A stretch of 64,000 bases of DNA, taken from contig NZ_LAJG01000048.1 of assembly GCF_000970455.1 (NCBI RefSeq), positions 124,001-188,000 of the forward strand, given 5' to 3'. Positions within the stretch are counted from its first letter, which is position 1. Every line of letters begins with the position of its first letter. A program made the translations under genes and the position numbers. The notes below the pieces were generated by a model, which saw only the letters and a list, made by a program, of their open reading frames with translations, ran no database searches and was not told the DNA's origin. Of the stretch, positions 1 to 64,000 are shown one piece after another. Origin of the DNA: Devosia soli (GTDB taxonomy: Bacteria; Pseudomonadota; Alphaproteobacteria; Rhizobiales; Devosiaceae).

Positions 1-748
1 TCTTCGGCCACGTAGCCGAAGATCGCCTTGGGATTGCTGTCACCCATATCGTGTTCCTCGCCACGTGGACGCAGATGTACGCCCACTCGGTCGGCACCCC
101 ATACATCGACCACAGCATCCACGATCTCGAGAAGGAAACGGGCACGGTTCTCCACTGAACCGCCGTAGCGATCCGTTCGCTTGTTGGTCTTGTCCTGAAG
201 GAACTGGTCAATGAGGTAGCCATTGGCCGCATGCAGCTCGACACCATCAAAACCGGCGGCCTTGGCCCGCTCTGCTCCGCGCCGGAAATCGTCGACGATG
301 CCCGGTATTTCTTCAGTTTCAAGAGCACGTGGCACAGGGTGCGGCCGCTTCGGTCTGAGGCTGGAGACATGCCCAGCAGCGGCGATGGCGCTTGGCGCGA
401 CCGGAAGATCGCCATCAAGTAATTCCGGGTCGGAGATGCGGCCCACATGCCAGAGCTGAAGAAAGATGCGGCCACCAGCTTCGTGCACTTCTCCTGTGAC
501 CAGCCGCCAGCCTTCGACCTGCGATCGTTCCAGATGCCCGGCATACCCCGATAGCCAACACCTTGCGGCGAGACCGATGTCGCCTCGCTAAGGATCAGTC
601 CGGCTCCCGCGCGCTGGCGATAGTACTCAGCCATCATGGCGTTCGGCACCCGATCAACACCGGCGCGCTTGCGGGTGAGCGGGAGCATAATGATACGGTT
701 CGGCAACTTGAGGGCGCCAACCATCAGCGGATCGAACAAGCGGGACAT
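1..748 (-). pseudogene. Old yellow enzyme family NADH:flavin oxidoreductase, frameshifted and cut by the window edge
   Basis: The minus strand from the ATG at 748 (AAGGAG about 9 nt upstream) reads as the N-terminal two thirds of an FMN-dependent ene-reductase of the NemA/OYE family: MSRLFDPLMVGALKLPNRI, then GAGLILSEAT. After GMPGIWND the frame breaks near position 522. The expected continuation QVEGWRLVTGEVHEAGGRIF is in another frame, as are LQLWHVGRIS, the active-site stretch ELHAANGYLIDQF and the TDRYGGS motif. One missing base restores the family spacing (W-N-D-x-Q-V). The gene runs off position 1, so about 250 of roughly 360 codons are visible. A sequencing error cannot be excluded; otherwise it is a pseudogene. 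Family assignment is secure. Confidence 0.85.
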
Positions 749-853
749 TTGCAACTCCTTGGACCAGGAGCAGTTTCCTCGATGAACATCTCATTTTTAT
801 GTGGGCACGGTCTTGATTGGCTGACGGAGGCGTCACGCCGTAGGCTTGCAACC

Positions 854-1591
854 CTATAGGAAGCTCGCCTCGAAAAGCTGCTCTGAATAGGGATGGTGAG
901 TCTCACCCTTTTCGAGTGCGCCCTTGTCGAGTTCGTCGACGAAGGTGCCGTCCTTCATCACCAGCACGCGGTCGCACATGTGGGCGATCACCGAGAGATC
1001 GTGGCTGACGAGGACGTAGGTGAGGTTCCGCTCTTCGCGAAGATCGGAGAGCAGGTTGAGGACTTCGGCCTGCACCGACACGTCGAGCGCCGAAGTCGGC
1101 TCGTCGAGGAGCAGGATTTCGGGCTCGAGCATCAGCGCACGGGCGATAGCAACGCGCTGGCGCTGGCCGCCCGAGAGTTCGTGCGGAAAGCGTTCGGCGA
1201 AGTTGGCAGGAAGGCCGACCTGCTCCAGCGAGGGCGCCACGCGGCTCCAACCATCGCCGGTTTTCATGGCGCGGGCGGGTTCGGCGAGGACGCGCTCGAT
1301 CCGGTGGCGCGGGTGGATGGAGCCATAGGGATCCTGGAACACCATCTGTGCGAGCTTCAGTTGCTCGCGGCTGCGTTCGCGGTCGACGGGTTTTCCGGCG
1401 AGGCGGATGTCGCCTTCCCAGTGACGGTCGAGGCCGGCGAGCGAGCGGAGGACCGTGGACTTGCCGCAGCCTGATTCACCGACGATCCCTAGGGTTTCAC
1501 CCTTGCCGACGACGAAGGAGACGCCCTGGACCACCTGGCGGCGGGCTTCGCCGCTGCCGAAGGAGACGGAAAGATTGCTGACTTCGATCAT
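854..1591 (-). CDS. Dipeptide/oligosaccharide ABC transporter ATPase, DppF-like
   Basis: Cytoplasmic ATP-hydrolysing subunit of a Dpp/Opp-type importer. Visible motifs are Walker A GESGCGKST, signature LSGGQRQRVAIARAL, Walker B ILLLDEPTSALD and switch histidine LVSHDL. At 245 aa it is shorter than typical DppF (about 320 aa) and lacks the C-terminal oligopeptide-transporter extension. Its ATG overlaps the stop of the DppD-like gene in an ATGA arrangement, so the two ATPases are probably translated together. It is the last gene of a five-gene minus-strand operon (binding protein, two permeases, two ATPases). The neighbours KdgD, UxuA-like and GH1 suggest a carbohydrate rather than a peptide substrate; this is inference. 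Confidence 0.93.
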   Translation of the reverse strand: MIEVSNLSVSFGSGEARRQVVQGVSFVVGKGETLGIVGESGCGKSTVLRSLAGLDRHWEGDIRLAGKPVDRERSREQLKLAQMVFQDPYGSIHPRHRIERVLAEPARAMKTGDGWSRVAPSLEQVGLPANFAERFPHELSGGQRQRVAIARALMLEPEILLLDEPTSALDVSVQAEVLNLLSDLREERNLTYVLVSHDLSVIAHMCDRVLVMKDGTFVDELDKGALEKGETHHPYSEQLFEASFL

Positions 1592-2430
1592 GTGCGCGCC
1601 TCCATCGCGTCGATGGCGCGGCGGTCGAGCGTCTGCAGGCGCCGAACCGGATTGCGCGGATCGGGCATGGATGCGATCAGGCCGCGCGTATAGGGGTGCT
1701 GCGCTTCGTCGAGCTTGGTCAGAGTTTCGACCACCCTGCCCTTGTACATCACGAGAATGCGCTGGCAGAACGCTGCGACCATTCGGATGTCATGGCTGAT
1801 CAGCATCAGCCCCGAATTGTTTTCGCGCACCAGATCATCGAGGAGGTTAAGCACGTCGCCGCGCACCGAGACGTCGAGTGCCGAGGTCGGCTCGTCCGCC
1901 ACGACGAGGCGCGGCTTGGCGAGGAGCATCATGGCGATCATCACGCGCTGGCCCATGCCGCCCGAAATCTGATGCGGGTAGAGACCCATGACGCGCTCAA
2001 CGTCGGCAATGCGCACGCGAGCCAGCATTTCGGCCGCCTTGGCATAGGCGTCCTTCTTGCCGATCTTGGCGTGGAGGAGCGCTGCTTCAGCAACCTGCTT
2101 GCCGACGGATAGCACGGGGTTCAGCGAATAGCGCGGGTCCTGCATGATCAGCGCCATGCGGTTGCCGCGGAGGGTGCGCATTTCGCGCTCGGGACGGGTC
2201 AGCAGCGGCTTGCCGTCGAAGTCGAGCGTCGTCGCCTCGACATGCGCCGCATTGGGCAAGAGTCGCATGATGGCGCGGCCGAGCGTGGACTTGCCGGAAC
2301 CCGATTCGCCGACGATGCCGAGGCGCTCGGTGCCGAGATCGAAGCTGACGCCATCGACGGCACGGACACCGGAGCGACCGAAACGGACCGCGAGGTCGCG
2401 GACGGAAAGGACGGTTTCAGGAGCGGGCAT
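1588..2430 (-). CDS. Dipeptide/oligosaccharide ABC transporter ATPase, DppD-like
   Basis: First of the two ATPase subunits of the Dpp-type importer, 280 aa. It carries Walker A GESGSGKST, signature ISGGMGQRVMIAM, Walker B LVVADEPTSALD and LISHDI, and keeps the C-terminal segment with HPYTRGLIASMP typical of the oligopeptide-transporter ATPases. The start is placed at the ATG at 2430 (MPAPETVLSV); the upstream in-frame extension has no family resemblance. This start lies 14 nt inside the end of the preceding permease gene. The paired permeases and binding protein upstream on the same strand complete the transporter. Confidence 0.93.
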   Translation of the reverse strand: MPAPETVLSVRDLAVRFGRSGVRAVDGVSFDLGTERLGIVGESGSGKSTLGRAIMRLLPNAAHVEATTLDFDGKPLLTRPEREMRTLRGNRMALIMQDPRYSLNPVLSVGKQVAEAALLHAKIGKKDAYAKAAEMLARVRIADVERVMGLYPHQISGGMGQRVMIAMMLLAKPRLVVADEPTSALDVSVRGDVLNLLDDLVRENNSGLMLISHDIRMVAAFCQRILVMYKGRVVETLTKLDEAQHPYTRGLIASMPDPRNPVRRLQTLDRRAIDAMEART

Positions 2431-3319
2431 GGCGAGGGTCCAGAATATCGCGCAGCGCGTCGCCGACGAGATTGAAGGCAAGGCTGGTGAGAAGGATGGC
2501 AATGCCGGGCATGACAGCGACCCACCAATTGTCGAGCATGTATTGGCGTCCGCTCGAAATCATCGCGCCCCATTCCGGCGCCGGCGGCTGCGCACCGAGG
2601 CCCAGGAAGCCCAGGGCTGCGGCGGTCAGGATGATGCCGGCCATGTTGAGCGTCAGGCGCACGACGACGGACGGAATGCACATCGGAGCGATATAGAGAA
2701 AGAGAACGCGGAGCGGCGAGGCCCCATAAAGACGGGCCGCGGCAACATAATCGGTATTGCGCACGATCAGCGTTTCGGCACGAGCGAGGCGCGCGATCGG
2801 CGGCCAACCGGTCAAGGAGATGGCGATGATCGCGGTTTCGAGCCCTGCCCCGAGTGCTGCGGCAAAGGACAGCGCCAGGATCAGCGATGGGAACGAGAGG
2901 ACGATATCGGTAAAGCGCATCAAGATCGCGTCGGTGCGCCCGCCGACAAAGCCGGCGACGATGCCCACCAACATGCCGATCGGCCCGACGATCAGCGAGA
3001 CGGCCAGCACGGTCTGGATGGTGATGCGGGTGCCGTAGATCAGACGCGAGAGAATATCGCGGCCATATTCGTCGGTGCCGGCCCAGTGTTCCCAGCTTGG
3101 CGCCTGCAGTGCATTGGGCAGGTTCTGGGTCGTCGGGCTATAGGGGGCGATCAGCGGCGCGAAGATGGCGACGACGATCAGAATCGACAGCACGATGAAG
3201 CCGAACAGGCCGACCGGCTCGCGCGACAGCTTGGTCAGCGCATTCTTGAGGCTGCGGCCGATGCGCAAGAGGAAAACGCCGGGCTTGCTGCCGGCGCCGG
3301 CGGAGGTGGCGAGGCTCAT
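2417..3319 (-). CDS. ABC transporter permease, DppC-like
   Basis: Inner-membrane permease of 300 aa with the N-terminal cytosolic segment and first transmembrane helix typical of DppC (LFGFIVLSILIVVAIFAPL), the HWAGTDEYGRDILSRL motif that follows it in this family, and five further hydrophobic segments. The cytoplasmic loop around residues 200-220 contains the EAA-type ATPase contact (AAARLYGASPLRVLF). Its ATG overlaps the stop of the DppB-like gene by 4 nt, and its 3' end overlaps the ATPase gene. It should pair with the DppB-like protein to form the channel. Confidence 0.93.
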   Translation of the reverse strand: MSLATSAGAGSKPGVFLLRIGRSLKNALTKLSREPVGLFGFIVLSILIVVAIFAPLIAPYSPTTQNLPNALQAPSWEHWAGTDEYGRDILSRLIYGTRITIQTVLAVSLIVGPIGMLVGIVAGFVGGRTDAILMRFTDIVLSFPSLILALSFAAALGAGLETAIIAISLTGWPPIARLARAETLIVRNTDYVAAARLYGASPLRVLFLYIAPMCIPSVVVRLTLNMAGIILTAAALGFLGLGAQPPAPEWGAMISSGRQYMLDNWWVAVMPGIAILLTSLAFNLVGDALRDILDPRHARS

Positions 3320-4344
3320 GCGGTCACCTCACGGGTGCGCGGATCGAGCACGAGATAGGCGAGATCCGAAAGGAAATTGAGCAACATGAAGATGAAGCCG
3401 ATGATGAGAGTGCCGGCGACGACGGCGTTCATGTCGCCGATCATCAGGGCATTGGTCATGTACTGACCGATGCCGGGCCAGGAGAACACCACTTCGGTGA
3501 CGACGGCGCCTTCGAGCAGGCCACCATAGGAAATGGCGAGCACCGTGACGAGCTGCACCGCGATGTTGGGCAGGAGATGGCCGGTAACGATGCGCCAGTT
3601 GGACGCGCCCTTGGCACGTGCCGCGACCACATAGTCCTGGTTCAGCTGCTCGAGCGTAAAGCTGCGCGTCATGCGGGTAATGTAGGCCATGGCCGAATAG
3701 GCGAGGATGCAGGCCGGCAGGATGATGTGGTTGACGGCATTCCAGAACACTTCGGTGTCGCCGGCAAGGAGACTGTCGATCAAGAGGAGACCGGTGCGGG
3801 GCTCGACGAGACCTTCGAGATAGATGTCGATCCGGCCCGGTCCACCGACCCAGGCAAGGGTGGCGTAGAAGATGACGAGCCCGACAATGCCGAACCAGAA
3901 GACCGGGATCGAGTGACCGACGAGCGAAATGACGCGAGCGAACTGGTCGAACCAGCTATCGCGGAAGAAGGCCGCGGTCATGCCAAGCGGTACGCCGATG
4001 ACCGTCGAGAGGATGATGGCGAGCGTGGCCAGTTCCAGCGTGGCCGGAAAAGCGCTGCTCAGATCCTTGACCACCGGATTGCCGGTGAGAATGGCGGTGC
4101 CAAGATCGCCCTGCAGCAGCGAGGTCACATAGACGAAGAACTGCTGGTAGATGGGCAGGTCGAGACCAAGACGCTGGCGCATCGCCTCGTAAGCGGCCGG
4201 GTCCGCCAACTCGCCGACGATTGCGCCAACGGGATCGGTGGGAAGCACGCGGCCGATCACGAAGGTGACGACGAGCAGGAGGAAGAGGCTAACGAGCAGT
4301 TGCCCGATGCGCTTGCCCAGCTCTAGGAGAGTGAATTCCTTCAT
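3316..4344 (-). CDS. ABC transporter permease, DppB-like
   Basis: Inner-membrane permease of 342 aa. It has an N-terminal helix (LLVSLFLLLVVTFVIGRVLP) followed by the PTDPVGAIVG motif of DppB/OppB proteins, a long periplasmic loop, and five more hydrophobic segments. The EAA-type loop reads QDYVVAARAKGASNWRIV. Residues about 170-200, between two helices, are longer than in E. coli DppB, a common variation in the carbohydrate-linked members. It lies 15 nt downstream of the binding-protein gene and overlaps the DppC-like gene by 4 nt, so all are likely co-transcribed. Confidence 0.93.
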   Translation of the reverse strand: MKEFTLLELGKRIGQLLVSLFLLLVVTFVIGRVLPTDPVGAIVGELADPAAYEAMRQRLGLDLPIYQQFFVYVTSLLQGDLGTAILTGNPVVKDLSSAFPATLELATLAIILSTVIGVPLGMTAAFFRDSWFDQFARVISLVGHSIPVFWFGIVGLVIFYATLAWVGGPGRIDIYLEGLVEPRTGLLLIDSLLAGDTEVFWNAVNHIILPACILAYSAMAYITRMTRSFTLEQLNQDYVVAARAKGASNWRIVTGHLLPNIAVQLVTVLAISYGGLLEGAVVTEVVFSWPGIGQYMTNALMIGDMNAVVAGTLIIGFIFMLLNFLSDLAYLVLDPRTREVTA

Positions 4345-4359
4345 GATCGGCCGTCCAGC

Positions 4360-5961
4360 TTAGTTCGCGTCGCCCTTGGTGACGCCTTCGAGGCGGGTCA
4401 GACCCCAGGGATGGGCGTCATAACCTTCGACGCGTGCATTGACCACCACCGGTTCGAAACGCTCGAACATGGGGAACACGGCCGGGCTCGAGGCGATGAA
4501 GTCTTCCTGGAGCTGCTTGACCATCTCGCCGCGCTTGGTCGCGTCGAGTTCGGAATTGGCGGCAACGCGCAAGGCGTTGAGCTCGGGAATATCCCAGTCC
4601 GAACGCCAGACGAAGTTACCGGCATTGTTGGCTTCGGCCGAATTGTCCGGATTGTTGGTGAAGTTATCCAGTGCGCCGAGAGCGGTCGGGTCAGCGGCCG
4701 AGGTCTGCGGGATCAGGAGATCGAAATCGCGGGCGCGGTGCTGCGCGACGATGTCGGCGCCATTGCCCTGGACGACATTCACCTTGATGCCGATTTCAGC
4801 CAGGTTCGCCTGGATGGCGGTGGCCATGTCGACGCGCGGCGGCTGGGCGATGGTCTTGATGGTCAGCGAGAAACCATTGGGATAACCGGCTTCGGCCAGC
4901 ATCGCCTTGGCCTCTTCGGGACGGAAGGACCAATCGGGGTTCGGAATGGCGAATTCCCAATCTTCTGGCGCCGGCACGTTTCGCACGCGGCCATAGGGGC
5001 CGACGATGGTCTGGGCGATACCGGCATAATCGATGCCGTATTGGGCAATGATTTCGCGGACCTTGGGGTCGTTGAGCGGTTCGCGACCGGCATTCATGGC
5101 GAGGGCATAGAAGCCGCCGGTCTTGGCCTGGTCGATGGCAAAGCCTTCCTGGGCTTCGAAGTAGCGCACGTCGGGCGCAGTCAACGCATTGGCGATGTCG
5201 ATGTCACCGCGCTCCATCATCAGGCGGGCAGCCTGGCTTTCGGGCACGTGGCGGAACATGACGCGGGTCATGGCCGGAGCCTCGCCCCAGAAATTGTCAT
5301 TGCGCTGCAGCAGGACGATTTCATTCGGCGACCAGCGATTGAGCACGAACGGACCCGAGCCGGCGGTATTGGTGCGCAGCCACTCATTGCCGTAGTCATT
5401 GTTGGCGACGTGCTTGAGCACTTCGACGCTGTCGACGACGCTGCCGACGCCATTGGCAAGGCGATAAAGCAGCGCTTCGGGAATGACCTTGTCGGCGAAA
5501 TTGATGCGGACGGTCTTGTCGTCGACGGCGGTGATCAGGCTCTCGGCATTGTCGGCATTGAAGCCAAAGGACTTGAGGCCGGCGGCGGCCGACTGATCGA
5601 GCTTGAAGAGACGGACGAGCGAGAAGACGGCGTCAGCAGCGGTCACAGGATTGCCGGAGGCAAACTGGGCGTCGCGCAGGTGGAAGGTGATGCCGGTGTC
5701 ATCGACGTCCCAGCTTTCGGCCAATTCGCCGAAAAGTTCGCTGGTTTCGGGGTCGAAGGCGACGAGGCGGTCGTAGACGTTGGCGAGGATTTCCTGAGTC
5801 TTGACCTCGGTGCCCTGCTGCGGGTCGAGGGAGAGCACCTGCGCGAGCGAGGTACCAATGACGAGCTGGTCGTTCGGCGTCGCGGCAAAGGCGGCCGGCA
5901 CGAAAGCGGCCATGGCAAGGAAGGCAGCGCCCATCATCAGGCGCTTGGAAACATGCTTCAT
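4360..5961 (-). CDS. Extracellular solute-binding protein, family 5 (Dpp/Opp type)
   Basis: Periplasmic binding component of the importer, 533 aa. It starts with a Sec signal peptide (MKHVSKRLM, a hydrophobic stretch, then AFA before ATPND) and continues with family-5 landmarks such as VLSLDPQ near the N-terminus, an ESWDVDD-like stretch and the internal SGPF motif. The ATG at 5961 is preceded by an excellent GGAGG ribosome-binding site; the extra in-frame codons upstream carry none. The protein is the first gene of the transporter operon and is divergent from the FadR-type regulator. Family-5 proteins bind peptides but also oligosaccharides and opines, so the ligand cannot be named from sequence; the sugar-acid genes nearby favour a glycoside or uronate-containing oligosaccharide. 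Confidence 0.93.
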   Translation of the reverse strand: MKHVSKRLMMGAAFLAMAAFVPAAFAATPNDQLVIGTSLAQVLSLDPQQGTEVKTQEILANVYDRLVAFDPETSELFGELAESWDVDDTGITFHLRDAQFASGNPVTAADAVFSLVRLFKLDQSAAAGLKSFGFNADNAESLITAVDDKTVRINFADKVIPEALLYRLANGVGSVVDSVEVLKHVANNDYGNEWLRTNTAGSGPFVLNRWSPNEIVLLQRNDNFWGEAPAMTRVMFRHVPESQAARLMMERGDIDIANALTAPDVRYFEAQEGFAIDQAKTGGFYALAMNAGREPLNDPKVREIIAQYGIDYAGIAQTIVGPYGRVRNVPAPEDWEFAIPNPDWSFRPEEAKAMLAEAGYPNGFSLTIKTIAQPPRVDMATAIQANLAEIGIKVNVVQGNGADIVAQHRARDFDLLIPQTSAADPTALGALDNFTNNPDNSAEANNAGNFVWRSDWDIPELNALRVAANSELDATKRGEMVKQLQEDFIASSPAVFPMFERFEPVVVNARVEGYDAHPWGLTRLEGVTKGDAN

Positions 5962-5988
5962 AAATTTTCCTCCACAGGATACCATATC

Positions 5989-6047
5989 GACATACGATGT
6001 CGTTGGTATGTCGTAATATGAATATGGCCTTTCATCGATGAAGGCAA
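5989..6047 (-). promoter_or_regulatory. Promoter and candidate FadR-type operator for the ABC operon
   Basis: On the minus strand TTGCCT (6047-6042) and TATTCA (6024-6019) are separated by 17 bp, a plausible -35/-10 pair. Immediately downstream is TATGTCGTAATATG (plus strand, 6007-6020), and a perfect inverted repeat GACAT-ACG-ATGTC lies at 5989-6001. The core ATGTCRTA recurs at 6821-6828 on the other side of the regulator gene. A regulator bound here would block the promoter. The pattern is seen; the regulator assignment is inferred from proximity. Confidence 0.5.
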
Positions 6048-6077
6048 TAGGGTGAGCAAATCACCGATCGAGGAGTA

Positions 6078-6788
6078 ATGGGCGGAATGGACATTGCCAC
6101 CACAAGGCGTCGGCCGCGTTTGGCGCAAAGCGTTATCGATGCACTGAAAAAGCAAATCGAGAGCGGCGCGCTCGCCGTGGGCGACCGCTTGCCGACCGAA
6201 CCGCAACTCGAGGCGCAGTTCGATGTCAGCCGGACCGTTATTCGCGAAGCCATCGCCGAATTGCGCGCTGCGGGCCTTGTGACGCCAGTGCAGGGCAAAG
6301 GCATGTTCGTCACCGAGTCGGCCTCGGCGACCATTCTGACCCCAACCGAAATCCAAAGTATCCCGCAAACGCTTGAAATGATTGAGTTTCGCATTGCTGT
6401 GGAGACAGAAGCGGCAGCCATTGCCGCCTATCGGCGCTCGGCGCAGCAGGAAGCCGATATCCGCACTGCCAACCAGTTTCTAAAGAGCCAGGTCGACGCC
6501 GGCGAGGCGACGATTGAGGCGGATTTCGCCTTCCACCAAGCCATCGCCAAGGCCGCAAACAATCGTCATTTCGTGGATGCGCTGGACCGATTCGGCGCCC
6601 GCTCCATCCCGCGCAGCCAGTTCCCCACCCTGCCCGATGCCGAAAGCCGCGACTATTTGCAGAAGGTCATTGGCGAGCACGAGCGTATCCTGGAAGCCAT
6701 TTCCGAGCAGGATCCAGAGGCTGCCCGCCAGGCCATGCGGGCGCATTTGACCGGCAGCCAGAAGCGTTATCGGCAGCTCGCGCGCTAA
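6078..6788 (+). CDS. GntR/FadR-family transcriptional regulator
   Basis: 236-aa regulator with an N-terminal winged helix (residues about 14-80: LPTEPQLEAQFDVSRTVIREAIAELRAAGLV, then GKGMFV) and a C-terminal all-helical FCD ligand-binding domain. The FCD region contains EFRIAVETEAAAIAA, a DFAFHQAIAKAANN segment and a GEHERILEAI segment, carrying the Asp/His positions that hold the metal or acid ligand in this family. FCD regulators typically respond to sugar acids or small organic acids, matching the adjacent KdgD and UxuA-like genes. The gene is divergent from the ABC operon and has GGAG just before the start at 6078. The repeated ATGTCRTA motifs on both flanks suggest that it controls both arms and itself. 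Confidence 0.9.
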   Translation: MGGMDIATTRRRPRLAQSVIDALKKQIESGALAVGDRLPTEPQLEAQFDVSRTVIREAIAELRAAGLVTPVQGKGMFVTESASATILTPTEIQSIPQTLEMIEFRIAVETEAAAIAAYRRSAQQEADIRTANQFLKSQVDAGEATIEADFAFHQAIAKAANNRHFVDALDRFGARSIPRSQFPTLPDAESRDYLQKVIGEHERILEAISEQDPEAARQAMRAHLTGSQKRYRQLAR

Positions 6789-6810
6789 ACAAAGGCTCGA
6801 CACATCTCTC

Positions 6811-6834
6811 AAGTCATATTATGTCATATCTTAT
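6811..6834 (+). promoter_or_regulatory. Second copy of the candidate FadR-type operator
   Basis: Downstream of the regulator gene and about 190 nt before kdgD lies CATATTATG followed after one base by CATATCTTATG. It contains TATGTCATAT (6820-6829), matching TATGTCGTAATA at 6007-6018 in the first seven of eight core positions apart from an A/G change. It would suit an operator for the kdgD-uxuA-like-GH1 arm. No convincing promoter hexamers could be fixed around it. Assignment is inferred. Confidence 0.4.
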
Positions 6835-7020
6835 GCGAGGAGGATGGCATGTATGCAGGGTCACATAGTGAAGCGCGCGGACAAGAAAACGGACGCGAGC
6901 GGATTCTATTCGGTGGCAAGCCGATAGAGGCAAACTGATCATGCCCGATCACACGCAGCCCATCGGCCGCGATGCTGCAATCACTCGAAACCCACCGACC
7001 TTTCTTCCAGGATTGAATCA

Positions 7021-7923
7021 ATGACTCCCAACGAAGTCAAAGCCGCGCTCGGCAGCGGATTGCTGTCTTTCCCCGTCACAACCTTTACGTCCGACCTCAA
7101 GTTCGATGAAGCGGCTTACTCCGCCCATATCGACTGGCTCGATGGTTTTGGCGCCGCGGCCCTCTTCGCGCCGGGCGGGACCGGCGAAATCTTCTCGCTG
7201 ACCCCCGATGAAGTGGCTCAGGTGACCAAGGTCGCCAAAAAGCATGCTGGCAAGACGCCGATCTTGGGTGGCGCTGCTTATGGCACGGCCATGGCTGTGG
7301 AAATGGCCAAGGCTGCGGAATCTGCCGGCGCCGATGGCATCCTTCTGCTGCCGCCCTACCTGATGTTTGCCGAACAGGCCGGGCTTGTTGCGCATGTGAA
7401 GGCCGTTTGCGACGCCGTCGGCATCGGCGTCGTCGTTTACAACCGCGACAACATCATCCTCTCCGCCGACAGCGTGCAGCGCCTTGCCGACCAGTGCCCG
7501 AACCTCATCGGGTTCAAGGATGGCCATGGCGAAGTCGACCGCGTCATCGAGATCACCACCAAGCTCGGCGATCGCCTCGTCTATATCGGCGGCATGCCGA
7601 CGCACGAACTCTACGCCCAGGCCTATTTCTCGGGCGGCGTGACCACCTATTCGTCCGCGGTCTTCAATTTCGTGCCGGAACTGGCCCAAAAATTCTACAC
7701 GGCGCTGCGCGCTAATGAAAAAGCCACGACCGACCAGATTTTGAAGGACTTCTTCTTCCCGCTGGTTGAGCTGCGTAACCGAAAGAAGGGCTATGCCGTC
7801 TCGATCATCAAGGCAGGCCTTGAGGCGCGCGGTCGCCAGGCCGGACCGGTGCGTCCGCCGCTGACCGATCTCACCGGTGCGGAAATGGACGAGCTCAAGG
7901 CGCTGATCGCCAAGGTCGCGTAA
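7021..7923 (+). CDS. kdgD: 5-dehydro-4-deoxyglucarate dehydratase (KdgD)
   Basis: 300-aa class I aldolase-fold enzyme of the DHDPS superfamily. KdgD converts 5-keto-4-deoxyglucarate to 2-oxoglutarate semialdehyde, releasing water and CO2, in glucarate/galactarate and oxidative uronate breakdown. Diagnostic features are [11 protein letters not shown] at the N-terminus, [16 protein letters not shown], the tyrosine in VVYNRDN (about residue 140) and the Schiff-base lysine in IGFKDGHG (about residue 164), followed by YIGGMPTHE. Length and motifs match the family throughout. It is followed after 63 nt by the UxuA-like gene on the same strand. No semialdehyde dehydrogenase is seen nearby, so the next step must be encoded elsewhere. 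Confidence 0.92.
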
Positions 7924-7986
7924 GCGCAAGCTGAATTGGAAAAGCCTGGCCTCCTCGGATTTGGGGGCAAGTCTGAGGAGACCAAT

Positions 7987-9012
7987 ATGTATGTAGGAAC
8001 ACAGCTCAGCGGCGGCATGGTCGAAGAATTCGGCGATGCCCACCTGCGCCAGCTCGCCCAGCTCGGGCTTTACCACGTCTGCATCGATCCGGTCGGCAAT
8101 CCGCGTGACTGGACGCGCGATGACATCGCCCGTCACATCGAGCGCGTCGATGCCGCCGGGCTCAAGCTCGACATGGTGCAGCTGCCGCTTGCCTCGCTGA
8201 TCATCGACCGAGATGACATCGACAAGGTCAGTTCACCGGCCATCGTTCTTGGTCAGGGCGACGAGCGCGATCGCCAGATCGAGGCGATCTGCAAGCTGAT
8301 CGAAAACCTCGCTTCGCTCGGCGTCCACTCAGCCAAGTATAATTTCAGCTATCTGGGCGTGCCGCGGACCAAGTCCGAGCGCGGTCGCGGCGGGGCGCTG
8401 GTGCCAACCTTCCGGGCCGACCAGATCACCAATGCGGGGGACATCACAAGCGCGGGCCATGTCAGCGCCGATGCCTTCTGGGAACGCATCACCTATTTCC
8501 TTGAGCGCGTCATTCCGGTGGCCGAGGCGAATAAGGTGCGCCTCGCCTGCCATCCCAATGACCCGATGACTCCGCCGAACTATCGCGGCATCGAGGAAAG
8601 CGTGATTTCGCATGTGGAAGGACTGAAGCGCTTCGTCTCGATCGCCGAGAGCCCCTATCACGGCCTCAACTTCTGCCAGGGCACGATTGGCGAAAGCCTT
8701 GAAAACCCGCGCGAAGAAATCGGCGACGTCATTCGCTGGTTCGGTTCGCGCGGCAAAATTTTCAACGTCCACTTCCGCAACATCAAGGGCAAGCGCTTCT
8801 CGTTCACCGAAGTGTTCCCCGATGATGGCGACATGGACATGCCGGCCGCGCTCAAGATCTACAAGGAAGTCGGCGTCGACTGCATGATCATGCCCGACCA
8901 CGTCCCAGAGATCGACGGCATCTCCCCGTTCGAGACCGGCTTCGCCTTCTGCTACGGCTATATCATCGGCCTTTTCCAGGCGAACGGCTGGGATCCATAC
9001 GGCCGCCCCTGA
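7987..9012 (+). CDS. Mannonate dehydratase family (UxuA-like) TIM-barrel protein
   Basis: 341-aa metal-dependent TIM-barrel protein resembling UxuA, which dehydrates D-mannonate to 2-keto-3-deoxygluconate. Visible metal-ligand regions are ACHPNDP (about residue 190), NFCQGTIGE, FNVHFRNIKG and MPDHVPEIDG. The usual HPDDP is HPNDP here and the flanking sequence is divergent, so the substrate may not be mannonate itself. The start is taken at 7987, preceded by GAGGAG; an earlier in-frame ATG at 7936 lacks a comparable site. KDG from this enzyme and the KdgD substrate belong to different uronate routes, which is why the exact pathway stays open. Confidence 0.8.
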   Translation: MYVGTQLSGGMVEEFGDAHLRQLAQLGLYHVCIDPVGNPRDWTRDDIARHIERVDAAGLKLDMVQLPLASLIIDRDDIDKVSSPAIVLGQGDERDRQIEAICKLIENLASLGVHSAKYNFSYLGVPRTKSERGRGGALVPTFRADQITNAGDITSAGHVSADAFWERITYFLERVIPVAEANKVRLACHPNDPMTPPNYRGIEESVISHVEGLKRFVSIAESPYHGLNFCQGTIGESLENPREEIGDVIRWFGSRGKIFNVHFRNIKGKRFSFTEVFPDDGDMDMPAALKIYKEVGVDCMIMPDHVPEIDGISPFETGFAFCYGYIIGLFQANGWDPYGRP

Positions 9013-9050
9013 GCCTGATCGGGCTTCGCCTCCTCCCTCGTCGAAGCCTG

Positions 9051-9086
9051 ATGGCTCTCCGGTTCACTCCGGGGAGCCATATTCTT
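9051..9086 (+). terminator. Hairpin between the UxuA-like and GH1 genes
   Basis: ATGGCTCTCCGG (9051-9062) can pair with CCGGGGAGCCAT (9069-9080) across a six-base loop, one pair being G-U; ATTCTT follows. The stem is strong but the T-tract is weak, so it may attenuate rather than stop transcription into the glycosidase gene 22 nt downstream. Confidence 0.5.
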
Positions 9087-9108
9087 GAACCATCCTCCAG
9101 GACCAAAA

Positions 9109-10413
9109 ATGTTCACTCACAAGCGCGCCGATTTCGGCCCCGATTTCCTCTTCGGCGTTGCCATGGCCGCCCACCAGATCGAAGGCGGCCAGACCGATGG
9201 CCGCGGTCCCTCGATCTGGGATACCTTTGCCAATACGCCGGGCAACACCCGCAATTTCGACAGCGGCAACATCGCCTGCGATCACTACAACCGTTGGGCC
9301 GAGGACCTCGACATCATCCGGAACGGCGGATTCGACGCTTATCGCTTCTCCTTCTCCTGGTCGCGGCTGATCCCCGAAGGCACCGGCGCCATCAACCAGG
9401 CCGGTGTCGACTTCTATGATCGCCTGATCGACGGCATGCTCGAGCGCAACATCAAGCCGCTCGCAACGCTCTACCACTGGGACCTGCCATCGGCGCTGCA
9501 GGATCGCGGCGGCTGGATGAACCGCGACACCACCGCGGCCTTTGCCGACTATGCCGCCTTTGCCGCTGAAAAGTTCGGCTTGCGGCTCGAAAGCATCGCG
9601 ACCTTCAACGAGCCTTGGTGCATCACCATGCTCAGCCACTTCCTCGGCGCCCATGCCCCGGGCTATCGCGACGTCCGCGCCACCGCCCGCGCCATGCACC
9701 ATGTCCTCTTGGCCCACGGCCTCGGTATCAAGGCCATGCGCGAGGTCGGGACCAACAAGAACCTCGGCATCGTCGTCAACATGGAAAAGTGCGACCCGGC
9801 AAGCGACAAGCCCGAGGACATCGAAGCGGCCGCACTGGGCGATGCCATCTTCAACCAGTTCTTCCTCGATGGCGTCCTCAAGGGCACCTACCCGGAGAAG
9901 GTCACCAATATCCTCGATCCGCATCTGCCCAAGGGCTGGCGCGACGACATGGCGACGCTCAACCAACCCCTCGATTGGGTCGGCATCAATTACTACACGC
10001 GCTTCCTCTACACCGCCGACCCATGCGTCCCGGTGTTTCCGTTTACGCAAGCGCGCGGTCCGCTCGAGAAAACCAATGTGGGTTGGGAGATCATTCCCGA
10101 AGCCCTCACCGAATTCCTCTTACGCGTCTCTCAACGTTACCCGAACGTGCCCCTTTACGTGACGGAAAACGGCGCTTCGGAAACGGATGAAGCAAAGCGC
10201 ATGAGCTTCTTCGACCGGCACTTTGCCGCCATGCTGGACGCCAAGCGCCAGGGCGTTGACCTCCGCGGTTACATCGCCTGGACGCTGATCGATAATTTTG
10301 AATGGGCAGAAGGCTTTACGCCGAAATTCGGCATCGTCGGCATGGACCCCGACACGCGTGACCGCAAGCCCAAGGACACTTATCGCGCTTTCCAGAAGAT
10401 GCTGACGAAGTAG
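9109..10413 (+). CDS. Glycoside hydrolase family 1 beta-glucosidase
   Basis: 434-aa (beta/alpha)8 retaining glycosidase. Both catalytic glutamates are visible: the acid/base in TFNEPW (about residue 170) and the nucleophile in YVTENGAS (about residue 350). Other family-1 hallmarks are FLFGVAMAAHQIEGG at the N-terminus, TLYHWDLPSALQDRGGW, and IDNFEWAEGF near the end. No signal peptide is present, so it acts in the cytoplasm on an imported beta-glycoside. The start at MFTHKRADF is preferred over an in-frame ATG at 9085 because AGGA lies about 8 nt upstream and the homologous region begins here. With the ABC importer it suggests uptake and intracellular cleavage of a beta-linked saccharide. Confidence 0.92.
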   Translation: MFTHKRADFGPDFLFGVAMAAHQIEGGQTDGRGPSIWDTFANTPGNTRNFDSGNIACDHYNRWAEDLDIIRNGGFDAYRFSFSWSRLIPEGTGAINQAGVDFYDRLIDGMLERNIKPLATLYHWDLPSALQDRGGWMNRDTTAAFADYAAFAAEKFGLRLESIATFNEPWCITMLSHFLGAHAPGYRDVRATARAMHHVLLAHGLGIKAMREVGTNKNLGIVVNMEKCDPASDKPEDIEAAALGDAIFNQFFLDGVLKGTYPEKVTNILDPHLPKGWRDDMATLNQPLDWVGINYYTRFLYTADPCVPVFPFTQARGPLEKTNVGWEIIPEALTEFLLRVSQRYPNVPLYVTENGASETDEAKRMSFFDRHFAAMLDAKRQGVDLRGYIAWTLIDNFEWAEGFTPKFGIVGMDPDTRDRKPKDTYRAFQKMLTK

Positions 10414-10773
10414 CACCGCCAATGATGCGCAATGGCAAACACCGACGCTTGCGGATGCGTTGGGAGCGGATGCTCACGAGGGAAAGGCAGCTTTGAGCAT
10501 ATCATGCAGATGTAGACAGAAATGGAATGGAGTCGAGAGATGCCGATTCAGCAATGCGGCCCATCTCGGACGTTAGACTGGCTTCAGCGAATTCCTCAAA
10601 GCGGACATTCCCATCACGCCGGGCGACGACCTAATCGGGGTGGAAGAACGAACCCGCTGCCGCGGGAGGGTGCGCGCGGTTGGATAACGGCGAAGGACCG
10701 GTCGTCACGGTTTGATTGAGGATCGCCTGGTTTGGGCGTTCCCTTTTGGCTCCTTCAACCCAGGAGCCCGACG
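10414..10773. other. Intergenic flank of the IS91-like element
   Basis: About 360 bases without a convincing gene. Short open frames here have neither ribosome-binding sites nor family-like sequence. It should contain the left end of the IS91-like element, but IS91 elements lack terminal inverted repeats and I cannot fix the boundary. CAGGAG at 10761-10766 is the ribosome-binding site of the integrase gene. Confidence 0.5.
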
Positions 10774-11682
10774 ATGACCACGATCCTTCCTAACGTCCCT
10801 GTCAGCCCGCTGCGCCAGAAGTTGATAGACGACATGACCATGCGCCACTTCTCGGCGGCCACCCAGCGCAATTACATCCGTGATGTGGGGCGCTTCGCAT
10901 CGTTCCTCCGGCGATCACCGGACACGGCAACCACCGAGGATGTGCGCCAGTTCCAGCTTGCTCAAAGCGAGGCCGGTGTCCCGGTGCCGACCATGAATAC
11001 CGTGGTCTCGGCGCTGCGGTTCTTCTTCGCCAATACGCTCGACCGGCCTGACCTGGCGCGCAAGCTGGTGCGCGTGAGCCATCCGCGTAACCTGCCGGTG
11101 GTATTGAGCCGCGACGAGGTCGCCCGGCTGCTCAACGCCACCACCAGCCTCAAGCATCAGGCGGCGCTGTCGGTGGCTTATGGTGCTGGGTTGCGCGTCG
11201 GCGAGGTCGCCATGCTCAAGGTGCGCGATATCGACAGCGAACGCATGATGATCCGGGTCGAGCGCGGCAAGGGCGGGCGATATCGCAATGCCATGCTCTC
11301 GCCCGACTTGCTCACCCTGTTGCGCCAGTGGTGGCATGATGGCCATCGCCAAGGGGTACTGCATCGCGATGGCTGGCTGTTTCCGGGCCAGTACGCCCTC
11401 AAGCCAATCAGCACCAGGCAGCTCTATCGCGTCGTGGTGGAGGCTGCCCACGCCGCCGAGATTACCAGGCGCGTCGGTCCACACACATTGCGGCACAGCT
11501 TTGCCACGCACCTGTTGGAAGACAGCGTCGATGTCCGCATCATCCAGGTGCTGCTAGGCCACGCCAAGCTCGAGACGACGGCGCTCTTTACCAAGGTGGC
11601 AACCCGCACGGTGCGGGCCATCATCAGTCCGCTCGACAAGCTGGGCATCTTCGTTCCGACAGAGACGCCACCCGCCCCCTGA
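10774..11682 (+). CDS. IS91-associated tyrosine recombinase, catalytic Tyr replaced by Phe
   Basis: 302-aa site-specific recombinase with an N-terminal SAM-like DNA-binding domain (residues about 10-90) and a C-terminal catalytic domain. Conserved residues are the first Arg in GAGLRVGEVA, the Lys in the ERGKGGR beta-hairpin, HTLRHSFATH (His and second Arg) and VLLGHAKLETT (third His). The position of the nucleophilic tyrosine reads ALFTKVA instead of the family pattern ALYxxVA: codon TTT at 11587-11589, one base from TAT. The start ATG at 10774 has GGAG 8 nt upstream. If the base is right, the protein can bind but not cleave DNA. Confidence 0.85.
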   Translation: MTTILPNVPVSPLRQKLIDDMTMRHFSAATQRNYIRDVGRFASFLRRSPDTATTEDVRQFQLAQSEAGVPVPTMNTVVSALRFFFANTLDRPDLARKLVRVSHPRNLPVVLSRDEVARLLNATTSLKHQAALSVAYGAGLRVGEVAMLKVRDIDSERMMIRVERGKGGRYRNAMLSPDLLTLLRQWWHDGHRQGVLHRDGWLFPGQYALKPISTRQLYRVVVEAAHAAEITRRVGPHTLRHSFATHLLEDSVDVRIIQVLLGHAKLETTALFTKVATRTVRAIISPLDKLGIFVPTETPPAP

Positions 11683-11685
11683 GCG

Positions 11686-12911
11686 GTGCGCTCCACCATC
11701 GAGGTCGCCAATATCTTCCGGACTGCCGGCCCTGCCTATCGCGCCGCCCATACCGCTCATCTGAGCCTCAGTCAGCTCAAGGTCATGTCGGCGATCGAGA
11801 CCTGCCGCACTGCTGCCCTGGGTGGCCACGTCGAAGCCTGTTCCGACTGCGGCCATCAGCGGATCGCCTACAACTCCTGCCGCAACCGGCATTGCCCGCG
11901 ATGCCAGGGCGCTGCCGCACGCGCCTGGCTCGAAGCACAAGAGGCCAATCTCCTGCCGGTCGGCTACTTCCACGTCGTCTTCACGCTGCCCGCAGAGATC
12001 GCCGACATCGCCTTCCACAACAAGGGGCTGATCTACGACCTGCTGTTCAAGGCGGCGTCCGAGACCATGCTGACGATCGCGGCCGACCGAAAACATTTGG
12101 GCGCCCGTATCGGCATGACCGCCGTGCTCCACACCTGGGGCTCGGCGATGACCCACCATCCCCACATCCACATGATCGTGCCCGGTGGCGGCATTGCGCC
12201 GGATGGTCGGTGGATCTCGTCGCGACCAGCCTTCCTGCTGCCGGTCAGGGTTCTAGGTGCGCTGTTCCGAAGATTGTTCCTGAGCAGGCTGCTTGAGCTG
12301 CACAATGCCGGAAAGCTTGCCTTCTTCGGACAAATGGCAGGACTCAACGACCGCCGGGCCTTCGTCAACCACATCGCCTCGGTCCGCAAGAAGCGCTGGA
12401 TCGTTTATGCCAAGGCGCCCTTTGCTGGGCCTGAGGCGGTGCTCGCCTATCTCTCTCGCTATACCCACCGGGTCGCCATCTCGAACAGCCGCCTGCTCCG
12501 GTTCGACGGCAAGGAGGTCACTTTCCGCTACAAGGATTACCGCCGCGCTGGCACCGACCGGCAGCAGGTCATGACCTTGGCCGCCAACGAGTTCATTCGC
12601 CGCTTCCTGATCCACGTTCTGCCACGCGGGTTCCACCGTATCCGGCACGGAGCCTGCCCCGGACTTGTTCCGGGGGCCTGCTCGCCGGCTCCGCCCGCAA
12701 GGACTGCCTTGCCCTGGCCCGCAACATGCTTGGAGTGGCGCCAGCCCCGGACGAACCCGCGGTCGAGCAGGCCACTCCGGACCTGCGCCCACCTTGTCCC
12801 TGCTGCGGCGGCGCTATGGTGATCATCGAGACCTTCGCTGCATGGTGCCAGCCGCGGGCACCGCCGACCGCGCCACCACCAAACCGGGAGACCATCAATG
12901 ACCCGGCATGA
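11686..12911 (+). pseudogene. IS91-family HUH transposase, interrupted near its C-terminus
   Basis: Rolling-circle transposase starting at a GTG at 11686. Features in order are the N-terminal zinc-binding region (CSDCGHQ and SCRNRHCPRCQG), the HUH motif HPHIHMIVPGGG, and the catalytic tyrosine region YLSRYTHRVAISNSRL. The reading frame is family-like until HRIRH (near 12649). There a net 23-base insertion carrying a perfect palindrome shifts the frame. The expected continuation GLLAGSARKDCLALARNMLG resumes at 12675 in another frame and runs to TGA at 12909-12911, including the C-terminal CPCCGGAM zinc knuckle. The shifted frame instead gives a Pro/Ala-rich tail ending at 12822. The nuclease core is intact, so residual activity is possible. 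Confidence 0.85.
12657..12675. repeat. Small palindromic element inserted in the IS91 transposase gene
   Basis: CCCCGGA and TCCGGGG form a perfect 7-bp stem around the loop CTTGT, flanked on both sides by GCCTGC (12652-12657 on the left, sharing one base with the stem, and 12676-12681 on the right). Relative to the expected coding sequence the insertion is 23 bases net. It looks like a REP/RPE-type mobile palindrome. I saw no second copy in this window. Confidence 0.65.
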
Positions 12912-13307
12912 ACTTTTGCTCGCCCAGACCGCGACATCACCATCGCGGCCCGCAGGGGACCTTGCGCCCCTCGATGGCTGGATCGTCATCACCCTCTCGA
13001 TCGGCCACATCTGCTGCCGCAGACTCCAGCGCAACGATAGCGAAATCGACTTGTTCAACCTTAGCGTCGCGGCTCAATCACACCCACCAGACGGTCCACA
13101 AGTCGGCCAAATCCAGAAAAACCCATAGCGCCCACCCCGTGGCTCGCGGGTTCGGTCTTCCCGGACTTTCGGGCGCCTACCGGCAGCCGAAACTCTTCAG
13201 GGATGCAGTCAGACCGGTTTTGACGAAAGATCCCACAAAGCAGACCTGGGCGATTGATCATCAAATAGTTGCCGTCAGCGCATGAGCGATGCAAAGCTGT
13301 AGATAAG
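12912..13307. other. Right flank of the IS91-like element, no gene recognised
   Basis: About 400 bases. Open frames here (for example from 12898 and 12908) overlap the transposase tail, have no ribosome-binding site worth noting and show no family resemblance. The right terminus of the IS should lie in this stretch. The last part, 13140-13300, may be remnant DNA from an earlier insertion, but I recognise nothing in it. Confidence 0.4.
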
Positions 13308-14231
13308 TTAGGCGCGAAATCGCCTCCGATAATCAGACGGCGACAAGCCTACGATCTGAAAAAAGACCTTTCGGAAGGCGCTGGCATCACTGTAGCCAAC
13401 TGCCCATGCAATCGCTTCAACGGCGTCAGCTCCGAACTGAAGCATCTCGCGGGCCTTGTTGACGCGAAATCGTTGGAGGTACTCGGTTGCAGTCATGTGC
13501 GTCGCCTTCCGAAACCGCCGCAGGAAGGTTCTCTCCTCCAAGCCTGACCTGCTGGCCATATCTGAAAGGCTGATGCTGTCTGCATACTCTGCATGCAGCC
13601 AATGCTGCACCAACAAGATAGGCGCGTCGCCGTGGGCCAGTGTTGGTAGGAAGGAACTGTAGTAGCGCTGCTCGCGACCAGGAGGATCGATCAGCAGAGT
13701 TCCTGCGGTCTTCATCATGGCCGTAGTACCGAGATACCTGTCGACCAACTTCAATCCCAAGTCCGTCCACGCCATCATGCCACCAGCAGTCATGATGTCT
13801 CCGTCATCGATCACAAGCCTATCGACGTCGAGGTAGACATTGGGAAACCGAAACCGGAAAGCCTCAGCTGTTTCCCAATGCGTCGTCGCCGATCGCCCAT
13901 CCAGCAAACCTGTTTCAGCTAGAATGAACGCGCCAACACACACGGACGCCAAGGTGGTGCCGTTGCCATGCAGTTGTCGCAGCGCCGAGGCGCTAGGTCG
14001 AGCCACATCGGCAGTAACCGGCCCCAGCTTGCCGGGAGGTATGATGATGACGGAAGGCGCCGCGGTATTCCTGCCGGGTACTAGCTCATCGCCGATAGCC
14101 CGCCATCTTGTCACCCGGAGCTGAGGTCGATCAGGCTGATTTGCGATTTCTAATAAGTCTTCCAACCCCAGCAAGGCGGCCTCCTGAGCACCGGAATACT
14201 CGAGAAGCCCGATTTCAATGTCGTCGCTCAT
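13308..14231 (-). CDS. GlxA-type AraC-family transcriptional regulator with DJ-1/PfpI domain
   Basis: 307-aa protein with an N-terminal class I glutamine amidotransferase-like (DJ-1/PfpI) sensing domain, residues about 5-170, and a C-terminal AraC double helix-turn-helix, residues about 215-305. The nucleophile-elbow position reads LASVCVGAFILAETGLLDG, keeping the Cys. The DNA-binding half shows MASRSGLEERTFLRRFRKATHMTATEYLQRFR and AWAVGYSDASAFRKVF. Such regulators commonly sit beside the hydrolase they control, here the divergent isochorismatase-family gene at 14320. Directly repeated TTTGTCG sites spaced 21 bp lie over its own start and in the intergenic region, suggesting autoregulation as well. 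Confidence 0.9.
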   Translation of the reverse strand: MSDDIEIGLLEYSGAQEAALLGLEDLLEIANQPDRPQLRVTRWRAIGDELVPGRNTAAPSVIIIPPGKLGPVTADVARPSASALRQLHGNGTTLASVCVGAFILAETGLLDGRSATTHWETAEAFRFRFPNVYLDVDRLVIDDGDIMTAGGMMAWTDLGLKLVDRYLGTTAMMKTAGTLLIDPPGREQRYYSSFLPTLAHGDAPILLVQHWLHAEYADSISLSDMASRSGLEERTFLRRFRKATHMTATEYLQRFRVNKAREMLQFGADAVEAIAWAVGYSDASAFRKVFFQIVGLSPSDYRRRFRA

Positions 14232-14265
14232 TTGTCGTTTCCGACCCGCAATTTGTCGGTATCGC
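14231..14265. promoter_or_regulatory. 21-bp spaced direct repeat, candidate AraC-family operator
   Basis: TTTGTCG begins at 14231 and again at 14252, exactly two helical turns apart; agreement continues patchily (TTTGTCGKTWYCG). AraC-family proteins bind such same-face direct repeats. The left copy touches the regulator start codon. Binding by the 13308-14231 product is inferred. Confidence 0.4.
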
Positions 14266-14319
14266 CAATAGCGCCGTTGTCAGCCAGCGTCCATAAACAC
14301 GCATCGAAAGGAGCCATTC

Positions 14320-14862
14320 ATGAGCAACCAAGCTGTCATCGTCGTGGATTTACAGAACGACTACCTTGCATCCGGTTCCTGGCCATTGGTCGGTGTGGAT
14401 GTCGCCGTAAAAAATGCGGTCAGGGTGATCGAAGCCTCTCGAGCCAAGGGCATTCCCGTCATCCATGTCCGGCATGAGAGCCCTGCAGGCTCGCCGTTCT
14501 TCGTCATCGGGACACCCGGAGCCGAGATCATCCCCGCCGTAGCGCCCAAGCACGGTGAGCAGGTCGTCGTTAAGAACTTCCCGAACGCGTTCCGCGGCAC
14601 TGACCTCAAGGCCAAGCTGGACGCCGCGGGTACAAAGGATGTGATCATCATCGGGGCCATGAGCCACATGTGCATCGACGCCACCGCCAGGGCCGCCGCC
14701 GACTACGGGTTCAACGTGACTGTGGTCGAAGATGCTGCCGCAACCCGCGACGCCGAGTTCGACGGTATGACCGTTCCGGCAGCTCAGGTGCACACGGCGT
14801 TCATGTCGGCCCTGGGCTTTGCTTACGGCAAGGTCGTGAAATCCGATGAATACGTGAAGTAA
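14320..14862 (+). CDS. Isochorismatase-family cysteine hydrolase
   Basis: 180-aa Rossmann-like hydrolase. The catalytic triad is visible: Asp in IVVDLQNDY (about residue 10), Lys in VVVKNFPNAF (about residue 87) and Cys in SHMCIDATARAA (about residue 118), which is followed by the usual helix. The cis-peptide region IIIGAMSHMC is typical of the nicotinamidase/isochorismatase-like group. It is a stand-alone cytoplasmic enzyme; substrate is not predictable (amides and isochorismate are used by relatives). GGAG precedes the ATG by about 8 nt. The divergent GlxA-type regulator probably controls it. Confidence 0.9.
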   Translation: MSNQAVIVVDLQNDYLASGSWPLVGVDVAVKNAVRVIEASRAKGIPVIHVRHESPAGSPFFVIGTPGAEIIPAVAPKHGEQVVVKNFPNAFRGTDLKAKLDAAGTKDVIIIGAMSHMCIDATARAAADYGFNVTVVEDAAATRDAEFDGMTVPAAQVHTAFMSALGFAYGKVVKSDEYVK

Positions 14863-14966
14863 GCAATTGCGCCCGTGCGGGACGCTTACCCGCACAGGCG
14901 CAACCCACCCGACAATGTCCTCTAAGCCGTCCGTGTCTGCACGGAAGGTGAGACAATTGTGACGGG

Positions 14967-15821
14967 TTAACTGCCCAAAGCGTGGGCAAGCCAGGTTTGC
15001 ACGTTGTCAGGCTCGATACCCAACAAGGTCTGCGCACTGGTCTTTGGCTCGATGGTATTTGCCGGAGCCTGCCAATGTGCTTTGTAGAAGCCGACGACAC
15101 CCGCAAAGGCCGGGCCGAAGAACGGCTCGATCAGATCCCCAAACGCTTCAGGTGTCAGCGCTTCAAATCTCACGTCGCGGCCAAAATGCTTGCTGAAACC
15201 GGCGGCCAGATCCGCGCCCAGCAGACCCGGCAAATGGCCAATGCCGACAACGCCCGTCAATGTGTGGTCCATCAGCAGTCGTTCCGCCACCTTGGCTACG
15301 TCGGCATGAGTACTCCACGAAACGGCATAATCGGACCGAACCGGGTATCGCAACACGCCCTCGGCCGTGACGGGTGCGGAAACCATCGGCAGCAGCAGGT
15401 TTTCAAGGTACAGCCGGGGGGCGACCACAGAGTTTGAAACGCCACTGTCCTTGACACCATTGATCAGTGTCGTGATGGCGGAATCGGCAGGCGACTGCAG
15501 CGGGCTATCTGGGGCGTCGACAACCGCGCCGCTGGTCGAAATCACGACGCGCGCAGGCTGCGCAGCGCGGATCGCCGCAACGATATTGTTGGCGTAGCTG
15601 AGACGCAGATCTTCTGGAGCCTGGGGCAGGTGCACAAAAACGCCTTCTGCTTTGTTGTATGCGCTGGTCAGCGAGTCGGCAGAAGCGGCGTCTGCTGTAA
15701 CGGTATGGTCGCTGTTCTCAGCATTTCGCGACGCCGCCTTAACGGATTTTCCTGCCGCTTTGAGGCGGTCGAACAGGGGAGCACCTTGTGCGCCGGTGGC
15801 GCCGTGAATGATGAAGGACAT
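14967..15821 (-). CDS. NmrA-like atypical short-chain dehydrogenase/reductase
   Basis: 284-aa NAD(P)-binding protein. The dinucleotide-binding loop at the N-terminus is IIHGATGAQGAPLFDRL, an atypical-SDR (NmrA/QOR2-like) version of GxxGxxG, followed by a basic SRN stretch at the end of strand two, suggesting NADPH. There is no Tyr-x-x-x-Lys active site, as is normal for NmrA-like members, which act as quinone reductases or redox sensors. It is divergent from the HxlR-type regulator at 15939, and the intergenic region carries an inverted repeat, an arrangement typical of a redox- or quinone-responsive regulator and its target. Confidence 0.85.
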   Translation of the reverse strand: MSFIIHGATGAQGAPLFDRLKAAGKSVKAASRNAENSDHTVTADAASADSLTSAYNKAEGVFVHLPQAPEDLRLSYANNIVAAIRAAQPARVVISTSGAVVDAPDSPLQSPADSAITTLINGVKDSGVSNSVVAPRLYLENLLLPMVSAPVTAEGVLRYPVRSDYAVSWSTHADVAKVAERLLMDHTLTGVVGIGHLPGLLGADLAAGFSKHFGRDVRFEALTPEAFGDLIEPFFGPAFAGVVGFYKAHWQAPANTIEPKTSAQTLLGIEPDNVQTWLAHALGS

Positions 15822-15857
15822 AGGAATAATCTCGCTAAGCTGTTAGAAAGGCGCATG

Positions 15858-15892
15858 AGTGCATTCTGTGCATCGGTTACGTCAAATGCACT
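15858..15892. promoter_or_regulatory. Inverted repeat between NmrA-like and HxlR genes, candidate operator
   Basis: AGTGCATT (15858-15865) and AATGCACT (15885-15892) are a perfect 8-bp inverted repeat with a 19-base spacer, located between the divergent genes. Its position argues that the regulator starts at 15939 rather than at the in-frame ATG at 15855. HxlR dimers bind comparable dyads; the assignment is inference. Confidence 0.5.
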
Positions 15893-15938
15893 AATGGACG
15901 TCGCGCAAAATTATTTTGAGCGGAAAGCGAGAGCGAAC

Positions 15939-16268
15939 ATGGCGGATCACTGTCTTCCCGAATGTGGGGTCGAACGATGTCTACTGTTGCTGGATGGTCC
16001 TTGGGCAACGCTGATTGTTCGAGAGCTGCTGGTGGGGCCGCGCCGGTTCAATGAACTGAAAACGGCTCTAGATGGCATCAGCGCCCACACGCTTACCCAT
16101 CGTCTCAAACGTTTCGAGCAACACGGCATTGTCACCCGAACTGCTTTTGCCGAAACACCGCCACGGGTCGTTTATGAACTGACGGCACTGGGCATGACGC
16201 TGAGTGGCGTGCTGAATGCCATGAACGCCTGGGGTGTTTCGGTTGAGGATGAGCAACTTGCGGGCTGA
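15939..16268 (+). CDS. HxlR-family winged-helix transcriptional regulator
   Basis: 109-aa regulator with the HxlR signature: CGVERCLLLLDGPWATLIVRELLVGPRRFNEL, then ISAHTLTHRLKRFEQHGIVTR and a wing region PPRVVYELTALGMTL. The N-terminal cysteines (HCLPECGVERC) are in the region where relatives sense quinones or aldehydes by thiol modification. An in-frame ATG at 15855 would give a longer protein, but the extra residues lack similarity and would cover the inverted repeat. It is divergent from the NmrA-like reductase it probably controls. Confidence 0.88.
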   Translation: MADHCLPECGVERCLLLLDGPWATLIVRELLVGPRRFNELKTALDGISAHTLTHRLKRFEQHGIVTRTAFAETPPRVVYELTALGMTLSGVLNAMNAWGVSVEDEQLAG

Positions 16269-16457
16269 GTAATCCAATGATGCTGTAGGATACGGTCGGC
16301 TGTTTTTAAGGCATGAGCTGCGACGATTGTATGATCCAGTTCGGTCAGTTTCGCACTGCCATAGCGGGTTGGGTAGCGGACTGGCGGGTTCCGGCATTCC
16401 GATGCCAAAAGCCCACAAGGGGCCGGTCGAATTGCAACTGACGCCCGGTGCGGCGTC

Positions 16458-17342
16458 TTATTGCAAACCTGCTCCAACCCTTGTCTGTACAATCTCGGCA
16501 TCACGGCGAGGAGGCTCGCCGAAAAGGCGCTTGTATTCACGGCTGAATTGCGAGGTGCTTTTATAGCCGACGGCAAAGGACACCGATGCCGTATCAGCCT
16601 CCTTTGCCACCATGCGACGGCGCGCTTCCTGCAAGCGGATGTGTTTCTGATACTGGAGAGGGCTTAGAGCCGTGACGGCCTTGAAGCGTCGGTGGAATAC
16701 AGTTTCGCTCATACCGGCGATAGCAGCCATATCCTCGACGCTGAGTTGCTCAGTGTAATGCTCACGAATCCAAGCCATCGCCCTTCGGATATGGGAAAGA
16801 CGGGAGTCAACGCCGGCGATCTGACGAAGCATCTCGGCATGTGGGCTTAGCATAAGCCGAAACATCAGCTCGTGCTCGAGATGCAGCGCCATTACCGGGA
16901 TTTCTTTTGGCCTGTCGCACACTGCCAATAGCCTTTGCCACGCACCGATCAGTTCAACATTGGCCATACTGAAGGCGAAGCCAGGCTGCATCTGTAGTTC
17001 TGGCGTCTCGGACAGGTAGAGCACCACGTTCATGATGACGGCAGGATCGAGATCGAGGTTGATGGCCAAAAAGGGCTGCTCGGGTGATGCCTCAATGATC
17101 TGGCCCATTGCGGTTATTTCAGCGGCTACAACCATGGTCTGTCCAGGACCGTATTCGAAAACCTGATCACCAATAATGGTCCGCTTCGTGCCTTGCAGCA
17201 CGATGAACGCCATTGGATCGTAGACGAGCGCGCTCAGCTCCGTTGGCTGGGTAATGCTGTAAATACTCAGGCGAGGCATGCCAGGGTGCTTCACACCAGC
17301 ATGTCGCATCGCCAGGGCGCGAATGTCGTCGAGTTTATCCAT
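16458..17342 (-). CDS. AraC-family transcriptional regulator
   Basis: 294-aa regulator with an N-terminal cupin-like AraC_N domain (LSALVYDPMAFIVLQGTKRT, then GPGQTMVVAAE) and a C-terminal AraC double helix-turn-helix at residues about 195-285 (MAAIAGMSETVFHRRFKAVT, then FAVGYKSTSQFSREYKRLFG). This domain pairing occurs in regulators next to aldo-keto reductases and alcohol dehydrogenases. It is divergent from the interrupted aldo-keto reductase gene, and the region between them holds three copies of an 8-bp motif. No clear ribosome-binding site is visible at the start; TTG at 17348 is an alternative. Confidence 0.88.
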   Translation of the reverse strand: MDKLDDIRALAMRHAGVKHPGMPRLSIYSITQPTELSALVYDPMAFIVLQGTKRTIIGDQVFEYGPGQTMVVAAEITAMGQIIEASPEQPFLAINLDLDPAVIMNVVLYLSETPELQMQPGFAFSMANVELIGAWQRLLAVCDRPKEIPVMALHLEHELMFRLMLSPHAEMLRQIAGVDSRLSHIRRAMAWIREHYTEQLSVEDMAAIAGMSETVFHRRFKAVTALSPLQYQKHIRLQEARRRMVAKEADTASVSFAVGYKSTSQFSREYKRLFGEPPRRDAEIVQTRVGAGLQ

Positions 17343-17360
17343 GCACAATAATGTGCCCCG

Positions 17361-17419
17361 ATGCCTGAAAATATCAAGCGCCCGGCGGGATCAGGCATTT
17401 TTTCGGGACCATCAGGCAT
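17361..17419. promoter_or_regulatory. Three TCAGGCAT half-sites, candidate AraC-family operator
   Basis: TCAGGCAT occurs at 17391-17398 and 17412-17419, a direct repeat spaced exactly 21 bp, and in inverted orientation (ATGCCTGA) at 17361-17368. The array lies between the divergent AraC regulator and the aldo-keto reductase gene. Direct repeats at 21 bp fit AraC-family DNA binding; the distal inverted copy could serve looping or autoregulation. Confidence 0.55.
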
Positions 17420-17473
17420 GGTGGAACAGCCACCCTTGGTCCAAATTCCTTTCACGCAATGAAAGGTAGAATT

Positions 17474-18436
<963 letters not shown>

Positions 18437-18494
18437 TGCCGAAACCACAGGGCCGACCGATAACTGATCGGCCCCACCTCCAAAGGAGAATGAG

Positions 18495-18881
18495 ATGACC
18501 ACACCAATCGAAATTGTATCCGAGTTCTGCGCCGCTTTCGTTGAGGACGGCGGCAGAGCCGCTATCAGACGGTGGTTTAGTCCAGAGACAATTTGGGACA
18601 ACGTCGGCATCACGTCGACGACCGGAATTGAAGAAGCGATCGGTTTCATCGACGGGCTTGAGAAATCCATGGGTATCGCCACGGTCCGCATTGAGATGTT
18701 GGCGATCGCGGCAACCGGCAATCGGGTTCTCACCGAGCGCCTGGACATTTTCGAACGTGCTGATGGAAGCGAGATCGGTCGGACGACTCTCATGGGCATT
18801 TATGAGCTGGACGGTGATCACATTGCCGCATGGCGCGATTATGCTCACCCAAATGCACTCTCGATGGCGGCCGCTGACTGA
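18495..18881 (+). CDS. Limonene-1,2-epoxide hydrolase-like / SnoaL-like protein
   Basis: 128-aa alpha+beta cone-fold protein of the NTF2-like superfamily. The arrangement resembles the limonene-epoxide hydrolase group, including an Arg-x-Asp strand (TERLDIFERADG) and a terminal WRDY motif, which could supply the Asp-Arg-Asp triad that activates water. The N-terminal helix (PIEIVSEFCAAFVEDGG) fits. AAAGGAG precedes the ATG. It follows the interrupted reductase by 58 nt and probably belongs to the same transcription unit. Enzymatic activity is plausible, but NTF2-like proteins are often misassigned; the name is a family resemblance only. Confidence 0.75.
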   Translation: MTTPIEIVSEFCAAFVEDGGRAAIRRWFSPETIWDNVGITSTTGIEEAIGFIDGLEKSMGIATVRIEMLAIAATGNRVLTERLDIFERADGSEIGRTTLMGIYELDGDHIAAWRDYAHPNALSMAAAD

Positions 18882-18895
18882 ATAGAGATCATGTC

Positions 18896-19150
18896 ATGAA
18901 ACTCTCCGATCACATCGCCGCCAAGATCGCCAGCGAGCATCAAATGGAAGCTGCCACCGCAATGCACATAGTGGACCGCGTCATGCACGAGTTAGCTGAG
19001 GCTATCGTGGGCGGCAGCACAATCGACTTTCCCGGCGCCGGCACGCTCTACGCGGAGCAGGTTCCCGAACGGCGAGATCACCACCCTTCGACTGGAGAAG
19101 CGATAGCCACATCAGCCTCGGTTCGTGTCGCTTTTCGTCTGGCGCTTTAG
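18896..19150 (+). CDS. Divergent HU/IHF-like DNA-binding protein
   Basis: 84 aa. The pattern is that of a bacterial histone-like protein: two amphipathic helices (DHIAAKIASEHQMEAATAMHIVDRVMHEL), then IDFPGAGTLYAEQVPER, where canonical HU has a GFGTF-type strand, and HHPSTGEAI in place of the arm tip NPQTGEEI. The Lys/Arg-rich arm is depleted and the protein is acidic near the N-terminus, so binding strength is uncertain. It lies 14 nt after the LEH-like gene. ATG 18896 is chosen; ATG 18891 gives only two codons. Real gene status is likely but not proven. Confidence 0.6.
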   Translation: MKLSDHIAAKIASEHQMEAATAMHIVDRVMHELAEAIVGGSTIDFPGAGTLYAEQVPERRDHHPSTGEAIATSASVRVAFRLAL

Positions 19151-19347
19151 TCCGCATTTCGGCATCAACAACAACCAACCGAATGGCCGCAATGGGGTCG
19201 ACAGCCGCCGGCCGGCAAGCGCCCCATTCCGGACGTCATGGGAGCAATCCCCAACTCCCTAAAGCAGCCGTTCAGAAACAGTTCGGCATAAGCAATCGAC
19301 GACGTACTGGGCGTCGGTATTTCTGTCGGCCCCGCTATAGTGCAAGA

Positions 19348-20790
19348 TTATAAGGCCCGTGCGACGGATTTCTCAACGGTGGCTGTTTTTTCCGCGCGGG
19401 TCAGTACGTCGCCAACCATGATAAGCACCGGGCCATTTGGCGGTATGTTTTCCCCCATTTTGGCGGCCATGTGCTTGAGAGACGTATGAATGACAGTCTC
19501 GTTTGCTCGGCTGATGTCGCTGGCAATGGCCACGCCGGTCTGCGGTGGCATGCCGTGGGTGATCAGCGCTTTGGCAATGGCGGCGCCGTTGCGCCCCGCC
19601 ATATAATAAACATGGGTGGTCGACGGATCGCTAAGTGCTCGCCAGTCGAGATTATCCGGCAGACCACCGTCACGGGAATGGCCAGTAACGAAGCGGACGG
19701 ATTGGGCGCATTCGCGATGGGTAAGCGAGATGTTGAGGCCCGCCGCTAGCGCCATGGCCGCACTGATGCCGGGGACTACATGGACGGGAATATTCTCCGC
19801 CTCGAGCGCAGCGATCTCCTCTCCTGCGCGGCCGAAGATCATCGGATCGCCAGACTTGAGGCGGACGACATGGTGGCCTTGTTTGGCCAAGGAGATCATC
19901 ATGGCATTGATGTCTTCTTGCTTGCAGCTTGGTCGGCCGCTGCGTTTGCCGACGAGAATGCGCTTGGCTTCGCGACGAGCGAGCTCAAGGACATCGTCGG
20001 AGACGAGATCGTCGAAGAGGATGATGTCGGCGGATTGGAGGGCACGCACGGCCTTGATGGTGAGATATTCGGCGTCGCCCGGGCCGGCGCCGACGAGGGT
20101 CACCTTGCCGGCTTGTGCTGTCTTGGCGGTGGCGAGCCAGTTGGAAATAAGGCTCTCGTCGGGGGCGCGGAGGAAGGCGGCCTCCGAAAGGTTTTCCCAC
20201 AAGGCGCGGCGTTGCGGACCGTGATCGAGGAGGGCGGTGACCTGGTCGCGCACCGTTTTGGCGATATTGGCCCAGCCGGCGAGAGCGGGCGGCAGCAACA
20301 TTTCGATGCGTCGCCGGACGGCCTGGCCGAGAATGGGGGCGGCGCCGGCGGTGGAAATGCCGACGACGAGGGGGGATCGATTGACGATGGCGCCGAACTG
20401 GAAGCTGCAGAAGTCGGGCTTGTCGATGACATTGACGGGGACGCCCATGGATTTGGCATGGGTGGCGAAGTCGGCGGCTTCGAGGTCGTCGCAATCGCCC
20501 ACGGCTATAGCGAGATCGGTCCAGGGGGCCGTGCGCCAATCGACGTGGTGGAGGTGGACGCGGGCGGACTTGGCAAGCGCCAGCGTCTCGGTGCTGCAAT
20601 CGGCTTCCGGGGCATAGACGAGCACTTCGGCGCCGGTGGCGGCGAGGAGTTCGGCTTTCCAGGCCGCGGCGTCGGAGCCGCCGGCGACAAGCACGCGCTT
20701 GTCGGCAAGGATATAGAAGACCGGCAGCGTGGCGAGGTCGGCCATGCGCGGAGCTTGAGGAGTAGGACGCGTCTGGGGCACGATATGCAT
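19348..20790 (-). CDS. cysG: Siroheme synthase (CysG)
   Basis: 480-aa fusion that turns uroporphyrinogen III into siroheme, the cofactor of the nitrite reductase encoded upstream. The N-terminal precorrin-2 dehydrogenase/ferrochelatase part has a Rossmann motif VLVAGGSDAAAWKAELL (about residue 35) and ends in the dimerisation and Sirohm central regions. The C-terminal SAM uroporphyrinogen methyltransferase begins at VTLVGAGPGDAEYLTIKAV (about residue 230), with VVRLKSGDPMIFGRAGEE and VVPGISAAMALAA. ATG 20790 is preceded by AGGAGA; longer in-frame starts are unsupported. It is the last gene of nirB-nirD-FNT-cysG, 22 nt behind the channel gene. Confidence 0.93.
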   Translation of the reverse strand: MHIVPQTRPTPQAPRMADLATLPVFYILADKRVLVAGGSDAAAWKAELLAATGAEVLVYAPEADCSTETLALAKSARVHLHHVDWRTAPWTDLAIAVGDCDDLEAADFATHAKSMGVPVNVIDKPDFCSFQFGAIVNRSPLVVGISTAGAAPILGQAVRRRIEMLLPPALAGWANIAKTVRDQVTALLDHGPQRRALWENLSEAAFLRAPDESLISNWLATAKTAQAGKVTLVGAGPGDAEYLTIKAVRALQSADIILFDDLVSDDVLELARREAKRILVGKRSGRPSCKQEDINAMMISLAKQGHHVVRLKSGDPMIFGRAGEEIAALEAENIPVHVVPGISAAMALAAGLNISLTHRECAQSVRFVTGHSRDGGLPDNLDWRALSDPSTTHVYYMAGRNGAAIAKALITHGMPPQTGVAIASDISRANETVIHTSLKHMAAKMGENIPPNGPVLIMVGDVLTRAEKTATVEKSVARAL

Positions 20791-20812
20791 CTGCCGGTCT
20801 CCTTTCTTGCGC

Positions 20813-21667
20813 TTATTCGGCGGCGACGGGGATGATCTTTTCGCTGCGATCACCGGCGAAGGGTTGGCGCCGGGGCGCCGTGCGTGAGTGGGTGGCGTAA
20901 AGCGTGAGGCCGACAAAGCTGAGGCCGCCCACGAGATTGCCGATGACAGTGGGGATTTCGTTCCAGACCAGGTAATCCATGATCGAGAACTGGCCGCCGA
21001 GCATGATGCCCGAGGGGAAGAGGAACATGTTCACGATGGAATGCTCAAAGCCCATATAGAAGAAGAGCATGATGGGCATCCACATGCCGATGACCTTGCC
21101 GGAGACCGAGGTCGACATCATCGCGGCAACGACGCCGGTGGAGACCATCCAGTTGCAAAGGACGCCGCGGATGAAGAGCGTCAGCATGCCGGCGGCGCCG
21201 TGGGCGGCGTAGCCCATGGTTCGGCCTTCCCCGATATGGCCGATCTTTTCGCCGACCGCGTCGGGCGCCTGGCTGAAGCCGAAGGTGACGATGACCGCCA
21301 TCATCAGGGCGACAAGCATGGCGCCGGCGAAATTGCCGGTGAAAACGAGGCCCCAATTGCGCAGGACGCCGCCAAGGGTGACGCCGCGACGACGATCGAT
21401 AAGGGCGAGCGGGGCGAGGGTGAAGACGCCCGTAAGGAGGTCAAAACCCATGAGGTAGAGAAGGATGAAGCCGACCGGAAAGAGCACGGCGCCGAGAAGC
21501 GGCTGGCCTGTTTGCACGGTAATGGTGATGGCGAAGGCAGCGGCGAGCGCCAGGATGGCGCCGGCCATGAAGGAGCGGATCAGCGTGTCGCGGGTGGACA
21601 TGAAGACCTTCGCCTCGCCGGCATCGATCATTTTGGTGACGAAGTCCTTGGGGGCTACGTAGTCCAT
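20813..21667 (-). CDS. Formate/nitrite transporter family channel (FocA/NirC-like)
   Basis: 284-aa inner-membrane protein with the six-helix FNT fold: LIRSFMAGAILALAAAFAITI as first helix, a second around GAVLFPVGFILLYLMG, NWGLVFTGNFAGAMLVAL, the conserved FIRGVLCNWMVSTGV segment bearing the half-helix Asn, and MPIMLFFYMGFEHSIVNMF with the pore-associated His and Asn. Position in the nirBD operon argues for nitrite import or export (NirC role) rather than formate. ATG 21667 is chosen because the extended frame upstream is Pro/Ser-rich and not family-like. It follows nirD by 40 nt. Confidence 0.9.
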   Translation of the reverse strand: MDYVAPKDFVTKMIDAGEAKVFMSTRDTLIRSFMAGAILALAAAFAITITVQTGQPLLGAVLFPVGFILLYLMGFDLLTGVFTLAPLALIDRRRGVTLGGVLRNWGLVFTGNFAGAMLVALMMAVIVTFGFSQAPDAVGEKIGHIGEGRTMGYAAHGAAGMLTLFIRGVLCNWMVSTGVVAAMMSTSVSGKVIGMWMPIMLFFYMGFEHSIVNMFLFPSGIMLGGQFSIMDYLVWNEIPTVIGNLVGGLSFVGLTLYATHSRTAPRRQPFAGDRSEKIIPVAAE

Positions 21668-21707
21668 TGGGAGTCTCCTGGGGTCTGGTCGTGGGGATGA
21701 AGGGGGG

Positions 21708-22058
21708 TCAGGCCGCAGGGGCGGCGGAAAGAATACTGGCGTCGATGAAGAGGCGGCCGCCGTCACTGCGCATGGGATAGGTGCGGACGGCGCCCTTGTC
21801 GGCGCCCTGGGCTTCGCCTGTTTCAAGGGAGAAGACCCAGTTGTGGAGGGGGCAGGTGACCTGCGCCCCGTGGACAATGCCCTGGCTCAGGGGGCCGCCC
21901 TTGTGCGGGCACTTGTCGTCGATGGCGAAAACTTCGTCGGTGGCGGTGCGGAAAACGGCGATCTTGCCGAAGGCAGTGATGATGCAGCGGGCGCCGCGGC
22001 GGGGGACATCGGCGAGGGCGCCGATTTCGACCCAAGTAATGGGGCTCATGTCGGTCAT
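21708..22058 (-). CDS. nirD: Nitrite reductase [NAD(P)H] small subunit
   Basis: 116-aa Rieske-fold subunit of assimilatory siroheme nitrite reductase. The Rieske-type ligand positions appear as DKCPHKGGPLSQG and CPLHNWVFSLETGEA, so a [2Fe-2S] centre is likely retained. The ATG at 22058 (MTDMSPITWVEIG) lies 5 nt after the nirB stop; the longer upstream open frame lies antiparallel in codon sense to nirB and is discarded. It works with NirB to reduce nitrite to ammonium in the cytoplasm. Confidence 0.93.
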   Translation of the reverse strand: MTDMSPITWVEIGALADVPRRGARCIITAFGKIAVFRTATDEVFAIDDKCPHKGGPLSQGIVHGAQVTCPLHNWVFSLETGEAQGADKGAVRTYPMRSDGGRLFIDASILSAAPAA

Positions 22059-22063
22059 CGCGA

Positions 22064-24508
22064 TCACTCCGCCGCCTGCAGCATCGACAACTCGGCCATG
22101 GCGGCGAATTCGTGCGCGTCCTTGCCGTTGACGCGCTCCTCCCAGGGGTCGACCTGGGCGAATTGCTGCGAATAAACGAAGCGTTCGAAGAGCTGTTGGC
22201 GCCTGGCCAGATCCTCCACGACGGCGGCCTTGATCGACGGGATGCCGACGCGCTTCATCCACTTGTAGATGCGCTCGAGATAGCGGCCCTGCTCGCGATA
22301 GAGCTGGGTAAGGGCGGCGATGATCTCGATGGCCTCGTTTTCGGTCTTGGCGTGGCAGAGGACTTCCGTGCCTCGGATATCGAGGCCGGCGGCACCGCCG
22401 AAATGGATCTCGTAGCCGCTCTCGACGCAGATGACGCCGATATCCTTGCAGGTGGCTTCGGCGCAGTTGCGCGGGCAGCCCGAGACGGCGAGCTTGAGCT
22501 TTGCCGGGGTCCATGAGCCCCACATGAACTTTTCGATCCGGATGCCGAGGCCGGTCGAATCCTGGGTGCCGAAGCGGCACCAGTCGGAACCGACGCAGGT
22601 TTTGACAGTGCGGAGACCTTTGGCATAGGCGGCGCCAGACACCATGCCGGCAGCATTGAGATCGGCCCAGACGGCTGGCAGGTCTTCCTTCTTGACGCCC
22701 AGGAGGTCGATGCGCTGCCCGCCGGTCACCTTGATAGTGGGTACGTCGAATTTTTCGGCGACGTCGGCGATGGCGCGCAACTCTTTGACATTGGTGATGC
22801 CGCCGAACATGCGCGGCACGACCGAATAGGTGCCGTCCTTCTGGATATTGGCGTGGACGCGCTCGTTGATGAAGCGCGACTGGCCATCGTCCTCGTATTC
22901 TCCGGGCCAGTTAGCGACGAGATAATAGTTGAGGGCTGGCCGACATTTGGCGCAGCCACAGGAGGTCTTCCAGCCCAGCTCCTGCATGACGGCAGGGATG
23001 GACTTCAATTCTTGCGCGATAATGAGGCGACGCACTTCGTCGTGGCCGAGCTCAGTGCAATTGCACATTGGCTGGATGGCAGCGGGATTGTAGGCGTCGC
23101 CCAGCGTCGCCATCAGCAGCTTTTCGACAAGGCCTGTGCAGGAGCCACAGGAGGCGGAGGCCTTGGTATGAGCACGGACATCATCGAGCGAGGTGAGACC
23201 CTGGGCTGAGATGGCGTCAGTGATCTTGCCTTTGCAGACGCCGTTGCAGCCGCAGATTTCGGCGTCGGCGGGGAGGGCGGCGACGGCGGCCAGCGGATCG
23301 GCAACGGCGCCGCCTCCATAGGATTGGCCGTAGATCAGCGTGTCGCGCATCTGCGAGATGTCGGTTCCGCGCTTGATGAGATCGAAGAACCAGGCGCCAT
23401 CGCCCGTCTCGCCGTAGAGGACCGTACCGATTACCTTGTTGCCGGCGAGGACGACGCGCTTGTAAATCCCGGAGGCGGCATTGCGCAGGACGATCTCCTC
23501 GCGGCCCTCGCCCTCAGCGAAATCGCCGGCGGAATAGAGATTGACGCCGGTAACCTTTAGATGGGTAGCCGTCTTGGGTGCAACGAAGGCTGCAGCCTCT
23601 CCGACAAGTGTCTTAGCGGCCACCTTGGCCATGTCGTAGAGCGGCGCTACGAGCCCATAGACGGCGCCCTCGTGTTCGACGCATTCGCCAAGGGCGAGAA
23701 TATTGGGATTGGAGGTACGCATGGCGCTGTCGACAACCACGCCGCGCTGCACCTCGATCCCCGCATCGGTGGCGAGGCGGGTCTCGGGGCGAATGCCGGC
23801 CGCCATGACGACGAGGTCGGCTTCGTAGATCGTGCCGTCTTCGAGCAGCACCGCTTCCACACGGTCGGTGCCAAGGATGGCCTTGGTCTGTGCCCGGCAA
23901 TGGATTTTTATGCCGCGGCGGCCAAGTTCGCGTTCAAGGAGATAGCCGGCGGCGGGGTCGAGCTGCCGGTCCATCAGGTGCCCGGCGAGATGCAGCACCA
24001 CGACATGCATGCCGCGGCCACGCAGAGCAGCGGCGGCTTCGAGGCCAAGGAGACCACCGCCGATGACGACGGCGCGGCTGCCGGGACAATCGGCGGCCGA
24101 AAGCATGGCGTTGACGTCATCGAGGTCGCGGAAGGCGCGCACGCCAGGAAGGTCGTGGCCGGCGATGGGCAGGATGAAGGGGGCGGAGCCGGTGGCGATG
24201 ACCAGCTTGTCGTATGGCGTCTCGACGCCATTGGCGAAGACTGTGCGGGCGGTGCGGTCGATACGGGTCACGGCGTGGCCGAAGCGCGTGTCGACCCCAT
24301 TGGCCGCGTACCAGTCGGCGTCGTGGGTGACGATGTCCTCATAGGCCTTTTCGCCTGCAAGGACCGCCGAGAGCATGATGCGGTTGTAGTTGCCGCGCGG
24401 CTCGGAGCCGAAGAGGGTGACCTCGTAATTATGTGATGTCTCAAAAAGGTGCTCGAGCATGCGCCCGGAGGCCATACCAGCACCGATGATGACGAGCTTC
24501 TCGGTCAT
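22064..24508 (-). CDS. nirB: Nitrite reductase [NAD(P)H] large subunit
   Basis: 814-aa cytoplasmic siroheme enzyme. In order: FAD/NAD(P)H domain starting at LVIIGAGMASGRMLE with the second Rossmann motif VVIGGGLLGLEAAAAL; two BFD-like [2Fe-2S] regions (EICGCNGVCKGKI through SCGSCTGLV, then MCNCTELGHDEV through SCGCAKCRPALNYY); nitrite/sulfite reductase ferredoxin-like half; and the siroheme-[4Fe-4S] module with VGSDWCRFGTQDSTGL and SGCPRNCAEATCKDIG carrying the cluster cysteines. Length matches the family. It is the first gene of nirB-nirD-FNT-cysG and is preceded by a sigma-54-like promoter and a two-hairpin antitermination leader, so expression should need nitrogen limitation plus nitrate or nitrite. 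Confidence 0.96.
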   Translation of the reverse strand: MTEKLVIIGAGMASGRMLEHLFETSHNYEVTLFGSEPRGNYNRIMLSAVLAGEKAYEDIVTHDADWYAANGVDTRFGHAVTRIDRTARTVFANGVETPYDKLVIATGSAPFILPIAGHDLPGVRAFRDLDDVNAMLSAADCPGSRAVVIGGGLLGLEAAAALRGRGMHVVVLHLAGHLMDRQLDPAAGYLLERELGRRGIKIHCRAQTKAILGTDRVEAVLLEDGTIYEADLVVMAAGIRPETRLATDAGIEVQRGVVVDSAMRTSNPNILALGECVEHEGAVYGLVAPLYDMAKVAAKTLVGEAAAFVAPKTATHLKVTGVNLYSAGDFAEGEGREEIVLRNAASGIYKRVVLAGNKVIGTVLYGETGDGAWFFDLIKRGTDISQMRDTLIYGQSYGGGAVADPLAAVAALPADAEICGCNGVCKGKITDAISAQGLTSLDDVRAHTKASASCGSCTGLVEKLLMATLGDAYNPAAIQPMCNCTELGHDEVRRLIIAQELKSIPAVMQELGWKTSCGCAKCRPALNYYLVANWPGEYEDDGQSRFINERVHANIQKDGTYSVVPRMFGGITNVKELRAIADVAEKFDVPTIKVTGGQRIDLLGVKKEDLPAVWADLNAAGMVSGAAYAKGLRTVKTCVGSDWCRFGTQDSTGLGIRIEKFMWGSWTPAKLKLAVSGCPRNCAEATCKDIGVICVESGYEIHFGGAAGLDIRGTEVLCHAKTENEAIEIIAALTQLYREQGRYLERIYKWMKRVGIPSIKAAVVEDLARRQQLFERFVYSQQFAQVDPWEERVNGKDAHEFAAMAELSMLQAAE

Positions 24509-24552
24509 TGAGTCGACTGCTCTCGTTATGGCGGTCTTTCAAAACCGCGCGG

Positions 24553-24626
24553 CCAAAACGAAAACGCCGCCAACCGTCGCGACCTGTCTCCCATGGGGAG
24601 AGCCGGTCTTGATGGTTGGCGGCGTT
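24553..24626 (-). terminator. Intrinsic terminator in the nirB leader (attenuator)
   Basis: Read on the minus strand, AACGCCGCCAACC (24626-24614 complemented) pairs perfectly over 13 bp with GGTTGGCGGCGTT (24575-24563). The enclosed 38 bases form a further stem (GACC/GGTC and CTCCC-type pairs around 24587-24601). TTTTCGTTTT follows directly. This is the strongest terminator signal in the window and lies only about 55 nt before the nirB ATG, so it should stop transcription by default. Confidence 0.88.
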
Positions 24627-24658
24627 GCCAGATGTTGTGGCGCCCGTCATTGGACGCC
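24617..24658 (-). promoter_or_regulatory. Two-hairpin ANTAR (NasT) target RNA in the nirB leader
   Basis: On the minus strand hairpin P1 is GGCGTCC, loop AATGAC, GGGCGCC (24658-24639; seven pairs, one G-U). Hairpin P2 is TGGC, loop AACGCC, GCCA (24630-24617). Both loops are six bases with A at position 1 and G at position 4, the rule established for ANTAR-protein RNA targets. They are 8 nt apart. P2 consumes most of the 5' arm of the terminator, so the two structures exclude one another. The NasT gene with its ANTAR domain is at 26072-26659. Confidence 0.8.
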
Positions 24659-24694
24659 GGAATTTTGCTGCGCCGAAGCGCTCGCAGACCTTAT

Positions 24695-24710
24695 TGCATG
24701 AACCGTGCCA
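24695..24710 (-). promoter_or_regulatory. Sigma-54-type promoter of the nirB operon
   Basis: Minus strand TGGCACG (24710-24704), four bases, then ATGCA (24699-24695). The GG and GC dinucleotides are exactly 10 bases apart, as RpoN promoters require; only one base differs from the TTGCA -12 consensus. The inferred start, near 24685, lies about 27 nt before hairpin P1. I found no clear NtrC dyad upstream. Confidence 0.7.
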
Positions 24711-24819
24711 GATCGGCGGCGGAGATAAATGTTCAGAGTTGGCAGATGCTTACGGCTTGTCCCGCGACGCTGGAGCGCGCGGAGCGCTGGTGCCTGCGCA
24801 CACGGCTATAGCAGATTGC

Positions 24820-26055
24820 TTATTCTGTGCGCAGATCGCGCGACTGGCCTCTAATATAATCATCGAGATAATCGAGGTCGAATTGCGACCCGTCGAAGAA
24901 CCCGTCAGGCCCGAGAGTCAGGTGGCCGCCGACGGCGCCGACTTCCGTCGGTTCGACGAGTGCGCCTTCGATCTTGCTGCTGGCGCCGGGGACGGGCATG
25001 CCCATGCCGGAGAGGGCGGCGCGATAAAGATCGGGGCGATAACTTGCGGCCGCCTTTCGCGCATTTTCCGGCGTATGGGTGACCTGACCCCAGCGCACCA
25101 TCTGCGAATAGAACCACAGTGCGTGGCTGACCCACGGGAAATTGGCGGCGCGGGAATAGGGCACGAAAAAGTCGGGGATCGGCTCTTCGACGTCCGGAGC
25201 GAATTGCAGCCGGCCGGTGAGGGCGCGCAGGATGAGATTGGCGTCGATGCCGAGGCGATCTTCGCGCGCCAGCATCGCGGCGATGGCGGCGTGATTGGTC
25301 GGGTCTTCACACCAGCGCGCGGCGCGGGTGGCGGCGCGGAGGAGGGCGGCCAACTGCTCGGGAAAACGCTCGGCCCATTGAAGCCGCGTGCCAAGCACCT
25401 TGTCCGGACTCATCTGCCAGATATGGCCCTTGGTGGTGACGATGCGCCCGACACCGCGGGCGACGGCGACCGAGCCAAAGGGCTCGCCGACACAAAAGCC
25501 GTCGGTGCGTTTGGCGGCGAGGGCATCGGCCTGGAGCGGGGGTGGCACGATGACGATATCGACGTCATTGTCGGGGTCCATCCCGGAGGCCGCCAGCCAA
25601 TAGCGCAGCGCGTAATTGTGGGCGCTTTCGGGATGAACGACGGCAAGGCGCAGATGCGGCTCGCCGCCGCGGTTTCGTTCCTCGACCACTTTTCGCAGGG
25701 CGGCGCCGACCGGACCCGGCGCACCGTCCTCCGGCGCGCCTGCCTCGGCCATCTTGGCCCAGACGGCATTGGACATGGTCATCGCCGCGCCCCCGAGGCC
25801 AAGCGCCATGGGCGCAATCACCGCCGCATCGAGGGGGGTGAGGCCAAGATTGGCGCTGAGCGGCATGGGGCCGAGCATATGCGCGACATCGAGATGGCCG
25901 ATGGCGACACGATCGCGAATATTGGCCCAAGAGGTCTCGCGCACGAGATTGAGGTGGAGGCCCTCGCTTTCGGCAAAGCCGAATTCTTCGGTGGCAAGCA
26001 GCACCACGCTATCGAGCAGCGGCACATAGCCGGCGGTGATCTGCGTCAGGCCCAT
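24820..26055 (-). CDS. nasS: Nitrate/nitrite sensor NasS (NrtA/CmpA-like, cytoplasmic)
   Basis: 411-aa protein of the nitrate/bicarbonate ABC-binding-protein superfamily without signal peptide or lipobox: it begins MGLTQITAGYVPLLDSVVLLATEEFGF. Matching features are GHLDVAHMLGPMPL, VHPESAHNYALRYWLAASGM and TDGFCVGEPFGSVAVA. In NasS-NasT systems such a soluble sensor holds NasT inactive until it binds nitrate or nitrite. The absence of export signal, of any ABC permease or ATPase nearby, and the position 16 nt after nasT favour NasS over a transporter component. The start at 26055 is chosen because the in-frame extension overlaps nasT and is not conserved-looking. Confidence 0.88.
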   Translation of the reverse strand: MGLTQITAGYVPLLDSVVLLATEEFGFAESEGLHLNLVRETSWANIRDRVAIGHLDVAHMLGPMPLSANLGLTPLDAAVIAPMALGLGGAAMTMSNAVWAKMAEAGAPEDGAPGPVGAALRKVVEERNRGGEPHLRLAVVHPESAHNYALRYWLAASGMDPDNDVDIVIVPPPLQADALAAKRTDGFCVGEPFGSVAVARGVGRIVTTKGHIWQMSPDKVLGTRLQWAERFPEQLAALLRAATRAARWCEDPTNHAAIAAMLAREDRLGIDANLILRALTGRLQFAPDVEEPIPDFFVPYSRAANFPWVSHALWFYSQMVRWGQVTHTPENARKAAASYRPDLYRAALSGMGMPVPGASSKIEGALVEPTEVGAVGGHLTLGPDGFFDGSQFDLDYLDDYIRGQSRDLRTE

Positions 26056-26071
26056 GACCAAATCTTCTCCT

Positions 26072-26659
26072 TCATGGTCCCAGCAACTCCGCGGCGGTGA
26101 CGACCGCTTGGGCAATCTCGGCGATCTTGCGATTCTGATTCATCGCAGTGGTGCGCAGCAGCGCATAGGCCGCGTCTTCGGAAAGCCCGCGCGTCGACAT
26201 CAGGATGCCCTTGGCCTTATCGATCACCTTGCGACCCTGCAATTCGGAACGCGCAGCCTCGAGTTCGCCCTGCAGGCGTGAAAAGGCGCGGAAGCGGACG
26301 ATGGCCATGTCGAGGATTGGCTTGATCCGGTCTTTTCGCAAGCCATCGACCACATAGGCGGAAACACCGGCATCAACGGCCGCTTCGATCTCGGCCGGAT
26401 CGGCCTTGTCGACAAACATGGCAACGGGACGCCTAAGGCTCCGCGACAGGGCGAAGAAATGCTCAAGCACGTCGCGATTTGGGTTTTCGAGATCGATAAT
26501 GACCACATCGGGCGAGATGGCGCCGATCTTTTGTGCGATATCCTCAATATCGACAATGACCTTCACAGTCTGATGCCCAGCCTCACGCAACCCTGCTTCG
26601 ATAATCGAAGCGCGGATGGGATTGTCATCGATGACGAGGATAGACAACGGATCGGCCAT
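26072..26659 (-). CDS. nasT: ANTAR-domain antiterminator NasT
   Basis: 195-aa response-regulator-like protein. The receiver-like domain spans residues 1-120 (ILVIDDNPIRASIIE, DVVIIDLENPNRD with the putative phospho-acceptor Asp, MFVDKADP). The C-terminal ANTAR RNA-binding domain at about 130-190 contains QGRKVIDKAKGILMSTRGLSEDAAYALLR and ends with NRKIAEIAQAVV. The family binds two-hairpin leader RNAs to prevent termination. The target is seen upstream of nirB. It is the first gene of nasT-nasS, so the sensor and the antiterminator are made together. Confidence 0.93.
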   Translation of the reverse strand: MADPLSILVIDDNPIRASIIEAGLREAGHQTVKVIVDIEDIAQKIGAISPDVVIIDLENPNRDVLEHFFALSRSLRRPVAMFVDKADPAEIEAAVDAGVSAYVVDGLRKDRIKPILDMAIVRFRAFSRLQGELEAARSELQGRKVIDKAKGILMSTRGLSEDAAYALLRTTAMNQNRKIAEIAQAVVTAAELLGP

Positions 26660-26953
26660 GCGACTTTATCGCCGGGAAAGTGTGGCTGGACAATCGGGTA
26701 TGCGTTGGCAGCGTAGTCCGGTCGGCGATTGGAATTGCAGTTGTCCAACATGCGCCCCATTTCGGTCAGTCCAGGAACCTTAGGGGTTTCCGGAAAGCGG
26801 TCATCACCGTCCCACCAGCTAAACGGCTAGTTTGACGTGATTGCGTCAGTATCCGGCTCAGTGAAACCTGTGAGTGACGAGACAGTTGGTTCGTGGCGGC
26901 GGACGGAGTGTGAAAGGGGATGGGCTCCGCTTGTGGACCGACCTTCGGCACCC

Positions 26954-27649
26954 TCATGATCGCCTCGCCCTGCGCACCTCCGGCACAGCGATAGCCAATA
27001 GCACCCACCCAGCAACCACGAACACGTAGCCCCCTGATAAGAGGTACAGCGCCACGCCGGCGACGCCGCCAGCCAGAAAGGCGATGATGGTGAAGAGATA
27101 AAGGCGCAATCGTGCGACTGCGGATTTCCGATCATGCGCAGCGGTGACCATCGCGGCTAAGCCCAGCCCAATGTCGGTAGCCATGCCGGAAACGTGGGTC
27201 GTACGCACGCGTGCGTTGGAGATGCGCGTCGTTGCGGCATTCTGCAGGCCCATCACGAAGCTCATACCTAAGATCAGGCCGCCACCGGAGAGCACAGAGT
27301 GCCATGTCAGGTCGGCCGCTCCGAGCGCGATCAACATCACCGCCTCAAAGCTTATGCTATATGCATAGATCGCTCGGACGCCGCGTTGACGTCCGGCCTC
27401 AATGAGCAGGCCGGAACTGAATGCTCCAACGATAAAGACGAGCACCAGCGAGACCATCAGCGCTGTCCGGCTGACCTGTCCAAGACTGATGGAGTCGGAG
27501 AGCGCCGAGACATTGCCGGTCATATTGGCTGAGAACAGCCCCGTCGCTTGGAACGTGGCGGCATTGATGGCGCCGGCCACCCCGGAGAGCAGCGCAGCAA
27601 GCCGAATGTCGGTATCGAAGGTGCGCTCCTCGCCTTCCCGGATAAGCAT
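26954..27649 (-). CDS. DUF1275 (YoaK-like) membrane protein
   Basis: 231-aa inner-membrane protein with six hydrophobic segments. The family landmarks are near the N-terminus: AALLSGVAGAINAATFQATGLFSANMTGNVSAL, where the Met-Thr-Gly-Asn motif follows the first helix pair, then a long GLQNAATTRISNARVRTTHVSGM stretch in the loop before helix five. No function is established for the family. It is monocistronic on the minus strand, facing away from the CBASS operon, and may simply mark the old chromosomal border of that island. Confidence 0.88.
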   Translation of the reverse strand: MLIREGEERTFDTDIRLAALLSGVAGAINAATFQATGLFSANMTGNVSALSDSISLGQVSRTALMVSLVLVFIVGAFSSGLLIEAGRQRGVRAIYAYSISFEAVMLIALGAADLTWHSVLSGGGLILGMSFVMGLQNAATTRISNARVRTTHVSGMATDIGLGLAAMVTAAHDRKSAVARLRLYLFTIIAFLAGGVAGVALYLLSGGYVFVVAGWVLLAIAVPEVRRARRS

Positions 27650-28177
27650 CGTCTACTTTCTGGAGTTTATTGAAGGAAGACGCACCTCAGCGCCCTCTCG
27701 GTCTGAAGGCTTTTTGGGGAATGACCCCGTTAATCAACTGGTCTATCGTTGTCGTCAACTGCAGTAAGGCAAATGGCTTGGCCAATAAGATACTGCCCTA
27801 GTTGGTCAAGAGCAGCACACTCTAGGAGCCGCTACGCGCCCCATTCCGGTCGTGAAAACTGCGTCTACGATTTCCTGAATCCTGACATGACGCAGAACTC
27901 GCCACCGGCGGGGACAGCGCCCAGTTTTGGCCTTTGCGCGACTTGCTCAACTCCCGTGCGGGTCGCCGAAGAATGCACCTTGAACGACTGGTGGCGCCAA
28001 TCTAGATACGGTTAATGAGAGGTAAATCGCCGCGGGGCATTATTCAATCTGGCTCGTCGGTTGCGACGCACTCGGTCAGGCTTCGGGACATAGCCATCCG
28101 AGTTGTCGGACGACATGCGCCTTCGGCGCAAGCGCCGATAGTCGTGCTCATCAGCGGGTCAGCAGGACGAGGGCACG
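27650..28177. other. Intergenic region upstream of the CBASS operon
   Basis: About 530 bases with no supported gene; the short open frame at 27749-28015 has no ribosome-binding site or recognisable sequence. It holds a sigma-70-like promoter (27980-28008) and a short GC-rich dyad, TCGGCGC-AA-GCGCCGA at 28123-28138, about 40 nt before the CD-NTase start. I found no copy of the tRNA-Arg 3' end here. Confidence 0.5.
27980..28008 (+). promoter_or_regulatory. Candidate sigma-70 promoter of the CBASS operon
   Basis: TTGAAC (27980-27985) and TAGATA (28003-28008) are separated by 17 bp. The start would lie near 28015, giving a leader of about 160 nt that contains the GC-rich dyad at 28123-28138. Constitutive expression is usual for CBASS. 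Position and spacing only; no experimental support. Confidence 0.45.
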
Positions 28178-29392
28178 ATGGTTACGATTACTAAGGAAGC
28201 CGAAGGCTACCTCGAGGCATTGGCCGACGAGCTCACGATTTCGCCCACCAGGTACGAACAGGCGGTCGCCCGGTACGAGTCGCTGGGCAATTGGCTGCAT
28301 CGCGAAGCTTCGACGGTGAAACAGTACGACCCGCAGGTCTACTCGCAGGGTTCGTTCCGGCTGGGCACGGTCATCAAGCCCGACGACGAAAACGGCCAGT
28401 ATGATATCGACTCGGTTTGCGAGTTGGCCGCTCTCGAGAAGAACCAGTTGACCCAGTACACGCTCAAGGAATTGCTTCGGGTCGAGATCGAGGCCTATCG
28501 GACGGCGCAGGCAATGGTGAAGCCAGTCGGCGAAGGCCGTCGTTGCTGGACGCTCGAGTATGCCGATGGCGCCCAGTTCCACATGGATATCGTGCCGGCG
28601 ATACCAAATGGCACATCCACGCGCCTGTTGCTGGAGGCACGCGGCTTGGATGCACAGTGGGCCGGCACCGCAATCGCCATTACCGACAACAAGCATCCCC
28701 TCTTCTATCAGACCACCACTGACTGGCCCCGTTCCAATCCGAAGGGCTATGCCGACTGGTTCCGCTCGCGCATGGCAGTCGTTTTCTCGCGCAAGCGCCG
28801 AAAGCTTGCAGAAGCGGCCCAGGCCAGTGTTGAGAGCATTCCCGAATACCGGGTGGTCACCCCACTGCAACAGGCGATTATGATCCTGAAGCGGCATCGC
28901 GATCAGATGTTCGCGGACCGCAAGGATGTCAAACCGATCTCGGTGATCCTGACCACCCTGTCCGCCCATGCATATGACGGCGAGGAAACAATCGGTCAGG
29001 CATTGGTTTCTATCTTGACCAAGATGGACCAGTTCATCGGGTTTGATGGCATAAAATATCATATCCCCAACCCGTCTGACCCGCTCGAGAACTTCGCGGA
29101 CAAATGGGCCGAGCATCCCGAGCGCCGTGCCGCATTCTACGAATGGCTGCAAGCAGCGCGGGGCGACTTCTTCTATGCGGCTCAGGTCAGCAGCCGACAG
29201 ATGATTACGGACTCCGTCGCTCCCCGCATCGGCCGCAGCCTTGCCGAAAGGGCAAGGGATCGTGTAGCGCCCAGGCCGGCCACATCGCTTTTGCGCCCCG
29301 CCACGGCGGTGTCCGCTACGGCGGCTGCAACACCGACCTTCCCCTCCGAGCCGCGTGTTCCCGGCAAGCCGGCCGGATTCGGCGGCATATGA
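28178..29392 (+). CDS. CBASS cGAS/DncV-like nucleotidyltransferase (CD-NTase)
   Basis: 404-aa nucleotide second-messenger synthase, first gene of a type II CBASS operon. The polymerase-beta core is clear: QGSFRLGT (residues 57-63), YDIDSV with the two catalytic Asp at 76 and 78, and the third Asp at 137 in FHMDIVP. A helical oligoadenylate-synthetase-like C-terminal domain follows (VTPLQQAIMILKRHRD, then KPISVILTTLSAHA). From about residue 365 the tail is low-complexity and Pro/Ala-rich, ending GKPAGFGGI. That tail is the part Cap2 conjugates to cellular targets in related systems. The stop overlaps the Cap2 start. Nucleotide product cannot be read from sequence; the Cap5 effector makes a cyclic dinucleotide such as 3',2'-cGAMP likely. 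Confidence 0.93.
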   Translation: MVTITKEAEGYLEALADELTISPTRYEQAVARYESLGNWLHREASTVKQYDPQVYSQGSFRLGTVIKPDDENGQYDIDSVCELAALEKNQLTQYTLKELLRVEIEAYRTAQAMVKPVGEGRRCWTLEYADGAQFHMDIVPAIPNGTSTRLLLEARGLDAQWAGTAIAITDNKHPLFYQTTTDWPRSNPKGYADWFRSRMAVVFSRKRRKLAEAAQASVESIPEYRVVTPLQQAIMILKRHRDQMFADRKDVKPISVILTTLSAHAYDGEETIGQALVSILTKMDQFIGFDGIKYHIPNPSDPLENFADKWAEHPERRAAFYEWLQAARGDFFYAAQVSSRQMITDSVAPRIGRSLAERARDRVAPRPATSLLRPATAVSATAAATPTFPSEPRVPGKPAGFGGI

Positions 29393-31107
29393 GCTGGTGG
29401 ATTTCCGATCCGGACCGGGGCTTAGCGGAGCGCCGCGAGGTCGCCCGCCTCGAGCAGTCCTCAGACTGGCTCCAGAACGTAAGGTGGCGCCTTGATGGCC
29501 TGAAGCTGCTCCTAGATTTCGACATTGTCGAAGGCGAATCCAGGTGGCGTCTCGTCATGCATTACCCGGACTTCTTCCCCTCCATCCCGCCGTTATTGTT
29601 CAACGCGGACGGCGAACGGCTATCTGGACATCAATACGGTCTATCGGGCGAACTTTGCTTGGAGTATCGGCCCGACAACTGGCAACTCGATTGGACGGGC
29701 GCCATGATGATCGCAAGCGCCCATCGCCTTCTCCTCGGAGAAAGCGCGGAGTTTGCGGGTCAAGGAGTTCCGTCAGCTCATGCCGTATCCGAAGGCCAGC
29801 GTCTTCGCGGGAGCTATCTCAGGCTGGTCATACCCGAAGAACCGTTGCGCCTGATCCAGGCGATGGACAACGGCCATGTCGAGCCGATCGAGATCGACGA
29901 ACACTATTACGGCGAAGCCGCCGTGGCGCATCTAACTGCCCTCGGTCCAGATGAGGCTAGGATATGGCATCGGAACAAGCCGGTCTCGACGGCATCCAAA
30001 TACAAGGGACTTGCCATCCGTGTTCCTCGGGGAATTAAGTTTCCAGGCCCGATCATCAAAGAGACCCTTGAGGTCGCGCTCAAGGCTGCGGGCCTTACGA
30101 CTGATTACCCGGCTTGGCCACCTGCCAACTACATGCTGGTGGATGACACGACGGCGTGGTTGGCGATGGTGTATCGCAAGGCGGATGGTGGCGTTCAGGA
30201 TTATGGATACGCCACGTTCGTCATCGACTCAGACCAACAGCGACTGCCGACCGCGAACGCGGCGCTGGCCGACAAGCGGATCGCCCTGATCGGATGCGGC
30301 TCGCTGGGGTCGAGAACAGCGGCAATGCTTGTACGATCGGGAGCCCGGAAGCTCGAACTATTCGACGATGACATCCTCTCGCCCGGCAACTTGGTGAGGA
30401 ACGAACTGGATTGGCGCGCTGTTGGCGCACATAAGGCCAAGGCGTTGCGAGCACGACTGCTCGAAATCGCCCCTGACGCTAAGATCACGGTGCAGATCGT
30501 GAACCTCGGCGGCCAGGAGAGTTCTGAGTGGACCGCAACAGCGCTAGAGACATTATCCAACTGTGACTTGATCATCGACGCCACGGCGGACGCGACCGTT
30601 TTCGGCCTCGCCTCGGCCGCCGCGAGATTTAAGGGCCGACCGATGGTCTGGGGCGAAGTCTTCGAGGGCGGGATCGGCGGCATCATCGCCCGGTCTCGAC
30701 CGGGTCATGATCCGTCTCCCGACTTGGCCCGCCGCCAAATTCTGAAGTGGTGCGAAGACAAGGGCGTCGAGTGGGAGTTGCCCTCGCGGCAGGTGGAATA
30801 CGGCATTATGCGGGCGGATCAGGCACCGTTGATCGCAGACGATGCCGACGTCTCCGTAATGGCGGGCCACCTGGCACGTCTCGCGATTGACACGCTTCGG
30901 GGTGGCGGGAGCCAGTTCCCTGCTCCCGCATATGCGGTCGGCCTCGGCGAAGGCTGGATATTCGCCGCTCCATTCGACACCCACCCCATCACCTATATCG
31001 GTACTGAGGGCTGGGACGCGGGATCCTCACCCGACGAGGTGAAGCTGACAGAGCTCGTGACCCTCCTTTTTCCCCTACAGGCCGACGATGCAGATCGCCC
31101 TGTCTAG
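29389..31107 (+). CDS. cap2: CBASS Cap2, E2-E1 fusion ubiquitin-transfer-like enzyme
   Basis: 572 aa. N-terminal E2-like domain (residues about 1-130) with the core motif YPDFFPSIPPLL and the catalytic Cys90 in LSGELCLEYRPDNW; a linker; then a ThiF/E1-like adenylation domain from about residue 295 with IGCGSLGSRTAAML (301 onwards), LFDDDILSPGNLVRNEL and DLIIDATAD. The only Cys in the region after the Rossmann core is Cys455 in ILKWCEDKG, the best candidate for the E1 thioester Cys. Cap2 adenylates and transfers the CD-NTase C-terminus to targets, priming signal synthesis. The start ATG 29389 overlaps the CD-NTase stop (ATGA), and the 3' end overlaps Cap3 by 20 nt, implying coupled translation. 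Confidence 0.95.
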   Translation: MSWWISDPDRGLAERREVARLEQSSDWLQNVRWRLDGLKLLLDFDIVEGESRWRLVMHYPDFFPSIPPLLFNADGERLSGHQYGLSGELCLEYRPDNWQLDWTGAMMIASAHRLLLGESAEFAGQGVPSAHAVSEGQRLRGSYLRLVIPEEPLRLIQAMDNGHVEPIEIDEHYYGEAAVAHLTALGPDEARIWHRNKPVSTASKYKGLAIRVPRGIKFPGPIIKETLEVALKAAGLTTDYPAWPPANYMLVDDTTAWLAMVYRKADGGVQDYGYATFVIDSDQQRLPTANAALADKRIALIGCGSLGSRTAAMLVRSGARKLELFDDDILSPGNLVRNELDWRAVGAHKAKALRARLLEIAPDAKITVQIVNLGGQESSEWTATALETLSNCDLIIDATADATVFGLASAAARFKGRPMVWGEVFEGGIGGIIARSRPGHDPSPDLARRQILKWCEDKGVEWELPSRQVEYGIMRADQAPLIADDADVSVMAGHLARLAIDTLRGGGSQFPAPAYAVGLGEGWIFAAPFDTHPITYIGTEGWDAGSSPDEVKLTELVTLLFPLQADDADRPV

Positions 31108-31579
31108 TACCGTCCGTAAGAAGATTTGCAGCGAACTGGCGCTGTCAGGACGCCGCGAAACCGGGGGCTTGCTGCTCGCCGAGCAACTGGACGACCAAGG
31201 AAGATTTCGGGTTGTCGACGTCACCGTGGACCCAAGCGGCGGCGAGAGCGCCTACTTCGAGCGCCGCCCGGAACTGCACGCCCAGGCACTGGAAGCCTTC
31301 TTCGAGAAGAACGGAAACGAGTTTGGCCGTTTCAACTACCTGGGGGAATGGCATTCCCATCCGAGCTTTCCAGTGGACCCGAGCATCACCGACATCAGGA
31401 CCATGCAGGCGATGGTCGAAGACGTCGGCAACATCGACTTCTCAGTTTTGATGATCGTCCGGCTGCGGATGTTCGTGATGCTGCAGGTGGGAACCTACCT
31501 CTTCATGCGGGGGCAGCACCCGCAACGCGTCGAGATGATCGACGATCCGATGCCACGGTCGAAGAGAAGATTTATTTAA
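31088..31579 (+). CDS. cap3: CBASS Cap3, JAB/JAMM isopeptidase
   Basis: 163-aa metalloprotease of the MPN fold. The JAMM motif is complete: Glu24 in RRETGGLLL and H-x-H-x7-S-x2-D as GEWHSHPSFPVDPSITD (His89, His91, Ser99, Asp102), the ligands of a catalytic zinc. Cap3 removes the CD-NTase from its conjugates and so tunes the pathway. The gene begins 20 nt inside cap2 in a different frame and ends 36 nt before cap5. It is a short stand-alone domain of the length expected for Cap3. Confidence 0.95.
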   Translation: MQIALSSTVRKKICSELALSGRRETGGLLLAEQLDDQGRFRVVDVTVDPSGGESAYFERRPELHAQALEAFFEKNGNEFGRFNYLGEWHSHPSFPVDPSITDIRTMQAMVEDVGNIDFSVLMIVRLRMFVMLQVGTYLFMRGQHPQRVEMIDDPMPRSKRRFI

Positions 31580-31615
31580 GTTTGTCGCCTTCGATGCGGC
31601 GATAGGAGGAGCGAC

Positions 31616-32746
31616 ATGTCCAAGACTGCAATTCCGCCAAAGGTTGCAAACGCCCTCTGGGCAAAAGCTGCGGGGCGTTGCCAGTTCCGTGGATGCAACA
31701 AGCTTCTTGTCGGTGACCTGATCACCGGCAAGAGGACGGGCAAATATGGCTACATCGCCCACATCGTTGCCGATGAGCCAGGCGGTCCCCGTGGCGACGC
31801 GGTGAGGTCGCTGCAGCTTGCCCAGGACATCGACAACCTGATGCTGATGTGCCCGATCCATCATAAGGCGATCGACGTGGACCATCTGGCCGACTACGAC
31901 GAAGCCGCGCTTCTTGCCATGAAGGCCGAACATGAGGACCGCATCGAGATCGTCACGGATATGGACGTCGACCGCGTCTCCCATGTCGTTAGGTTCGCAG
32001 CGGACATCGGTCAACGCGACGCGGTTATCACGACGCGAGCGATCTTCGCCGCCATGCCACCTGATCACCATCCGGCTGACTTTCGGACGATCGATATCGA
32101 ACTCATTGGCTCCGAACTGAAGGATCACGAAGAGGCTTACTGGACCGAACAAGGCCGAAACCTGGAGACAGCCTTCGCCCGGAAGATCAAGGAGAGGATC
32201 GAGCAACGGGAAATCCGCCAACTCAGCGTTTTCGCCCTGGCTCCACAGCCGTTGCTCATCCGTCTTGGGACGCTCCTCGGCGACGTTGTACCGGTCTCCG
32301 TACATCAGAAGCACCGCGAACCAGACACGTGGAAATGGCTGCCTGACCAGCCGCGCATCGCCTACAAGGTCGGCGAATACAGTGGCAGGAAGGACGTGCC
32401 GGTCGCGCTGAAGCTGTCCCTGAGTGCCACGGTGAACGACGAGCGCATCACGTCGGTACTGGGTGAAGATACCGCCATCTGGTCAATCACCTGCGAACAA
32501 CCTGGCAACGACATCATGCGGAGGAAGGACGACCTCGCCGCCTACAAGAAATTGGTCCGCGACATGTTCAACCGCATCAAGGCCTACCACGGGGAAGGCG
32601 TGTTGCTGCATGTTTTCCCCGTGGTGCCGGCTTCCGCAGCGGTGGAGGCGGGGCGCATATGGATGCCTAAGGCGGACCTCTCGATGAAGATCTACGACCA
32701 GAACCGTACCGCGCAAGCATTCGTCCCAACGATCGCCATCGGGTAG
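31616..32746 (+). CDS. cap5: CBASS effector Cap5, HNH endonuclease with SAVED domain
   Basis: 376-aa effector. The N-terminal HNH nuclease (residues about 10-100) has the zinc ligands in GRCQFRGCNKL and LMCPIHHKAID, plus His49 in YIAHIVAD and Asn74 in the DNLM segment. The C-terminal SAVED domain (about 195-376) includes QLSVFALAPQPLLIRLGTLLGD near its start and LHVFPVVPASAAVEAGRIWMPKADL near its end, the CARF-related ligand-sensing core. Binding of the cyclic nucleotide made by the CD-NTase is expected to drive oligomerisation and indiscriminate double-stranded DNA cleavage, aborting infection. AGGAGG lies 6 nt before ATG 31616. It is the fourth and last recognised gene of the operon. Confidence 0.95.
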   Translation: MSKTAIPPKVANALWAKAAGRCQFRGCNKLLVGDLITGKRTGKYGYIAHIVADEPGGPRGDAVRSLQLAQDIDNLMLMCPIHHKAIDVDHLADYDEAALLAMKAEHEDRIEIVTDMDVDRVSHVVRFAADIGQRDAVITTRAIFAAMPPDHHPADFRTIDIELIGSELKDHEEAYWTEQGRNLETAFARKIKERIEQREIRQLSVFALAPQPLLIRLGTLLGDVVPVSVHQKHREPDTWKWLPDQPRIAYKVGEYSGRKDVPVALKLSLSATVNDERITSVLGEDTAIWSITCEQPGNDIMRRKDDLAAYKKLVRDMFNRIKAYHGEGVLLHVFPVVPASAAVEAGRIWMPKADLSMKIYDQNRTAQAFVPTIAIG

Positions 32747-33147
32747 GACACCGCGGTGGCCTAGCAACATCCTACCTAAGCCGAAATGTCAGCTCTCGCC
32801 AAGCGGGTCCCGTAAGCCGCCAGTCGGCATTCGGCCCCACTACGGTCGTTATCTGCCTCCGCTTCTTTCAAGCAGTATCAGGGCCTGTTTACAGTCGTCC
32901 ATTTCTGTCGATGAGTGCCTACTAGGTGACTCCTGCCGTCCTTGCCGCCCAAAAAAGTTCGAAGCGGTTCGGCGCTTGAATCACGATCGTGATGGCAGGC
33001 CACGTCGCATTAATCCTTTACTTTTCAATTTTTGGAGATCGGCAAGACGGGCTAGTCAGCCGCATCGCCTATGCGTCGCCTTCGTGGTTGTGCCTTGCCA
33101 AAATCCGAGCGACCGTTTTCAGGTCGCTATTGAAAAGGATTCGAGCA
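32747..33147. other. Region between Cap5 and the orphan gene
   Basis: About 400 bases. No clear terminator follows cap5. The reading frame of the downstream orphan stays open from 32989 (GTG, then ATG at 32992), but this upstream part reads as a hydrophobic and basic mixture without a ribosome-binding site and is probably not translated. AAAAGGA at 33134-33140 is the ribosome-binding site used to place the TTG start at 33148. Confidence 0.45.
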
Positions 33148-33654
33148 TTGACCGCCTACATTGACCTCACAGAGATAACGTTCGAGGAGCTGTTCTTTCT
33201 CGAATCCGCGATTGGAGCCCTCGGTAAAGTAGAAACGCCTTCTGTTGCGAGCATGGTGAGTACCATCAGCGGAATGCTCGAAGACTTGCACAAGTCGCGG
33301 GAGCGCGCCGAGCAAGCGCAAGAGCACACCGACGCTTCAGAGGTGGTGGCACTATCTGTCGCAATCGAGAATGGGAGTGCGCTTCTTTCATCATTGCCCA
33401 AGCTGGATGCCCGCCATTGGGCCATTCTCTTGCAAGCGGCGGCCATGGTACGCGGAGATCACGATGACGTGGTTCTGCGCAGTCTGCGCATTTACGAGGC
33501 GATCGCCGAGCCATTCACTCTGGCGCCTGGAGAACGCTTTGAAGATCGTCTGGCGAGGACGCAAGCGGAACCTGACTACGCCCGGTACCTGAGCTTGCGC
33601 TTTCTTGCGGCTGCTACGCGCACCGAATTGGCTTCGGAGCTTTCAAGGCACTGA
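33148..33654 (+). CDS. Orphan protein downstream of the CBASS operon, function unknown
   Basis: 168 aa from a TTG start at 33148 (AAAAGGA 8 nt upstream), reading MTAYIDLTEITFEELFFLES; a 222-codon version from 32989 is possible. It is largely helical and acidic. A coiled-coil-prone stretch lies around residues 35-60 (MLEDLHKSRERAEQAQEHTD), and the C-terminal half is rich in Leu and Arg (RSLRIYEAIAEPF, LARTQAEPDYARYLSLRFLAA). No enzyme motif, zinc knuckle or membrane segment is seen. It could be an accessory defence gene or an independent small gene; the position between CBASS and tRNA-Arg is the only clue. I do not recognise a family. Confidence 0.55.
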   Translation: MTAYIDLTEITFEELFFLESAIGALGKVETPSVASMVSTISGMLEDLHKSRERAEQAQEHTDASEVVALSVAIENGSALLSSLPKLDARHWAILLQAAAMVRGDHDDVVLRSLRIYEAIAEPFTLAPGERFEDRLARTQAEPDYARYLSLRFLAAATRTELASELSRH

Positions 33655-34003
33655 AGTCATCGGCGCAGCGGTATATCGGCGTTGGAGAATTAGCGTTCTG
33701 TCAGCAAAGCGACTGGCTTTTGGGGTGGCCGTTAAAGGCGTAGGCGGCCGCGCCCAATGGGGCAGCATGGATAGATGGTTTAATCCAACGTCACGGGGAA
33801 ATTCCACTCCTTGGCTGCGGATAATCCTAGCCCGTAACCAGTCGCTTTAGCGACGGTGCTGCTTGGCGCGCACCTGACACCGTGAAAAGCCGTGCGTACG
33901 GGTCGTTCGTATCGCGGAATGGAGAGTCACTCTTAACGCGCAATCGAGTCGTTTATCGACGCAATCGAGTCGCTCTTTCCGTGTCAGGACACTCGAAAAG
34001 AAA
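33655..34003. other. Intergenic region next to the 3' end of tRNA-Arg
   Basis: About 350 bases without a supported gene. It holds a short dyad GTCGCT-TT-AGCGAC at 33841-33854 and a pair of 13-bp direct repeats at 33939-33972. No integrase or excisionase gene is present. Confidence 0.5.
33939..33972. repeat. Two direct copies of CGCAATCGAGTCG, period 21 bp
   Basis: CGCAATCGAGTCG occurs at 33939-33951 and 33960-33972, so the repeat unit is 21 bp and the copies are on the same DNA face. They lie about 30 nt past the 3' end of tRNA-Arg. They could be protein-binding arms of an old integration site or a regulatory array; nothing else supports either reading. Confidence 0.5.
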
Positions 34004-34080
34004 TGGCGCGCCCGAAGAGATTCGAACTCCTGACCCCCAGATTCGTAGTCTGGTGCTCTATCCAGCTGAGCTACGGGCGC
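34004..34080 (-). tRNA. tRNA-Arg (anticodon ACG)
   Basis: Minus-strand cloverleaf: acceptor GCGCCCG at 34080-34074 pairs with CGGGCGC at 34014-34008; D-arm with AGCTCAGCTGGATAGAGC; anticodon stem CCAGA/TCTGG around loop CTACGAA (anticodon ACG, read as ICG after deamination); T-arm with GTTCGAATC; and CCA encoded at 34006-34004. The gene is 77 nt including CCA. It decodes CGU, CGC and CGA. Confidence 0.97.
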
Positions 34081-34203
34081 GCAGGCCGCTGTGTCGCGGC
34101 GGTGTTCGGAGGTGAGCGGTGCGCTCATCCCGAAAGCGAGGCAACCCATATAGTGGTGCTTCGCGCATTGCAAGCGTGTGACACGGGTTTTTGTGATCGG
34201 CGC

Positions 34204-35631
34204 TCAGAGGCTGTGAATATCTTTGGGCAGCGTCAGTTCAAAGCGCGTCCCAGGAGCGCCGGTTTCGACAAACCGCAATGTGCCGCCATTGGCTTCGGTG
34301 AGTTCCCGGGCAATGGCAAGGCCGAGCCCCGTGCCGCCGGCGCGGGCCGACCCCTCGAAGGCGACGAAGAGATTCTCGCGCGCACGGGGCGGCAGGCCGG
34401 GGCCATTGTCCTCAACGACGATCAGCGCCCTGTCTGCCTCCGCAGTGACCGTGACCCTCACCCTGGGGCTTTCGATCTGCTGGCTTGCTTCAAGCGCTTC
34501 GCGCGCATTCTTCATCAGGTTGACCAGCACCCGCGTCATCTGGCTCGGATCGACATGGACCGTGAGGTCCTCCGGAACGCTGGCTTCGAAGGCGATGGCG
34601 GGGTGACCAACAAGACGTGCCTCGAAAGCGGCATCCTCGATCAGGCTTTTGATGTTGACGGGCGCCGGCTGCGGCACGCTCGCCGCTTCCCGTCCATAAT
34701 CGAGCACAGATTGGGCAAAACCGATCGCCCGGTCGAGCGTCGTCACGAGGCGCGGCGCCAGGCGCTGGACCTTGGGATCGTCGAGCGTTGCCACCTGATC
34801 CGAGAGCAGTTGCGCCGAGGTCAGGGTGTTCCTCAGGTCGTGATTGATCTTGGCGACCGCAAGGCCGAGATCGGCCAGGTGACGCTGCTGCCGCAGCATG
34901 CCGAAAAGCTCGCTTTCCATGGCCGAAAGTTCGCGCTCCAGAACGCCAATCTCGTCGCGGCGCTGGGTGGGATCGAGAATAAGCGTGGCATTTTCAGGCG
35001 CAGTGCGGAACCGCAGAATATTGTTGGTGAGGCGCTGCACCGGCAGGATGAAGAGCGAACTGACGAGCATGTAGAGCGCGAAGGCCGTGACCGCAGCGAT
35101 ACCGAGCGAGACGAGAACGATGTTGCGCGAATAATCGAGCATGTCGGCGCGCAGCGGCCGCTCGAACATCAGAATCTCGACGAGACTATCGTCGACATCG
35201 CCCTCGCCGACGATGCGCAATGTCCGGCCAGGTCCGGCAAAGAGCGTGTCGAGCGCGCCGACGATCAGGCTCGGCAGATCGCGCTGGCGCATATCGGCGG
35301 TCACCACACGCTCGGGCGTCACGGGATCGGCAAGCTCGATCAGCTGGCTTTGGCCGGCACGGCGATAAACGATGGCATTGGCGCCTGCTGACGTCAGCAG
35401 GCGATCGGTCAGGTCGCGCGGCAGCGCCATGACATCAGGCACGGCATCGAGCACGCGGGCGGCGACGATGCCGACGCGGAGCCGATCGTCGAGCCATGAG
35501 GCGCGGAAGGTGGCGAGCGAGGGTAGATAGACGATGATTTCGACAAGCAGGATCACCGCGATGATTGCGGCGATCAGCTTGTTCGACAGGCCGGAAAACC
35601 GGCTCGGTGTGACGTTGGACTCGTCTGTCAT
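34204..35631 (-). CDS. Sensor histidine kinase
   Basis: 475-aa membrane sensor. First transmembrane helix at about residues 18-38 (LIAAIIAVILLVEIIVYLP), a periplasmic domain of about 125 residues, second helix at about 170-195, HAMP linker (ILPVQRLTNNILRF), DHp region with the phospho-acceptor in VAKINHDLRNTLTSAQLL, and the ATPase domain with N-box NLMKNAREAL, G1 VVEDNGPGLP, F-box and G2 GTGLGLAIARELTEANGG. No response regulator lies beside it, so its partner is unknown. It is followed on the other strand side by tRNA-Arg and is 47 nt behind the flavoprotein gene on the same strand. Confidence 0.92.
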   Translation of the reverse strand: MTDESNVTPSRFSGLSNKLIAAIIAVILLVEIIVYLPSLATFRASWLDDRLRVGIVAARVLDAVPDVMALPRDLTDRLLTSAGANAIVYRRAGQSQLIELADPVTPERVVTADMRQRDLPSLIVGALDTLFAGPGRTLRIVGEGDVDDSLVEILMFERPLRADMLDYSRNIVLVSLGIAAVTAFALYMLVSSLFILPVQRLTNNILRFRTAPENATLILDPTQRRDEIGVLERELSAMESELFGMLRQQRHLADLGLAVAKINHDLRNTLTSAQLLSDQVATLDDPKVQRLAPRLVTTLDRAIGFAQSVLDYGREAASVPQPAPVNIKSLIEDAAFEARLVGHPAIAFEASVPEDLTVHVDPSQMTRVLVNLMKNAREALEASQQIESPRVRVTVTAEADRALIVVEDNGPGLPPRARENLFVAFEGSARAGGTGLGLAIARELTEANGGTLRFVETGAPGTRFELTLPKDIHSL

Positions 35632-35678
35632 CGCGACTCAATCATAGGAGATGACGATGGCAAACGTCAGCCCCTGCC

Positions 35679-37106
35679 CTATCGGCGCCACAGCCGGCGC
35701 AGCGCCGCAGTCCGCTGCGCCATAGAGGAAACGGGGCGAGACGCCAGATAGTTTTCCGCCAATCGCACCAGAATGTTAAAAAGGCTCGGCGTCGGCACAG
35801 GCAGCTCGGCAAGCCCGGCAAGCCCGATCCGGCGATCGGCGGCCAAGGCGAGCGCACCCGCAATTTCGGCGGCACGCGGGCCGACAATGCCGGCGCGCAG
35901 CACCTGCCCCTGTGCGTCGACACTGACCTTCAAGAGCCCGCGTTCGCTGGCCATGGCAGCGGCGCGATCGTTCTCGGCAAAGTTTTCGCGCAGCGATTGC
36001 TCACCGGGACGCGGCTTGCCGGCACGCTCGAGGTGCGGGCCGATCTGGGCGAGGCCCGGCTCGGTTTCGACAAGCCGCGGCACACGGACGGCGGAGGCCG
36101 CCCGCTTGATCCCCAGAATCGTCTCGACAGAGGCGCGGCCATGGGCCTGCGCCTCGGCCCAGCTTTCCTGGCCCCCGGCGAGCCCGGCAAGGCGGATCGA
36201 GCGCGCCGAGGTCTCGCCGAACGGCCCGCGAATATAGGCATGGAGCGGATGATTGCCGGGCTTGAGCCCAGCCTTGGCGATCGCGAGCCCATCGAGATCG
36301 ACCGTGCGGCCTGCCGACACAAGGATATGCGAAGCATCGAGCAGCTGGCTCGTTCCATCTTCGCGCACAATCTCGATACCGATCCCCTGCGAGCGCGCCT
36401 TGATCGCGCCGATGCGGGCATCCGAAAGGATGCGGATGCCCTCTTCGGCCAGCATGCTGCACAGCAACGCCACAAGCTCGGGATCAAAGCCGGCCAGCAT
36501 GGGGCCATTGGCGACAAGCGTGACTTCCGCACCAAGGCGTTTTTGCACCTGCGCCTGCTCGAACGCCGCAGCATCTGCGCCGATGACGACCAAATGGGTC
36601 AGCTTCCGCGTGTTTTCGAGAATACTGTCAGTGGTAAAGTAGCCGATATCGCCTAGCCCCGGCACATCGGGAATCGCCGGAGCGCCGCCGATGGCCACGA
36701 GGATGTTTCGCGGCCGCAGGGTGATATCGCCGACGAGCATTGAGCGGTGATCGACGAAACTGACGGCGCCGCGCATGACGGTGACGCCGCGCGCCGTCAG
36801 GATTTCCTCGCTTGTCGCGCGGGCACGGCGTTCCGCCAGCGCCTTGGCGCGCTCGGTCACTTGCCGCACCGAAAACTTGATCTCGCCAGCGACAAGGCCG
36901 ACATCGGCTGCCTGGCGCAGGTCCTGCGCGCGGCGGGCGCTTTCCTTGAGGCTGGCAGCCCGCACGGCCTGCTGGGCCGCATCGCCCGGTTCGGGCTGGC
37001 CACGATCGACCAGCACCACATCGGCGCCGAAGCGACGGGCGTGAAGCGCCAGATCGATGCCGAGCGCCCCGGCACCGACTATGCAGAGGTCAGAAGAAGT
37101 GGACAC
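35679..37106 (-). CDS. FAD-dependent pyridine nucleotide-disulfide oxidoreductase-like protein lacking the redox-active disulfide
   Basis: 475 aa. FAD-binding motif CIVGAGALGIDLALHARRFGA at the N-terminus, second dinucleotide motif HLVVIGADAAAFEQAQVQ at about residue 170, ILVSAGRTVDLDGL, and a C-terminal dimerisation domain ending near LRRLWRR. The region where dihydrolipoamide dehydrogenases carry Cys-x4-Cys (about residue 40) reads GDAAQQAVRAASLKES with no cysteine, so a classical dithiol reaction is excluded. It may use a quinone or act as an NADH oxidase. It lies directly upstream of, but divergent from, rpmH and shares the strand with the histidine kinase. Family certain, role unknown. 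Confidence 0.85.
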   Translation of the reverse strand: MSTSSDLCIVGAGALGIDLALHARRFGADVVLVDRGQPEPGDAAQQAVRAASLKESARRAQDLRQAADVGLVAGEIKFSVRQVTERAKALAERRARATSEEILTARGVTVMRGAVSFVDHRSMLVGDITLRPRNILVAIGGAPAIPDVPGLGDIGYFTTDSILENTRKLTHLVVIGADAAAFEQAQVQKRLGAEVTLVANGPMLAGFDPELVALLCSMLAEEGIRILSDARIGAIKARSQGIGIEIVREDGTSQLLDASHILVSAGRTVDLDGLAIAKAGLKPGNHPLHAYIRGPFGETSARSIRLAGLAGGQESWAEAQAHGRASVETILGIKRAASAVRVPRLVETEPGLAQIGPHLERAGKPRPGEQSLRENFAENDRAAAMASERGLLKVSVDAQGQVLRAGIVGPRAAEIAGALALAADRRIGLAGLAELPVPTPSLFNILVRLAENYLASRPVSSMAQRTAALRRLWRR

Positions 37107-37209
37107 GTACGCAAATCCGCCGCAGGCTCAAAGAAACGATGCACTTATGGAAGGATATGGAGCCCCTTGGCAACAGGCTGGAAAGTGCAGCTGGCCCGTG
37201 GTTGCCGCG

Positions 37210-37238
37210 TTGACTTGCCGGGGGCTTTTCCCTATAGA
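37210..37238 (+). promoter_or_regulatory. Sigma-70 promoter of rpmH-rnpA-yidC
   Basis: TTGACT (37210-37215) and TATAGA (37233-37238) are separated by 17 bp, a near-consensus housekeeping promoter about 100 nt before the rpmH ATG. A strong promoter is expected for a ribosomal protein gene. Confidence 0.75.
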
Positions 37239-37340
37239 CGCCACGACCAAAGCTGGCGCGCCTGTCCCGCCGGCCGGATAAGTTTTATGCGCGAGATGCG
37301 CCAGCAATAGAGGAACCGTGCTCTCGCGCGGTTAAAAGTC

Positions 37341-37475
37341 ATGAAGCGTACTTACCAGCCTTCCAAGCTCGTGCGTGCTCGCCGTCACGGTTTCCGTGCT
37401 CGTATGGCCACCAAGGACGGCCGTGCGATTCTGAACCGTCGTCGTCGCGACGGCCGCAAGAAGCTTTCCGCCTAA
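37341..37475 (+). CDS. rpmH: Ribosomal protein bL34
   Basis: 44 aa, [20 protein letters not shown] at the start and [12 protein letters not shown] at the end: the canonical bL34 sequence, extremely basic. It binds the large ribosomal subunit. The gene directly precedes rnpA (14 nt), the conserved bacterial order. It lies below the size of most automatically reported open frames. Confidence 0.98.
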
Positions 37476-37488
37476 GGCTGTTGGCCGG

Positions 37489-37911
37489 ATGACGGCCGAC
37501 GCGCAACCGAAAGCGACATTGCGCCGCCTCAAGCGGCGCTCGCAGTTTTTGAGGGCAGCCCGGGGCAATCGCGCCGGGCGCTCTGCGTTTGGGCTGCAGG
37601 TGATGGCATCCAAAGACGAAGCCCTGGCCGGCATCGGCTTCACCGTCACCAAGAAAGTCGGCAACTCGCCGGAGCGCAATCGCATGAAGCGTCGTCTGCG
37701 CGCGGCTGCGGCAGCATGTGCCGATGACTTTCTGCCCGGCCATGACTATGTGCTGTTGGCAAGGCGCGAGGCCCTATCGAGGCCCTTTGCCAAAATGATC
37801 ACGGACCTCAGCGGTCTTATCGCCCGCGTGCATGACACCAATGTGCATGACACCAAGGCGAACGATAATCGGACAGGGGCCGGCCGTGGCCCACGGAACG
37901 CGACACCATGA
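37489..37911 (+). CDS. rnpA: Ribonuclease P protein component
   Basis: 140 aa. The RNR signature GNSPERNRMKRRLR is at about residues 58-71 and the preceding strand reads GIGFTVTKKVG. It assists the RNase P RNA in 5' maturation of tRNA. The C-terminal extension after about residue 112 (VHDTNVHDTKANDNRTGAG) is a low-complexity tail with the repeated unit VHDT, absent from short family members. The stop overlaps the yidC ATG. Confidence 0.95.
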   Translation: MTADAQPKATLRRLKRRSQFLRAARGNRAGRSAFGLQVMASKDEALAGIGFTVTKKVGNSPERNRMKRRLRAAAAACADDFLPGHDYVLLARREALSRPFAKMITDLSGLIARVHDTNVHDTKANDNRTGAGRGPRNATP

Positions 37912-39752
37912 ATTCTGACAATCGCAATGTGATTCTCGCCGTCGTGCTGAGCATGGTCGTGCTGTTCGGCTGGCAATTCTTCGTTGCCGGCCCGCAGCTC
38001 GAACGCCAGCAGCGCGCCAATGAGATCGCCCAGCAGCAGCAAGCCGAGCAGGAAGCGCTCGCCGTGCCCGCCACCCCTGCCGATGGCACGACGCCGGCAG
38101 CCAACGCCGAGCAGCCCGCCTCCGGCACGCAGACTTTTGCCGATCGCGACGCTGCCATTGCCGCTTCGAACCGCATTGCCATCGACACCGAAGACCTCGC
38201 CGGCTCGATCAATCTGACCGGCGCCCGGATCGACGATCTCAAGCTCGAACAATATCGCGAGACCACAGCGGACGATTCGCCGATCATTACCCTCCTCAGC
38301 CCTTCGGGCGCGCCGGGCGGCTATTATGTCGAACATGGCTGGGCCCCGGCAGCCGGTGCTACCATCGCCCTGCCCGATGGTAATACCGTCTGGTCGGTCG
38401 AAGGCGATACAACCACGCTGACGGCCGCAACCCCCGTCACCCTGCGCTGGGACAATGGCCAGGGGCTGATCTTCCGCCGCACCATCGCCGTCGACGAGCA
38501 CTACCTCTTCACCATCACCCAATCGGTCGAAAATACCGGTACGGGCGACGTGGCCCTCTTCCCCTATGCGCGCGTCGTGCGCCAAGGCACCCCGCCGGTT
38601 CAGAACTTCTTCATCCAGCATGAAGGCCCGATCGGCGTTCTCGGCTCCAACAACTACGTGTCGCGCAAGTATCACGACCTCCAGAACGATCGTCAGGTAG
38701 ACTTCGCCTCGACCACTGGTTGGCTCGGCATTGCCGACAAGTACTGGGCCACTGCCGTGCTGCCCAAGCCTGCAGCCGGCATCAATGCGCGCTTTGCCTA
38801 TTCGACATCGGGCTCTACCCCAGTCTACCAGACCAACTATGTGGAGACCGCTCCGGTCGTCGTTCCGGCAGGTGGCACTGCCTCTTCGGAAAGCTACGTT
38901 TTCGCGGGCGCCAAGGAAGAGGCAGTCATCTCGGGCTATCAGAACCAATATGGCTTTGACCGTCTTGAACTCCTGATCGACTGGGGCTGGTTCCACTTCC
39001 TGACCAAGCCAATGCACTGGCTGTTGGTGACGCTCTACGGCATCTTGGGCAATTTCGGCCTTGCGATCCTTGCCGTGACCATCATCGTCAAGGCGATCTT
39101 CTTCCCGCTTGCCAACCGCTCCTATGCTTCCATGGCCGCGATGCGCCGCGTGCAGCCAGAAATGAAGTCGATCCAGGAACGGCTCAAGGACGATCGTGCC
39201 GCCCAGCAGCAGGCGATGATGGAGCTTTACCGCAAGGAAAAGATCAATCCGCTCTCGGGGTGCTGGCCTATCCTCGTACAGATCCCGGTCTTCTTCTCGC
39301 TCTATACCGTTATCTTCATCTCCATCGAAATGCGGCACGCGCCGTTCTTTGGCTGGATTCAGGATCTCGGGGCGCCCGATCCGACCAACATCTTCACGCT
39401 CTTCGGGCTTATCCCCTGGAACCCGACCGTGCTGCCAATCATCGGCTCGTTCCTCCATCTCGGCATCTGGCCGGTGATCATGGGCATCACGATGTGGGTG
39501 CAGATGAAGCTCAACCCGCCGCCGCCGGATCCGACCCAGGCGATGATCTTCAACTGGATGCCGGTGATTTTCACCTTCATGCTCGGCACTTTCCCGGCTG
39601 GCCTCGTGATCTACTGGGCCTGGAACAATACCCTGTCGGTGACCCAGCAATGGTTCATCATGAAGCGCCACGGCGCCGAGGTGAACCTTTTCGGCAATAT
39701 CGTCGACAGCTTCCGCAAGAAGCCAAAGCCGGCGGAAAATTCCAAGAGCTAA
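37908..39752 (+). CDS. yidC: Membrane protein insertase YidC
   Basis: 614-aa inner-membrane insertase. N-terminal anchor helix NVILAVVLSMVVLFGWQFFV, a variable Gln/Ala/Pro-rich linker (residues about 40-85), the large periplasmic beta-supersandwich domain (about 90-360), then the conserved five-helix core (about 370-585) with FHFLTKPMHWLLV, the cytoplasmic hairpin PEMKSIQERLKDD, and GCWPILVQIPVFFSLY. It works with SecYEG or alone to insert membrane proteins. ATGA overlap with rnpA; a strong terminator follows. Confidence 0.97.
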   Translation: MNSDNRNVILAVVLSMVVLFGWQFFVAGPQLERQQRANEIAQQQQAEQEALAVPATPADGTTPAANAEQPASGTQTFADRDAAIAASNRIAIDTEDLAGSINLTGARIDDLKLEQYRETTADDSPIITLLSPSGAPGGYYVEHGWAPAAGATIALPDGNTVWSVEGDTTTLTAATPVTLRWDNGQGLIFRRTIAVDEHYLFTITQSVENTGTGDVALFPYARVVRQGTPPVQNFFIQHEGPIGVLGSNNYVSRKYHDLQNDRQVDFASTTGWLGIADKYWATAVLPKPAAGINARFAYSTSGSTPVYQTNYVETAPVVVPAGGTASSESYVFAGAKEEAVISGYQNQYGFDRLELLIDWGWFHFLTKPMHWLLVTLYGILGNFGLAILAVTIIVKAIFFPLANRSYASMAAMRRVQPEMKSIQERLKDDRAAQQQAMMELYRKEKINPLSGCWPILVQIPVFFSLYTVIFISIEMRHAPFFGWIQDLGAPDPTNIFTLFGLIPWNPTVLPIIGSFLHLGIWPVIMGITMWVQMKLNPPPPDPTQAMIFNWMPVIFTFMLGTFPAGLVIYWAWNNTLSVTQQWFIMKRHGAEVNLFGNIVDSFRKKPKPAENSKS

Positions 39753-39773
39753 CGCCAAACCCGACACGCACGG

Positions 39774-39806
39774 GGCCCGCTGGTAAAGCCAGCGGGCCTT
39801 GTCTTT
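39774..39806 (+). terminator. Intrinsic terminator after yidC
   Basis: GGCCCGCTGG (39774-39783) pairs perfectly with CCAGCGGGCC (39789-39798) around a five-base loop, followed by TTGTCTTT. It closes the rpmH-rnpA-yidC unit just before engB; a leaky terminator could still let transcription continue into engB 14 nt later. Confidence 0.85.
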
Positions 39807-39819
39807 GAGGCTGATCAAA

Positions 39820-40479
39820 ATGACCGAAATCGACTACCCAACCGACCTCATCGAACGCGGCCGCCTGCTCTTTGCCCGCCCCATCATCTTCACCAAGGGC
39901 TGCGTCAGCCTCGCCGACCTGCCCCCTATGGACCGCGTCGAGATTGCCTTTGCCGGACGTTCGAACGTCGGAAAGTCGAGCCTTATCAACGCCTTGTGCG
40001 GCACGTCCAATCTGGCGCGCACCTCGAATACGCCGGGGCGGACGCAGGAGCTCAATATATTCGAGAGCCAGAGCGAAAACCTGCGCATCGTCGACATGCC
40101 CGGATATGGCTATGCCAAGGCGCCCGAGCCCAAGGTCAAGGCCTGGACCAAGCTCGTCCATCAATACCTCGTCGGGCGCGCGACGCTCCGTCGGGTCTAT
40201 GTTCTGGTCGATAGCCGCCATGGGCCCAAGGACAATGACCTCAGCGTCATGAACGAGCTTGATAAGGCTGCGGTGAGCTATCAGGTGGTTCTGACCAAGG
40301 CCGACAAGCCTAACTCTGCCGATGTCGAAAAGGCCCTGGCCGCGACGCGCTGGTCGATAGCGAAACGCCCGGCCTCACACCCTCACGTATTGCTGACCTC
40401 GAGCGAAAAAGGCACGGGCATCAAGGAGTTGCGTACCGAGATCGCCATGCTGCTGGCCACCAGCGGCACGCAGGATTAG
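39820..40479 (+). CDS. engB: Ribosome biogenesis GTPase EngB (YihA/YsxC)
   Basis: 219 aa. G1 [15 protein letters not shown]2 region [12 protein letters not shown]3 [12 protein letters not shown]4 LTKADK and G5 TSSEKGTG are all present. It assists late 50S assembly. ATG 39820 is used; the frame reaches back to 39799 (TTG) but that codon lies in the terminator hairpin. In many Hyphomicrobiales argB follows engB directly; here five minus-strand genes lie between. Confidence 0.96.
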
Positions 40480-40485
40480 CGCCAG

Positions 40486-41190
40486 TCAGTCGCGAAAAAA
40501 GGCGCCGATATAGTCGCCGAGCCGATCGCTGTCCGAGGTCTTGCCGAACGATTCGATGCCTTGATCAACAACGGTGTCGGGGGCCTTGCCGCGGCGGAGT
40601 TCGACGAGCGCCAGGGCATAATCGTCAAGGAATTCCGGGTGCGGCTGGAAGCTTAAAGCCTTGCCGGACTTATAGAAAAGTCCGGCATTGGGGGTGAAGT
40701 CGGATGCAAGGATTACCTCGGCTTCGGAGGGCGGGACGATCACCTGGTCCTGGTGCGAGCAGGCAATGGCAAGCGTTTCCGGCGCATCGGCCATAAAGCC
40801 GGGACGGCTCGCGACGCGGTAGGTATGGCGGCCGAGACCCCAGCCTTTCTCGGATTTTTGGACATCGCCACCAAGGGCATCGGCCATAATCTGATGACCG
40901 AAGCAGATGCCGAGCATGGGTGTTTTTGCCTCATAGGCAGCGCGAATGAAGGCGCGGAGCGGGGGCAGCCAGGCGTGATTCTCGTAAACGCCGGCAGGCG
41001 AACCGGTGATGACGATGCCTTCGAGCTGCGTCGGATCGGGTAGCATTCCGTTATCATTGACGACCACCGTCTCGTATTCGAACGCTTTTCCGGTATTGTC
41101 GAACATGCGCTCGAACATGGCGGGGTAAGGTCCGAAGTGGGAACGGAGCGGCGCCGGGACATCCCCGGTCTGGACGATCGTCAGTCGCAT
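40486..41190 (-). CDS. Class I glutamine amidotransferase-like protein
   Basis: 234 aa. The nucleophile elbow LGICFGHQIMADALGG (Cys at about 86) and the catalytic His-x-Glu in SFQPHPEF (about 186) form the class I triad. No synthetase domain is fused, so it resembles GuaA-like stand-alone proteins such as YfeJ that hydrolyse glutamine or gamma-glutamyl compounds. ATG 41190 (MRLTIVQTGD) is chosen over the longer frame. It overlaps no neighbour but closes the minus-strand block that ends 6 nt from the convergent engB stop. Confidence 0.88.
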   Translation of the reverse strand: MRLTIVQTGDVPAPLRSHFGPYPAMFERMFDNTGKAFEYETVVVNDNGMLPDPTQLEGIVITGSPAGVYENHAWLPPLRAFIRAAYEAKTPMLGICFGHQIMADALGGDVQKSEKGWGLGRHTYRVASRPGFMADAPETLAIACSHQDQVIVPPSEAEVILASDFTPNAGLFYKSGKALSFQPHPEFLDDYALALVELRRGKAPDTVVDQGIESFGKTSDSDRLGDYIGAFFRD

Positions 41191-41284
41191 CTGGTCAACG
41201 GCAAAAGTGAGGGCAAGGACAGGTAGTCGACAAAAGGCCCGAAGATCAACTCCGGGCCTCTTCAAACCTGCCATGCCGTTTGGC

Positions 41285-41779
41285 TCAGGCGGCGACGAAA
41301 CTCAGCGCCACCCCATTGATGCAGTAGCGCAGGCCGGTCGGAGCCGGACCATCGTTGAAGACGTGCCCCTGGTGCCCGCCGCAATTGGAGCAGTGCACTT
41401 CGGTGCGGACCATGCCGAAGCTGTTGTCTTCGGTGGTGCCGATCGCGCCGGGGATAAAATCGTAAAAGCTCGGCCAGCCGGTGCCGCTGTCGAATTTGGT
41501 TTCGGATTTGAAGAGCGCCTGGTCGCAACCGGCGCAATGAAAAGTGCCGGAGCGGTGCTCGTCGTTGAGCGGCGAGGTGAATGGGCGCTCCGTGCCTTCA
41601 TGGCGCAACACATCGTAGGCGGCCGGATCGAGCTTGGCCTTCCATTCGGCATCCGTGAGCTTGAACGGAAAATTGCCTTCGGCCGCGACGACGTCTCCGG
41701 GCGAGCGCCAGATCGAAAAGGCCGAGAGCGCGGCTACGGCCGAGCCGCCGAGAAGCATTGCGCGTCGGGTAAGCTGCAT
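41285..41779 (-). CDS. msrB: Exported peptide-methionine (R)-S-oxide reductase MsrB
   Basis: 164 aa. The N-terminus LTRRAMLLGGSAVAALSAF has an Arg-Arg pair before a hydrophobic stretch, fitting a Tat (or possibly Sec) signal, so the enzyme acts outside the cytoplasm. The mature part is canonical MsrB: zinc cysteines in FHCAGCDQAL and VHCSNCGGHQGHVF, and the catalytic Cys in GLRYCINGVALSF. It repairs methionine-R-sulfoxide in envelope proteins. Downstream of the fasciclin gene and the ECF sigma/anti-sigma pair, it may belong to their stress regulon. Confidence 0.93.
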   Translation of the reverse strand: MQLTRRAMLLGGSAVAALSAFSIWRSPGDVVAAEGNFPFKLTDAEWKAKLDPAAYDVLRHEGTERPFTSPLNDEHRSGTFHCAGCDQALFKSETKFDSGTGWPSFYDFIPGAIGTTEDNSFGMVRTEVHCSNCGGHQGHVFNDGPAPTGLRYCINGVALSFVAA

Positions 41780-41840
41780 GTCGTTTCTCCCTGCCCGTCA
41801 GCACAAAGCAAACCGGGGCGAATGGTGGTCAAGAACAAGA

Positions 41841-41866
41841 GAGGCCCCGCGGGGGAGCGGGGCCTC
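41841..41866 (-). terminator. Terminator after the fasciclin gene
   Basis: GAGGCCCCGC (41841-41850) and GCGGGGCCTC (41857-41866) form a perfect 10-bp stem with a six-base loop. On the minus strand it is followed by TCTTGTTCTTG, a pyrimidine-rich run. It separates the fasciclin gene from msrB, so msrB needs its own start or readthrough. Confidence 0.75.
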
Positions 41867-41897
41867 CAGTCATCATTCGGCGTGGTGCCGAATAAGG

Positions 41898-42461
41898 TTA
41901 CATCTTGGGGGTGAGGACCTTGTCGATGACGTGGATGACGCCGTTCGACTGGATCACGTCGGCAATCGTGACATTGGCAACAGTGCCATTCTCGTCGGTC
42001 ACGGTGACCTTGCCGCCATCGGCCTTGAGGGTCAGCTTGCAGCCGCCGACGGTGTCAACGACGTGCTCGCCACCATCTTCTTCAACCATGCTGACGATGT
42101 CGGTCGAGAGGGCCTTGGCCGGGATCACGTGGCAGGTCAGGATCTTGGTGAGCTGATCCTTGTTTTCCGGCTTGAGCAGGGTTTCGACAGTGCCAGCCGG
42201 GAGAGCGTCAAAAGCTTCGTTGGTTGGCGCGAGCACGGTGAAGGGGCCCGGGCCCGACAGGGTTTCCACAAGGCCAGCGGCCTTGACGGCGGCAACGAGC
42301 GTGGTGTGATCGGCGGAATTGACGGCATTCTCGATGATGTTCTTGTCAGCGAACATGGCTGCGCCGCCGACTTCCGGATTCTCCTGAGCATAGGCGACGC
42401 CGGAGATGGCACCGAAAGAGAGGACGGCTGCGAGCGACAGGGCGCGAAGAGAAATGGTCAT
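41898..42461 (-). CDS. Secreted fasciclin (FAS1) domain protein
   Basis: 187 aa with a Sec signal peptide (hydrophobic segment ending AYAQENPE) and one FAS1 domain: IIENAVNSADHTTLVAAVKAAGLVETL, GPFTVLAPTNEAFDAL (H1/first conserved box), then ILTCHVIPAKAL and the terminal box VIQSNGVIHVIDKVLTP. FAS1 proteins mediate adhesion or protein contacts in the envelope. AGGAAGGAAC precedes the ATG. Fasciclin genes are known targets of the SigK/RskA pair in mycobacteria; the same gene association is seen here, with the sigma and anti-sigma genes upstream on the same strand. Confidence 0.93.
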   Translation of the reverse strand: MTISLRALSLAAVLSFGAISGVAYAQENPEVGGAAMFADKNIIENAVNSADHTTLVAAVKAAGLVETLSGPGPFTVLAPTNEAFDALPAGTVETLLKPENKDQLTKILTCHVIPAKALSTDIVSMVEEDGGEHVVDTVGGCKLTLKADGGKVTVTDENGTVANVTIADVIQSNGVIHVIDKVLTPKM

Positions 42462-42801
42462 TGAAAGTTCCTTCCTGTTTTAATTCTGTTCCCGATCACT
42501 GTCGGGACAGAGATAGGTACGAAGGACTTTCCGGAGTAGTTTTCGTCAGTTTCGCTTTTTTTGCGAGAAAAACAGTGAAACTTTTTGGCGTCTGGCATCG
42601 TGGGGGTTGTTCAGGAACGGGGCTGGCGTTCCCTGAATAATGCGGGTCGACACATCACCGTCGGTAAGCTCCAATAATCTGGCAGCCGTCACCATGCGGC
42701 TCGTCCGGGCGGTGCACTTGGCCAAAAGATAGATTGCCCGGACAAGCTGGGCAATGACGATAGTGTGGGAATTGGGCTAGCGAGCACGCAAACGCGCTTG
42801 G
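42462..42801. other. Intergenic region between the anti-sigma and fasciclin genes
   Basis: 340 bases without a gene. Near the fasciclin side the leader contains a small hairpin (TCCCGA/TCGGGA, 42490-42507). Near 42610-42637 TTCAGGAACG pairs with CGTTCCCTGAA with one bulged base, a possible weak terminator behind the anti-sigma gene. I looked for an ECF-type promoter common to this region and the sigma gene upstream and could not settle on one. Confidence 0.45.
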
Positions 42802-43503
42802 CTAAATCTTCGTCACCGCGCCTTGTGCCACGACCGGGCCGGTGGGAACGCCGTTGGGAGCGCCTCCGGCGGGCTCGAGGGTGATGGCGAGAACGGAGCC
42901 TTCGCCCCAGCCGGCGCGAACGGCGTCGGAAAGCTCGACGGTCGTGCGGGCATTGACCGGGACGACACCCATAGAAATGGGGTTTTGGCCACCTTGAATG
43001 GCCCAAAGCTCATAATCGCTGCCGGGCACGGCGTCGCCCGAGAGCGAGGTCAGGCGCACTGCGCCTGTTCCGTCATAGAGCGCCACGAACTCGACATCGC
43101 TGCCTTCGGCCTGAAGGGCGGCGACAAGCTGGGTCGCGAGTTGCCCAGAATTGGGCTGCGGCTCAAGAGCGGTGAAGGCGACGGCCACAGCGGCAACGGC
43201 CAATGCGCCTGCAGCCATGGACCGCCAGAAAACCAGGCTATCCCAGAACGACGTGCGCTTTTCTGCGCCGAAAAGCCGCGCTTCGAGATTTTGGAAAAGA
43301 TGGGACGGCGGAGTGACCGGCTCGACCTGATTGTCGAGATGGGCAAAGCGTTGGACCCAGAAATCGCGCTCGCGCTGCAAATCGACCTTCTGCGCAATGC
43401 GCGCTTCTATGGCGGCATGAGCCTTGGGGCCGAGCAGGCCAAGGACATATTCGGCGACTGCGGCGCGTCGCTCATCCTCTTGCTCGAAATCTTGCTCGGT
43501 CAT
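42802..43503 (-). CDS. Anti-sigma factor, RskA/anti-sigma-K family
   Basis: 233 aa. An N-terminal cytoplasmic domain (residues about 1-90, beginning RRAAVAEYVLGLLGP) that binds the sigma factor, a single transmembrane helix at about 97-115 (MAAGALAVAAVAVAFTAL), and a periplasmic anti-sigma-K domain (LTSLSGDAVPGSDYELWAIQGG, then ELSDAVRAGWGEGSVLAITLEPAGG). The ATG at 43503 overlaps the sigma stop, the usual coupled arrangement. Signal-dependent proteolysis or release in the envelope would free the sigma factor. An unusual longer open frame upstream runs inside the sigma gene and is ignored. Confidence 0.92.
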   Translation of the reverse strand: MTEQDFEQEDERRAAVAEYVLGLLGPKAHAAIEARIAQKVDLQRERDFWVQRFAHLDNQVEPVTPPSHLFQNLEARLFGAEKRTSFWDSLVFWRSMAAGALAVAAVAVAFTALEPQPNSGQLATQLVAALQAEGSDVEFVALYDGTGAVRLTSLSGDAVPGSDYELWAIQGGQNPISMGVVPVNARTTVELSDAVRAGWGEGSVLAITLEPAGGAPNGVPTGPVVAQGAVTKI

Positions 43504-44045
43504 GTCGTCAGGCACTCTCGTAGTTTGATCAGGCTGCGTCGCAGCCAGGTCCGCATCGTGTTGACCGGGACGGAATGGCGGCTTGCCAGTTCCTCGTAGC
43601 TGAAGCCATCGAGATAGGCCCCGCGCACAGCATCGGCACGATCGGGGTCGAGCGTTCCGAGGCAATACTCGATCCGCGCGCTATCTTCGGCAGCTTCGGT
43701 CTGCCGCTCCGGGTTAGGGCTGAGATCGGGGATATCGAGGGCAACGTCTATGTCTTCGTTGGTCGGACGCCGTGCCCGGATGATGTCGAGGGCGTGGTTG
43801 CGGGCAACAGCGCAAAGCCAGCTGATGGGGCTGGTATTGCTCGAGACATAACGATCGGCTTTTTGCCAGATCTTGACGTAGACTTCCTGGATAGCTTCCT
43901 CGGTTTCGGCTCTGTCTTTTAAAATACGAAGAATTACGCCGAAAAGTTTCGCGCTGGTTCTGTCGTAAAGCGCGCGAAAGGCCGCTCGATCGCGTAAGGC
44001 ACAACGAGAGATTAGGTCCGCGATGTCGCGGGCATCTGCTTGCAT
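43500..44045 (-). CDS. ECF-type RNA polymerase sigma factor, SigK-like
   Basis: 181 aa. Region 2 is at about residues 15-85 ([21 protein letters not shown], the [17 protein letters not shown] segment, [19 protein letters not shown]) and region 4 at about 120-175 ([34 protein letters not shown]). Start at 44045 (MQADARD) is preferred; ATG 44093, with GGAAAG upstream, is an alternative that adds 16 residues. It is translationally coupled to the anti-sigma factor. Likely targets are the fasciclin gene and possibly msrB. Confidence 0.92.
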
Positions 44046-44239
44046 CGGTTCTATGTCCGGAAACGCTCTCCGGCTCCTCCATGCGAGCATCTTTCCACGC
44101 ACCCGCCGCTCGGACAACGCAATTGTGGAAGAAATGGATCATCGGCCACGATTTTGTCGCCTCCACTGATTTAAACGGGCGGCAAAATGCACTAGACCCT
44201 TTGCCCGTCCGCAGGTCTTTCCGAGGAAACAGTCGACCC

Positions 44240-45139
44240 ATGACCGACCAGAACACGACCGATCGCTTCAGCCATGATGCCGGCATCCTCGCGCAAGCCC
44301 TGCCCTATATGCAGCGCTACGAGGGCAAGACGGTCGTTGTGAAATACGGTGGCCACGCCATGGGCGACCTCAAGCTCGGCCAGGCCTTTGCCCGCGACAT
44401 CGCGCTGCTCAAGCAATCCAAGGTCAATCCCATCGTCGTGCATGGCGGCGGACCCCAGATCGCCTCGATGCTAAAAAATCTCGGCATCGAATCCAAGTTC
44501 GAAGGCGGTCTGCGCGTGACCGACGCAAGGACGATGGAAATCGTCGAGATGGTCCTGGCCGGTTCGATCAACAAGGAAATCGTCGCGCTGATCAATGCCG
44601 AAGGCGAATGGGCCATCGGGCTTTGCGGCAAGGACGGCAACATGGTCTTTGCCCGCAAGGCCGAAAAGAAGGTGAAAGATCCCGGCTCGAACATCGAGCG
44701 CGTGCTCGATCTCGGTTTTGTCGGTGAACCGGTCGAAGTCGACCGGACCCTGCTCGATCTGCTTGCCCGCTCGGAAATGATCCCGGTCATCGCGCCGGTG
44801 GCTCCAGGCCGCGACGGCAATACCTATAACATCAATGCCGACACCTTTGCCGGCGCCATTGCCGGCTCGCTCGGCGCCAAGCGCCTCTTGTTCCTGACCG
44901 ACGTGCCCGGCGTGCTCGACAAGGAAGGCAAGCTCATTCCGGAGCTGACGGTGAGCGACGCCAAGAAGCTGATCGCGGACGGCACCATTTCTGGCGGCAT
45001 GATCCCGAAGGTGGAAACCTGCCTCGAAGCGCTGGATTCGGGCGTGGAAGGCGTCGTCATCCTCAATGGCAAGCAGCCGCATGTGGTGCTGGTCGAACTT
45101 TTCACCGAGTTCGGCGCGGGCACGCTGATCGTCCGCTAA
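44240..45139 (+). CDS. argB: Acetylglutamate kinase
   Basis: 299-aa amino-acid kinase that phosphorylates N-acetylglutamate in arginine synthesis. Key features: [12 protein letters not shown] (ATP-binding Lys), [27 protein letters not shown] (acetylglutamate contact), [15 protein letters not shown] and [19 protein letters not shown] with the catalytic Lys. The N-terminal helix before the core ([21 protein letters not shown]) is typical of arginine-inhibited hexameric enzymes. ATG 44240 is chosen; the longer frame is unrelated. Its divergent neighbour is the ECF sigma gene. Confidence 0.96.
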
Positions 45140-45180
45140 GCCAGCCAGGTCCCCCGGACCTACCAGATTGAGCCGAAAAG

Positions 45181-45213
45181 AAAAAAAGGGGCCGCTGACG
45201 CGGCCCCTTTGTT
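45181..45213. terminator. Bidirectional terminator between argB and the efflux gene
   Basis: GGGGCCGC (45188-45195) and GCGGCCCC (45200-45207) form a perfect 8-bp stem with loop TGAC. It has AAAAAAA on one side and TTTGTTGTTT on the other, so it can serve the convergent argB and DHA2 transporter genes. Confidence 0.88.
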
Positions 45214-45216
45214 GTT

Positions 45217-46701
45217 TCAGACTTCCACCGCAACATGCTGCGGCGCGGCCTGGCGACTGACGCCGGGGCGCTTGAAGGCAAAAGCCAGCACCAGCACAAG
45301 ACCGAAGCTGATGACCTGATACCAAAGGGCAAGGGCCGTCGAATCGGCAAAGGCGGCGTGAGGCGTCGAGCCGGCAGCCATGGAATTGCCGAGGTGGGTG
45401 AAGAAGATTTCCCCGATGATGGCGACACCCAGTGCACCGCCCACCTGCTGGAAGGCCTGGAGTGCGCCTGAACCGGCGCCGGCATCGCGCTGCGGCACGT
45501 TGGCGAGAACGAGCTGGAAGAGCGAGGAAAAGCCGAGACCAAGGCCGATGCCGGCGATGAGCAAGGGCGGGAGGAATGCCCAATGATCGATCATGTCGGT
45601 GACGCCAGCGATATAGAAATGGAGCCAGCCGATGCCGAAGCTGAGAAGCGCCCCGGCAGTGGCGAGGCGGGTCCGCAGGTAACGCGCGCCGAACCGGCCG
45701 GCGATAGCTGAAGCGATCAGCACGCCAACGGAAAAGGGCGTGTTGGTGAGGCCCGATTCAAGCGGGGTGAAATCGAACCCGCCCTGCAGCAACAGCGAAA
45801 TCACCATGAACATGCCCGGAATGCCGGAGGCAAAGATCGTCACGACGAAGGCGCCGAACATGAACTGCCGATTGGTGATGAGATCATAATTGAGAAGCTG
45901 CGGCTGACCATTGGCAGCGCGGTTGCGCGTCCAGAAGACAAAGGCAACGATGAGCGCGACACCGGCAACGATCATGCCAAAGGCCCAGAACGGCCAGCCA
46001 TAGGCGCGGCCCTCGACGATGGGGAACACCACGGCCATGATGCCGAGGCCGAAAAGCGCGATGCCGACATAGTCATTGCTGAGCGAGGGATGGCCCGGCA
46101 GGCGCGGGATCAGGAACCAGCCGGCGACCACGGCTGCAATGCCAATCGGGATATTGACGAGGAAGATCGGCTGCCAAGAAAGGCCAAAGAGATTGGCTGA
46201 AATCAGCAGGCCGCCCAGGATAGGGCCGCACACCGAAGCAAGGCCGGCCGAGAGCCCAAAGAGCGAGAAGGCCTGGCCGCGTTCCTGCGGGGGGAAGGTG
46301 ACGGTTGCGATGGCCAGAACCTGCGGCGTCATCATGGCGCCGGCAAGGCCCTGGATGATGCGGGCGATAATGAGGAACTCGATATTGGGCGCGAGACCAC
46401 AAAGGGCGGACGCGGCGGTGAAGCCGGCGACGCCCCAGAGAAAGAGCGTCGTGCGCCCCAGAATGTCGCCAAGACGGCCGAACGGCAGAAGACCAAGGGC
46501 GAAGGCGAGAATATAGGCGGCGACAACCCATTCGATCTGCGTGTCGGAAGCGCCGAGCCCTTCCCGCATCGAGGGCAGCGCGACATTGACGATGGTCACG
46601 TCGATCAGGTTCATGAAATTGGCAATGAGCAGCACGAAAAGGCCGACCCAGCGGCGCGGATCGGGCGGCGCACCGGCCGCGGCGGGGTGATGATCGGACA
46701 T
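45217..46701 (-). CDS. MFS drug efflux transporter, DHA2 (EmrB/QacA) family
   Basis: 494-aa inner-membrane antiporter with 14 predicted hydrophobic segments. Motif D1 (LIDVTIVNVALPSM) in helix 1, motif A in the loop after helix 2 (GRLGDILGRTTLFLWG), and motif C in helix 5 (LSAGLASVCGPILGGLL) are present. ATG 46701 (MSDHHPAAAG) is used; longer starts overlap the upstream regulator. It lies 4 nt after the TetR gene and is presumably repressed by it. Substrate is unknown; cationic drugs and detergents are typical. Confidence 0.92.
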   Translation of the reverse strand: MSDHHPAAAGAPPDPRRWVGLFVLLIANFMNLIDVTIVNVALPSMREGLGASDTQIEWVVAAYILAFALGLLPFGRLGDILGRTTLFLWGVAGFTAASALCGLAPNIEFLIIARIIQGLAGAMMTPQVLAIATVTFPPQERGQAFSLFGLSAGLASVCGPILGGLLISANLFGLSWQPIFLVNIPIGIAAVVAGWFLIPRLPGHPSLSNDYVGIALFGLGIMAVVFPIVEGRAYGWPFWAFGMIVAGVALIVAFVFWTRNRAANGQPQLLNYDLITNRQFMFGAFVVTIFASGIPGMFMVISLLLQGGFDFTPLESGLTNTPFSVGVLIASAIAGRFGARYLRTRLATAGALLSFGIGWLHFYIAGVTDMIDHWAFLPPLLIAGIGLGLGFSSLFQLVLANVPQRDAGAGSGALQAFQQVGGALGVAIIGEIFFTHLGNSMAAGSTPHAAFADSTALALWYQVISFGLVLVLAFAFKRPGVSRQAAPQHVAVEV

Positions 46702-46705
46702 GGAA

Positions 46706-47320
46706 CTATCCTTGTGAGGCATGAGACGGATTGGAAAAGGCGCGCTCAAGCTCGGCGAAAACGCCGTCGAGTTGATCGCGTCGATGCGGGCGCCAGCAAT
46801 CGTAGAGGGCTGCGGTGGTGATGACGGCAGCGGCTGCAGGATCGATGGTGTTACGGAAGGACCCATCCGCGATGCCGAGCCGGTAGACCGTGGCGAATTG
46901 CTCGGTCCAATAGGCCTGCATCGGCAGGATGATGTCGGCGATGGATTTGTCGCGCCGGGCGCGATCGACGAGTTCGCTGAGGACGCCGATCAGCTCGGGC
47001 ATCTCGGCAACGATCTCGCGGAACTCGTTGAACTCCTGGCGCAGCTGATCGGCGCCGTTGAGCCCGGCCTTGGGGTGGCGCAGCGCCTGGGCCTTGAAAT
47101 CATCGCGGAGGGATTCGGCAACGAGCGCGACCAGCGCTTCCTTGGTGGGCACGTGATAATGGAGCGTTGCGATATTGATGCCGACGCGCTCGGCGATATC
47201 GCGGGTGCGCAGGCCTTCGAGCCCCTTCTCGATGATGATGGCGCGCGCTGCCTCGGCAACGGCGGCGCGCCGTTCGTCGCCGCTTTCGCGCTTGGGAGAA
47301 TGGGCCTGCTCGGGACGCAT
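46706..47320 (-). CDS. TetR-family transcriptional regulator
   Basis: 204 aa. The N-terminal helix-turn-helix is clear: AVAEAARAIIIEKGLEGLRTRDIAERVGINIATLHYHVPTKEAL in segments typical of TetR; the C-terminal helical domain for ligand binding is divergent. ATG 47320 is chosen. It probably represses itself and the transporter; a perfect dyad lies about 60 nt upstream at 47377-47392. Confidence 0.92.
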   Translation of the reverse strand: MRPEQAHSPKRESGDERRAAVAEAARAIIIEKGLEGLRTRDIAERVGINIATLHYHVPTKEALVALVAESLRDDFKAQALRHPKAGLNGADQLRQEFNEFREIVAEMPELIGVLSELVDRARRDKSIADIILPMQAYWTEQFATVYRLGIADGSFRNTIDPAAAAVITTAALYDCWRPHRRDQLDGVFAELERAFSNPSHASQG

Positions 47321-47376
47321 GCGGAATGCCGGTTGAATTGAGGTGGCGGTTTCAATAGAGCAGCGCAATTTATCAA

Positions 47377-47392
47377 TCAATCATTTGATTGA
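47377..47392. promoter_or_regulatory. Palindrome upstream of the TetR gene, candidate operator
   Basis: TCAATCA-TT-TGATTGA is a perfect 7+7 dyad in the intergenic region between the divergent TetR-DHA2 unit and ilvA. The stretch is the most AT-rich of that region. Operator for the adjacent TetR protein is the simplest reading. Confidence 0.55.
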
Positions 47393-47492
47393 GAATTGCC
47401 CCCATGCCCAAATTGCATGCCGCCGACATGCATCGGAACGTTGACATTTGATGTCAGCAGGCGTCCATCAGGCGCACTTTCCGGAGCCTGCC

Positions 47493-49010
47493 ATGACCGA
47501 CTATGTCCGCAAGATCCTGACCTCATCGGTATATGAGGTGGCCGAGCAAACCCCGCTCGATCCGATGACGCTGCTCTCCCAGCGCCTTGGCCAGGAAATC
47601 CTGCTGAAGCGCGAAGATCTGCAGCCGGTCTTTTCGTTCAAGATCCGCGGCGCGCACAACCGGATGAGCCACCTGACGGCGGAAGAGCGGGCGCGCGGCG
47701 TCATTTGCGCTTCGGCGGGCAATCATGCGCAGGGCGTGGCGCTTTCGGCAACGCGGCTCGGCGTGCGCTCGGTGATCGTCATGCCGACGACGACGCCGGA
47801 AATCAAGATCAACGCGGTCAAGCGCCTCGGGGGCGAGGTGGTGCTGTTTGGCGACGGGTTCGACGCGGCGCGCGCGCATGCGGCAGGGCTGGCGGAACGG
47901 CACGGCTATGTGTTCGTGCACCCGTTCGACGATCCAGACGTGATCGCCGGCCAGGGCACGGTCGGCATGGAACTTTTGCGCCAGCATCCGGGCGATATCG
48001 GCGCCATCTATGTGCCGGTCGGCGGCGGTGGGCTCGCAGCGGGCATCGCGGCCTTCGTCAAGTTCCTGCGGCCCGAAATTCGCGTCATCGGGGTCGAGCC
48101 CGAGGAAGCCGCGAGCATGAAGGCGGCTATTGCGGCGGGCCACCCCGTACCGCTCGACCAGGTGGGCCTTTTTGCCGATGGCGTCGCCGTGCGGCAGGTG
48201 GGCGAGGAGACGTTCAGGCTATGCCGGGATCTCCTCGACGATATCGTCACCGTCACCGCCGACGAAATCTGCGCCGCCATCAAGGATATCTTCGACGACA
48301 TGCGCGCCATCGCCGAACCGGCCGGGGCGCTGGCGCTCGCCGGGCTCCGCCGCGATATCGAGAACGGCACGGCGCCCAAGGGCAGTCTCATCGCCGTCAA
48401 TTCGGGCGCCAATGTCAATTTCGACCGGCTGCGCTACGTTGCCGAACGCGCCGAGATCGGCGAGCGGGCCGAAGCGCTGCTCGGCGTCACCATCCCCGAA
48501 GCGCCGGGCAGCTATCGCGCCTTCATCCGCCTTCTCGGGCGCCGTGCCATCACCGAATTCAACTATCGCTACGCCCATGGCAGCGCCGCACATATCTTTG
48601 TCGGCGTCAAACTGACGCGCGGGGACACCGAAAAGCACGAGATCATCGATGTGCTGACCGCCAATGGGCTCGGCGTCACCGACATGACGGACAACGAGGT
48701 CGCAAAGCTGCATGTGCGGCACATGGTGGGCGGCAGGGTCAGCGGGCTGGCCGATGAACTGGTGTTCCGCTTCCAGTTTCCCGAAAGGCCGGGCGCGCTT
48801 CTCAAGTTCCTCGAGGGGCTCAATGACGCGTGGAACATCTCGCTCTTCCACTACCGCAATCACGGCGCCGATTATGGCCGCGTGCTCGTGGGCATCCAGG
48901 TGCCCGCCGAAACCCGCGCCGACTTCTATGCGCATATCGACGCCATCGGCTTTCCCTATTGGGACGAAACGCAAAATCCGGCCTATCGGCAATTTCTTGA
49001 AACAAATTGA
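47493..49010 (+). CDS. ilvA: Threonine ammonia-lyase, biosynthetic (IlvA)
   Basis: 505-aa PLP enzyme converting threonine to 2-oxobutyrate for isoleucine. Catalytic Lys in PVFSFKIRGAHN (about residue 48), CASAGNHAQGVA, the glycine-rich phosphate loop YVPVGGGGLAAGIAAF, and two C-terminal ACT-like domains (from about residue 325, with ELVFRFQFPERPGALLKFL in the second) that confer isoleucine control and mark the long biosynthetic type. ATG 47493 has GGAG 7 nt upstream. It is divergent from the TetR-DHA2 unit and appears monocistronic. Confidence 0.96.
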   Translation: MTDYVRKILTSSVYEVAEQTPLDPMTLLSQRLGQEILLKREDLQPVFSFKIRGAHNRMSHLTAEERARGVICASAGNHAQGVALSATRLGVRSVIVMPTTTPEIKINAVKRLGGEVVLFGDGFDAARAHAAGLAERHGYVFVHPFDDPDVIAGQGTVGMELLRQHPGDIGAIYVPVGGGGLAAGIAAFVKFLRPEIRVIGVEPEEAASMKAAIAAGHPVPLDQVGLFADGVAVRQVGEETFRLCRDLLDDIVTVTADEICAAIKDIFDDMRAIAEPAGALALAGLRRDIENGTAPKGSLIAVNSGANVNFDRLRYVAERAEIGERAEALLGVTIPEAPGSYRAFIRLLGRRAITEFNYRYAHGSAAHIFVGVKLTRGDTEKHEIIDVLTANGLGVTDMTDNEVAKLHVRHMVGGRVSGLADELVFRFQFPERPGALLKFLEGLNDAWNISLFHYRNHGADYGRVLVGIQVPAETRADFYAHIDAIGFPYWDETQNPAYRQFLETN

Positions 49011-49190
49011 ACCGATTTGGGTAAAGCGGGTTCGACATCATGGCGAAATAAAGCATCGCTAGAAGGGCGGACGCAATTCTGCCGCACAACGATTGCACTC
49101 CAAGCCCGAGGGGCAATCCTAACCAGGGATCGCGGGGGGTTTAACTGTCAGTTCCGCGCCCGTTCACAACCGTCAAGGAAGACGCAGACC

Positions 49191-50426
49191 ATGACAAGAA
49201 CAACGAAGATTCACGGCCTGATGTTGGCATCCGCCATGACCACGCTTGCGCTGATGCAGCCGGCCATGGCCGTCGAGGCGCAGACGTTCGTCGATCGCAT
49301 TGCAGCAGTCTATAAGCTCGGCGGCTACGACATCGCCTTCGGTCCTGCCACCCTTGATGGCGACACCGTCACCGTCGATGGCGCCACCGTGACCGTTGCC
49401 GGCATGGAAGGCGAACCCTGGAAGATCGACACCGAGCTGACCTTTACTGGCGTCGCCGATGCCGATGACGGCGGTTTCACCGCTGAAGCGATGACCGTTC
49501 CCGATATCGACACCGAATTCTCCCAGGATCCGGTCGGCCGCCTCACACTGACCGATATCAGCGCCACCGATATCTACCTGCCGCCCGAAGACAAGATCAA
49601 CACCACCGCGCTTCTCGAAGCCGTCGGCAGCCTGACCACCGGCCCGCTCAAGATCACCCGCAACGGCGCCGATTTCCTCGCGATCGACGCGATCGAGGCG
49701 GTCAACGAATTCACCTACGACGCCGAAGACGCCCTCGAAAACATCGCTTCGACCTTCTCGGTCAGCGGCATCTGGGCCGATCTCACCGCCATGGCTGCGG
49801 AAGATCCGCAGGCCGGTCCGGTCATTGAAGCGCTCGGGTTGCAGCAGATCAAGGGCGACATCAACCAGTCCATGACCTGGGGCATGAAGGACGGCCATCT
49901 CGTGGTCGACCAGTTCCTGTTCGACTTTGCCGATGTCGGCGCCATCGATTTCAAGGCGGACATTTCCGGCTTCACCCCGGCAGTGCTCGACAAGATTTCG
50001 GCGCTTGAAAGCGCCAGCGCCGACGCCACCAGCGAAGAGGCTCAAGCCCAGCAGATGATGGTGGGGATGGAACTGCTCCAGGCCCTGACGCTGACGGGCT
50101 CCAGCATTCGCTATGACGATGCAGGCCTTGCGCCCAAGCTGCTCGACATGTTCGCCGCCCAGTCGGGTACCGATCGGGCCCAGTTCGTCGAAGGCCTCAA
50201 GGCCATGGCGCCGCAATTGATCGGCCAGGCTGGCGTCAAGGAACTGACCGACCTCGTCGTCCCGGCCGTCAACGCCTTCCTCGACGATCCGCAGAGCATC
50301 GAAATTGCCGTCAAGCCGGCAAGCCCGACGACCCTGCTCGTGCTCAGCGCCGCCGCCGCCAATCCGGCGGGTCTCATCTCGGCCGTCGGCCTCGCGGTCA
50401 ACGCCAACCAGCCCGCCGCAGAATAA
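49191..50426 (+). CDS. Exported protein of unknown function
   Basis: 411 aa. Sec signal peptide (HGLMLASAMTTLALMQPAMA, then VEAQTFVDRI). The mature protein is acidic, with a beta-rich N-terminal part of alternating Asp/Thr/Val (LDGDTVTVDGATVTVAG) and a helical C-terminal part rich in Ala and Leu. It has few basic residues and no Cys or metal motif is evident. AAGGA precedes ATG 49191; the longer upstream frame is unsupported. A strong hairpin follows the stop. I do not recognise a named family; related sequences may be annotated as hypothetical periplasmic proteins. Confidence 0.75.
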   Translation: MTRTTKIHGLMLASAMTTLALMQPAMAVEAQTFVDRIAAVYKLGGYDIAFGPATLDGDTVTVDGATVTVAGMEGEPWKIDTELTFTGVADADDGGFTAEAMTVPDIDTEFSQDPVGRLTLTDISATDIYLPPEDKINTTALLEAVGSLTTGPLKITRNGADFLAIDAIEAVNEFTYDAEDALENIASTFSVSGIWADLTAMAAEDPQAGPVIEALGLQQIKGDINQSMTWGMKDGHLVVDQFLFDFADVGAIDFKADISGFTPAVLDKISALESASADATSEEAQAQQMMVGMELLQALTLTGSSIRYDDAGLAPKLLDMFAAQSGTDRAQFVEGLKAMAPQLIGQAGVKELTDLVVPAVNAFLDDPQSIEIAVKPASPTTLLVLSAAAANPAGLISAVGLAVNANQPAAE

Positions 50427-50432
50427 TCAGGC

Positions 50433-50462
50433 ATGGCGGGCCCTTCCCAAGGGGCCCGCCAT
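50433..50462 (+). terminator. Hairpin after the exported protein gene
   Basis: ATGGCGGGCCC (50433-50443) pairs perfectly over 11 bp with GGGCCCGCCAT (50452-50462), loop of eight bases. No T-run follows, so it may be an RNA-stabilising or Rho-linked end rather than a classical intrinsic terminator. Confidence 0.6.
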
Positions 50463-50501
50463 CGCTAGGAAGCCTCAACACATTTGGGGCAGAATGTCCC
50501 C

Positions 50502-51203
50502 ATGATCAGCACGTCTTCCCTTTCGCCGAGCCTGAGCCACATCACCGATTGGGTGTTCGACCTCGACAACACTCTTTATCCGCGTGAATGCAATCTCTTT
50601 GCCCAGATCGACATGCTCATCACCCAATATGTGATGAATGTGACGCGTCTCGAATTCGACGCGGCGCGGCAATTGCAAAAAACCTATTACCGGGACTACG
50701 GCACGACGTTGAACGGCCTGATGACCCAGCACAAGATCGACCCGGACCATTTCCTGAGCACGGTTCATGCGATCGACTATGCCCCGGTTGCGCCGCATCC
50801 CGATCTTGTCGAGGCTATCCGCGCCCTGCCCGGCCGCAAGTTCATTCTCACCAATGGCGATGTCAGCCACGCACATAATGTGCTGGGCCGGCTCGGCGGC
50901 GGCGACCTCTTCGAGGGCGTCTACGACATCCGCGCCATGACCTATGTGCCCAAGCCGCATCGTGCAGCCTATGACGGGTTCTTTGCCCGTCACGGCATCG
51001 ATCCCAAGTCGGCCGCCATGTTCGATGACCTCGAAAAAAACCTCGTCGTGCCGCACGAGGTTGGCATGTCGACCGTGCAGGTGGTGGCTGGACCGGAATT
51101 CGCGCATGAACAGGTCGAGGCCTGGGAGCTCGGCCGCACGACCGGACCGCATGTGCACCACGTGACGGGCGATCTCGCGGGCTTTTTGCGCAACCTCCGC
51201 TGA
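50502..51203 (+). CDS. HAD-family pyrimidine 5'-nucleotidase
   Basis: 233 aa. Motif I FDLDNTLYPREC (nucleophile Asp and acid Asp), the alpha-helical cap, motif II ILTNGD, motif III Lys in YVPKPHRAAYDGF, and motif IV MFDDLEKNL are all seen. The sequence is closest in pattern to SDT1/YjjG-type nucleotidases common in Hyphomicrobiales. It dephosphorylates pyrimidine nucleoside monophosphates. ATG 50502 follows the end of the previous gene by 75 nt. Confidence 0.9.
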   Translation: MISTSSLSPSLSHITDWVFDLDNTLYPRECNLFAQIDMLITQYVMNVTRLEFDAARQLQKTYYRDYGTTLNGLMTQHKIDPDHFLSTVHAIDYAPVAPHPDLVEAIRALPGRKFILTNGDVSHAHNVLGRLGGGDLFEGVYDIRAMTYVPKPHRAAYDGFFARHGIDPKSAAMFDDLEKNLVVPHEVGMSTVQVVAGPEFAHEQVEAWELGRTTGPHVHHVTGDLAGFLRNLR

Positions 51204-51257
51204 CGCTTTGGCGAACCGGCTTTAAGGCGGGGACGCCCGCCGGCTAGCCGAATGCAA

Positions 51258-51626
51258 CTACATGTTGTTGAGGTGCAAGATATTGCCGTCAGGGTCCTTG
51301 AACCAGACCATGGCGAAATCCCCGGCGCGGTGAATGCCGTCGGCAAAGTCCATGCCGTCATACCTTTCGAACGTGATGCCTTTGCCAGCAAGACGGGTCA
51401 CGATGCTCTCGATTTCGTCGCCGACTCCCCACACAACGGCATTGGCCTGATTGGTGCCGGCAAATTCGGAAACATAGACGACAAGCGTCGTCTTTCCGGT
51501 CCTGAATTCCAACACCTGGTCGCCGTCTTGCGCCAATTCGAGTTCAAGCACGTCGCGATAGAACTGCCGGGCCCGCCCGATATCCTTGACCGCGACGATA
51601 GCGGCGCTGTCCTTGTCCTTGAGCAT
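51258..51626 (-). CDS. VOC-family (glyoxalase/bleomycin-resistance-like) protein
   Basis: 122 aa, two beta-alpha-beta-beta-beta modules: AAIVAVKDIGRARQFYRDVLELEL and, in the second, AMVWFKDPDGNILHLNNM with the terminal FxDPDGN motif. The metal-ligand glutamate or histidine positions are not all evident, so catalytic activity is open. GGGAGG lies 5 nt before ATG 51626. Single gene between convergent nucleotidase and divergent ABC exporter. Confidence 0.88.
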   Translation of the reverse strand: MLKDKDSAAIVAVKDIGRARQFYRDVLELELAQDGDQVLEFRTGKTTLVVYVSEFAGTNQANAVVWGVGDEIESIVTRLAGKGITFERYDGMDFADGIHRAGDFAMVWFKDPDGNILHLNNM

Positions 51627-51743
51627 CACAACCTCCCGTTTCTCGCAGGAAACGCGGGTGTCGACATGCAAGTTGCCCCGACAAAACGACCACATTACCG
51701 AGACTTATGTTGCGCCGGGCACGGGTGGCGCTATCTATAGGTC

Positions 51744-53621
51744 ATGACCGACCTGCCCGGGCGCGTTCCGCCGCCCATTCCCGAACGCTCCCCGACCTTC
51801 AAGCAACGGCTCGAGAACCTGCGCCATCTCGGGCGCCTTGTGGCCCAGATCTGGCGCACCAGCCGGCCGCTGACCGCAGCCAGCATTGGTCTCCGTTTTT
51901 TCGCGGCACTGCAGCCGATCGCGGTGCTTTATGCGGCCAAGCTGATCGTCGATGAAGTGGTGCGCCTGACCGCCATCACCCCACCAGGACCAAATGCGAT
52001 CGACTGGTGGAATGCAGGTCAACTCAACACCATCCTGATCCTACTCGCCCTTGAAATGGCGCTGGTGCTGGCCAATGACATCATCGGACGGGCAACCGGA
52101 CTGGTCGATTCCATCCTTTCCGAGCTGCATTCCAACCAGGTCAGCATCGAACTGATGGGGCACGCGGCGCGGCTCGACCTCATGCATTTCGAATCCGCCG
52201 AGTATCAGGATCGTCTCGAACGGGCCCGACGGCAGGCTGCGGGACGCAACGCGCTCCTGAGCCAGCTTTTCGGCCAGGCGCAAGACATCATCACCGTGAT
52301 GACGCTGGCCGCCGGCCTCTTTGTCTATGCCCCCTGGCTGATCCTACTTTTGCCGCTGAGTTTCGTGCCCTCGATCTGGGGAGAAACCCGGTTCAATACG
52401 CTCGCCTACATGATGAGCCGCTGGCGCACGCCCGAGCGGCGCGAGCTCGAATATCTGCGCTATATCGGCGCCAGCGCCGAGACGGCCAAGGAGATCAAGC
52501 TTTTCGGCCTTGGCGGCTTTCTGATCGAGCGCTTCCGCAAGCTTGCCCATGGCATTTTTCTTGAAAACCGCCGCATCGCCATTCTGCGCAACGGCTGGGG
52601 CGCAGTCTTTGCCGCCATCTCGACCCTTGCCTATTACGCGGCCTATGCCTTCATCGTCTGGCGCACGGTGACCGGAGAATTCACCATCGGCGACCTCGCC
52701 TTTCTTTCCGGCTCCTTCCTCAGGCTCAACGGCCTCTTCCAAAAGATCCTGCTCGGCTTCACCGCCATTGCCGGCCAATCGATGTATCTCGACGATCTCT
52801 TTTCATTTTTCGAGATCGAGCCCACCGTTTTGGCGCCGGCCAATCCAAAGCCCTTTCCCGCGCCGATCCGCGAGGGCATCCGCTTTGAAAATGTCGGTTT
52901 TCTTTATCCTGAAACCGACAACTGGGTGATCCGCAATCTCTCCTTCACCCTCAAGGCCGGCGAGACGCTGGCGCTGGTGGGCGAGAATGGGGCGGGAAAA
53001 ACCACCATAGTCAAGCTTTTGGCGCGGCTCTACGATCCGAGCGAAGGTCGCATAACCGTCGATGGCATCGACCTCAAGGACATGGCGCCTGCCGATATCC
53101 ACGCCCATCTCGGCGTCATCTTCCAGGATTTCATCCGCTACAGCTTTACCGCGCGCGACAATATCGGGGTGGGACGCGTCGATCAAAAGGACAATCAGGC
53201 CCGGATCGACCAGGCGGCGGAGCAAAGCCTTGCCGATAGCGTCATCGCCAAGCTACCCAAGGGCTATGACCAGCAATTGGGTCGCCTCTTCAAGCAGGGG
53301 CGCGATCTGTCAGGCGGCGAATGGCAGAAAATGGCCATTGCCCGCTCCTATATGCGCGATGCCGAGCTGATCATCCTCGACGAGCCGACAGCGGCGCTCG
53401 ACGCCAAGGCGGAGGCCGAAGTGTTCGCCCGCTTCAAGGGGCTCGCGAGCGGCAAGACCGCCGTCATCATCTCGCACCGCTTTTCGACCGTGCGCATGGC
53501 CGACCGCATCCTCGTGCTGGAACACGGCGCCATTCTCGAAGCCGGTACGCACGAGGAGCTTTTGGCGCGCAATGGGCGCTATGCCGAACTCTTCGAATTG
53601 CAAGCCGCCGGCTATCGCTAA
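51744..53621 (+). CDS. ABC exporter, fused membrane and ATPase domains
   Basis: 625 aa. An N-terminal exporter-type membrane domain (residues about 35-350, six helices, including ALEMALVLANDIIG and LYYAAYAFIVW-like segments) is followed by an ATPase domain with Walker A GENGAGKTT, Q-loop VIFQDF, signature LSGGEWQKMAIARS, Walker B LIILDEPTAALD and His in IISHRFS. It is a half-transporter that works as a homodimer or with a partner. Substrate unpredictable. It begins 118 nt after the divergent VOC gene. Confidence 0.9.
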   Translation: MTDLPGRVPPPIPERSPTFKQRLENLRHLGRLVAQIWRTSRPLTAASIGLRFFAALQPIAVLYAAKLIVDEVVRLTAITPPGPNAIDWWNAGQLNTILILLALEMALVLANDIIGRATGLVDSILSELHSNQVSIELMGHAARLDLMHFESAEYQDRLERARRQAAGRNALLSQLFGQAQDIITVMTLAAGLFVYAPWLILLLPLSFVPSIWGETRFNTLAYMMSRWRTPERRELEYLRYIGASAETAKEIKLFGLGGFLIERFRKLAHGIFLENRRIAILRNGWGAVFAAISTLAYYAAYAFIVWRTVTGEFTIGDLAFLSGSFLRLNGLFQKILLGFTAIAGQSMYLDDLFSFFEIEPTVLAPANPKPFPAPIREGIRFENVGFLYPETDNWVIRNLSFTLKAGETLALVGENGAGKTTIVKLLARLYDPSEGRITVDGIDLKDMAPADIHAHLGVIFQDFIRYSFTARDNIGVGRVDQKDNQARIDQAAEQSLADSVIAKLPKGYDQQLGRLFKQGRDLSGGEWQKMAIARSYMRDAELIILDEPTAALDAKAEAEVFARFKGLASGKTAVIISHRFSTVRMADRILVLEHGAILEAGTHEELLARNGRYAELFELQAAGYR

Positions 53622-53686
53622 ACCGGCGGAACGCTGGCACACTTGTGGCGTTGCGCTTTAAAAGCGAGCATTAAGCGGACCGGGGC

Positions 53687-54436
53687 ATGGAACCGAGATT
53701 TTCCTTCGACATGAGCTATTGCGGCGCACCGCCCTCGCCGGCTGATCTCATGGGCCGCTGGAATGGGGATCCGGTTTTGCTCATGGGCCTGGTTCTTGTC
53801 GCCGGTTTCGGCTTTTTCGCCCTTCGCCATGCCGATCGCGGCAGGCAACTGGCTTTCGCCGGCGCCTGGACGCTTGCGGCAGCGCTGTTCGTTTCCCCGA
53901 TCTGCGCCCTGACGGTCGCGCTCTTTTCCGCCCGGGTCAGCCATCACGTTGCGCTCACCATGGTTGTCGCGCCGCTGCTGGCCTTTGCCTTGCCACCCGA
54001 ATGGGCGAGACGCTGGCGCCTCGCGCCGGCATTGGCGCTGTCAACCATTGCGCTATGGGCCTGGCACACCCCGCTCGCCTATGCCTCGGCCTTTTCGCAT
54101 CCGGCCATCTATTGGCTGATGCAGGCGAGCCTGCTTTCGAGTTTTACCTGGCTCTGGGCGGGACTGCTGCGCAGCGAAGCGGCGATGGCAGCCGGGCTCG
54201 TGGCGCTGTTGAGTGCGATCCAGATGGGCTTTCTCGGCGCCCTGCTCGTCTTCGCGCCGGAGCCGCTTTATCTGCCGCATCTCCTGACCAGCGAGGCTTT
54301 CGGCCTCTTGCCGGTCGATGATCAGCGCATGGCCGGTGTCATCATGTGGGTGCCGGCAAACCTGCCCTTGATGGCTGTCCTAGTCTGGAGGCTCTTGGGC
54401 CTTGTCAGCCTTACGCCGAAGGCTGCCCTTCGCTGA
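53687..54436 (+). CDS. Cytochrome c oxidase assembly factor CtaG-like (Caa3_CtaG)
   Basis: 249-aa membrane protein of the Caa3_CtaG family. After an N-terminal SYCGAPPSPADLMGRWNGDP segment it has about seven hydrophobic helices, with the conserved His-rich positions in RVSHHVALTMVV, LWAWHTPLAY and HLLTSEAFGLLPVDDQRMAGVIMWVP. The family helps insert copper into caa3-type oxidase; it is not the soluble CtaG/Cox11. No oxidase genes are near. The 3' end overlaps the convergent BaiN-like gene by 26 nt. Confidence 0.85.
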   Translation: MEPRFSFDMSYCGAPPSPADLMGRWNGDPVLLMGLVLVAGFGFFALRHADRGRQLAFAGAWTLAAALFVSPICALTVALFSARVSHHVALTMVVAPLLAFALPPEWARRWRLAPALALSTIALWAWHTPLAYASAFSHPAIYWLMQASLLSSFTWLWAGLLRSEAAMAAGLVALLSAIQMGFLGALLVFAPEPLYLPHLLTSEAFGLLPVDDQRMAGVIMWVPANLPLMAVLVWRLLGLVSLTPKAALR

Positions 54437-55631
54437 GAAATCCGAGCATGCCCGAGGCGGCCGCACGCCCGGTGGCAAGGCAGGCCGTCAGCAGGTACCC
54501 GCCGGTTGGGGCTTCCCAATCGAGCATTTCGCCGGCTGCAAAGACGCCCGGCAGCGCCTTGAGCATGGACCGCTCGTCCATGGCTTCGAGCGATATGCCG
54601 CCGGCGGACGAAATGGCTTCTGCGATCGGCCGCGTGCGCTCGAGAGCGATGGGAAGGCGCTTGATCGCCCCGGCGAGTTTTTGCGGATCGAACCTCGCAA
54701 GATCGGCAAAAGCCTCGCGCAGGAGCCCGACCTTGACCGGATCGAGCCCCGTCCCCTTGCGGAGGCGATTGGAAAGACTGAGCTTTGCCGGCTGACGCGC
54801 GATGTCCCTTTCGAGCCGCTCAAGGCTGCGGCCCGGCATCAGGTCGATCTCGAAACTTGCGGCATGTCCCTCGATGAGCCGATCGCGCAAGGGGGCGGAA
54901 TGGGCGTAAACGAGACTGCCCTCGATGCCCCAGCGGTTGACCACGAATTCGCCGGGCGTCGTGCCGATGGGGCTCGTCGCCGTAACCGACTTGACCGGCG
55001 CGCCGGCAAAGCGCTCGACGAACGTCGGGCTCCACGCAACCTCGAAACCGCAATTGGCTGGGAGGAACGGCGCGATGGCAACACCCTTTTGCTCGAGCCA
55101 CGGCACCCAGGCAGCGTCGGACCCGAGCCTTGGCCAACTGGCCCCGCCAAGAGCCAGCAGGACGGCATCGAATCTGGCGGTGAAGGCGCCCTCCGGCGCT
55201 TCAAATTTGAGCGCACCGTCCTCAAAGCCCACCCAGCGATGGCGGGTGCGGATGATGACGCCAAGGCCATCGAGCCGGGCGAGCCAGGCGCGAAGGAGCG
55301 GCGAAGCTTTCATCGCCGTGGGAAACACGCGGCCGGACGAGCCGACAAAGGTTTCGATGCCGAGGCCGGCGCACCATTGGCGCAGATCCTCGCCGGTGAA
55401 GTCATCGAGCGCCGAACGGAGCGTATCCTCAGCCGAACCATAGCGGGAGAGGAGCAAAGAATGATCTTCGGAATGGGTAATGTTGAGGCCGGATTTGCCG
55501 GCCATCAGCAGCTTGCGCCCAGCGGTGGGCATGGCCTCGAAGACGGTAACGGCATGGCCCGCTCCGGCCAGAACCTCGGCCGCCATCAGCCCGGCCGGTC
55601 CGCCCCCGATAATGGCAAGCTCATGCGACAC
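54411..55631 (-). CDS. HI0933/BaiN-family FAD-dependent oxidoreductase
   Basis: 406 aa. FAD motif AIIGGGPAGLMAAEVLAGAGHAVTVFE at the N-terminus; the second conserved block AGKSGLNITHSED, typical of the HI0933 family; VLLALGGASWPRLGSD; and near the C-terminus GVFAAGEMLDWEAPTGGYLLTACLATGRAAA. Members are flavoproteins of uncertain physiological substrate (some reduce bile-acid-like or aromatic enoates). It overlaps the CtaG-like gene tail-to-tail by 26 nt, each using its own stop. Confidence 0.9.
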   Translation of the reverse strand: MSHELAIIGGGPAGLMAAEVLAGAGHAVTVFEAMPTAGRKLLMAGKSGLNITHSEDHSLLLSRYGSAEDTLRSALDDFTGEDLRQWCAGLGIETFVGSSGRVFPTAMKASPLLRAWLARLDGLGVIIRTRHRWVGFEDGALKFEAPEGAFTARFDAVLLALGGASWPRLGSDAAWVPWLEQKGVAIAPFLPANCGFEVAWSPTFVERFAGAPVKSVTATSPIGTTPGEFVVNRWGIEGSLVYAHSAPLRDRLIEGHAASFEIDLMPGRSLERLERDIARQPAKLSLSNRLRKGTGLDPVKVGLLREAFADLARFDPQKLAGAIKRLPIALERTRPIAEAISSAGGISLEAMDERSMLKALPGVFAAGEMLDWEAPTGGYLLTACLATGRAAASGMLGFLSEGQPSA

Positions 55632-55755
55632 ACTCTTCTCCAGCGCCAGAGGCAGTGGCGATCATTAGTCCGTTTCGCGCCGGCCCCGCAAGGCAGTGGC
55701 AAAGCGGCGCAGCGGCTGGTACGGCTGACGCGACCTCGTCCAATCCAGCAAACCC

Positions 55756-56667
55756 ATGATCACAAGCTTCGATATTGGCGGCACGACGATCAAGGCCGCC
55801 ACCGCGACTGCCCCCGGCCTATTGACCATGCTCGGCCGCGTGCCCACGCCGCGGGATGATTATGCCGCCTTTACCGCCGCCATCGCCGACCTCGTGGCGC
55901 AAGGCGGCGCGCAGGACGATGCGCCTGTTGCCATCTCCGTGACCGGGGTCGTCGATCCCGCAGGCGGCCGCGTTACCTGCGCCAATATTCCCTGCATCGA
56001 TAGCAGACTTCTCGCGGACGAATTGAGCGCAATGCTGGGGCGCAAGGTTCTCGTCGCCAACGACGCCGATTGCTTCGTGCTCGCCGAAGCAACGGCTGGC
56101 GTGGGTCGCGGCCATCGCGTGGTGTTCGGAGCCATCCTTGGCACGGGCGTCGGTGGCGGCATCGTCGTCGACGGCAGGCTCCATCCGGGGGCCGGTGGTC
56201 TTGGCGGCGAATGGGGTCACGGTACAATTGTCGCGACCAAGCTGCGCGTGCCACCCTTCGATTTGCCGCACTTTGCCTGTGGCTGCGGGCTTGCCGGCTG
56301 CCTCGATACCGTCGGCGGCGCCCGCGGCATGGAGCGGCTGCACCGGCATATTCATGGCCTCGATCGCACCAGCACCGACATTGTCGCAGCCTGGCGCGCG
56401 GGCGATGGCGCCGCTTCCGTGACCATTGATGCCTTCATCGAACTTATCGCCCTTCCCCTCGCGCTCGTCGTCAACATCGTCGGGCCCGATATCATTCCCG
56501 TGGGTGGCGGGCTCGGCAACAGTGCCGAACTGATCGCCCGGCTCGACGCCGCGGTGCGGCCGCGCATCCTGCGCCGTCTCGATCGTCCTCTCGTCGTGCC
56601 GGCCCAGCTGACGGCCGATGCCGGATTGATCGGTGCCGCAGCGCTTGGATTGGGAGCGAGGCCATGA
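55756..56667 (+). CDS. ROK-family sugar kinase
   Basis: 303 aa. ATP phosphate-binding motif SFDIGGTTIKAA; nucleotide and sugar contacts GAILGTGVGGGIVVDGRL and EWGHGTIV; and the ROK zinc motif HFACGCGLAGCLDTVGG. The catalytic Asp is in VANDADCF. Genes such as N-acetylmannosamine, N-acetylglucosamine or fructose kinases share these features; the pairing with cutC does not decide it. No helix-turn-helix is fused, so it is an enzyme and not a repressor. ATGA overlap with cutC. Confidence 0.9.
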   Translation: MITSFDIGGTTIKAATATAPGLLTMLGRVPTPRDDYAAFTAAIADLVAQGGAQDDAPVAISVTGVVDPAGGRVTCANIPCIDSRLLADELSAMLGRKVLVANDADCFVLAEATAGVGRGHRVVFGAILGTGVGGGIVVDGRLHPGAGGLGGEWGHGTIVATKLRVPPFDLPHFACGCGLAGCLDTVGGARGMERLHRHIHGLDRTSTDIVAAWRAGDGAASVTIDAFIELIALPLALVVNIVGPDIIPVGGGLGNSAELIARLDAAVRPRILRRLDRPLVVPAQLTADAGLIGAAALGLGARP

Positions 56668-57383
56668 CCCTTCTCGAAGTCTGCGTCGATACGGCCGCGG
56701 GCCTTTTTGCGGCCCATGCGGGAGGCGCCGACCGGATCGAGCTCTGCTCGTCTCTCGAACTCGGCGGATTGACGCCAAGCCCGGGCCTGATGGCACTCGC
56801 TGCCGAGACAGGCGTCACCGCTCGCGCAATGATCCGCCCCCGCGGCGGCGACTTTCTTTTTGGCCCCGATGATCTTGCCATGATGAAGGCCGACATCGCC
56901 GCGGCACGGCACTATGGCCTTGAAGGCGTCGTGCTCGGCGCCAGCCGCCCGGATGGACGGCTCGATCGCGACTTTCTCTCAGCGCTGGTCGAGACAGCCG
57001 CAGGCCTCAAGCTCACCCTCCACCGCGCCTTCGACCTCGTCCCCGATCTTGGCGAAGCTGTCGAAGTGGCCATCGCGCTCGGCTTCGACACGATCCTCAC
57101 CTCGGGCCGCCGGACCTCCGCACCGCTTGGGCTTCCAGATCTTGCGGAAACGTGTCGGATCGCCTCTGGCCGGATTAGCATCATGGCCGGCGCGGGCATC
57201 AGCGCGGCCAATGTCGAATCGCTTCTGGAAGCTGCGCCCCTTGGCGCCATTCACGGCTCCTGCTCGCGCCCGGCCGCGCCGGAAAATACGCACGCGGCGG
57301 CGCTTGGCTTCACAAGTCAGGGTCGTCGCGAGACCGACGCAGACCTCGTCCGCGCACTTAAACTCGCCATGGCAAAGAAATAA
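56664..57383 (+). CDS. cutC: CutC-family protein
   Basis: 239-aa TIM-barrel protein. Family landmarks are LEVCVDTAAGLFAAHAGGADRIELCSSLELGGLTPSPGLM at the start, IRPRGGDFLF, and LTSGRRTSAPLGL. CutC is named for copper homeostasis, but the biochemical role is unsettled. The ATG overlaps the kinase stop, so the two are one transcription unit. Confidence 0.92.
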   Translation: MTLLEVCVDTAAGLFAAHAGGADRIELCSSLELGGLTPSPGLMALAAETGVTARAMIRPRGGDFLFGPDDLAMMKADIAAARHYGLEGVVLGASRPDGRLDRDFLSALVETAAGLKLTLHRAFDLVPDLGEAVEVAIALGFDTILTSGRRTSAPLGLPDLAETCRIASGRISIMAGAGISAANVESLLEAAPLGAIHGSCSRPAAPENTHAAALGFTSQGRRETDADLVRALKLAMAKK

Positions 57384-57590
57384 TTCGCCAAGTATCCGCC
57401 GAGACGACAACTGCCGAAAACTTAGGCAGTTTAGAGAAGTTTCACCATACATTAAGAGGAAAAGCCGCATATTCCCGGACAGACCACCGAATTCGCGACG
57501 ATAACGAGCATTGCTTTGCGGTCGAATGAATGAGGCGCGTACCAATTTTGGCCGTACCCCACGGTCAAAGACTGAAAAGGGTTCTGTCGC

Positions 57591-59588
57591 ATGCGCATCC
57601 GCGGCAAAGTATTGTCTATCGTCGGCATCATGGGCGTCGTTGCGGCGCTGATCACCGGCATTGGTCTTTATGTCGTGGCCGAATACGATCATCAGATCAG
57701 CCGGCTCGATAATTCCTCCAAGCGCGCGCTCTATGGCGAGACCATGAACCGGCTCGTCACGGCCGTGGTCATGGAGTCGCGCGGCATATACGCCGCCGCC
57801 GATACCGAGAAGGCCGGCCAGTTTGCCGAAGGCATCCTTGCCCGCCTCGATGATATCGATCGCGTCATCGCCGAATGGCGCCCGCTGATCGAGGCCGAGA
57901 ACCTCGCGCCCTTCGAAGCCATGGCTGCCAAGGCTGCCGAGTTCCGCACGTTCCGAGCCGAAACTGCTCGCCTTGGCCAGAACGTTTCTCCCGCCGACGC
58001 CAACGCTCAGGGCAATAACGAAGACAACCGCGCTAACCGCAAGGCCTTCCAGGCCGAAATCGACGGCATCGTCGCAGCCGATCTCGAGCGCTACCAGACA
58101 ATCCAGAACGAAATCGTCGGCTTCGAGAATACCATGCGGCTTCTGATGCTCGGTACGGCCGGCATCGGCATTCTCCTGGGCGCTGCTGCCGCGCTCTATC
58201 TCGGCTCGGCACAACTCAGCCGGCCGATCGGCAAGTTGACCGGCGCCATGCGCGATCTCGCCGAAGGCAAGTTCGAGACCGAAGTCCCGGGCGGTAACCG
58301 CGCCGACGAAATCGGCGAAATGGCCCAGGCCGTGCAGGTCTTCAAGGACAATGGCATCAAGATCGCCGCCATGACGGCCCAGGAACAGGCCGCGGCCCTG
58401 CGCGCTGGCGCCCGCGCCAAGACCATGGAAATCTTCCAAGCCGAATTCGACGACGTGGTCGAAGCCGCGATGGCCGGCGACTTCAGCCGCTCGATCACCA
58501 CGCGCTTTGAGGACGAGGACATCACCCGCATCGCCCGCAACTTCAACGCCATGGTTTCGAGCGTCCAGACAGGCCTCGCAGATGCCGGCTCGGTGCTGGC
58601 GGCCCTTGCCGATACCGATCTGACGCAGCGGATGACAGGCACCCACCAGGGCGCTTTCCTCGAGCTTCAGACCGATATGAACCGGGTGGCCGATACGCTG
58701 ACCGATGTGGTCACCCGCCTTCGCACCACCTCGCGTGGCGTTAAGGTTGCGACCGGCGAAATCCTGGCTGGCGCCAACGATCTCTCCGAGCGCACCACGC
58801 GCCAGGCTGCAACGATCGAAGAAACCTCGGCAACGATGGAGCAACTTGCCGCCACGGTGACCGAAAACGCCAAGCGCGCTCAGCGCGGCAGCACCACCGC
58901 GGAAGCCGTCACTCAATCGGCAGTCGAAAGCGGCGCCGTGATGGATGAAGCAACACTCGCCATGGGCCGCATCACCACGGCCTCGGAAAAGATCTCCAAC
59001 ATCATCGGCATGATCGACGACATTGCCTTCCAGACCAATCTTCTGGCGCTCAACGCTTCGGTGGAAGCGGCGCGGGCGGGCGAAGCTGGCAAGGGCTTTG
59101 CAGTGGTTGCCGTCGAAGTGCGGCGCCTCGCCCAATCCGCCGCCGAAGCGTCCTCGGACGTCAAGGCGCTGATCGAGCAGAGTGCGCGCGAAGTCGATGG
59201 CGGTGCCCGCCTCGTTTCTGATGCAGCTGGAAAGCTCAGCACCATGCTCGAGGCCCTGCGTGCCAATAGCGCGATGATGGCCGAGATTGCCCGCGAAAGC
59301 GGCCAGCAGGCGCAGGCTATCGACGAAGTGACGGTTGCCGTTCGCCAGATGGACGAGATGACCCAGCATAATGCGGCTCTGGTCGAGCAAACCAACGCGG
59401 CGATCGAGCAGACCGAAGCGCGCGCCAACGAACTCGACACCATCGTCGACGTGTTCCGCCTCAAGGATGGACACATCGACCAAGACAAGCCTCAGACGCG
59501 CAAGAGCACGCCGGCGCCAAAGGCGGCCAAGGTGCAATATCTCAGCCATGGCAATGCTGCCGTCGCCGCCGATTGGGACGAATTCTGA
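57591..59588 (+). CDS. Methyl-accepting chemotaxis protein
   Basis: 665 aa. First transmembrane helix at about residues 8-28 ([22 protein letters not shown]), a helical periplasmic sensor (about 30-175), second helix at about 178-200, HAMP domain, a second HAMP-like segment with an intervening helix near 300-360, and the signalling domain with the conserved hairpin tip [33 protein letters not shown] in parts around residue 480. The end lacks the CheR-docking pentapeptide (terminates [10 protein letters not shown]). Ligand unknown; no che genes nearby. A terminator follows. Confidence 0.94.
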
Positions 59589-59611
59589 TCAGCTAGCCTC
59601 TAACGAACAGC

Positions 59612-59650
59612 AAAAGCGGCGCCCTCCCCTCGAGTGGCGCCGTTTCTTTT
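59612..59650 (+). terminator. Intrinsic terminator after the chemoreceptor gene
   Basis: CGGCGCC (59617-59623) and GGCGCCG (59636-59642) form the core stem, extended by A-T and G-U pairs, then TTTCTTTT (59643-59650). It isolates the exopolysaccharide operon that begins further on. Confidence 0.85.
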
Positions 59651-59821
59651 GCAATTTATTCCGTCATTTCAATTCAATGCATCCGCGATTTAACAATAAA
59701 ACTATCAAAGCAAAGTCGATATCGTAAAAAATACCTAAATTCCCAGTGCTGACGCCACTTTATCAGCATTGACCCCAAGGCCCTTCGGAAAAAGACTTAA
59801 GCGTCTGTGGGAGGGTTCAAT

Positions 59822-59869
59822 ATGCTCAGAGTTTGGCAGAAAAGGTGCTGCGCGGCTGCCTCGTCATGA
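59822..59869 (+). CDS. Possible 15-codon leader peptide of the exopolysaccharide operon
   Basis: ATG at 59822 with GGGAGGG six bases upstream encodes MLRVWQKRCCAAASS and ends at TGA 59867-59869. The glycosyltransferase ATG at 59866 overlaps that stop as ATGA and has no ribosome-binding site of its own. The arrangement suggests translational coupling or a sensor leader. The peptide has no recognisable run of a regulatory amino acid apart from two Cys. A weaker alternative is that the glycosyltransferase begins at TTG 59833, which would make the leader spurious. Confidence 0.5.
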   Translation: MLRVWQKRCCAAASS

Positions 59870-61122
59870 GGATCCTGCTGCTCGGGCTTAACTATGCGCC
59901 TGAACCGATCGGCACCGCGCGCTACACGACCGGGCTTGTGGATGCTCTTGCCTCGCGCGGCCATGAGGTGCGCGTCGTCGCCGGGCAACCCTATTACCCC
60001 AATTGGTCAAGCAGGCCGGGCTATCGGGGGTGGACAAAGGAAACCCGCGGCACTGCGGAGATCTTGCGGGTACCGCACGTTATTCCCCAAAAGCCGACCG
60101 GCCGCGGACGTCTCATCCAACACTTGACCTTTGCCCTTGCAGCGCTGCCACACATGCTGGCGAGCGCCATTTCGTGGCGGCCAGATTGCGTCATTGCCAT
60201 TGCGCCAAGCCTTCTGGCTGCGCCTCTTGTCCTGATGACCGCGCAGCTTTCTGGCGCGCGGAGCTGGCTCCATGTGCAGGATTTCGAACTTGAGGCGGCC
60301 ATGGCAACCGGACTCGTTTCGCGCAGGCCGTTGATAGCAAAAATCCTCGGCACGATCGAAAAGCGGCTGCTGCAGAGTTTTGACCGCGTCAGCAGCATTT
60401 CGCCCGCCATGTGCCGGCGTCTCTTGAGCAAGGGCGTTGCCGCCGAACGCATTTCGGAACACCGGAATTGGGCCGAGCTTGCTGCCATTCGTGCCGGGCA
60501 AGAACGTTCCTCTTATCGCGATCTCTGGCAGATAGAGACGCCACACGTCGCGCTTTATTCAGGCGCCATGGGACGCAAGCAGGGTCTTGACCTCATCGTC
60601 GAGGCGGCGCGACGCCTTAAGGGGCGCAGGGACCTGACCTTCGTCGTTTGCGGCAACGGTCCCTATCGGGGAGAGCTTGAAGCCCTGGCGCGAGTCCTCG
60701 ACAATATCCGGTTTCAGGACCTGCAGCCGACGGAAAGGCTGGGCGACCTGCTCTCCCTTGCAACGGTTCATGTTCTGCCCCAGATCGCCGGGGCAGCCGA
60801 TCTCGTCCTGCCGAGCAAATTGCCCAACATGCTGCCCTCTGGACGCCCGGTCATTGCGACTGCCGCTATCGGAACGGGGCTCTTTGACGAGATCGCCGGA
60901 TGCGGCATTGCCGTGCCGCCTGGCGATGCTGAAGCTCTGGCCAAAGCCATAGGCGAGCTCTGCGACGACCCGCTTCTGGCGCAGAAATTGGGCGCCGCGG
61001 GCCGCTGCCGGGCCGAAGCGCGCTGGGATGGTCCCACTATCCTTGCAGGATTTGCTGCCGATATCGAAGTCGCGGTTTCAGCCCAGCAAAAGCTCGTGGC
61101 CCTGGTGGGCGAGCCGCTATGA
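59866..61122 (+). CDS. Glycosyltransferase, GT4 family (WcaI-like)
   Basis: 418 aa. GT-B fold: N-terminal ILLLGLNYAPEPIGTARYTTGLVDAL with the typical WcaI opening, and VVAGQPYYPNW; C-terminal nucleotide-sugar half with LYSGAMGRKQGLDLIVEAA, VCGNGPYR and the GT4 Glu region ADLVLPSKLPNMLPSGRPVIA. It is likely cytoplasmic or peripheral, adding a sugar to a lipid-linked repeat unit. First main gene of an operon whose neighbours all overlap by four bases. Confidence 0.9.
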   Translation: MRILLLGLNYAPEPIGTARYTTGLVDALASRGHEVRVVAGQPYYPNWSSRPGYRGWTKETRGTAEILRVPHVIPQKPTGRGRLIQHLTFALAALPHMLASAISWRPDCVIAIAPSLLAAPLVLMTAQLSGARSWLHVQDFELEAAMATGLVSRRPLIAKILGTIEKRLLQSFDRVSSISPAMCRRLLSKGVAAERISEHRNWAELAAIRAGQERSSYRDLWQIETPHVALYSGAMGRKQGLDLIVEAARRLKGRRDLTFVVCGNGPYRGELEALARVLDNIRFQDLQPTERLGDLLSLATVHVLPQIAGAADLVLPSKLPNMLPSGRPVIATAAIGTGLFDEIAGCGIAVPPGDAEALAKAIGELCDDPLLAQKLGAAGRCRAEARWDGPTILAGFAADIEVAVSAQQKLVALVGEPL

Positions 61123-62333
61123 TGCTCCTTTATGCGCTCTTGCTCATTGGCTTTGGTGCTGCGGCTCTGCTCGCAGGTCTTGCCACGCGACGGCCGGCGC
61201 TGATCCTTCTTTCTGGTACAATCCTGGCGTCTCACGCCTGGCCGCTCATCGAGCTTTCGCGGAGCAGGGCCGGAATTTCGGCGACCCTTCAAGCCCAGGA
61301 CATGACGGTTGCAACCATCGCGCTGATCGCGAGCCTTGCGTGGTTGAGCGGCTATAACCTCTTTGCCCGCTCGAGACCGATGGAAGCAGCGTACGACGCA
61401 TTGCTTGCCCCGCCTGTTGGCCTGCATCATATGGTTCTTGCCATCCTCGGGATTCTGCTACTTTCCGCACCGGGCGGCATCTTCGGCTTTGCGCATACCG
61501 GTTTTCTGCGCTTGCCGGTGGATAGCTTCCTGTTCTCGCTAACTTACGCCACCGCTTGCCTTGCCGCACTGACGACAACCGTTCTCTGCGTCTTTGCGGC
61601 GACAGGCCGAGCCAAGCCGCCTCTCGTCTCGATCGGCTTTGTCCTGCTGGTCTTCTGGCTGCTCGGCGGGCGGACGCAACTGGCAATCAGCGCCATGTCC
61701 TTTGCGCTCGTCTTCCTGGCCCATAGGCGGGTGCGCATTATGGCGCTCGCCCTTCCCGGTCTGATGCTGATGGCGCTCGCAACCCTGACGCTCAGCTTTC
61801 GTCTGGCCTTGCAGGGAGAAACCATCGGCTTGATCGACACGCTTCGCCTCATGGCGGCGCAGGTCTCATTGCTCGAAGGCTATGCCCTCTGCGCCCGTTT
61901 CGTCGAAGAGTTCGGCACGCGAACGGCGCTTTACGCCGACACGCTGCTCCAGATCGTGCCCCGCGCGGTTTTTCCCGAAAAGCCGTTGCAATTGAGCCGT
62001 GCCCTGCGCCTGATGGAAGCGCGGGACACGCTGGGCGGACTGACGCCGGGCCTTGCGGGCGAGGCCTTTGTCGTCGGCGGCATGATTGGCGTTGCCGCCA
62101 TCGGGCTCGCCTTCGGTGGAGCACTTGCCGCGCTCGACAATGGCTATCGCCGCCTCGTCGCCCTGCGGCCGCTGACGCAGGCGCTGGTCGTCAGCCTCCT
62201 GCCCCTTCTTGCCATCTTCACGCTGCGCGGCGGCTTCGATACCTCGATCTTCCGTCTCGATATCCTGCTGGTCGCGGGTCTCTCCGGCCTCTTCATTCGC
62301 GCTCCTCTGCCGATGCGGAGGCCGGCGATATGA
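61119..62333 (+). CDS. O-antigen ligase/polymerase-like membrane protein (Wzy-type)
   Basis: 404 aa with about ten to twelve hydrophobic segments (for example LLLIGFGAAALLAGLATRR at the start, and LALPGLMLMALATLTLSF mid-protein) and a longer periplasmic loop around residues 240-310 (ALYADTLLQIVPRAVFPEKPL). That topology, with its neighbours, fits a polysaccharide polymerase or ligase; sequence identity in this class is very low, so this rests on topology and context. ATGA overlap with the glycosyltransferase. Confidence 0.7.
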   Translation: MMLLYALLLIGFGAAALLAGLATRRPALILLSGTILASHAWPLIELSRSRAGISATLQAQDMTVATIALIASLAWLSGYNLFARSRPMEAAYDALLAPPVGLHHMVLAILGILLLSAPGGIFGFAHTGFLRLPVDSFLFSLTYATACLAALTTTVLCVFAATGRAKPPLVSIGFVLLVFWLLGGRTQLAISAMSFALVFLAHRRVRIMALALPGLMLMALATLTLSFRLALQGETIGLIDTLRLMAAQVSLLEGYALCARFVEEFGTRTALYADTLLQIVPRAVFPEKPLQLSRALRLMEARDTLGGLTPGLAGEAFVVGGMIGVAAIGLAFGGALAALDNGYRRLVALRPLTQALVVSLLPLLAIFTLRGGFDTSIFRLDILLVAGLSGLFIRAPLPMRRPAI

Positions 62334-62896
62334 GTGCTTATCGGCCGGGACACTATCTGACCAAAGGGATCGATCGCCTGTTCGGCGCGGTGCGGGCGCT
62401 CTGGTATCGCCGTGTCTATCTCGCCTGGGTCGACTTTGGCCATGGCGTCACCTTCGCTGGCACCATCCATTGCCCTGGCGTCACCGGCACGGTGGCAATC
62501 GGCGACCGCAGTTATTTGGGGCACGGCGTCAGCCTTGCCGTTGCTGAAGGCGGCCGGATCACCGTCGGGCCGGATGTGTCCATCAATAAGGGATGTACCC
62601 TTTCTGCGCGCCGCGCGGTGAGCATTGGCGGCGGCACGCGCATCGGCGACCACACCAGCATTCTCGACAGCGACCACCGGCTCGATCCGGATGTGCCGAT
62701 CCTTGAGAGTGGGTTCGAGACGCGCCCGATCGTCATTGGCGCCAATGTCTGGATCGGCCGTCAGGTGACCATCCTTCCCGGCGTGACGGTGGGCGACCAT
62801 GCGGTGATCGGGGCGCATAGCCTCGTCAATGCCGACGTCCCGCCGCGCGGCATCGCCTTCGGCACGCCGGCGCGCCTCCATCGGATACGGCCATGA
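62330..62896 (+). CDS. Left-handed beta-helix acyltransferase (WcaF/colanic-acid type)
   Basis: 188 aa. Repeated hexapeptide pattern ([LIV]-G-x4) from about residue 45: VAIGDRSYLGHGVSLAVAEGG and ITVGPDVSINKGCTLS, and later VIGANVWIGRQVTILPGVTVGDHAVIGAHSLV. The catalytic His lies in SDHRLDPD. It would acetylate or otherwise acylate a sugar in the exopolysaccharide. ATGA overlap with the polymerase and the flippase genes on either side. Confidence 0.9.
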   Translation: MSAYRPGHYLTKGIDRLFGAVRALWYRRVYLAWVDFGHGVTFAGTIHCPGVTGTVAIGDRSYLGHGVSLAVAEGGRITVGPDVSINKGCTLSARRAVSIGGGTRIGDHTSILDSDHRLDPDVPILESGFETRPIVIGANVWIGRQVTILPGVTVGDHAVIGAHSLVNADVPPRGIAFGTPARLHRIRP

Positions 62897-64000
62897 GGCG
62901 GGGCGGGCATCTTTATGGCGCAATGCTGGCAGCCTTGCCGGCCGCGGCGCTGTTTCTGGCTCAGACCTGGCTGGTCGCTGCCGGGAAGGCGGACGCCATC
63001 CTGCCCCTTGCCAGGTATGGAGGCCTTTTGGCGCTCTTCTTCTTTGCCTTCGACGGCAATTCCGGCCTCGCGCCCGGTCTCATACGGCTGCGGCACAGCG
63101 AGGCCGCCATCAGGACCGCCTTCCTCGCCTATCGTCTCAGCGTTCTCGGCCTTCTCGCGTCACTCCTGCCTGTTGCCTGGCTGTGGGACCCGGCCGGGAC
63201 GGCAGCGATGCTACCCTTTTGCGCCGCAGCATTGCTCCTGCGCTTGCCCTTTCTCGATGGCGACCTCGACCAACGGCGTTTGCAATCTGCCAGCATGCTG
63301 TTGCAGAACCTTTGGATGCTGCCACTGGCGGCGAGCGCGGTTCTTTGGGGTACCATCGATGCCGTGATCGCCGGCCAGTGCGCCCTGTGGTCGAGCCTCA
63401 TTTATGCCGCCGTCCACCTGCGCTTTCGCCGGCGCAGCCGTCTCACTTCGCTATCGGCGGCGCGCGACTCCTTGCGCGAAATCTGTTCGCTCATGGCCGC
63501 CAACGGGATCGGCCAGATCTATGGGCGCATGGTGCTCTTCGTTCTCGGCAGCAGTTTTGCCGGTCCGACGGCCGCGCTGATCGTTTATGGCAAGCAGCTC
63601 TTCAACGCTTCCGGCATCGTCGTCGCCTATCTGCGCCGCGCCGAACTGCAGCGGGGGACCGATCGATCGATGCGCCTCAGCCTTTGGGGCCAAGGGATCA
63701 TCGCCCTCGGCGGCAGCATGCTTCTCGCGCTCATGGCTTTCCGACTTGGCCTCAGCCCCCTGCCCCTCCTCGCGATCATTGCCTGGCAGATCGGAGAAAA
63801 ACTCTCCTCAACCGCCGTCTACAGCTTTCAAGTCGTCGACCGCCATGACCTTGGCCTTGCCGGGCTCGGTGCGGTCGTGGTGCTTGGATCGGCCGGCCTC
63901 ATTCTGGCAACGGGCACGGATCAGCCCCTGATCTTTGTCGGCAGCGAAACCTGTGCCTTTGCCCTCGTGCTGAGCCTGTGGATGCTGGCCCATCGGCGCC
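62893..64000 (+). CDS. Polysaccharide flippase-like membrane protein, cut by the window end
   Basis: The frame is open from ATG 62893 to the last complete codon at 63999, at least 369 codons, with no stop. It has a dozen hydrophobic helices (AALPAAALFLAQTWLVAA, then LALFFFAFDG and ALLLRLPFLDGD, and GSSFAGPTAALIVYGKQL), consistent with a Wzx/MATE-type lipid-linked oligosaccharide exporter. The sequence is poorly conserved, so the call rests on topology and the exopolysaccharide context. The stop lies beyond the window. Confidence 0.7.
   Translation, partial: MRRGGHLYGAMLAALPAAALFLAQTWLVAAGKADAILPLARYGGLLALFFFAFDGNSGLAPGLIRLRHSEAAIRTAFLAYRLSVLGLLASLLPVAWLWDPAGTAAMLPFCAAALLLRLPFLDGDLDQRRLQSASMLLQNLWMLPLAASAVLWGTIDAVIAGQCALWSSLIYAAVHLRFRRRSRLTSLSAARDSLREICSLMAANGIGQIYGRMVLFVLGSSFAGPTAALIVYGKQLFNASGIVVAYLRRAELQRGTDRSMRLSLWGQGIIALGGSMLLALMAFRLGLSPLPLLAIIAWQIGEKLSSTAVYSFQVVDRHDLGLAGLGAVVVLGSAGLILATGTDQPLIFVGSETCAFALVLSLWMLAHRR

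Follow-up and report, generated by a model that had tools for sequence, protein, structure and literature searches.

Among the described systems closest to the element studied here are the CGTC-tagged REPs. Di Nocera et al. (2013, PMC3733652) describe them as mainly alphaproteobacterial, as lacking a dedicated transposase, and as occurring at times inside genes or other palindromes. That paper equates RPE-4 and RPE-6 with CGTC REPs and treats the mover of CGTC-type REPs as an open question. The locus examined here lies within a stretch of 64,000 nucleotides (the window) and consists of a short palindromic segment in an IS91-family transposase gene. The segment is very probably one copy of a REP-like mobile 24-nt hairpin unit, AGCCTGCCCCGGACTTGNTCCGGG, that entered a previously intact transposase gene and left no duplication of its target. 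This assignment, made from sequence comparison, follows from identity with other copies, an empty site in relatives, a net gain of 24 nt elsewhere, and direct repeats that do not exceed chance. The features of the locus are as follows.

10732-11682 (+): tyrosine recombinase gene, directly upstream of the transposase gene; three plasmid loci have the two genes annotated in this order as well.
11686-12648 (+): IS91-family transposase gene, intact 5′ part, with the PF14319 zinc-binding domain and most of PF04986 Y2_Tnp.
12648-12693 (+): 7-bp inverted repeat, CGGAGCC (12648-12654) and GGCTCCG (12687-12693), part insert and part gene.
12649-12674 (+): 26-nt insert, GGAGCCTGCCCCGGACTTGTTCCGGG, replacing three bases (TAC) of the relatives, net +23.
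12651-12674 (+): 24-nt repeated unit, AGCCTGCCCCGGACTTGTTCCGGG, the sequence shared with copies elsewhere.
12652-12657 (+): left GCCTGC, which belongs to the unit.
12657-12675 (+): hairpin read in the sequence, 7-bp stem CCCCGGA/TCCGGGG and 5-nt loop CTTGT.
12676-12681 (+): right GCCTGC, transposase sequence; the same 6-mer occurs in 13 of 21 insert-free relatives.
12678-12911 (+): displaced 3′ part of the transposase frame, with a CPCC motif and a conserved end.

The gene beginning at window position 11686 is assigned to the IS91 family by matches to PF04986, PF14319 and NF033538. Its 5′ part is open for 320 codons, with no stop, up to the insert; the region around the insert, close to the 3′ end of the gene, reads CGGCAC-GGAGCCTGCCCCGGACTTGTTCCGGG-GGCCTGCTC. 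The frame from 12678 reads LLAGSARKDCLALARNMLG...NDPA followed by a stop and resembles the C-termini printed for 13 relatives, the DPA end being common to 12 of these. The first-pass annotation had claimed that the interrupted frame resumes after the insert, and it does continue from this point to the conserved C-terminus. Because neither part contains a stop, the break looks recent; the transposase is probably cut short by the frame shift. The tyrosine recombinase gene ends 3 bp upstream of the transposase gene, and this pair is also annotated on plasmids of Sphingomonas, Mesorhizobium and Sinorhizobium.

The site was compared with intact homologues. A blast search matched 24 loci besides the window's own two, and 21 were aligned; L013 ends before the site, and L019 and L027 are weak matches below the cut. 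The 21 same-genus rows come from 20 separate places, since L025 and L030 overlap, and some of them are identical copies in a single genome. The insert is absent from all 21 rows, most of which read CGGCA-CTAC-GGCCTG (the L018 row is more divergent at this site than the others), and also from the three plasmid relatives that were fetched and aligned. Plasmid records matching the query region number 302, with 38 covering at least 80% of it; in each of the 40 matches listed, the record covers a shorter span than the query does. The net 23-base insertion first proposed from the window alone is thereby confirmed as 26 bases (12649-12674) in place of three, and no homologous transposase carrying the segment was found among the 21 aligned same-genus rows and the three plasmid relatives. 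The palindrome, too, is present as originally described, with arms CCCCGGA (12657-12663) and TCCGGGG (12669-12675) pairing perfectly around the loop (12664-12668) and GCCTGC on both sides. Window positions 12400-12950 give no Rfam match up to E = 1.

The 24-nt unit was recognised from the flanks of copies of a shorter core. Within two mismatches, AGCCTGCCCCGGACTTGNTCCGGG occurs in 13 of 61 same-genus genomes, with up to 18 matches in one of them (G004; G004 and G070 hold the most copies), and its reversed control in none. Copies in nine of these 13 genomes keep AGCCTG; the other four (G003, G010, G012 and G071) contain only a CGCCTC or AGCTTC sub-type. The core, CCCGGACTTGNTCCGGG, is found at 102 places in 21 of the 61 relatives' genomes, its reversed control never, and four of these 102 palindromes, including that of the window, carry a T-loop. 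The host genome itself contains two copies of the unit, in the window and at C16:65134. The latter, the sole other copy found, has one mismatch and an A-loop, and no T-loop donor was found in this genome. A genome search for the palindrome with its GCCTGC flanks, suggested by the first-pass annotation, gave a mixed outcome. The 19-mer palindrome occurs once exactly (control 0) and CGGACTTGNTCCG nine times versus two in the control, but near-matches to the 17-mer core within three mismatches show no excess (35 versus 29 in the reversed control), and the hairpin alone, CCGGANNNNNTCCGG, is not beyond chance at 8 places versus 14. Since the short core is not enriched in this genome, the case rests on the longer exact unit.

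The unit extends well beyond the genus. An exact scan of genome contigs for GAGCCTGCCCCGGACTTGTTCCGGGG returned 33 stretches, all in records titled MAG: 30 from Fibrobacter (several from one genome) and one each from Defluviicoccus, Maricaulis and Candidatus Microgenomatus. The exact 26-mer of the window insert recurs in Fibrobacter MAGs. Misbinning of single MAG contigs is possible; misbinning of all 30 Fibrobacter stretches is unlikely. Nine further genomes, picked for holding an exact copy, each contain 1 to 14 matches within two mismatches, with none for the control. A spread of AGCCTGCCCCGGACTTGNTCCGGG across phyla, from Alphaproteobacteria to Fibrobacter, is unusual. Neither PMC12306157 nor PMC3733652 mentions Fibrobacter in its main text, and no name for the unit appears in the titles and abstract openings that the literature searches returned; these included a search for CCCGGACTTG anywhere in the text, the matches to which are unrelated by title. 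As to local arrangement, one Fibrobacter genome carries three copies about 140 bp apart in similar surroundings (L153:7336-7642). Core copies at five same-genus loci (L083, L084, L090, L100 and L101) are paired head to head at a spacing of about 52 bp; the stem is CCCCC/GGGGG in one arm and CCCGC/GCGGG in the other.

These counts bear on two accounts that need no mobile element. An assembly or sequencing error is very unlikely: the assembly is a draft in 48 contigs and the net length is not a multiple of three, as an error might leave it, but the site is interior to a 378-kb contig, and the inserted bases are a real repeated unit, whereas an error would not yield an exact 26-mer repeated elsewhere. 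A one-base error beside the unit is conceivable. It is extremely improbable that the palindrome arose on the spot by local mutation, whether through slippage or through quasipalindrome correction. Short inverted repeats do surround the site, and a change of TAC to GG yields a perfect 7-bp repeat; it is not credible, however, that chance produced a 26-mer with exact copies in other genomes. Local mutation may account for the bordering bases only. The insert is real and is mostly explained as a REP-like insertion.

The ends of the unit are seen most directly where a host repeat exists in empty and filled forms. A common host repeat reads GGAGAAG-G-TGCCCGAAGGGCGGATGAG when empty and GGAGAAG-unit-G-TGCCCG when filled, a net difference of 24 nt. 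A pattern allowing both forms is matched in 33 of the 61 genus genomes, and among the matches listed there is one filled form (G014:C7:320028, net 24 nt). The 27 distinct host-repeat places comprise 14 empty and four filled in context A, four filled in context B and five filled in context C, with none empty in B or C; all were located by searching for either the repeat or the unit itself, and the ratio of empty to filled is thus no frequency. Because several searches fixed a G on either side of the unit, the adjoining base is not independent evidence. In IMG/VR, a search allowing any base at the loop position gave 13 stretches. Five of the contigs (L177, L178, L181, L183 and L187) represent one filled site with common flanks, the empty form of which was not found in IMG/VR; an ORF over this shared phage site (L178) was set aside as doubtful.

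The paired GCCTGC motifs had been taken as a possible target duplication, and this reading was rejected. The left motif is part of the unit and the right one part of the gene, present without the insert in 13 of 21 relatives. Of 61 distinct sites, in a list compiled using the left GCCTGC, the window copy alone is followed directly by GCCTGC. Direct repeats of at least 4 nt flank the unit at 6 of the 61 sites, and 200 shuffles of the flanks give 1 to 10.

It is improbable that a classical REP was moved by a RAYT (TnpA-REP) with GCCTGC as its 6-bp target duplication. A REP-size hairpin with identical 6-mers on either side invites such an account, as does a match to PF01797, the RAYT-type domain, over cut-off in five of the nine unit-bearing genomes outside the genus, strong in Fibrobacter G087, G089 and G090. 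However, 60 of 61 distinct sites lack GCCTGC on the right, the unit has no GTAG tag, and PF01797 is absent from the host genome, from 58 of the 61 genomes of the genus (G004 and G070, with the most copies, among them) and from the unit-bearing genomes G085, G086, G088 and G091. The same search was positive in five of 14 control genomes. PF01797 also covers IS200/IS605 transposases, and a match is not proof of a RAYT. A RAYT mover in this host is accordingly not supported, but given the matches in five of nine genomes outside the genus, a RAYT-type enzyme may act elsewhere. What survives of the original proposal, a REP/RPE-type unit in a transposase, is the repeated hairpin and the insert-free relatives, without the duplication and without a RAYT in this host.

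Over 30 non-redundant sites, flank complementarity averages 5.8 versus 4.96 over all pairings, a value reached in 4 of 20000 permutations; one outlier scoring 23 (L126) was left out of this test. This excess indicates that the unit tends to sit in or beside host inverted repeats. Nesting of the unit is seen in several different host repeats, and many other copies lie within or beside larger ones and may have been copied along with them. As one form of the REP-like insertion account, it is possible, somewhat short of an even chance, that the unit has no dedicated enzyme and is copied by replication template switching and recombination between hairpins. With the same reserve, such copying would go into other inverted repeats and rarely into genes. 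The excess complementarity, the 7-bp CGGAGCC/GGCTCCG repeat across the insert, and the nesting in different host repeats all favor template switching. Against it, 26-mer identity between Alphaproteobacteria and Fibrobacter, with constant ends in unrelated flanks, fits an enzyme-recognised element at least equally well.

These considerations allow a provisional sequence of events to be proposed for the REP-like insertion. A folded single strand would be inserted or copied, either by a trans-acting enzyme other than a host RAYT or through template switching at hairpins. Since ends and sequence persist across phyla, we lean slightly toward an enzyme in trans. A 24-nt unit equals eight codons, so a clean insertion would be frame-neutral. 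The window insert differs from the bare 24-mer, with TAC gone and extra G's beside the unit; the bordering bases would thus also have changed, either from TAC to GG or by loss of TAC and entry of 26 nt. The net gain of 23 and the frame shift would then result from this change beside the 24-nt unit. A change of TAC to GG would make CGGAGCC (12648-12654) complementary to GGCTCCG (12687-12693), and it may have been templated by the hairpin via this repeat; the chance of the two matching bases is one in sixteen.

The window copy itself is out of frame in its transposase. Elsewhere, open frames run through the unit, "in frame" here meaning an uninterrupted ORF. Across 64 distinct sites, 32 ORFs of at least 150 aa span the unit, three of them at the window's own site. 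Pfam analysis of 10 picked ORFs shows the unit separating conserved parts, or bordering on one, in four and lying upstream of the domain in one (L126); five match no family. Four ORFs that span the unit are members of conserved families: prmC, cydD and two Fibrobacter ATPase genes. The same-genus PrmC (L116:1168-2070, -; 254.9 bits versus a cut-off of 199.1) has about 35 extra residues directly before the NPPY motif, relative to HemK chain 2b3t, and its unit is in reverse orientation with one mismatch. In the same-genus CydD (L115:2-2329, +; 524.6 versus 435), about 41 extra residues stand between the membrane part and the ATPase part, and the unit lies in open frame together with its host repeat ahead of the ATPase domain. 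The third (L141, Fibrobacter), with about 25 extra residues, is an OppD/DppD-type ATPase by its matches to Pfam ABC_tran and oligo_HPY and to PDB, on which the assignment rests; it is below the cut-offs of all NCBIfam models listed. The fourth (L145:3338-5038, -, Fibrobacter) is an ABC-class ATPase by Pfam and PDB matches and the weakest of the four assignments: its PF09818 match ends at the unit, after which PF21117 matches only below cut-off, and there is no NCBIfam match. Another repeat accompanies or adjoins the unit in L115, L141 and L145 at least. The encoded peptides differ among the four genes, which read the unit in three frames on one strand and one on the other. In the L145 gene, the unit is followed by GTCATTGCGAGCGAAGCGAAGCAATCC in open frame.

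Constant ends, a host repeat seen both filled and empty, hosts lacking PF01797, and open-frame copies in genes that can be recognised together make it practical to look for the mover and for new insertions. The window copy is of use here because plain transposase sequence borders it on both sides, no larger repeat surrounds it, and the gene has many insert-free relatives. A broader proposal, which we regard as doubtful, is that some unrecognised activity of broad host range drives the active movement of a single 24-nt, eight-codon hairpin unit, the same in Alphaproteobacteria as in Fibrobacter. Such movement would need no RAYT, would leave no target duplication, and would take the unit in frame into genes as well as into, or next to, other inverted repeats.

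MITEs are short non-autonomous mobile DNA, a description that also fits the unit; it differs in having no target duplication beyond chance. The GTAG REPs associated with RAYT, as described in PMC8266576, likewise comprise one hairpin preceded on its 5′ side by a conserved stretch. In contrast, the window unit consists of AGCCTG plus stem with no GTAG, and its host has no PF01797. Rickettsia palindromic elements are similar in being palindromic repeats found in frame in unrelated protein genes (PMC10969869, PMC3733652); compared by description, they differ in being about 150 bp long and rickettsial (PMC10969869), versus 24 nt and other hosts. With the CGTC REPs, as described in PMC3733652, the unit has in common a small hairpin, a loop of 5 nt (CTTGT, within their 4-5 nt), and an occasional position inside genes or inside other palindromes; of possible movers, the PF01797 class is absent from this host. 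It differs in lacking a CGTC motif (or TGTC or CCTC), CCTG adjoining the stem one base away from CCTC; in a stem of 7 bp rather than 8-9 bp, with no A/T pairs at its base; and in having no CCA tail, the stem CCCCGGA/TCCGGGG being followed by GCCTGC. Because tag, stem base and tail differ, the unit is not classed as a CGTC REP. A same-genus copy, L092, reads GTCATCCCGGACTTGATCCGGGATCCA, with the same core and a GTC tag. The unit behaves like a CGTC REP and shares its core with this GTC-tagged copy.

Follow-up and report, generated by a model that had tools for sequence, protein, structure and literature searches.

A putative NasT-dependent antitermination leader upstream of the nirBD-nirC-cysG operon in a Devosia genome with no detected nitrate reductase

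The nasTS-nirBD locus and its leader

What controls a nitrite-assimilation operon that lies directly behind the genes of a nitrate/nitrite sensing system but has no nitrate reductase gene among its members? In the Devosia genome examined here (G000; a draft of 4.14 Mb, 99.95% complete), this question is raised by a minus-strand locus with the gene order nasT-nasS-leader-nirBD-nirC-cysG, which lies in the window, that is, the whole 64-kb stretch of DNA that was analyzed. All features of this locus described below are on the minus strand. The nasT gene (26072-26659) encodes a protein of 195 aa with a response-regulator-like receiver and an ANTAR RNA-binding domain (Pfam Response_reg, 1e-9; ANTAR, 3e-21), and nasS (24820-26055; 411 aa when the ATG at 26055 is taken as the start) encodes a cytoplasmic nitrate/nitrite sensor (Pfam NMT1_2, 7e-69) homologous to NrtA 2g29 and CmpC. 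Among named relatives, Devosia riboflavina and Devosia sp. Root685 have the most similar NasS (90% identity), and it is by NasS similarity that the genome is assigned to Devosia. A preliminary description of this DNA had placed NasT and NasS directly upstream of the leader, and the positions of the two genes (nasT at 26659-26072, nasS at 26055-24820) agree with it. On the other side of the leader, nirB (22064-24508) encodes the large subunit of an assimilatory NADH-nitrite reductase (814 aa; TIGR02374, 862 bits against a cut-off of 578) and nirD (21708-22070) its Rieske-type small subunit (Pfam Rieske_2). They are followed by a nirC-like formate/nitrite transporter gene (20813-21877, start putative; Pfam Form_Nir_trans, 7e-65) and by cysG (19348-20916, start putative; Pfam TP_methylase, NAD_binding_7 and CysG_dimeriser), which encodes the synthase of sirohaem, the cofactor of NirB.

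Read in the direction of transcription, the leader first carries a putative sigma-54 type -24/-12 promoter TGGCACGGTTCATGCA (24695-24710), which matches the TGGCAC-N5-TTGC type of element (GG-N10-GC) and places the predicted +1 at about 24684; rpoN is present in the genome. The hairpin P1 (24639-24658), GGCGTCC[AATGAC]GGGCGCC, has a 7-bp stem, a hexaloop with A at position 1 and G at position 4 (A1/G4) and a folding energy of -14.0 kcal/mol. P2 (24617-24630), the predicted antiterminator hairpin, reads TGGC[AACGCC]GCCA and has a 4-bp stem and a second A1/G4 hexaloop, with -5.4 kcal/mol for this stretch. It is followed by an intrinsic terminator (24563-24626) whose arms, 24626-24614 and 24575-24563, form 13 perfect base pairs around a long structured loop, which reaches -43 kcal/mol by itself in computed folding and which is directly followed by the interrupted T-run TTTTCGTTTT (24553-24562). 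The two A1/G4 hairpins with the loops AATGAC and AACGCC and the 13-bp terminator stem with its T-run had been reported beforehand and are present as reported, apart from the interruption of the T-run. The same description had held that all elements of the ANTAR antitermination model are visible here, and everything that this model predicts at the sequence level was indeed found. A further hairpin that it did not mention, P0 (GCGC-UUCG-GCGC, 24670-24681), lies at the 5' end, 3-4 nt past the predicted +1. As a third ANTAR site in the window P0 was rejected, its loop being the tetraloop UUCG.

Mutually exclusive folds and chance controls

P2 and the terminator overlap at 24626-24617, and this overlap comprises 10 of the 13 bases of the terminator 5' arm, in keeping with the earlier statement that P2 uses most of that arm. 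In computed folding, the full leader reaches -74.5 kcal/mol (z = -5.8), and -61.0 kcal/mol when P2 is enforced; folding with and without P2 constrained had been proposed as a check, and it returns exclusive folds. For growing transcripts, the computation predicts that P2 forms first (P > 0.97 until the polymerase has passed about 24573) and is then replaced by the terminator, once the 3' arm of the latter has emerged. The modeled P2 and terminator folds are mutually exclusive, an arrangement that characterizes antitermination switches. Since the P2 fold is 13.5 kcal/mol worse than the terminator fold and its stem has only 4 bp, control must be kinetic or need strong binding by NasT.

We also checked how often such an arrangement occurs by chance. 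The window was scanned for pairs of A1/G4 hexaloop hairpins (stems of at least 4 bp, spacing up to 40 nt) in which the second hairpin overlaps a terminator of at least 8 bp. Besides the leader, one weak site was detected (about 13200, minus strand; stems of 4, 4 and 9 bp), and 60 dinucleotide shuffles of the window gave 0.28 sites each; this second site, with its 9-bp terminator, is at the level expected by chance. None of the 60 shuffles contained a site with a P1 of at least 6 bp and a terminator of at least 12 bp. By themselves, P2 (z = -0.3) is unexceptional and the sigma-54 string is at chance level (0.64 expected per 64-kb window); therefore, both rest on their position and on conservation in relatives. 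Judged from the window by itself, the stability of P0 does not reach significance (p 0.1). When Rfam was applied to the window, tRNA was the only family found at the gathering score. Animal miRNA models (MIR7510 and others), which matched the terminator at permissive scores well below their cut-offs, were dismissed as hits to generic long hairpins.

Conservation of the leader in relatives

Some 80 named loci, together with 30 loci belonging to the same family, yielded a set of 93 distinct leaders downstream of nasS; all counts over this set include related species. The preliminary description had made its reading depend on the persistence of the A1/G4 pattern in close relatives, and the pattern is kept: A1 and G4 are each present in the P1 loop of 93/93 leaders, and in the P2 loop A1 occurs in 90/93 and G4 in 93/93. 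The other loop positions are free, and position 3 of the P1 loop takes all four bases. The selection of the 93 leaders favoured A1/G4, and P1 was therefore examined again with hairpins chosen by stem only, giving A1 in 84/88 and G4 in 86/88. Moreover, P1 covaries, with 6 pairs changing on both sides compared to 1.5 in shuffles, and 92.6% of its cells are paired, compared to 33-57% when slid. The terminator overlaps P2 in 92/93 leaders. The GG-N10-GC promoter, also part of the preliminary description, lies at 24710-24695 in the window, and 74/93 leaders have a similar site (TGGC[AG]..TGC) no more than 110 nt before P1, usually 49-54 nt away from it, with 0.024 expected per leader.

Some departures from the common form were observed. 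The only A1 exceptions among the 93 leaders are L055, L068 and L091, in which the P2 loop begins with G (GAAGCT, GATGCC). Seven further loci lie outside the set, the automatic picking of P1 having failed for them; by eye, L030, L093 and L105 carry the element, L089 has P2 without a standard P1, and L022 and L095 (from the same genome) as well as L027 are without the element right after nasS. At the P0 position, 92/93 leaders have a hairpin of variable sequence with a folding energy of about -4 kcal/mol or lower, which perhaps protects the 5' end; unlike that of P0 in the window by itself, its stability is significant over the set (mean z -1.9). In some Mesorhizobium-type leaders (L067, L070, L072, L081, L085, L100, L101 and L113), P0 is itself an A1/G4 hexaloop hairpin, which would make three consecutive ANTAR-type hairpins. 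In the Aquamicrobium MAG locus L067, an Rfam ROSE RNA thermometer (945-1038, plus strand; 69 bits) was also detected upstream of the nas region.

Co-occurrence of NasT and the leader

NasT is the sole ANTAR protein found in the genome, and a covariance model of the leader (R1) has a single match there (E 1e-8). With promoter, dual hexaloop and terminator in 158 nt, and with one ANTAR protein and one target, this unusually compact leader would be handy for the study of NasT. Among 136 genomes of the family, which are related and hence not independent events, a NasT-type ANTAR protein (>60 bits) was detected in 69 and an R1 leader in 69; both were present in 68 and neither in 66. Leader and regulator are thus found together in 68 of the 70 genomes having either. 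In genome G047, a further leader precedes a NarK-NirB-like-NasA cluster, and in G016 further leaders precede an nrtA-side locus and a NirB-like-NasA cluster. As each of these two genomes has one ANTAR protein and the extra leaders stand at unlinked nitrate genes, one regulator probably serves several leaders in both.

Unusual combinations were also noticed. Genome G099, which contains L022 and L095, has nasTS with no hairpins after nasS and no R1 match in the genome, leaving a NasT without a visible target. At locus L184 (G081, contig C13, about 10626-10668), a short NirB-like ORF is preceded by a leader; the genome, of 2 Mb, yielded no ANTAR protein, and this is either an assembly gap or a relic. 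Loci L182 and L183 (G022 and G046) have an ANTAR protein and a leader directly before nirB (shown for G022). No NasS match was obtained in these two genomes at E 1e-30, and the sensor may be different or missing there.

Relation to known antitermination systems and to the narK RNA

The A1/G4 loop rule comes from work on EutV and NasR (PMC3369931). Their eutP and nasF antiterminators likewise have two A1/G4 hairpins, with P2 overlapping an intrinsic terminator (PMC3369931), whereas the Devosia regulator is NasT with a separate sensor, NasS, and not EutVW or NasR. In Paracoccus, the nasA leader is bound by NasT, and the NasS-NasT complex comes apart in response to nitrate or nitrite (PMC3795266); mutations of the leader hairpins have been tested in P. 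denitrificans (PMC5424462). This system is likewise alphaproteobacterial, with nasTS directly upstream and a hairpin-containing leader of about 200 bp to which NasT binds as RNA (PMC3795266, PMC5424462), but it controls nasABGHC, including the nitrate reductase, while the Devosia operon is nirBD-nirC-cysG. For Pseudomonas nirBD, a passage in PMC12830290 that cites Romeo 2012 and Nie 2024 reports a sigma-54/NtrC-driven leader, nalA, antiterminated by NasT; this precedent went unmentioned in the preliminary description. As portrayed in that passage, the nalA leader of P. aeruginosa and P. putida resembles what we infer for Devosia in its sigma-54/NtrC promoter, its NasT antitermination upstream of nirBD and its NasS partner. 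It differs in being gammaproteobacterial, in preceding nirBD-PA1779-cobA instead of nirBD-nirC-cysG, and the likeness is one of description, not of alignment. On that account, the Pseudomonas nirBD arrangement is already described and the Devosia leader is another case of a known mechanism, unusual mainly for the apparent absence of nitrate reductase and for an altered NasS binding pocket.

The Rfam narK RNA (RF03032) aligns to 24674-24616 of the window with 16.7 bits (E 0.16), below its gathering score of 43.2, and the Devosia leader is not a member of this family as modeled. The RF03032 consensus has a TGGCAC..TTGCT-like site, a hairpin with the loop AACGGC and an unmodeled GAC[AAAGAC]GUC hairpin. 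Of the RF03032 loci detected across 398 genomes of the phylum, 25 were inspected (L154-L178). Homologues of NasT or NasS are encoded in the surrounding 1.5 kb or so at 15 of them, and most of the inspected loci contain a second A1/G4 hexaloop outside the Rfam model, followed by a terminator. Judging from these sequence features, what Rfam models as narK RNA seems to be the form that the NasT/ANTAR leader takes in other proteobacteria, a link that, if confirmed, would give the family a function; no mention of RF03032 was found in the literature searched.

Nitrate reductase and the NasS binding pocket

The earlier observation that the operon has no nitrate reductase extends to the whole genome searched: an assimilatory nitrate reductase was not found in the draft genome, nor were NarK and NrtA, and these absence calls depend on the draft assembly. 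Four molybdopterin oxidoreductases are encoded, namely NuoG (named from its own sequence), two FdhF/YdeP-type proteins and one 705-aa protein resembling formate dehydrogenase/DMSO reductase, none of which reaches a nitrate-reductase cut-off. As the NCBIfam cut-offs are strict and true Devosia NasA also falls below them, direct comparison is the stronger test: identity to a true NasA fragment is 32% for the 705-aa protein, compared to 67-70% for real NasA proteins. NasA is absent in 10 of the 12 genomes with the compact nasTS-nirBD-cysG arrangement, and in the NasS tree the genomes with this arrangement group as a single clade, placed among relatives that carry NasA.

The nitrate ligands of NrtA are Trp102, Gln155, His196, Gly240 and Lys269 (PMC13204499). 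Devosia NasS keeps Trp43, His146, Gly190 and Lys219, and the position of Gln155 is occupied by Ala90 (codon at 25786-25788). Ala is also present in the eight nearest species, whereas 91/91 comparison NasS proteins have Asn, and the change from Asn to Ala maps to one branch of the NasS tree, at the base of this nine-species clade. The idea that Ala90 tracks the loss of nitrate reductase exactly was rejected: the Ala genomes G016 and G047 keep NasA at other loci, and three NasA-less genomes keep Asn. A nitrite-selective sensor is therefore a hypothesis and not a finding.

Proposed mechanism and alternative explanations

We consider it very probable that the leader is a NasT (ANTAR) antitermination leader of the nitrite-assimilation operon; the use of sigma-54/NtrC, the binding of NasT, the readthrough and the ligand response are inferred from homologous systems. 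Transcription would start at about 24684 by sigma-54 RNA polymerase, presumably activated by NtrC-P under nitrogen shortage, and the transcript would fold P0, P1 and P2. Without inducer, NasT would be held by NasS, the much stronger 13-bp terminator would displace P2, and transcription would stop before nirB. Binding of nitrate or nitrite to NasS would release NasT to bind the A1/G4 loops of P1 and P2, keeping P2 closed and the terminator blocked, so that nirB-nirD-nirC-cysG would be transcribed. In this genome, the switch would serve the import and reduction of nitrite only. Weighing against this reading are the interrupted T-run, the short and comparatively weak P2, and a sigma-54 string that by itself is at chance level in 64 kb.

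The strength of the terminator by itself (-43 kcal/mol) and its location just after nasS would also suit a mere intrinsic terminator of the nasTS transcript, with nirB expressed from an unseen promoter downstream and no antitermination. This reading is highly unlikely, for a plain terminator needs neither P1 and P2 nor their A1/G4 loops, which are conserved; in 74/93 relatives the sigma-54-like site precedes the hairpins instead of following them, and genomes with a single NasT have additional leaders in front of unlinked nitrate genes. It is extremely unlikely that the leader is a riboswitch, or senses nitrite, sirohaem or nitrogen status in some other way without a protein, and stands near nasTS by chance: the hairpins P1 and P2 are small, have hexaloops and lack a conserved core resembling a ligand pocket, they match the ANTAR rule exactly, and they co-occur with NasT in 68/70 genomes. 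The additional 5' hairpin P0 fits such a sensor, as does the classification of the related narK RNA as a cis-regulatory family in Rfam, but RF03032 loci also have nasTS nearby. Another explanation is a degenerate relic: after the loss of nitrate reductase, the switch would have ceased to respond, leaving nirB constitutively silent or constitutively expressed, as might be suspected from the missing NasA, NarK and NrtA and from the changed residue of the NasS pocket. We judge it very unlikely, given that all elements are intact and conserved in the nine species sharing the Ala pocket, that the switch is kept in 10 of the 12 genomes with this operon type despite the absence of NasA, and that nirBD, nirC and cysG are intact.

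What NasS senses where no nitrate reductase is present, and whether the change from Asn to Ala tunes it to nitrite, become testable questions in this setting. It is possible, although on balance doubtful, that in this Devosia lineage a NasS-NasT switch once used for nitrate now serves nitrite, with nitrate reductase and transporters gone, the sole leader placed on nirBD-nirC-cysG, and the Asn-to-Ala NasS acting as a natural nitrite-selective (or nitrate-blind) sensor. The NasS of Paracoccus responds to both nitrate and nitrite (PMC3795266), so a nitrite-only operon could be served even by the sensor in its unaltered form. As to the origin of the locus, the region 26659-21708 has a mosaic appearance: the nearest counterparts of NasT and NasS are in the D. 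riboflavina group (90% for NasS), whereas those of the leader, NirB and NirD are in a different Devosia group (NirB, 90-92% vs 82-86%). By these comparisons, the leader seems to have moved together with nirB.
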